Source: an uncultured bacterium
GTDB lineage: Bacteria; CALINM01
Direction of reading: 5' to 3'
NCBI GenBank assembly: GCA_938045315.1
Contig: CALINM010000032.1
Location: 1 to 24,174 of the forward strand
DNA: 24,174 nucleotides
How positions within the stretch are numbered: position 1 is the stretch's first letter; each line of letters begins with the position of its first letter. Of the stretch, positions 1 to 24,174 are shown piece after piece. A program made the translations under genes and the position numbers. The notes beneath the pieces are model-generated. The model saw only the letters and a list, made by a program, of their open reading frames with translations. It was not told where the DNA came from and ran no database searches.

Positions 1-123
1 GATAATACTACAATAACTGTAGAGTTGATAACACCTGTTGCATTAGAGAAGGAGCTTCGTTTTGCTATCCGTGAAGGTGGTAGAACAATAGGTGCAGGTG
101 TTGTTACAGAAATTTTAGAATAA
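1..123 (+). CDS. tuf: Elongation factor Tu, C-terminal 40 residues (5' end outside window)
   Basis: The frame is open from base 1 to TAA at 121-123 and reads the end of EF-Tu domain 3, including [19 protein letters not shown] and the near-invariant [13 protein letters not shown] ending. EF-Tu is the GTPase that carries aminoacyl-tRNA to the ribosomal A site; the GTPase domain lies upstream of the window. It sits 25 bases before rpsJ, the usual fusA-tuf-rpsJ junction, so the S10 operon is probably co-transcribed from upstream. No separate S10 leader is visible in the short gap. Confidence 0.97.
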
Positions 124-148
124 AACTATAAGGGTAAGGCGGTTTTTT

Positions 149-460
149 ATGAATAGCCAGAAGATTCGTATTAAATTAAAAGCTTTTGATCACAGATTAT
201 TAGATCAGTCTGTGAGTGAAATTGTAGATACTGCTAAAAAAACAGGGGCAAAAGTGGTAGGACCAATACCACTTCCCACAAAAATAAGTAGATTTACAGT
301 TTTACGTTCCCCTCATGTGGATAAAAAGTCGAGGGAGCAGTTTGAGATGAGAGTGCATATGAGACTAATGGATATACTCCATCCAACACAGCAGACAATC
401 GATGCTTTAATGAAATTAGAGTTGTCTGCAGGTGTTGATGTGGAGGTCAAATTAAGCTAA
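149..460 (+). CDS. rpsJ: 30S ribosomal protein S10
   Basis: The 103-residue product matches the usual S10 length. Diagnostic stretches are [14 protein letters not shown] near residues 6-19, GPIPLPTK at 38-45 and the [14 protein letters not shown] loop at 53-66, which is the most conserved part of the family. S10 is a 30S head protein and also the NusE partner of NusB in antitermination. The ATG at 149 follows a GGTAAGG-like purine stretch, and the family N-terminus fits this start. It is the first gene of the S10 block, directly after tuf. Confidence 0.98.
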
Positions 461-474
461 AAGGATAAGGTGCC

Positions 475-1110
475 ATGAAAGGTATTTTGGGAAAAAAATT
501 AGGCATGACACAATACTTCAATGAGGCTGGCGAAATTGTTCCAGTCACTGTAGTTGAAGTTACCCCTAATTATGTGGTTCAAAAAAAAGTTAAAGAAAAA
601 GAGGGGTACAATGCATTGCAACTTGGTTTCCAAGAGAAAAAAATAACCAGAGTTAATAAGCCAATGCTTGGGCATTATAAAAAAGCTGGAGAAAAAGCGT
701 TTTATTTTCTCAAAGAAGTTAAATTTGATAATGTAGATCAATTTCAGATAGGTCAGCAGATAAATGTTAGTGATGTTTTTCAAGAAGGTGAGTTTATTGA
801 TGTTACGGCTTTTTCAAAGGGTAAAGGATTCCAGGGAGTAATGAAGAGACATAATTTCAAAGGTGGTAGAGCCACTCATGGTTCAATGTTTCACAGAGCT
901 CCTGGTTCTGCAGGGTCAAGCACCTTCCCATCAAGGGTCTGGAAGGGCAAAAGATATCCGGGGCATATGGGTAACGAAAAAGTTACTGTTCAAAATTTAA
1001 AAATAGAAAAGATTTTTGCAGATAGAAATATTGTTTTAATAAAAGGTGCAATCCCGGGTGCTAATAATTCACTTGTGATTATAAAGAATGCTATAAAAAA
1101 GAGTGCATAA
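475..1110 (+). CDS. rplC: 50S ribosomal protein L3
   Basis: The 211-residue protein begins MKGILGKKLGMTQYF, the classic L3 start, and carries KGKGFQGVMKRHNF at 115-128 followed by the GGRATHGS and HRAPGSAGSST segments of the long internal extension. L3 is an early assembly protein whose extension reaches towards the peptidyl transferase centre. It starts 14 bases after rpsJ, with AAGGATAAGG upstream. No anomaly is visible. Confidence 0.98.
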   Translation: MKGILGKKLGMTQYFNEAGEIVPVTVVEVTPNYVVQKKVKEKEGYNALQLGFQEKKITRVNKPMLGHYKKAGEKAFYFLKEVKFDNVDQFQIGQQINVSDVFQEGEFIDVTAFSKGKGFQGVMKRHNFKGGRATHGSMFHRAPGSAGSSTFPSRVWKGKRYPGHMGNEKVTVQNLKIEKIFADRNIVLIKGAIPGANNSLVIIKNAIKKSA

Positions 1111-1128
1111 TTGTTAAGGAGCTATATC

Positions 1129-1752
1129 ATGGCTAAGATGCCTGTTTATGATCAGAATTTTACAAAAGTAGATGAAATTGAAGTAAATGATGCTGTTTTT
1201 TTTGGACCTGTAAAAGATTATTTGATTCATACAGTAGTTAAGATGCAGTTAGCAAATAAAAGACAGGGTACAGCATCTACAAAAACACGTGGAGAAGTTT
1301 CTGGTGGTGGAAAAAAACCATGGAAACAGAAAGGTACTGGTAGAGCAAGAGTTGGTTCAATACGTTCGCCCTTATGGAGAAAGGGAGGTATTATTTTTGG
1401 TCCTAAACCGAGAGATTACTCATACACAGTGCCAAAAAAAGTTAGAAGAGCAGCAATGAGGTCAGCTTTAAGTCAGAAAACTAAGGATAATAAGCTTTTT
1501 ATAATCGATGACATAAAACTCCCTGAAGTTAAAACAAAGCATTTTATATCTATACTTAAAGCATTCAATATTAATAATACACTGGTTGTTATGCCTTCAA
1601 AAAATAGAGATGTGGAATTATCGGCTCGTAACATACCAAATGTTAAGGTTTTATGCATCGACTCACTTAATGTTTATGATGTTATGAAATATGAAAATAT
1701 CATGCTCCATAAGCAGTCATTGGAGAGGATTGAAGGAGTTTATGGACTATGA
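1129..1752 (+). CDS. rplD: 50S ribosomal protein L4
   Basis: The product is a 207-residue L4. The conserved loop [16 protein letters not shown] near residues 60-75, followed by [19 protein letters not shown], reaches into the exit tunnel. The frame is also open from a TTG at 1111, but the AGGAG at 1116-1120 lies inside that extension and at the right distance from ATG 1129, so the ATG is the better start. In enterobacteria L4 autoregulates the S10 operon through a leader RNA; no such leader is visible here. The stop overlaps the rplW start (ATGA). Confidence 0.96.
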
Positions 1753-2033
1753 AAACTTTATATGATGTTATAAAAGGTCCTGTAATAACAGAGAAAGCAA
1801 CAATCCTTAAAGAGGAGAGAAAGGTAGTATTTAAAGTAGCCAAAGGAGCTACAAAAAAAGAGATTAAAGATGCTGTAGAAAAGCTCTTTAAAGTTAAAGT
1901 TGAAAGCGTAAGAACTGCAATATTGCCAGGCAAATGGAAACGAATCGGAAGAAGTGTTGGAAGAACAAATGCATGGAAGAAAGCAATAGTAACTCTTAAA
2001 GAAGGGGAAAAATTAGATTTTATCGAAAGTTGA
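1749..2033 (+). CDS. rplW: 50S ribosomal protein L23
   Basis: The 94-residue L23 begins with [14 protein letters not shown] (residues 4-17), the family signature, and has [15 protein letters not shown] in the middle. L23 sits at the tunnel exit and is the docking site for trigger factor and SRP. Its ATG overlaps the TGA of rplD by four bases, so the two are probably translationally coupled. Confidence 0.97.
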
Positions 2034-2044
2034 GGGTATAGAAA

Positions 2045-2866
2045 ATGGCAGTAAAAGTTTATAAACCAACATCTCCGGGTAGAAGATTTGTTACTACATC
2101 TACTTTTGAAGAGATTACAAAAAAAGAACCTGAAAAATCTTTACTTGTAAAGATTGAAAAGTCATTTGGAAGAAACCACTTCGGGAGAATAACAGCCTGG
2201 CATAGAGGTGGTGGGCACAAGAGATTATACAGACTGATTGATTTTAAAAGGGATAAATTTGGCGTACCGGGTATAGTAGAAGCGATTGAATATGATCCCA
2301 ATCGTTCTGCAAGGATTGCCCTTATAAAATATAAAGATGGTGAAAGAAGATATATTATCGCACCCTTGGGATTGTCAGTAGGAGATGAGGTAATGTCTGG
2401 ACCTGAAGCTGAGATAAAACCTGGTAATGCACTACCTTTAAAAAACATTCCTGTAGGTACAATGGTATATAATATAGAGTTTAAAATTGGTAAGGGGGGG
2501 CAAATAGCAAGAAGTGCTGGTGCTTTTGCCCAGATAATGGGTAAAGAAGAAGGCTATGCTCTTATCAAAATGCCATCAGGGGAACTTAGAAAGATAAATA
2601 TTAACTGTATGGCAACGGTTGGACAGGTGGGGAATCTGGATCATGAAAATATATCGATTGGTAAAGCGGGTAGGTCTCGCTGGCTTGGGAAAAGACCTCA
2701 TGTGAGAGGTGTTGCTATGAACCCGATAGATCATCCTCTTGGTGGTGGCGAAGGAAAAAGCTCCGGTGGTAGACATCCTTGTTCACCATGGGGTCAATTG
2801 GCCAAGGGTTTAAAAACAAGGCGTAATAAAAGAACTTCAGTATATATTGTAAAAAGAAGAAAATAA
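2045..2866 (+). CDS. rplB: 50S ribosomal protein L2
   Basis: The 273-residue L2 is full length. It shows the N-terminal [12 protein letters not shown], the central [11 protein letters not shown] segment and the C-terminal [16 protein letters not shown] motif, whose histidine lies near the peptidyl transferase centre, followed by a basic tail. L2 is a primary 23S-binding protein required for subunit association. It starts 11 bases after rplW. Confidence 0.98.
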
Positions 2867-2879
2867 GTGAGGAACAAAA

Positions 2880-3164
2880 ATGGGAAGATCGAGTAAAAAG
2901 GGGCCTTTTGTTGACGACCATTTAATGAAAAAAGTGAAGAAAGCTATAGAAACGGGTGATAAAAAAGTAATTAAAACCTGGTCGAGAAGATCTACAATAT
3001 TACCGGAGTTTGTAGGATTGACCTTCGCTGTACATAATGGCAGGAAATTTATACCTGTTTTTGTAACCGAAAATATGGTGGGTCATAAATTGGGTGAATT
3101 TGCACCAACAAGAACTTTTCATGGTCATGCGGGTGATAAAAAATCAAAGGTATCTGGAAAGTAG
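2880..3164 (+). CDS. rpsS: 30S ribosomal protein S19
   Basis: The 94-residue S19 begins [12 protein letters not shown] and carries [15 protein letters not shown] and the conserved [13 protein letters not shown] near the C-terminus. S19 is a 30S head protein that pairs with S13 near the A site. It lies 13 bases after rplB in the standard order. Confidence 0.98.
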
Positions 3165-3172
3165 GGGGAAAT

Positions 3173-3505
3173 ATGGAAGTAAAGGCTAAAGCAAAATATA
3201 TAAAGATTTCTCCACGAAAAGCTGGCTTAATTGCGGATTTGATTAGAGGTAAAGATGTAAATCAGGCTCTTGATATTCTGAAATACAATCCGAGAAATGG
3301 TGCAAGACTCTTTTTGAAGGTTTTAAAGTCTGCTATTGCTAATGCAGAGCAAAAAAAGATTATTGATATAGACAGTCTTTATGTTAAAAAAGCTTATGCT
3401 GAGCAGTCATTTTCTTTAAAGAGAGTAATGCCAAAAGCTATGGGCAGGGCTGATATAATTAGAAAAAGATATAGTCATTTAGTAGTAGTACTTGATGAGA
3501 GATAA
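3173..3505 (+). CDS. rplV: 50S ribosomal protein L22
   Basis: The 110-residue L22 has ISPRKAGLIADLIRGKDV at residues 12-29 and ends with the beta-hairpin region KRVMPKAMGRADIIRKR that lines the exit tunnel, the place where macrolide-resistance changes arise in other bacteria. The start follows AGGGGGAAAT and is only 8 bases after rpsS. Confidence 0.97.
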   Translation: MEVKAKAKYIKISPRKAGLIADLIRGKDVNQALDILKYNPRNGARLFLKVLKSAIANAEQKKIIDIDSLYVKKAYAEQSFSLKRVMPKAMGRADIIRKRYSHLVVVLDER

Positions 3506-3517
3506 AGGAGGTATACC

Positions 3518-4165
3518 TTGGGACAGAAAGTAAACCCAATTGGATTAAGAATCGGGATAAATAAAACATGGAATTCCCGGTGGTTTTCAGATAAAGATTA
3601 TGCAAAACTTCTTCATGAAGATTTAAAGATAAGGAGTTTTCTAAAAAAACAGTTTTATCATGCGGGTATTGCTGATGTAGTAATAGAGCGTTCTCCTGAA
3701 AAAGCAAGGGTGATTATTTACACTGCTAAACCAGGTATAATAATCGGTAGAAAAGGTTCTGAGTTAGAGAATCTTAAGAAAATGATACAAAAATTTACAA
3801 AAAGCGAGATTTTTGTTCAAGTTGAAGAAGTTAGGAGGCCGGAACTCAGTGCTGTTCTTGTCGCTGAAAATGTAGCATTACAGCTCGAAAGAAGGGTAGC
3901 GTTTAGAAGAGCTATGAAAAAGGCTGTTACAGCCGCTATGAGGATGGGTGCGAAGGGTATAAAAGTATCATGTGCTGGAAGGTTAGCGGGGGCAGAAATC
4001 GCACGTACAGAATGGTACAGGGAAGGGAGAGTTCCCCTACAAACCTTGAGAGCAGATATTGATTATGGTGTTGCAACAGCTAAAACAAAATATGGTGTTA
4101 TAGGTGTTAAAGTAGCGATTTTTAAAGGTGAAGTTGGTCAATACGCAGATTTCAAAAGGTTATAA
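3518..4165 (+). CDS. rpsC: 30S ribosomal protein S3
   Basis: The 215-residue S3 starts [13 protein letters not shown] after a TTG start codon, which is well supported by AAAGGAGG eight bases upstream. A KH domain follows, with the GIIIGRKG loop near residues 74-81, then the C-terminal domain with [21 protein letters not shown]3 lies at the mRNA entry tunnel and contributes to helicase activity. Confidence 0.98.
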
Positions 4166-4182
4166 TAAAAAGGAGTTTATAT

Positions 4183-4596
4183 ATGTTGACGCCAAAAAAG
4201 GTTAAATACAGAAAACAGCAGAAGGGAAGGCTAAGAGGTGTTGCCACCAGGGGTACGGAAGTTGCTTTTGGACACTATGGTTTGCAAGCACTGGAAGCCG
4301 GTTTTTTAACTACCAGACAGATTGAAGCAGCACGTATAGCCATATCAAGAAGAATGAAAAAGGGTGGCAAACTCTGGATCAGGATTTTTCCTGATAAACC
4401 TATAACTGCTAAACCAGCGGAAACACGTATGGGTAAAGGTAAAGGAGCGCCAGTAGACTGGGTTTGCCCTGTTAAGCCTGGAAGGATTCTATATGAAGTT
4501 GAAGGTATATCAATGGAAGAAGCAAAAGAAGCCTTTCGACTTGCTGCTAATAAATTACCAATAAAAGCAAGATTTGTTGCAAGAGAGGAAGAATAG
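4183..4596 (+). CDS. rplP: 50S ribosomal protein L16
   Basis: The 137-residue L16 begins [16 protein letters not shown] and contains the conserved [17 protein letters not shown] near residues 84-100. L16 organises the A-site side of the 50S subunit and is one of the last proteins to be added. It has AAAGGAG upstream of the ATG. Confidence 0.98.
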
Positions 4597-4598
4597 TT

Positions 4599-4793
4599 AT
4601 GAAGATGTCAGAAATTAGGGACCTGGGGATAAAGGAATTAAACGAAAAAGTTAAAGAATTGAGGGAAGAAATTTTCAGGTTAAGGTGGCAGAAAAGTCTT
4701 AATCAGCTTGAAAATACTGCAAAGATTAAAAGTTTAAGAAAAGACCTGGCAAGGGTTTTAACTGCTATTAAAGAGAAAAATTTAAATAAATGA
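4599..4793 (+). CDS. rpmC: 50S ribosomal protein L29
   Basis: The 64-residue, mostly helical product contains [19 protein letters not shown] and the basic [13 protein letters not shown] segment typical of L29. It sits next to L23 at the tunnel exit. Two in-frame ATG codons, at 4599 and 4605, are both possible; AGAGGAAG at 4583-4590 serves either. It starts two bases after the rplP stop. Confidence 0.95.
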
Positions 4794-4804
4794 GGAAGGA
4801 ATAC

Positions 4805-5074
4805 ATGGAGCATAAAAAAAGGTCAAAAACTTTTATAGGTACTGTAGTAAGTAATAAGATGGATAAAACTGTTGTAGTTGCTGTAGAGCGTATATTCATG
4901 CATCCCATTTATAAGAAGATAGTACGGGAAAAGAAAAAATATAAAGCTCACGATGAAAAAAATGAATGTAAGATTGGTGATAAAGTAATGATTATTGAAA
5001 CAAGACCGCTTAGCAAAGAAAAAAGATGGGCTGTAAAACAGATAGTAGAAAAAGTTCAGACTTTGGAAGGTTAA
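4805..5074 (+). CDS. rpsQ: 30S ribosomal protein S17
   Basis: This is an 89-residue OB-fold S17, with [20 protein letters not shown] near the start and [18 protein letters not shown] near the end. The frame opens earlier at an ATG at 4790, inside the end of rpmC, but the GAGGAAGG at 4793-4800 lies just before ATG 4805, and family members begin close to this point. It closes the S10 block. Confidence 0.95.
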
Positions 5075-5089
5075 ATAAGGAGCTAAATT

Positions 5090-5458
5090 ATGATTCAGAT
5101 GCAAACAAAGCTTGAAGTTGCAGATAATTCTGGTGCAAAAAAGGTGATGTGTATTAAGGTTGTAGGTAGTACGAAGAGAAGATATGCAACTGTTGGTGAT
5201 TTGATTATGATTTCTGTAAAAGAAGCTATCCCTGAAGGTAAAGTTAAGAAAGGTGATGTTCTTAAAGCTGTGGTTGTAAGAACTAAAAAAGCTGTTAGAA
5301 GACCTGATGGTTCATATATTCGCTTTGACGATAATGCAGCGGTTTTATTAAATAATCAGTTAGAGCCTATAGGGACACGTATTTTTGGGCCAGTGGCTCG
5401 TGAGCTTAGAGCTAAAAAGTTTATGAAGATAATCTCATTAGCGCCAGAAGTTTTATAG
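5090..5458 (+). CDS. rplN: 50S ribosomal protein L14
   Basis: The 122-residue product matches L14 in length and sequence: [20 protein letters not shown] at the start, [20 protein letters not shown] in the middle and [19 protein letters not shown] near the end. L14 forms an inter-subunit bridge and is the docking site of RsfS. AAGGAGC precedes the ATG. It is the first gene of the spc block and follows rpsQ by only 15 bases, so no promoter gap is evident. Confidence 0.98.
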
Positions 5459-5468
5459 GAGTTTAAAT

Positions 5469-5786
5469 ATGGTTAAAACTTATTTAAAGAAAGATGATGT
5501 GGTTGAAGTTCAATCAGGTAAAGATAAAGGAAAGACAGGGAAGATTTTAAAAGTTTTACGTGAGGAAGGTAAAGTACTTGTGGAAAAAATAAATTTAGTA
5601 AAAAGGCATATGAGACCCAATCAATCTAATCCTCAGGGAGGGATTATTGAAAAGGAAAAGCCACTACCTGTATCAAAAGTGCTCCTTTATTGTAAGAAAT
5701 GTACTCGAGGGGTTAGGATAGGCAGAAAAATATTGGATGATGGTAGCAAAGTTAGATATTGCAAAAAATGTGGAGAAATTATTTAA
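5469..5786 (+). CDS. rplX: 50S ribosomal protein L24, zinc-ribbon form
   Basis: The 105-residue L24 has the KOW motif [20 protein letters not shown] at residues 11-30, followed by [13 protein letters not shown]. The C-terminal part carries two CxxC pairs (CKKC near 76-79 and CKKC near 99-102), so it probably binds zinc, unlike the E. coli protein. L24 is an assembly initiator of the 50S subunit. It starts 10 bases after rplN. Confidence 0.97.
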
Positions 5787-5798
5787 GAGGTAAATGAT

Positions 5799-6338
5799 AT
5801 GGCAAGACTGAAAGAATTATACGAGAAAGAAATAAAAGCTAAGCTTATGAAAGAGCAGGGATATAAGAATATCTGTCAGGTTCCGAAATTAGAAAAAATT
5901 GTTATAAATATGGGGCTGGGAGAGGCAACTGCAAATATAAAGCTAATTGATAGGGCAGTTGAAGAAATTAGCCTTATTACTGGACAAAAGCCAGTTGTCA
6001 CAAAGGCAAAGAAGGCGATATCAAATTTTAAACTCAGAAAAGGCATGCCAATTGGGGTTATGGTTACTTTAAGAAGGGATAAAATGTACGAATTTCTGGA
6101 GAGGTTCTTAACGGTTGCACTTCCAAGAGTGCGTGATTTTAAAGGTATTTCTAGTAAATCCTTCGACGGAAGAGGTAATTATACTATCGGTGTAAAAGAG
6201 CAGTTAATTTTTCCAGAAATTGATTACGATAAAGTAGAAAAAATCAAGGGTATGAATATTACCTTTGTTACAACTGCAAAAAATGATGAGGAAGCAAAGG
6301 CGTTACTAACAGCCTTTGGTTTTCCCTTTAGAGATTAA
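5799..6338 (+). CDS. rplE: 50S ribosomal protein L5
   Basis: The 179-residue L5 has [10 protein letters not shown] near residue 35, the [20 protein letters not shown] segment and the C-terminal [21 protein letters not shown]5 binds 5S rRNA in the central protuberance. It starts 12 bases after rplX and is intact. Confidence 0.98.
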
Positions 6339-6350
6339 GGAGGATAATAC

Positions 6351-6536
6351 GTGGCTAAAGTATGCATGATGGTAAAAGCTTCAAGAAAGCCAAAATTTAA
6401 GGTGAGGCAATATAACCGTTGTCCACTGTGTGGTCGTCCGAGAGCTTTTTTGCGCAAATTCAATATGTGTCGTATATGTTTTAGAAATTTAGCCTCACGT
6501 GGTGAAATACCAGGTGTAACTAAGGCAAGTTGGTAG
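6351..6536 (+). CDS. rpsZ: 30S ribosomal protein S14, short zinc-binding type Z
   Basis: At 61 residues this is the short C+ form of S14. It has a four-cysteine site, CPLC at residues 25-28 and CRIC at 40-43, and the usual ending [12 protein letters not shown]. The start is GTG at 6351, supported by AGGAGG with a short spacer. Long, zinc-free S14 (about 100 residues) occurs in many proteobacteria, so this form argues against an enterobacterial-type host. Confidence 0.97.
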
Positions 6537-6545
6537 GAGTGGCTT

Positions 6546-6935
6546 ATGGATACAATAGCAAATATGTTAACTATAATTAGAAATGGCTGTATGGCAAAAA
6601 AATCGGAAGTTATAGTTCAGTACTCGAAAATTAATGAAAAGATAATTGAAATACTAAAAAAAGAAGGGTTTATCCCCGGCTACGAAAAAGAAATGAAAAA
6701 TAATCATCCAGTAATAAAAGTAAAACTTGGATATGATGAAAAAAGAAGACCAATTATAAACTCATTGATAAGGGTTAGCAAACCAGGGCGACGTGTATAT
6801 GTTAAACATGCTGCTATTCAGCCAGTTAAAAGAGGGCTTGGTGTAGCAATACTCAGTACATCTAAAGGTGTTATGACAGATAAAGAAGCAATTAAAAATA
6901 ATATTGGCGGAGAGTTACTCTGCAAAATCTGGTAA
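6546..6935 (+). CDS. rpsH: 30S ribosomal protein S8
   Basis: The 129-residue S8 starts at MDTIANMLTIIRNG, slightly shorter at the N-terminus than many homologues, and has SKPGRRVY in the middle and GLGVAILSTSKGVMTD in the catalytic-looking but structural C-terminal part. S8 binds 16S rRNA directly and, in E. coli, represses the spc operon at the L5 site. I could not demonstrate such an operator here. Confidence 0.97.
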   Translation: MDTIANMLTIIRNGCMAKKSEVIVQYSKINEKIIEILKKEGFIPGYEKEMKNNHPVIKVKLGYDEKRRPIINSLIRVSKPGRRVYVKHAAIQPVKRGLGVAILSTSKGVMTDKEAIKNNIGGELLCKIW

Positions 6936-6947
6936 GGAGTTTTTATA

Positions 6948-7490
6948 ATGTCAAAAATAGGCAGAAAACCAATAGAATTACCAAAAGGTGTTACAGTTAC
7001 GGTGAGTGAAAATAAAGTAAAAGTGCAAGGACCAAAGGGGTCTCTTGAACATGATTTAATGCCGGGAATTAAGATTAGAATTAGTGAAAATCAAGTTTTT
7101 GTGGAAAGGGAAAATGATAAAAATCAGACGAAGGCTTTTCATGGACTGATGAGGGCTAAGATTAATAATATGGTTATAGGTGTATCTCAGGGGTTTACAA
7201 AAGAACTTGAATTATTTGGAGTAGGTTACAGGGCAGATTTACAGGGAAATGTTTTAAATTTCACACTTGGATATTCCCATCCGGTTAAATTTGAATTACC
7301 GAAAGGTGTTAGTTGTTCTGTTGAGAAACAAACGAAGATAATACTAAGTTCCATTGATAAGGAAGTTTTGGGACAAACAGCAGCAAACATTATTTCATTG
7401 AGATTACCCGATGCTTATAAAGGTAAAGGTGTAAGAATAGCTGGTACAGTACTAAAACTTAAACCAGGCAAAGCTGCGGCTAAGAAATAA
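6948..7490 (+). CDS. rplF: 50S ribosomal protein L6
   Basis: The 180-residue L6 contains [16 protein letters not shown] at the N-terminus, two repeated domains and the C-terminal [15 protein letters not shown] near residues 152-166. L6 lies near the sarcin-ricin loop, where the elongation factors bind. AAGGAG precedes the ATG. Confidence 0.98.
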
Positions 7491-7507
7491 ATAATAGAGG
7501 GATGGTT

Positions 7508-7873
7508 ATGAAGTCTAAGAAAAAACTGGAACCAAGAATCAAAAGAAAAATAAGAATAAGGGAAAAGATATCCGGGACAAAAGATAGACCTCGTATGTGT
7601 GTTTACAGAAGTTTAAAGCATCTATACGTTCAGATAATAGATGATGAAGAAGGAAGAACGCTTGTATCAGCATCCACTTTAGGTAATGATTTTGATGCAA
7701 ATCTTAAAAATAAGAAAAATCTTGAGGCAGCAAAAGCGTTGGGTAAATTAATAGCTGAAAAAGCTAAATCCCTGGGAATTACCAAAGTAGTTTTTGATAG
7801 AAATGGTTACAAATACCATGGCAGGGTAAAAAGTATAGCTGATGCCGCAAGAGAAGCTGGTTTAATCTTTTAA
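7508..7873 (+). CDS. rplR: 50S ribosomal protein L18
   Basis: The 121-residue L18 has a very basic N-terminus, then [20 protein letters not shown] and the C-terminal [20 protein letters not shown]. It binds 5S rRNA together with L5. An upstream in-frame ATG at 7502 lies one base after the AGAGGG element at 7496-7501, so ATG 7508, with normal spacing, is preferred. Confidence 0.95.
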
Positions 7874-7886
7874 AAGGGGGTATGCC

Positions 7887-8405
7887 TTGGAAGATTTTGA
7901 AGTAAGAGAAACACAAGATCAATTAGTTGACAGATTAATAAGTATTAATAGGGTAGCTAAAGTTGTTAAAGGGGGTAGACGTTTTAGATTCAGTGCCCTT
8001 GTAGTGGTTGGTGATGGTAATGGTTCTGTTGGTTATGGGCTGGGAAAAGCCAGGGAAGTACCTGAAGCAATCAGAAAGGCAGTAGATAAGGCAAAAAGAG
8101 GGGTAGTAAAAGTTCCTATAATGCAGGGCACAATACCCCATGAGGTAATAGGAGAACACGGGGCTACAAAAGTTTTACTTCTCCCAGCATCGCCGGGTAC
8201 AGGTGTTATTGCTGGTTCAACGGTAAGAGCAGTGGTTGAATCAGTAGGTATACATAACGTGTTAACTAAAATAATTGGTTCATCAAATCCACATAATGTT
8301 GTAAAAGCAACAATAAAAGCACTGATGAGTCTCAGTGATCCTCAGGAAGTTTCAAGAAGAAGGGGCAGAGAGATTACCGATTATGAACTTTATAAGTCTG
8401 CTTAA
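7887..8405 (+). CDS. rpsE: 30S ribosomal protein S5
   Basis: The 172-residue S5 shows the double-stranded RNA-binding part with [19 protein letters not shown] near residues 27-45, [14 protein letters not shown], and the C-terminal [16 protein letters not shown]5 helps fidelity and lies at the mRNA entrance. The start is TTG at 7887 after AAAAGGGGG. Confidence 0.97.
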
Positions 8406-8429
8406 ATCATTTAAGTTAGGGGACTGAAA

Positions 8430-8612
8430 ATGGAGAAAAAGTTAAAAGTAACGTTAAAAAGAAGTCTCATTGGTTGTAATGAAAAACAAAGAAATATAGC
8501 GAAGGGAATAGGATTAAAAAAAACAAGTTCTTCCGTAGTAGTGCCGGATACGCCAGCTTTTAGGGGTATGATTGAGAAAATAAAGCATTTATTAGTTGTC
8601 TCTGAATTATAG
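8430..8612 (+). CDS. rpmD: 50S ribosomal protein L30
   Basis: The 60-residue product has the L30 pattern: [17 protein letters not shown], then [20 protein letters not shown] and a short C-terminal strand. It is preceded by TTAGGGGAC and lies between rpsE and rplO, the expected place. Confidence 0.96.
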
Positions 8613-8620
8613 GAGGAAAA

Positions 8621-9063
8621 ATGAAGTTAAATGAACTTAAACCAAAGCCAGGTGCCGTTAAGAAAAATAAAAGGGTTGGCAGGGGACCAGGTTCTGGTCA
8701 TGGTAAAACTTCTTGTCGTGGTGGCAAGGGTCAAACAGCAAGAACGGGCGCATCTATACCACCTTATTTTGAAGGCGGACAGATGCCACTTGTGAGAAGG
8801 ATTCCAAAGAGAGGTTTCAGGAATGCTCCTTTCAAAAAGGAGTATGCGATAATAAATCTTGACCAATTAAATAAATTTGAACCACAAACGGAGATAACTC
8901 CTGATTTCTTGCTAAAAAATAAAATTGTCAAAGATTTAAAAGATGGTTTGAAGGTTTTAGCTGATGGGGAATTAAGGGTTCCACTTATAGTAAAAGCTCA
9001 TAAATTTAGTAAAACGGCGATGGAAAAAATTGAAAAAGCAGGTGGTAGAGCGGAGGTAATTGC

Positions 9064-9067
<4 letters not shown>
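8621..9067 (+). CDS. rplO: 50S ribosomal protein L15
   Basis: The 148-residue L15 has the conserved glycine-rich basic region [19 protein letters not shown] near residues 21-39 and [17 protein letters not shown] at 50-66. L15 is a late 50S assembly protein. An AGGAGG element lies directly before the ATG. Its TGA overlaps the TTG start of secY. Confidence 0.97.
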
Positions 9068-11048
<1,981 letters not shown>

Positions 11049-11813
11049 TTGGTAATATTAAAAACAGAAGAGGAAATAAAAAAATTAAGAGAAATAGGAT
11101 TGATAGCTGCTAACATTTTAAAAGAAGCAGTAGATTTAATAAAAGTTGGGGTTAGAGCAAAAGATATTGATAATATGTTAGGTGTGTTAGCAGATAAAAA
11201 CAAAGTAAAGAATGCTTTTAAAGGATATAAAGGTTATCCAGCAAATGTATGTATTTCGGTGAATGATGAAGTTGTACATGGGATTCCCACAGAGGACAAA
11301 ATATTTAAGAAAGGTGATATCGTTAGCTTGGATTATGGTGTAGAAAAAGATGGTTATTATACTGATTTAGCAGTTACAGTGATTGTTGATGATGGCAGTG
11401 ATGAAGATAAGAAATTAGTATGTGTTACCAGAGAAGCTTTATACAAGGGGATAGAAAAGGCAGTGGTTGGAAATCGTTTATTTGATATTTCATATGCTAT
11501 ACAAAGACATGTGGAATCAAATGGTTTTTCTGTAGTAAGAGCCTTTGTAGGGCATGGTATAGGTAGAAATTTACATGAAGAACCACAGCTTCCAAATTTT
11601 GGAAGTCCTGGATGTGGGATTAAATTAAAAGAGGGTATGGTATTGGCGATAGAACCTATGGTCAATGCGGGTAGTTATGATATAATAATTAAAAATGATG
11701 GCTGGACAGCGGTAACGGCTGATGGTAAAAAATCAGCTCATTTTGAGCATTGTGTTGCAATTACAAAAAAAGGACCGATTATTTTGACAGCTCTGGAGGG
11801 GTTTAATGCCTAA
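11049..11813 (+). CDS. map: Type I methionine aminopeptidase
   Basis: The 254-residue enzyme removes the initiator methionine from new proteins. The five metal ligands of the pita-bread fold are present: Asp95 (SLDYGV), Asp106 (YYTDLAVT), His169 (GHGIGR), Glu202 (IEPMV) and Glu233 (FEHCVA), along with the substrate-pocket His77 (VHGIP). The start is TTG at 11049, immediately after the adk stop, giving the family N-terminus MVILKT. The stop overlaps infA by 8 bases. Confidence 0.97.
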
Positions 11814-12024
11814 AGAAGATGCAATTGAGGTAGAAGGAGTTGTTGTAGAAACCCTCCCTAATGCAATGTTTAGAGTTAAGCTGGATAATGGGCATCTTAT
11901 ATTAGCTCACGTTTCTGGTAAGATGAGAATGCATTTTATAAGGATTCTTCCAGGCGATAGAGTAATGGTTGAATTATCTCCCTACGATTTAACGAGGGGT
12001 AGGATTATATATAGAGCAAAATAA
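11806..12024 (+). CDS. infA: Translation initiation factor IF-1
   Basis: The 72-residue S1-like OB-fold protein has the IF-1 marks [39 protein letters not shown] and the ending [13 protein letters not shown]-1 occupies the A site during initiation. The ATG at 11806 overlaps the end of map and lies behind GGAGGGG. In this order (map-infA-rpmJ) it links the spc and alpha blocks. Confidence 0.98.
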
Positions 12025-12036
12025 AGGAGTAATAAA

Positions 12037-12150
12037 ATGAAAGTCAGGCCTTCTGTAAAAAAGATATGTAGTAAATGTAAGGTTATTAAAAGAAAGGGTG
12101 TAATTAAAATAATATGTGAAAACCCTAAACATAAGCAAAGACAAGGATAA
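12037..12150 (+). CDS. rpmJ: 50S ribosomal protein L36, zinc-binding form
   Basis: This 37-residue protein reads [20 protein letters not shown] and then a C-terminal half with cysteine and histidine. Its ligands Cys11, Cys14, Cys27 and His32 are all present, so it is the C+ form of L36. AAAGGAG stands 7 bases before the ATG. It lies between infA and rpsM as expected. Confidence 0.97.
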
Positions 12151-12161
12151 GGAGGAAGATT

Positions 12162-12533
12162 GTGGCACGTATAGCAGGAGTTGATTTACCAAAAAATAAA
12201 AGAATTGAGATTGCCTTAACTTACATATATGGGATTGGGAGGGCAACGGCTCAAAAAATACTAGATCAGGCTGGTGTAAGTTATGATGTTAGGGCTAAAG
12301 ATTTAACTGACGACCAGATAACACGAATAAGGGATATCATTGATAAGAATTATAAAGTTGAGGGTGATTTACGTAGAGAAGTGGCTCTTAATATAAAAAG
12401 GCTCATGGAAATAGGTTGTTATAGAGGGCTTAGGCATAAGCTGGGTTTACCTGTAAGGGGTCAAAGGACACATACTAATGCAAGAACGAGAAAAGGTCCA
12501 CGCAAACCTATCGGTGGAAGAAAAACTAAGTAA
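12162..12533 (+). CDS. rpsM: 30S ribosomal protein S13
   Basis: The 123-residue S13 begins [20 protein letters not shown] after a GTG start (AAGGAGGAAG just upstream) and ends with [18 protein letters not shown] and a basic tail. S13 contacts the P-site tRNA and forms inter-subunit bridges. Confidence 0.98.
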
Positions 12534-12548
12534 TTTGGGGAGGAATTA

Positions 12549-12935
12549 ATGGCAAAGCAAAAAGTTAGAAAAAAGAAGGAAAAAAAATCGGTAGCAAATG
12601 GTGCTATACATATAAAAGCTACTTTTAATAACACAATAGTAACAGTTACTGATATGGAAGGAAATGTTCTTGCATGGTCAAGTGCTGGTAGTGTTGGTTT
12701 TAAAGGTTCCCGTAAGGGTACACCTTATGCAGCACAAATGGCTGCTGAGAGTGTGGCTAAAAAAGCTCAGGATTTTGGCATTAAAAACTTAACTGTTTAT
12801 GTAAAGGGTCCTGGAAGTGGTAGGGAATCAGCCATGAGGGTTCTTCAAGCCTTCGGCTTTAAAATTGTTGCAATTAAAGATGTGACACCCATACCGCATA
12901 ATGGTTGCAGACCACCAAAAAGAAGAAGAGTATAA
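12549..12935 (+). CDS. rpsK: 30S ribosomal protein S11
   Basis: The 128-residue S11 shows [38 protein letters not shown] and [15 protein letters not shown], ending in the usual [13 protein letters not shown]. It shapes the platform of the 30S subunit. GGGGAGG precedes the ATG. Confidence 0.98.
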
Positions 12936-12950
12936 TTAAGGAGGTATAGA

Positions 12951-13577
12951 TTGGCTAGATATTTAGAAGCAAATTGTAGATTATGTAGAAGGGAAGGGAA
13001 AAAGCTTTTTCTAAAAGGAGATCGTTGTTATACTGATAAATGTTCAGTTGAGAGGAGAGGATATCCTCCCGGGCAGCATGGACAAAATAAAACTAAAGTA
13101 TCTAATTACGGTCTACAATTAAGAGAAAAACAGAAAGTTAAGAGGATTTATGGTCTTTTAGAAAAGCAGTTTAAGTTAACCTATTTAAAAGCAGATAGAA
13201 TGAAGGGCATTGTGGGTGAAAATATGCTTTCTCTATTAGAAAGAAGATTGGATAATGTGGTATTTCGTTTAGGTTTTGCCAACTCAAGAAAACAGGCAAG
13301 ACAATTAGTTGTACATCGACACTTCCTTGTAAATGGGAGAAGTGTAAATATTCCCTCTTACACGGTTAAACCAAATGATGTTATTACAGTTTCCGAAAAA
13401 AGTAAGGAAAATCCAGTAATCAAAGAAGCCTTAGAAGCAGTAGCAAGAAGGGTTATACCAACTTGGTTAGAGCTAGACAGGGATAATATGAGGGGTGTTG
13501 TTAAAGCGTTACCAATAAGGGCTGAGATTGAATATCCAATTCAGGAACATCTGATAGTTGAGCTCTATTCTAAATAA
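12951..13577 (+). CDS. rpsD: 30S ribosomal protein S4, zinc-binding form
   Basis: The 208-residue S4 has an N-terminal cysteine cluster (Cys9, Cys12, Cys26, Cys31), which indicates the zinc-binding form, then YPPGQHG and the S4 RNA-binding domain [20 protein letters not shown] near residue 95. S4 starts 30S assembly and represses the alpha operon in E. coli. The start is TTG at 12951 behind AAGGAGG. Confidence 0.98.
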
Positions 13578-13597
13578 GCATACTTGGAGGATAATTT

Positions 13598-14635
13598 ATG
13601 TATAAAGTCTGGAAAGACCTCATAAAACCAAAGCGAGTAGAGGTCGATAAGGAAACATATTCAAATACATATGGAAAATTTAAAATAGAACCACTCGAAA
13701 AAGGTTTTGGTACAACAATTGGTAACTCTTTAAGAAGAATAATGTTGTCTTCCTTGTATGGAGCAGCAATAACCATCGTGAATATTGATGGTGTTAGCCA
13801 TGAATTTAGTTCCATAATGGGGGTTAAAGAAGATGTCTTAGACATTATTTTAAATATGAAAGGTGTTAGATTTAAAGTTGATCCTGATTTTAGAGAAGAA
13901 TGGGCAGAAATTGATGTAAAAGGTCCGGGAAATGTAACGGCTAAGGATATAAAATTTTCAGAGAATAATGTGGAAATTTTAAATCCCGACCATATTATTG
14001 CGACCCTTGATACAAATGCGGTTTTCAAAGCCAGAGTTCTTGTAAAATTAGGTAGAGGCTGGTCTCCTGCAGAAAGAAATAGAATTGAGGATATGCCTAT
14101 TGGATACATACCCATTGATGCTATCTTTTCTCCTATAAAAAAAGCTACATTTGAGGTTACTAATACACGTGTAGGTCAGATGACAGATTATGATAGATTA
14201 ACCTTTGAGGTATGGACAGATGGTAGTATGGACCCTGAGGATGCTTTGGGGATATCTGCTAAGATCTTAAAAGAACATTTAGATATTTTTATACACTTTG
14301 ATGAGGAGACAGAAGAAGAACTGGAACAGCAAGCGAAGGAATTAGAATTATCTAAAGAAGTTCAGATTAATGAAAATATTTTTAAAAGCGTTGATGAACT
14401 TGAGCTACCTGTTAGGGCTGCAAATTGCTTGAAAAATGCTAATATTAAATGGATTGGTGAGCTTGTGCAGAAAACAGAGTCAGAAATGCTCACTTATAAG
14501 AACTTTGGTAGAAAGTCATTGAACGATATTAAGAGTGTGCTTGCTGAGTTAGGTCTTTCCCTGAATATGAAAATACCAGATTGGGAAGAGCAGTTAGCAA
14601 AGCATCTTGCTCAAGATAAAAAAATGCAGGAGTAA
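13598..14635 (+). CDS. rpoA: DNA-directed RNA polymerase alpha subunit
   Basis: The 345-residue alpha subunit has the N-terminal dimerisation domain with [20 protein letters not shown] near residues 33-52 and the [10 protein letters not shown] and [20 protein letters not shown] segments. An acidic linker follows, then a C-terminal domain with [20 protein letters not shown] and [13 protein letters not shown] that binds UP elements and activators. The alpha dimer starts polymerase assembly. TTGGAGG lies upstream of the ATG. Confidence 0.98.
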
Positions 14636-14641
14636 AAGGAT

Positions 14642-15025
14642 ATGAGACATAGGTCAGAGACAAAGAGACTGGGTAGAATAACACCCCATCGTATGGCGAT
14701 GATAAAAAACATGGTTGTGTCACTGATAAAACATGGAAGGATTGAAACAACAGAGACAAAGGCAAAAGTAGTAAAAAGATATGCTGATAAAATGGTAACA
14801 CTTGGTAAAAAAGGTGATTTGCATGCAAGAAGGTTAGCCTTTGCATTTTTAAGAGATGATGAAGCTTTAAAAAAATTATTTTCTCAGATAGCTCCTAAAT
14901 TTAACAATAGAAAGGGTGGTTATACAAGGGTATTAAAGCTTCAAAGAAGATTAGGTGATGCAGCACCTATGGCTATTCTTGAATGGGTAGATTTTGATAT
15001 TGCTTTGAAGGAAAAGGAATCATAA
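14642..15025 (+). CDS. rplQ: 50S ribosomal protein L17
   Basis: The 127-residue L17 begins MRHRSETKRLGRITPHRMAM and contains MVVSLIKHGRIETTETKAK and GGYTRVLKLQRRLGDAAPMA. L17 lies at the tunnel exit. It starts 6 bases after rpoA behind AAAAGGAT and is the last gene of the ribosomal block, just before a strong terminator. Confidence 0.98.
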   Translation: MRHRSETKRLGRITPHRMAMIKNMVVSLIKHGRIETTETKAKVVKRYADKMVTLGKKGDLHARRLAFAFLRDDEALKKLFSQIAPKFNNRKGGYTRVLKLQRRLGDAAPMAILEWVDFDIALKEKES

Positions 15026-15045
15026 AGACTTGTTTTATTTATCTT

Positions 15046-15084
15046 AAGAAAAAAGGTCAGCTATCAAAGCAGGCCTTTTTTCTT
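15046..15084 (+). terminator. Terminator of the ribosomal superoperon
   Basis: The arms 15046-15058 and 15072-15084 pair over 13 bp without a mismatch (one G-U), enclosing a 13-base loop. The 3' arm contains six consecutive T, so RNA folding and the U run overlap, as in many intrinsic terminators. The A-rich 5' arm means it could also act on transcripts coming from the right. It starts 21 bases after the rplQ stop and separates that operon from the rfb promoter. Confidence 0.85.
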
Positions 15085-15111
15085 ATGGGCAAAATATAAT
15101 CTCTGAAGACC

Positions 15112-15140
15112 TTGCAAATTAACCTGTCAGTTTCTATAAT
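15112..15140 (+). promoter_or_regulatory. Sigma-70-type promoter of the rfb cluster
   Basis: TTGCAA at 15112-15117 and a perfect TATAAT at 15135-15140 are separated by 17 bases, the ideal spacing. The expected start lies near 15147, giving a leader of about 20 bases before rfbA, with GGAGG at 15154-15158. It lies directly after the terminator, so the rfb genes probably form their own transcription unit. Confidence 0.75.
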
Positions 15141-15166
15141 ATTATAAAATTTTGGAGGCTAAATAG

Positions 15167-16054
15167 ATGAAAGGTATAATTCTTGCGGGTGGTAGTGGTA
15201 CAAGGTTATATCCTATTACAAAGGCACTATGCAAACAGTTACTCCCCGTATATGATAAGCCAATGATTTATTATCCACTTTCAGTGTTAATGCTTGCAGG
15301 TATAAGAGATATACTAATCATATCTACACCAAATGATTTACCAAGATTTCGTGATTTATTAAGAGATGGCTCTGATTATGGTGTTCATTTCTCATACTTA
15401 GAACAACAGGAACCAAAAGGTATTGCCGAAGCTTTTATAATAGGTGAAAAATTTATTGGAAAAGATAACGCATGTCTGATTCTTGGAGACAATATATTTT
15501 ATGGACATGGTTTAACAGATCTTTTGAAAAAAGCAGTTAACGATGTAAAAACAAAAGGTGGTGCAACTGTTTTTGGATACTATGTAAAAGATCCTGAAAG
15601 ATATGGCATTGTAGAGTTTGATAAAGATGGTAATGTACTTTCGGTGGAGGAAAAACCTCAAAATCCAAAATCTAATTTTGCAATAACAGGTCTATATTTT
15701 TATGATAATGATGTAATCGAAATTGCAAAAAATTTGACCCCCTCTGGCAGAGGTGAACTGGAGATTACAGATGTTAATAAAGAATATTTAAAGAGGGGCA
15801 AACTAAGGGTTGAGCTGTTGGGGAGAGGTTATGCCTGGCTTGATACGGGAACTCACGAGAGCTTGCTCGAAGCAGGAGAATTTATTGCTACTATTGAAAA
15901 AAGACAGGGGCTTAAAATTGCATGTATAGAAGAAATTGCTTATAGGTTAGGATACATAAAGGAGCATCAATTAAAAAAATTAGCTCAAGGTCTTAATAAA
16001 AGTGAATATGGCAAATACTTGCTTGATATTGTAAAAACACCGGGAATTGATTAA
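15167..16054 (+). CDS. rfbA: Glucose-1-phosphate thymidylyltransferase (RmlA)
   Basis: This 295-residue nucleotidyltransferase joins dTTP and glucose-1-phosphate to give dTDP-glucose, the first step to dTDP-L-rhamnose. It has the [11 protein letters not shown] signature at residues 8-18, [17 protein letters not shown] at 23-39, [10 protein letters not shown] at 81-90, and [10 protein letters not shown] at 106-115 with the metal-binding Asp108; [15 protein letters not shown] is near residue 220. Length and motifs match RmlA. It is the first gene after the promoter at 15112. Cytoplasmic. Confidence 0.97.
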
Positions 16055-16058
16055 AATT

Positions 16059-16625
16059 ATGCCATTTACATTTGAGAGATTGGAAATACCCGAGATAGTT
16101 CTAATAAAACCGAAAATATTCTTTGATAACAGGGGCTTCTTTTTAGAGACTTACAAACATTCAGATTTTTTAGAAAATGGAATAGGGGAAAAGTTTATTC
16201 AAGATAATCATTCGAAGTCAATAAAGGGTGTTTTGAGAGGACTTCATTTTCAGAATAATCCTAAAGCTCAGGGGAAATTAGTAAGATGCACAAAAGGAGT
16301 AATTTGGGATGTGGGTGTGGACTTGAGAAAAGGCTCACCAACTTTTGGTAAATGGTTAGGAGTGGAGCTATCGGAAAAGAATTTTTATATGTTGTATATA
16401 CCAGCTGGATTTGCTCATGGCTTCTGTGTTTTAAGTGATGAAGCAGAAGTTCTGTATAAATGTACAGAGGAGTATGACTCAAAATTAGATGCCGGCATTA
16501 GGTGGGATGACCCTGATATTAATATTAAATGGCCTATAAAAAATCCCATGTTATCTGATAAAGATGCAAATTTACCCTTGCTTAAAGATGTTAAAATAAA
16601 CTTTTATTATGGAGATGTGAGATGA
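16059..16625 (+). CDS. rfbC: dTDP-4-dehydrorhamnose 3,5-epimerase (RmlC)
   Basis: The 188-residue cupin epimerises dTDP-4-keto-6-deoxyglucose at C3 and C5. Seen are FFDNRGFFLETYK, the RGLHFQ segment with catalytic His63, GKLVRCTKGVIWDVGVDLR, IPAGFAHGF and Tyr133 in VLYKCTEEY. The frame is open from TTG at 16047, overlapping rfbA, but the family N-terminus fits ATG 16059; no strong ribosome site marks either, so translation may be coupled to rfbA. The stop overlaps the rfbD start (ATGA). Confidence 0.95.
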   Translation: MPFTFERLEIPEIVLIKPKIFFDNRGFFLETYKHSDFLENGIGEKFIQDNHSKSIKGVLRGLHFQNNPKAQGKLVRCTKGVIWDVGVDLRKGSPTFGKWLGVELSEKNFYMLYIPAGFAHGFCVLSDEAEVLYKCTEEYDSKLDAGIRWDDPDINIKWPIKNPMLSDKDANLPLLKDVKINFYYGDVR

Positions 16626-17494
16626 AATACCTTATAACTGGTGCTAATGGTCAGCTTGCGACGGAATTTAGAAAAAGTTTTGAAGCTAATACATCTATTG
16701 AAGTTTTAGCATTATCAAAGGACAAATTAGATATTACAGATGTAAAATCATTAGAGGATGTAATATTAAATTTCAAGCCTAATATCATAATAAATTGTGC
16801 TGCATATAATGATGTAGATGGTGCGGAAAGTGAGAGAGATATAGCATTCAAAATTAATTGTGAGGGGCCAGGATTTTTAGCAAAATTTGCGTACAAAATT
16901 GGTGCCCTTTTGGTTCATTATAGCACAGATTATGTATTTGATGGGACAAAAGAAGATTTTTATACTGAAGAAGATGAGCCAAATCCATTATCCGTGTATG
17001 GAAAAAGCAAATTAGAAGGAGAGAAGGCAATAATTTCAGAGACAGATAATTACTTAATTTTCAGAGTAAGTTGGGTATTTGGTGAAGGTAGGCAGAATTT
17101 TTTTTATAAATTATCTCAATGGATGCAGAAAAATAGAGTAATAAAGATAGTTAGTGACCAGGTTTCAATCCCCTGTTACTCAGAAGACATTGTTAAAGTA
17201 ACAAGAAGAGCAATAGATAAAGGACTGAAAGGTTTGTTTCATTTGACAAATAGTGGTTACGCCTCGAGATATGAAGTTGCAAGATTTTATGTTGATATTT
17301 CTGGTAAAGATAATTTAATTTTGCCTGTAGCAACTTCTTATTTTAAAACACCTGCTCAAAGACCATACTTTTCTGCTTTAAGCAATAAGCGAATCTCTAA
17401 AATTTTAGAAATAGAAATACCTCATTGGAAAAACGCACTTGAAAGATATGTTAAAAGGGGTATTCAAGATAAAAAGTATGATACATTATTTTAA
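16622..17494 (+). CDS. rfbD: dTDP-4-dehydrorhamnose reductase (RmlD)
   Basis: The 290-residue short-chain dehydrogenase reduces dTDP-4-keto-rhamnose to dTDP-L-rhamnose with NAD(P)H. It shows the Rossmann motif GANGQL at residues 7-12, the NCAAYNDVDGAE segment, STDYVFDG at 101-108 and the catalytic Tyr126 and Lys130 in VYGKSKLEGE. The C-terminal part has the sugar-binding LSNKRISK. It overlaps rfbC by four bases. The third enzyme of the path, RmlB (dTDP-glucose 4,6-dehydratase), is not encoded in this window. Confidence 0.96.
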   Translation: MKYLITGANGQLATEFRKSFEANTSIEVLALSKDKLDITDVKSLEDVILNFKPNIIINCAAYNDVDGAESERDIAFKINCEGPGFLAKFAYKIGALLVHYSTDYVFDGTKEDFYTEEDEPNPLSVYGKSKLEGEKAIISETDNYLIFRVSWVFGEGRQNFFYKLSQWMQKNRVIKIVSDQVSIPCYSEDIVKVTRRAIDKGLKGLFHLTNSGYASRYEVARFYVDISGKDNLILPVATSYFKTPAQRPYFSALSNKRISKILEIEIPHWKNALERYVKRGIQDKKYDTLF

Positions 17495-17511
17495 TTAAAA
17501 GAGTAACAAAT

Positions 17512-17964
17512 ATGGAGAAAGCTCTTATAACTGGCATTACAGGACAGGATGGTGCATATTTTGATGAGCTTTTATTATCAAAGGACTGTGAAGTACAGGG
17601 CGCAAAAAGAAGGATTTCATTATTTTATTCTGAAAGAATCGATCATTTACATAAAGATTCTCATAAATTCAAGACAAACCTCTGTTTAAACTATGGGAAT
17701 TTAACAGATAGTTTAAATTTAACAAAAATTGATCAAAAAATTCAATATGATGAAATATATAATTTAGAAGCTCACTCACGCGTAGCAGGCAGTATGGAAC
17801 AACATGAATATACAGCAAACTATAATGGTATTGGAACTTTAAAAGTGTGTGGGGTACAAAGACTAAAAAGCATAAAAAATAAAGTTAGAATAAATCAAGC
17901 TTTTCCATCGGGACCATTTGGCAAAATCCAGAAGATACCACTTAAAAGAATTTTTTGGAATTAA
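17512..17964 (+). pseudogene. gmd: Truncated, degenerate GDP-mannose 4,6-dehydratase (Gmd) relic
   Basis: The 150-residue ORF aligns by eye with the first part of Gmd (about 340 residues in the family), which makes GDP-4-keto-6-deoxymannose. Preserved are ALITGITGQDGAY with the Rossmann glycines 8, 11 and 14, the RIDHLHKD segment and the YNLEAHSRV and YTANYNGIGTL regions. The usual NLAAQSHV reads NLEAHSRV, and the active-site STSELYG region reads FPSGPFG. The YxxxK catalytic pair and the whole substrate domain are lost, as the frame stops at 17962. It is probably inactive. The start follows rfbD by 17 bases without a good ribosome site. Confidence 0.8.
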
Positions 17965-18014
17965 AGCTTTTGTTACATAAATATTTTGAAAAGTGAAATA
18001 CTTTGCTTACTATA

Positions 18015-19334
18015 ATGGAAAAAACATCGTCTAAGTTTTTTAAAAATGAAATTTATGAAAATGCAGTTGTTACTTTTAGCATAAAAGTTATTTCTTTGTT
18101 TTTATCATATTTCTACCTTTACTATCTATCAAGAAACTTTGGTGCCCATGTTGTTGGTATTATTAACATTGCTAATTCTTCAATATTAATAGCATCTTTG
18201 TTTGCAACCCTTGGTTTCGATCAGTCTATTCTGAGATTTGCTGGCCAATTTGGTGCTAATAAAACGATTTTTTTCGAAATTTATAAAAAAATGGGAGGTT
18301 TTATTTTTCTTTCCTCGGTTTTAATAACTCTATTTATCTTTATCTTCCGAAACGTTTTAGCTCATTATTTAACGAAAGAAGAGGGAAATAGTTTAATTTT
18401 TGGCCTTGTTTCGATGGCTGTATTTTTTTTAGCTCTGACAAATTTAAATGTTGAGACGATAAGGGGACTATTATATGTGAAAGAAAGTGAGATATTCAGG
18501 ACTTTTTTAACCAATTTTATAAATCTTGTATTATTTTTTCTGTTAGTCAATTTAATAGGGTTCAAGTTAGCATTACCTGTTATTACAAATATTTTAGGGA
18601 TTATTCTTACATGTTTAATATCTGTTTTGTTCATAATAAAAAAGTTCCACGACAAAACTGAAGATGCAAACATCAGTGTTAATTTAACTTCTAAGGAGAT
18701 TTTTCAAATATCGATTCCCTTATTTTTAGTGGCTTTAGCAAATTTAATATCCAGCTACTCGCCAGTGCTTATTTTAGCATACTTAAAAACACCAAAGGAT
18801 GTGGGTATTTTCAATGTAGCCCACAGAATTGCAACGGTTACAAGCTTTTTTTTAGTATCAATAAATTCAATTGTAGCTCCTAAAATATCTGAAACCTACT
18901 GGAGTGGTAAAAAGGAGGAACTGAAAAGGATAATAAATTTATCAGCAAAACTTAACTTTTGGAGTTCCACGCCCCTGTTGTTATTATTTATATTGTTCCC
19001 TAAGTATTTTATGGGTTTTTTTGGTAAAGAATTTATTTCTGGTTTTAGAGCCCTAATGATAATGTCCTTTGGACAGTTTGTAAACGCCTTCTGTGGGAGT
19101 GTAGGTTACCTTCTTACAATGACGGGCAACCAAAATACTTTTAAAAATATTTTTTTACTATCAGCTATATTAAACTTAATATTATGTTTTTTATTAATAC
19201 CAGTATTTGGGTTTGATGGTGCTGCAATGAGTTTTTCAGTTAGTATGATTTTTTGGAATGTTGTATCTTTATTAATTGTTAAGAAAAAGTTTGGATTTGT
19301 TACATACTATTTGCCATTTTTAAAAAAGGAGTAA
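18015..19334 (+). CDS. Polysaccharide flippase, Wzx/MATE-like
   Basis: The 439-residue product is very hydrophobic, with roughly twelve membrane segments separated by short basic loops, the pattern of the polysaccharide-transporter (Wzx/RfbX) family in the MOP superfamily. Recognisable are the N-terminal FFKNEIYENAVVTFSIKV helix start, ARNFG-like SRNFGAHVVGI near residue 42, and the last-third LLTMTGNQNTFKN, LLIPVFGFDGAA segments seen in many O-unit flippases. Its likely role is to move lipid-linked sugar units across the inner membrane. An upstream TTG at 18003 is in frame, but ATG 18015 looks the better start; no clear ribosome site is present for either. It closes the glycan cluster. Confidence 0.88.
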   Translation: MEKTSSKFFKNEIYENAVVTFSIKVISLFLSYFYLYYLSRNFGAHVVGIINIANSSILIASLFATLGFDQSILRFAGQFGANKTIFFEIYKKMGGFIFLSSVLITLFIFIFRNVLAHYLTKEEGNSLIFGLVSMAVFFLALTNLNVETIRGLLYVKESEIFRTFLTNFINLVLFFLLVNLIGFKLALPVITNILGIILTCLISVLFIIKKFHDKTEDANISVNLTSKEIFQISIPLFLVALANLISSYSPVLILAYLKTPKDVGIFNVAHRIATVTSFFLVSINSIVAPKISETYWSGKKEELKRIINLSAKLNFWSSTPLLLLFILFPKYFMGFFGKEFISGFRALMIMSFGQFVNAFCGSVGYLLTMTGNQNTFKNIFLLSAILNLILCFLLIPVFGFDGAAMSFSVSMIFWNVVSLLIVKKKFGFVTYYLPFLKKE

Positions 19335-19400
19335 ATTAAGTATTATAATCGCAATCCCAAATTCAACACATACTTTACAACACACATGGGATAAAATGTA

Positions 19401-19457
19401 TTAATGATCATCTTTGCTTTTTCCCTTTATCATGATACGATATGTAGTAGCTTCCAT
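19401..19457 (-). CDS. Short ORF of 18 residues with a strong ribosome site, perhaps a truncated gene
   Basis: Read on the minus strand, ATG at 19457-19455 follows GAGGAGG and starts MEATTYRIMIKGKSKDDH before TAA. The beginning looks like the N-terminus of a larger small-protein gene that has been cut short, as a good translation start leads to only 18 residues. I do not recognise a family with certainty. Confidence 0.25.
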   Translation of the reverse strand: MEATTYRIMIKGKSKDDH

Positions 19458-19488
19458 CTTAACCTCCTCTTTTCAGTTTTACAAAATT

Positions 19489-19515
19489 ATACTCCTTTAG
19501 GAGGTTTATGGAAGC
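19489..19515 (+). repeat. Split direct repeat, left copy
   Basis: ATACTCCTTT (19489-19498) and TTTATGGAAGC (19505-19515) recur in the same order and strand at 22328-22337 and 22350-22360, with a 6-base gap here and 12 there. The two copies flank the cytochrome-rhodanese unit. In both, the second block contains ATGGAAGC, here directly after AGGAGG. Confidence 0.5.
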
Positions 19516-19660
19516 CTTTTTAGGTTACATTAATCCTCTTTCTCTTAAACCCCCTTATGAACTCTTTGAGCCTCTCTCTGTGGGCAGTGCCCATACTTTA
19601 AGTCTTACCTTAAAGGGGTCAATTTTTATCTGTTCATTTACGAATTCAAGGGAGTTTTAG
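19508..19660 (+). CDS. Possible 50-residue ORF of unknown function
   Basis: ATG 19508 follows AGGAGG at 19499-19504 with a short 3-base spacer and opens a 50-codon frame (MEAFLGYINPLSLKPPYELF at the start) to TAG at 19658. On the opposite strand the same DNA reads EQIKIDPFKVRLKVWALP and, after one frame change, ERLKEFIRGFKRKRINVT followed by TAA at 19522-19520, which looks at least as protein-like. Only one strand is likely to be real; the plus ORF may be a chance frame over a minus-strand gene relic. Confidence 0.25.
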   Translation: MEAFLGYINPLSLKPPYELFEPLSVGSAHTLSLTLKGSIFICSFTNSREF

Positions 19661-19708
19661 ATTTATTTAATGTTAAAATTAGTTTATAAAAAAAAATTAA
19701 GTTAAAAC

Positions 19709-19737
19709 TTGACATTACATTTATATAATTATAAAAT
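19709..19737 (+). promoter_or_regulatory. Promoter of the cytochrome-rhodanese unit
   Basis: A perfect TTGACA at 19709-19714 is followed after 17 bases by TAAAAT at 19732-19737. Transcription would start near 19744, about 20 bases before the cytochrome ATG. AGGAGG lies at 19753-19758, five bases before the ATG. In such AT-rich DNA other -10 boxes are possible, but the consensus -35 is convincing. Confidence 0.7.
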
Positions 19738-19763
19738 TTTAATAAAAAAAATAGGAGGTGTTT

Positions 19764-20987
19764 ATGAAGACTTATTTCTTAATTTTAGCGATTTTATTAT
19801 TTAGCTTCAGCTTTTCCTATGGAAAGAAAAGTTCATGTGTTACATGTCATACTGATGAAGCAATATTAAAGAAGCTTGTGAAAGTACCAGAACTAGGAAA
19901 TGCTGAAGGAGAGGGCTGAGCTGGAGCTCCACCGTCAGTTAAGGCGGATGAATACTACAAAGCTTTTTTAGTAGATAAAAATTTAATAGGTAAAGATGTA
20001 CATTTAAGTATTAATTGTACTGAATGTCACAAGGGGGATGATAAGAAAGATAAAAAAGAAGAGGCGCACTTAAATCTGAACAAAAGACCATCTGATAATA
20101 TAGATTTATGTGCTAGATGTCACAAAGATATTGCTAGAAATTATAAAGTTTCTCTTCACTATATGCCCTATGGACTAAAAAATGTATTTGCTGAGAGATT
20201 ATCAGCAAAGGAGAAAAAAATATTTGAAGAGAAAGTTTTTGAAAAATCATGCAGAAGTTGTCATGCAAGCTGTGGTGATTGTCATGTAAAATCGCCTGTA
20301 GTGGGTGGTGTAAATTTAGGTCTAATAAAGGGGCATAAGTTTATTAAAAGAGATGAGTCAAAAACCTGTGCTCTATGTCACGGTGGGAGAGTTTATCCAG
20401 AATATACAGGCGAATATAATGGTATAAGCGATGTTCATTATCAAAAGGGTATGATGTGTATGGATTGTCACTCAATAAAAGAAATACATGGTGATGGTAC
20501 TCCACAGTTAGCAAGGAAGTTATTGGAGTATAAAAACACATGCACAAAATGTCATAAACCTGGGTCTGAGAAAACAGATAAAGCTAAAGAGGCACATCGA
20601 ATACACGATGAAGGAAAGGTAAGCTGCTTTGCATGTCATGTAGGAGGTGAGTATAGGAACTGTTATAATTGTCACGTAGGCGAAGGGTCAACTTCAAAAC
20701 CGGGTTTTATATTAGGGCGCAATCCTAGAGCGAAAAATCAGTTAACCACTTTAAGAATAGTGCCTACTGTTCGTGATACATTTAAAAAGGTTGGCATAAA
20801 AATGGAGAATTTTGATAAACTTCCAAACTATTGGGACAGTGCTGTTCACAATATCAAAAAGAGAACAGACAGAACTAGAAACTGTGATACATGTCACACG
20901 GAGAAAAAAAATTTTCTTAAAAAAGAAGATTTGATCCCCAATGGTTCACGAGCTAATGAAGAGCTTATTTTCGAATTTAAAAAATAA
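19764..20987 (+). CDS. Exported 11-haem cytochrome c, probable selenoprotein (TGA at codon 52)
   Basis: A single frame of 407 codons runs from ATG 19764 (AGGAGG at 19753) to TAA 20985, interrupted only by TGA at 19917-19919. Residues 1-20 form a signal peptide (KT, then a hydrophobic stretch). Eleven CxxCH haem sites begin at residues 25, 85, 116, 163, 170, 202, 232, 260, 288, 300 and 374; those at 163 and 170 are only two residues apart. The TGA stands in GEG-x-AGAPPSVKADEYY, between haems 1 and 2, and is followed by a bacterial SECIS-like hairpin, so I read it as selenocysteine 52. Gene callers would start at ATG 20163 and lose the signal peptide and three haems. Role: periplasmic electron transfer or reduction; substrate unknown. 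Alternative: a nonsense mutation or sequence error. Confidence 0.75.
19917..19947 (+). promoter_or_regulatory. Candidate UGA selenocysteine codon plus bacterial SECIS hairpin
   Basis: After UGA at 19917-19919, the arms 19932-19936 (CCGUC) and 19943-19947 (GGCGG) form a 5-bp stem around the 6-base loop AGUUAA (19937-19942). The loop starts 17 bases after the UGA, and its second base is G. This is the same spacing and loop size as in E. coli fdhF (loop AGGUCU), the best-known SelB-binding hairpin, and fits the general rule of a loop G within the first two positions. The bulged U of the E. coli stem is not seen. A 10-bp palindrome, TGGAGCTCCA, lies at 19922-19931 in between and could form a competing fold. 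Confidence 0.6.
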
Positions 20988-21001
20988 AAGGAGGCAAAAC
21001 T

Positions 21002-21904
21002 ATGGAAAAAGCAAAAAAAATTCTCGTTGGATTAGTTCTCTCAATTATTTTTACCGTATTTTCTTATGCTGACGAATTCAGTTACATAATTTCCACAGAA
21101 TGGTTGGAAAAAAACTTAAATAATAGTGATCTTGTAATTATCGACATAAGAAAAGCAGACGTTTACAAAGCAAAACACATTCCAAATTCCATAAATGTAT
21201 TATACAGTGCTTGGGCGATTGAAAAATCTGGTAGGAAAAACGAACTACCAGAAGAAGATGATCTACAAGATTTAATCACCAGTGCAGGGATTAATGATAA
21301 ATCTTTAATTGTGATAGTTGGAAACTCAGACAATATAACAGAATTAGTTAACATGACAAGAGTAGCATGGACTTTATATTATGCTGGTCTAAATAAAGTT
21401 GCTGTTCTTGATGGTGGATTTACTAAATGGGAAAAAGAAGGCAGGCCAACTACCACAGAGATCAAAAAAGTAAAACCTGGCAATTTCAAAATTAAGCTTA
21501 ATCGAAATATTTATGCAGATAAAGATTATGTAAAAAGTGCTATTGGAAAAAGCACAATCGTAGATACAAGGATGCCAGACTTTTTCTTTGGCGTTTCAAA
21601 ACTTGATTTTATTGATAGAGCAGGTCACATTTCAGGAGCAGTTAATCTCCCCTCTGCATGGATATTTACTAAAGATGGCACTTATAAATCAATACAAGAG
21701 CTTGAAGCTATTGCACAGGGTGTTGTAGGCACTGATAAAAATAAAGAGATAATAACTTACTGTGATACAGGAAGACTTTCTTCTGGATGGTGGTTTGTTT
21801 TAACCAAGATTCTAGGCTACAAAAACGTTAAAATGTATGATGGCTCAACGGAAGACTGGGCTAAAGACACTACCATGCCAATGTCAAAATACACCTGGAA
21901 GTAA
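21002..21904 (+). CDS. Exported two-domain rhodanese (sulfurtransferase)
   Basis: The 300-residue protein has a signal peptide (KAKK, hydrophobic core, SYA cleavage before residue 24), so it is periplasmic. Domain 1 (about 27-150) has the rhodanese fold, with VIIDIRKADVYKAKHIPNS and VLDGGFTKWEKEGRP, but no cysteine at the active-site position (VGNSD). Domain 2 (about 165-295) has IVDTR, RAGHISGAVNLP and the active loop CDTGRLSS with Cys254, the only cysteine in the protein. It should carry sulfane sulfur as a persulfide. The loop differs from the CRKGVT or CGSGVT of classic thiosulfate or mercaptopyruvate transferases. It begins 14 bases after the cytochrome behind AGGAGG, so the two are co-transcribed. 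Confidence 0.9.
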   Translation: MEKAKKILVGLVLSIIFTVFSYADEFSYIISTEWLEKNLNNSDLVIIDIRKADVYKAKHIPNSINVLYSAWAIEKSGRKNELPEEDDLQDLITSAGINDKSLIVIVGNSDNITELVNMTRVAWTLYYAGLNKVAVLDGGFTKWEKEGRPTTTEIKKVKPGNFKIKLNRNIYADKDYVKSAIGKSTIVDTRMPDFFFGVSKLDFIDRAGHISGAVNLPSAWIFTKDGTYKSIQELEAIAQGVVGTDKNKEIITYCDTGRLSSGWWFVLTKILGYKNVKMYDGSTEDWAKDTTMPMSKYTWK

Positions 21905-21946
21905 GAGTTATAATACTGAGCCAAGAAATAAAATTAAATGGGGGAG

Positions 21947-21976
21947 GGGGGAGGTATTTATAAAATTTCCTCCCCC
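21947..21976 (+). terminator. Terminator-like hairpin after the rhodanese gene
   Basis: GGGGGAGG (21947-21954) and CCTCCCCC (21969-21976) form a perfect 8-bp GC stem with a 14-base AT loop. The upstream G run (21940-21951) gives a second register. The 3' side is only moderately T-rich (GATTTGCTTAG), so termination is likely but the U tract is not ideal. It starts 42 bases after the rhodanese stop. Confidence 0.6.
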
Positions 21977-22327
21977 GATTTGCTTAGTATTTTAATTTTA
22001 AAGTTCTGTCCATTATGAAAAAATAAGAAAATTTCAGTTCACAAGGTAATTTTTGAATTTTTAGTTGTTATTCTTGAAAATTGCATCCAAACACTAACCA
22101 AAGGTTTAAATTTATTCATCCTTCTTTAAAAATTATACTATTTCAGCAGCTTACAATGTTTTTATTTAAGAAGGCTAATTTCTGTTTATATGCAAAGAAT
22201 AAGGATATGGTCTTAATAAGTCTAAGAGTGGCTGGACGGTTCGACAGAGCTACAATGTAAAAGACTAAAAAACCTTACGCTGCACTTTTAATCTTTAGAA
22301 ATGTCGTTCTATTACATTATCTAAGTC

Positions 22328-22360
22328 ATACTCCTTTTTCAGTATGGGATTTATGGAAGC
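22328..22360 (+). repeat. Split direct repeat, right copy
   Basis: ATACTCCTTT (22328-22337) and TTTATGGAAGC (22350-22360) match the pair at 19489-19515 exactly, but the gap is 12 bases instead of 6. The ATG in the second block opens only a short frame here. The repeat pair brackets about 2.8 kb that includes the cytochrome-rhodanese unit. Confidence 0.5.
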
Positions 22361-22387
22361 AAAGTACCATTTAAAAAACATATACTA

Positions 22388-22452
22388 AATAGTAAGGGTA
22401 ACCCTTGTTTTACTATTACTACCAGAAAGGAAAAGACATGTCCACCCTTACT
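22388..22452. repeat. Nested inverted repeats
   Basis: AATAGTAA (22388-22395) pairs with TTACTATT (22410-22417), with GGG/CCC pairing inside. The same left part, AGTAAGGGT (22391-22399), is also the inverse of ACCCTTACT (22444-22452). Two competing hairpins are therefore possible. They might be the end of a lost mobile element or a terminator for DNA on either side. Confidence 0.35.
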
Positions 22453-22550
22453 TGCATCATATTATGTTAAAAGCCTAAAATAATCATATCTAACACCTGC
22501 CTGATTTTATGAGTAATAAAACCTGCGATGAATAAGCAAGGTATAGGTAC

Positions 22551-23252
22551 TTATGAGACACCAAGCACAGCTTTTACATCTTGCACCTCATAGCCTTCAA
22601 TTTTTTTACCACTCCCATCAAAAGCTAATATGACCTGTGTCGAATGCTCATCCATACTTTTTGGATGAAACGATTTTTGCATGTGTTCCAGAGCCTTCAT
22701 GAAGCCACTTGCCTGTTCCATTAAATCAGGCACTTTTATCAATACAGCGGCAGTAAATCATGTAAAGAGTAAATTGCTACAGGTGTGGTTCACAACAGAC
22801 AAAACCAATCTTTTTTGCTGTGGCAGCATATTCCTTTCTTATAAACCTCACAAGAGTCTCTTGCCTCTGCTCTTTTGGGTAAGCCATATTTGTGACATAT
22901 ACTTTAGGTGTCATACAATCGATTGCTCTGATTGCCAATCTAGTGCCCTCATACATTTGACATAAAGAGTGCAATCTCAAAATGCTTGTTTCCCTTTTAA
23001 AATTTTCTACTCCAGGGCAAGGCTGTAGTTCCATATCCTTTTTTTATTAAAGCCTGGGTTGCCACTTGTCTTTTATGTTGAACCGATACAGGTCAAAAGA
23101 GTTGCTCAAAGGAGGGTATGTTTATAGTATAGCCTGCCTTTAATTCTATAAATGAGGTCTTCTCTTACACCCCATCCAGGTCCGGAGTAAGTAACCATAT
23201 TAAAACCAAAGCCATCTAAATGGTATATCTGCTCACCTATTGTTAAGGACTT
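22551..23252 (-). pseudogene. Frameshifted gene relic of unrecognised family
   Basis: Read on the minus strand, three protein-like pieces follow one another. Piece 1 (23252-23106) contains GEQIYHLDGFGFNMVTYSGP and ends at TGA. Piece 2 (23034-22777) contains YEGTRLAIRAID, VYVTNMAYPKEQRQETLVRF and EYAATAKKIGFVC. Piece 3 (to 22551, reading frame changed) contains VNHTCSNLLFT, a TGA, then AVLIKVPDLMEQ and ends KAVLGVS. Pieces 2 and 3 join well through a one-base frame change near FVC, suggesting one former gene; piece 1 may belong to the same or a neighbouring gene. I do not recognise the family. No signal peptide or membrane segment is evident in the pieces. Confidence 0.5.
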
Positions 23253-23346
23253 TTAAAAGGGATAGGAGAGGATTGGAAAAAATTTTAGTTATTTTCAATT
23301 GTATTATCTTCGTGTTAAGAATGTCATAGGGGGTACAAAAAATTTG
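23253..23346. other. Short spacer between gene relic and sulfotransferase
   Basis: An AT-rich gap with no coding frame or clear terminator. It holds the region upstream of the minus-strand relic and downstream of the sulfotransferase stop; no convincing promoter box for the relic is seen. Confidence 0.4.
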
Positions 23347-24174
23347 TTAGTAAAGCTTGTTTATTAATTCTATTAGTTCTTTTTCAAGTTTAGTATTTGG
23401 GTGCTGTTTTTTTGATATAAAATGCAAAACAGGAGGATTTTTTTCTTTAACAGATTTGAAAATATTGTCGAATATTTTTATGACCCCTTCTGGATTATTA
23501 CAAAAATCTTCATACTTAATTTTTCTTACCCTTTCTTTTGATAATTTTTCAATATTTTCATTGATACATTCCGTTATGTCTTTTATTTGATGGAAAATCT
23601 GTTCTGGAACAGATAAATTTTTTATTTGTTCATAATTTCTAGGCTTTACAGAAAACCATAAATTGTAGTCGCCATGAGTTAATTTTCGTGCTCTTAATAT
23701 GGAAAGTGCAACATCTTCCACATTTCTCTCCACCACTAAAAAATAGCTTTTAGGGAAAATTTTTGATAAAGCATCCATATGGAGAGAGTTTCTAACATTT
23801 TTATTTACAAAGGGCACATCACCAAAAATTTTTTGAACACAAGAAACAAGCTTATAAAGGCTTCTTCTTTTAACTTCATCAATATCCTCGTAATTTTGAT
23901 ACTTATCGGGCTCAAAAAAAAATTGCCAGATTCTGCCAGCTTCTCTTGGAGCCATGGGACCTGCAATTCTTCCAAAGTTACTCTTAAAATCGGAAATATA
24001 GTGTTTTCTAAATTTTTTTTGTAGGAAAATAGTAAGACAGGGGGCATAAGGTCTATTTCCAGCCCCATTAGTAAAATATGCTACATGAAATCTATGAATA
24101 ATATATTGGTATACCAGTGTAGCACCAGATCGAGGTAGCCCCACCATGAAAATTTGCGGGCTTTTTGGGCTATC
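23347..24174 (-). CDS. Sulfotransferase family protein, N-terminus outside window
   Basis: The minus-strand frame is open from the window edge to TAA at 23349-23347, giving 275 residues; the first visible residues, SPKSPQIF, precede the ATG at 24147, so the true start is probably beyond the window. The PAPS 5'-phosphosulfate loop VGLPRSGATLVYQ lies at the start, and the 3'-phosphate motif appears as FLVVERNVEDVALSILRARK in the middle. A C-terminal KIKYEDFCNNPEGVIKIFDN matches the usual end of the fold. Such enzymes transfer sulfate from PAPS to sugars or other hydroxyl groups; the acceptor is unknown, and nearby glycan genes make a surface polysaccharide plausible. Confidence 0.85.
   Translation of the reverse strand, partial: DSPKSPQIFMVGLPRSGATLVYQYIIHRFHVAYFTNGAGNRPYAPCLTIFLQKKFRKHYISDFKSNFGRIAGPMAPREAGRIWQFFFEPDKYQNYEDIDEVKRRSLYKLVSCVQKIFGDVPFVNKNVRNSLHMDALSKIFPKSYFLVVERNVEDVALSILRARKLTHGDYNLWFSVKPRNYEQIKNLSVPEQIFHQIKDITECINENIEKLSKERVRKIKYEDFCNNPEGVIKIFDNIFKSVKEKNPPVLHFISKKQHPNTKLEKELIELINKLY

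Follow-up and report, generated by a model that had tools for sequence, protein, structure and literature searches.

The window analysed in this work is a stretch of 24,174 nucleotides from an uncultured bacterium (GTDB lineage Bacteria; CALINM01), and one of its genes, encoding an exported multihaem c-type cytochrome, is crossed by an in-frame TGA codon. Selenocysteine (Sec) is a rare selenium amino acid and a costly residue. The locus raises two questions, namely, whether this TGA is read as Sec and what a selenol might do in a protein carrying eleven haems.

Reading frame of the cytochrome gene

Direct translation of the 407-codon frame at 19764-20987 gave a single in-frame TGA. The signal peptide, the ribosome site and the unshifted frame of 407 residues running through TGA codon 52, all described in an initial annotation of this DNA, were confirmed by the sequence:

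19753..19758, + strand: ribosome-binding site AGGAGG (sequence)
19764..20987, + strand: gene of the Sec-containing 11-haem cytochrome c, 407 amino acids with TGA taken as Sec (frame reading and relatives)
19764..19823 (end approximate), + strand: signal peptide MKTYFLILAILLFSFSFSYG (sequence)
19917..19919, + strand: TGA codon 52, selenocysteine in the motif GEG-U-AG (TGA aligned in 53 distinct sequences and kept in 50 of 51 unselected ones)

A standard ORF caller recognized only 20163-20987 (274 amino acids), in agreement with the earlier statement that ordinary annotation would start at 20163 and miss the first third of the gene. Codons 1-51, compared with those of L009 (80% identical), differ by 15, 12, and 27 changes at codon positions 1, 2, and 3, respectively; this third-position excess, together with an invariant haem motif, indicates that the part preceding the TGA is translated and constrained. 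In codons 53-133 the differences from the closest relative are likewise concentrated at third positions and, since family-invariant haem motifs are also found there, the same holds for the whole region upstream of 20163. Moreover, TGA ends four of the 32 listed genes of the window, which implies that it still works as a stop codon for them and that no general recoding has occurred.

Conservation of the TGA codon and selenocysteine machinery

A scan of genome contigs retrieved twelve relatives, all of which (12/12) have a TGA at the same place (GEGuAGAPP or near). A wider, unselected scan covered 395 genomes of the phylum to which a Syntrophaceae relative belongs, and the TGA played no part in their choice. 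A match at E 1e-15 was found in 55 of the 395, most of them with the full-length Sec form, and exactly one in-frame TGA is present in 50 of the 51 matches covering the Sec column, the remaining one having none. Furthermore, the TGA was read directly at a GEGu(A/G)G-type motif in 53 distinct sequences, where it occupies a single alignment column lying 26 to 42 residues past the first haem cysteine; these sequences were picked by a TGA-containing pattern, so that 50/51 is the less biased figure. The codon is kept down to about 30% identity among relatives.

No Cys form at the Sec column was found among the relatives examined (51 unselected and 53 aligned). The sole exception, L096, has a Tyr in this column, keeps the architecture and is fused to two rhodanese domains; its genome has SelB despite the Tyr form, so that some forms of the protein can do without Sec.

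The host genome harbors selA, selB, and selD as well as the tRNA-Sec gene (selC, anticodon TCA), and selB was found in 19 of 20 family-bearing genomes. The host selD (L039, G000:C10) also contains a single in-frame TGA, like genes for Sec-type SelD.

The proposal of Sec in an 11-haem c-type cytochrome is borne out by the TGA kept in 50/51 homologues and by the presence of the sel genes. The two checks suggested with it, on the residue of homologues at that column (TGA in 50/51, no Cys, one Tyr) and on selA, selB, selC, and selD (all present), point the same way, and the Sec motif, which in the window protein is placed in a GEG-x-AGAPP insert between haems 1 and 2, was recovered as a GEGu(A/G)G-type motif in the 53 aligned sequences. 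A sense codon at a resequenced locus had been named as a refutation; the same TGA occurs in independent assemblies of relatives, which argues against a sequencing error. On these sequence grounds, TGA codon 52 almost certainly encodes Sec. An ordinary stop, whether it marks a pseudogene, stems from faulty sequencing or ends a short peptide ahead of a 274-residue cytochrome, agrees with the ORF caller's start at 20163 and has a negligible probability, being ruled out by the TGA shared with 50/51 independent relatives from independent assemblies, by the frame kept on both sides, by the constraint on codons 1-51 and 53-133, and by the complete Sec machinery.

A SECIS-like hairpin downstream of the TGA

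The following structure lies after the TGA:

19932..19947, + strand: SECIS-like hairpin of 5 pairs (19932-19936 with 19943-19947), loop AGTTAA (folding and relatives)

A SECIS-like hairpin at the canonical distance had been claimed from the window alone. Its position holds, since the hairpin begins 13-15 bases past the TGA, the bacterial SECIS distance, and this position is conserved in the family; the window stem taken by itself is not significant (z -0.79 for the single-sequence folding energy of 59 nt). In relatives the hairpin reaches up to 7 pairs, in columns equal to 19930-19949. All of the tested family hairpins (54/54) are more stable than synonymous resamplings, with a mean folding z of -2.29 in the window's subgroup and -2.83 in the distant set, these 54 sequences being related and hence not independent tests. 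In the distant subgroup (14 members), changes on both sides affect five of eight pairs, and the covariation was 0.415 vs. 0.171 in shuffles (sd 0.030, 0/500), and no slid control exceeded 0.148; some distant members have Glu and Ala codons swapped between the stem sides. Covariation is weak in the window's own subgroup (28 closer members). A search of Rfam at low threshold gave nothing but two chance matches.

Haem motifs and the surroundings of the selenocysteine

Of the eleven CxxCH motifs of the protein, only one precedes the TGA, the other ten being located after it. The initial annotation had counted three and eight, probably by splitting the gene at ATG 20163, which three motifs precede. 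The motifs are as follows:

19836..19850, + strand: haem 1 CVTCH, codons 25-29, sole haem motif before the TGA (invariant in the family alignment)
20016..20030, + strand: haem 2 CTECH (motif and family alignment)
20109..20123, + strand: haem 3 CARCH, pairing with haem 1 of octahaem tetrathionate reductase (profile/global alignment)
20250..20264, + strand: haem 4 CRSCH, pairing with haem 2 of octahaem tetrathionate reductase (profile/global alignment)
20271..20285, + strand: haem 5 CGDCH (family alignment)
20367..20381, + strand: haem 6 CALCH (family alignment)
20457..20471, + strand: haem 7 CMDCH (family alignment)
20541..20555, + strand: haem 8 CTKCH (family alignment)
20625..20639, + strand: haem 9 CFACH (family alignment)
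20661..20675, + strand: haem 10 CYNCH, without counterpart in the octahaem family (family and global alignment)
20883..20897, + strand: haem 11 CDTCH (family alignment)

All 22 cysteines of the window protein lie within CxxCH motifs and thus act as haem ligands, and the family alignment contains no conserved Cys outside them. The selenol is therefore left without a conserved internal thiol with which to form a Se-S bond. The same alignment has nine conserved His beyond the eleven proximal ones, and two haems are therefore without an evident His as sixth ligand, a pattern that is compatible with, and only suggestive of, a chalcogenolate axial ligand.

Relationship with octahaem tetrathionate reductase

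The family profile matched that of octahaem tetrathionate reductase with hhalign (E values of 7e-15 and 3e-15), and a forced global alignment paired haems 3-9 and 11 with the eight haems of the octahaem family. Two AlphaFold models were obtained, with a pLDDT of 80 and 85 (about 50 in the loop around Sec, which is poorly modelled); compared with the structure 1SP3, they gave Z 8.5 over 248 residues (rmsd 4.3) and Z 9.7 over 268 residues (rmsd 4.4), the next-best rows having Z 2.6 and 4.3. With Foldseek alone, neither model had a PDB match below 0.001, 1SP3 being seen only by VIA realignment; the PDB sequence search with the single window protein gave no match, and TIGR04315 (cut-off 375 bits) did not match the window protein and matched five of 48 family members weakly.

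According to these data, the window protein shares with octahaem tetrathionate reductase (TIGR04315, 1SP3) a homologous eight-haem core, corresponding to its haems 3-9 and 11, and differs from it by three extra haems (1, 2, and 10), by the rhodanese partner and by the Sec, which an N-terminal extension carries and which the core alignment does not include. Some TIGR04315 members also have a Sec, placed between their haems 1 and 2 (NNFuI). The two positions being different, Sec has entered the octahaem fold at two sequence positions. In the sampled phylum, TIGR04315 proteins with Sec (NNFuI; L138, L142, L143) and with Cys (NNFCI; L136, L139, L146) are both numerous. Haem 2 of octahaem tetrathionate reductase, the counterpart of window haem 4, is the active-site haem of that enzyme; the Lys motif belonging to it (VKHGDLD region) is not evident in the aligned region, where the alignment is uncertain, and the same substrate therefore cannot be assumed.

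Comparison with other multihaem and sulfur-handling cytochromes

ExtKL/MccSep (NF040886, GSU2937-2936) resembles the window protein in being a c-type cytochrome that is exported, binds several haems and has a single Sec. The two differ in haem number and Sec position: ExtKL has five haems and a Sec after haem 5, in AGHxIPDGuPTPNR, whereas the window protein has eleven and a Sec between haems 1 and 2. The profiles of the two families have only 23 columns in common, around one haem motif. NF040886 (cut-off 250 bits) did not match the window gene, and no ExtKL over the cut-off was found in the host genome; the profile, the haem count and the Sec position rule out membership of the window gene in ExtKL. 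The PDB entries named MccSep (9WT8-9WTC, including a U325A mutant) correspond to ExtKL by sequence. A TGA-free ExtKL paralogue was observed in a tandem pair (L134), with Ser-Val (AGHAIPDSVSSN) replacing Gly-Sec, and similar TGA-free matches occur in G097:C12.

The similarity of the window cytochrome to ExtN/ExtM is weak and far below the curated cut-offs. Hypothetical selenoprotein DG (NF049953), whose motif GUxG looks similar, did not match the window gene. No full-length NCBIfam model reached its cut-off for the window protein, and plasmid records gave no match.

A mechanistic analogy only, and not one of sequence, can be drawn with TsdA and SoxAX, in which a chalcogen side chain beside a haem acts on sulfane sulfur; these are dihaem-type cytochromes with a Cys, and in TsdA the haem-ligating Cys forms an S-thiosulfonate with the substrate (PMC4423706). 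Among established chemistries, that of TsdA comes nearest to the one considered here.

The rhodanese partner and the gene neighbourhood

The gene directly downstream of the cytochrome encodes an exported rhodanese:

21002..21904, + strand: exported tandem rhodanese, thiosulfate sulfurtransferase-like (two PF00581 stretches; PDB 1UAR, E 3e-36)
21761..21763, + strand: codon of Cys254 of the rhodanese, in the loop YCDTGR (Cys invariant in 9/9 compared)

Like the thiosulfate sulfurtransferase 1UAR and ExtH, this protein is a tandem rhodanese and has a loop with the active-site Cys; the loop pattern is CD(T/S)G(R/K), its Cys being invariant in the nine sequences compared. ExtH (NF040901) matches it at 1.1e-19, although the score (70.8 of 200 bits) is under the cut-off.

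A rhodanese is adjacent or fused to the cytochrome at 52 of the 53 family loci with enough flank to be testable: it is directly downstream at 49 (including L104 and L076, whose frames overlap the cytochrome end), upstream at one (L080) and fused at two (L096 and L103); at the last one (L100) no rhodanese was found within 987 bases. Single-chain cytochrome-rhodanese fusions were observed in L096, L103, and L106, with varying domain order.

At Syntrophales loci the genes farther on often include those of a 7-haem protein, of another rhodanese and of a 9-haem protein having a b-type domain, and at two loci NrfD and a TtrB/DsrO-like Fe-S protein are found upstream. These neighbours suggest that the electrons come from quinol.

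A family member is immediately preceded by an octahaem gene of TIGR04315 that lacks a TGA (G430:C136:322-1641 and L082). As for the other genes of the window, a sulfotransferase-like gene is located at 23347-24147 on the minus strand, and a related gene flanks the cytochrome in L009; the adenylate kinase gene at 10401-11048 has an in-frame TAA at 10686-10688, its frame being intact elsewhere, which reflects either an error of assembly or a broken copy; and a short GDP-mannose dehydratase-like frame (17512-17964, 150 amino acids) is, to judge by its sequence, apparently decayed and probably a pseudogene remnant.

Possible function of the selenocysteine

We propose that the cytochrome may be a periplasmic multihaem reductase in which the selenol binds or accepts sulfur (or selenium) together with a rhodanese partner, a statement to which, mechanism included, we assign an even chance. 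The two genes form an exported unit made of the Sec52 11-haem cytochrome and the tandem rhodanese, with UGA almost certainly read as Sec by means of SelB and the SECIS. The octahaem-like core is complemented by an N-terminal two-haem segment, carrying Sec on a glycine-rich loop, and by the extra haem 10. A rhodanese persulfide, or a sulfur oxyanion directly, would give a Se-S adduct on the lone selenol; alternatively, the selenol might leave the haem iron to bind the substrate, as does the haem-ligating Cys of TsdA. The adduct would then be reduced by the haem chain, fed by quinol through other cytochromes. Among possible substrates, sulfane-sulfur compounds (thiosulfate, polysulfide, tetrathionate) would come first and selenite a close second. 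The gene and its partner, the conserved TGA and hairpin, the Sec machinery and the relationship with the octahaem family are observed; the substrate, the direction and the role of Sec as ligand or acceptor are those that we infer.

A substrate-binding or haem-ligating selenol had been inferred in the initial annotation; this idea is favoured by the lack of non-haem Cys, the nine spare His and the rhodanese partner. In a more specific and only tentative form, the Sec52 selenolate might coordinate a c-type haem axially, or take over sulfane sulfur from the rhodanese, in one active site with an eleven-haem wire. If true, the protein would be a respiratory selenolate-haem enzyme for sulfur (or selenium).

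A selenite/tellurite reduction system parallel to the Geobacter ext genes, with the rhodanese handling selenium and the Sec cytochrome supplying electrons, appears rather doubtful. It accords with the ExtH-like rhodanese (NF040901, 1.1e-19), with the weak likeness of the cytochrome to ExtN/ExtM, with the occurrence of the Sec cytochrome ExtKL in the same ext cluster as the ExtH rhodanese, and with the impaired selenite and tellurite reduction that follows extI deletion (PMC5877670). However, the host has no ExtKL over the cut-off, the similarities are far under the curated cut-offs, the window rhodanese is nearer to ordinary thiosulfate/mercaptopyruvate sulfurtransferases, and the part played by ExtKL itself in selenite reduction has been called preliminary (PMC5877670).

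The nearly absolute conservation of Sec, with no Cys form despite its cost, and the near-obligatory rhodanese link speak for selenol chemistry, and they make it distinctly unlikely that Sec is protective or structural (resistance to over-oxidation, metal binding) in a plain electron conduit, even though most multihaem cytochromes with a low mass per haem serve to carry electrons (PMC7096707) and one natural homologue (L096) has Tyr at the Sec position.

Finally, the pair might work in the oxidative direction, oxidising thiosulfate or sulfide like TsdA/SoxAX and passing electrons into the haem chain. Thiosulfate oxidation by TsdA and SoxA does involve a Cys that ligates a haem (PMC4423706), but the named relatives belong to anaerobic lineages (Syntrophales and other deltaproteobacterial MAGs) and the nearby quinone-side modules are of the kind found with reductases, which makes this direction very unlikely.

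Novelty and significance

Multihaem cytochrome selenoproteins, namely, ExtKL and the Sec forms of TIGR04315, are already known; in a 2026 review of prokaryotic selenoproteins, the CxxCH-rich ones are only ExtKL, the octahaem TTR-family and the GSU2204-family (PMC13188914). What appears to be new, judging from that review and from the model libraries searched, is the Sec position, the haem count and the rhodanese partner of the window family. Paper searches for an earlier description of the family with its rhodanese, covering mostly literature outside subscription, turned up nothing beyond the ext cluster and the 2026 review.

The window gene belongs to a widespread selenoprotein family that lies outside the curated annotation models searched and is shortened by a third by a standard ORF caller. 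Its near-obligatory link to a rhodanese offers a testable lead to the role of selenium in multihaem cytochromes. Together with the fixed Sec position, this link suggests that anaerobic sulfur (or selenium) chemistry includes a selenium-dependent step not yet described.
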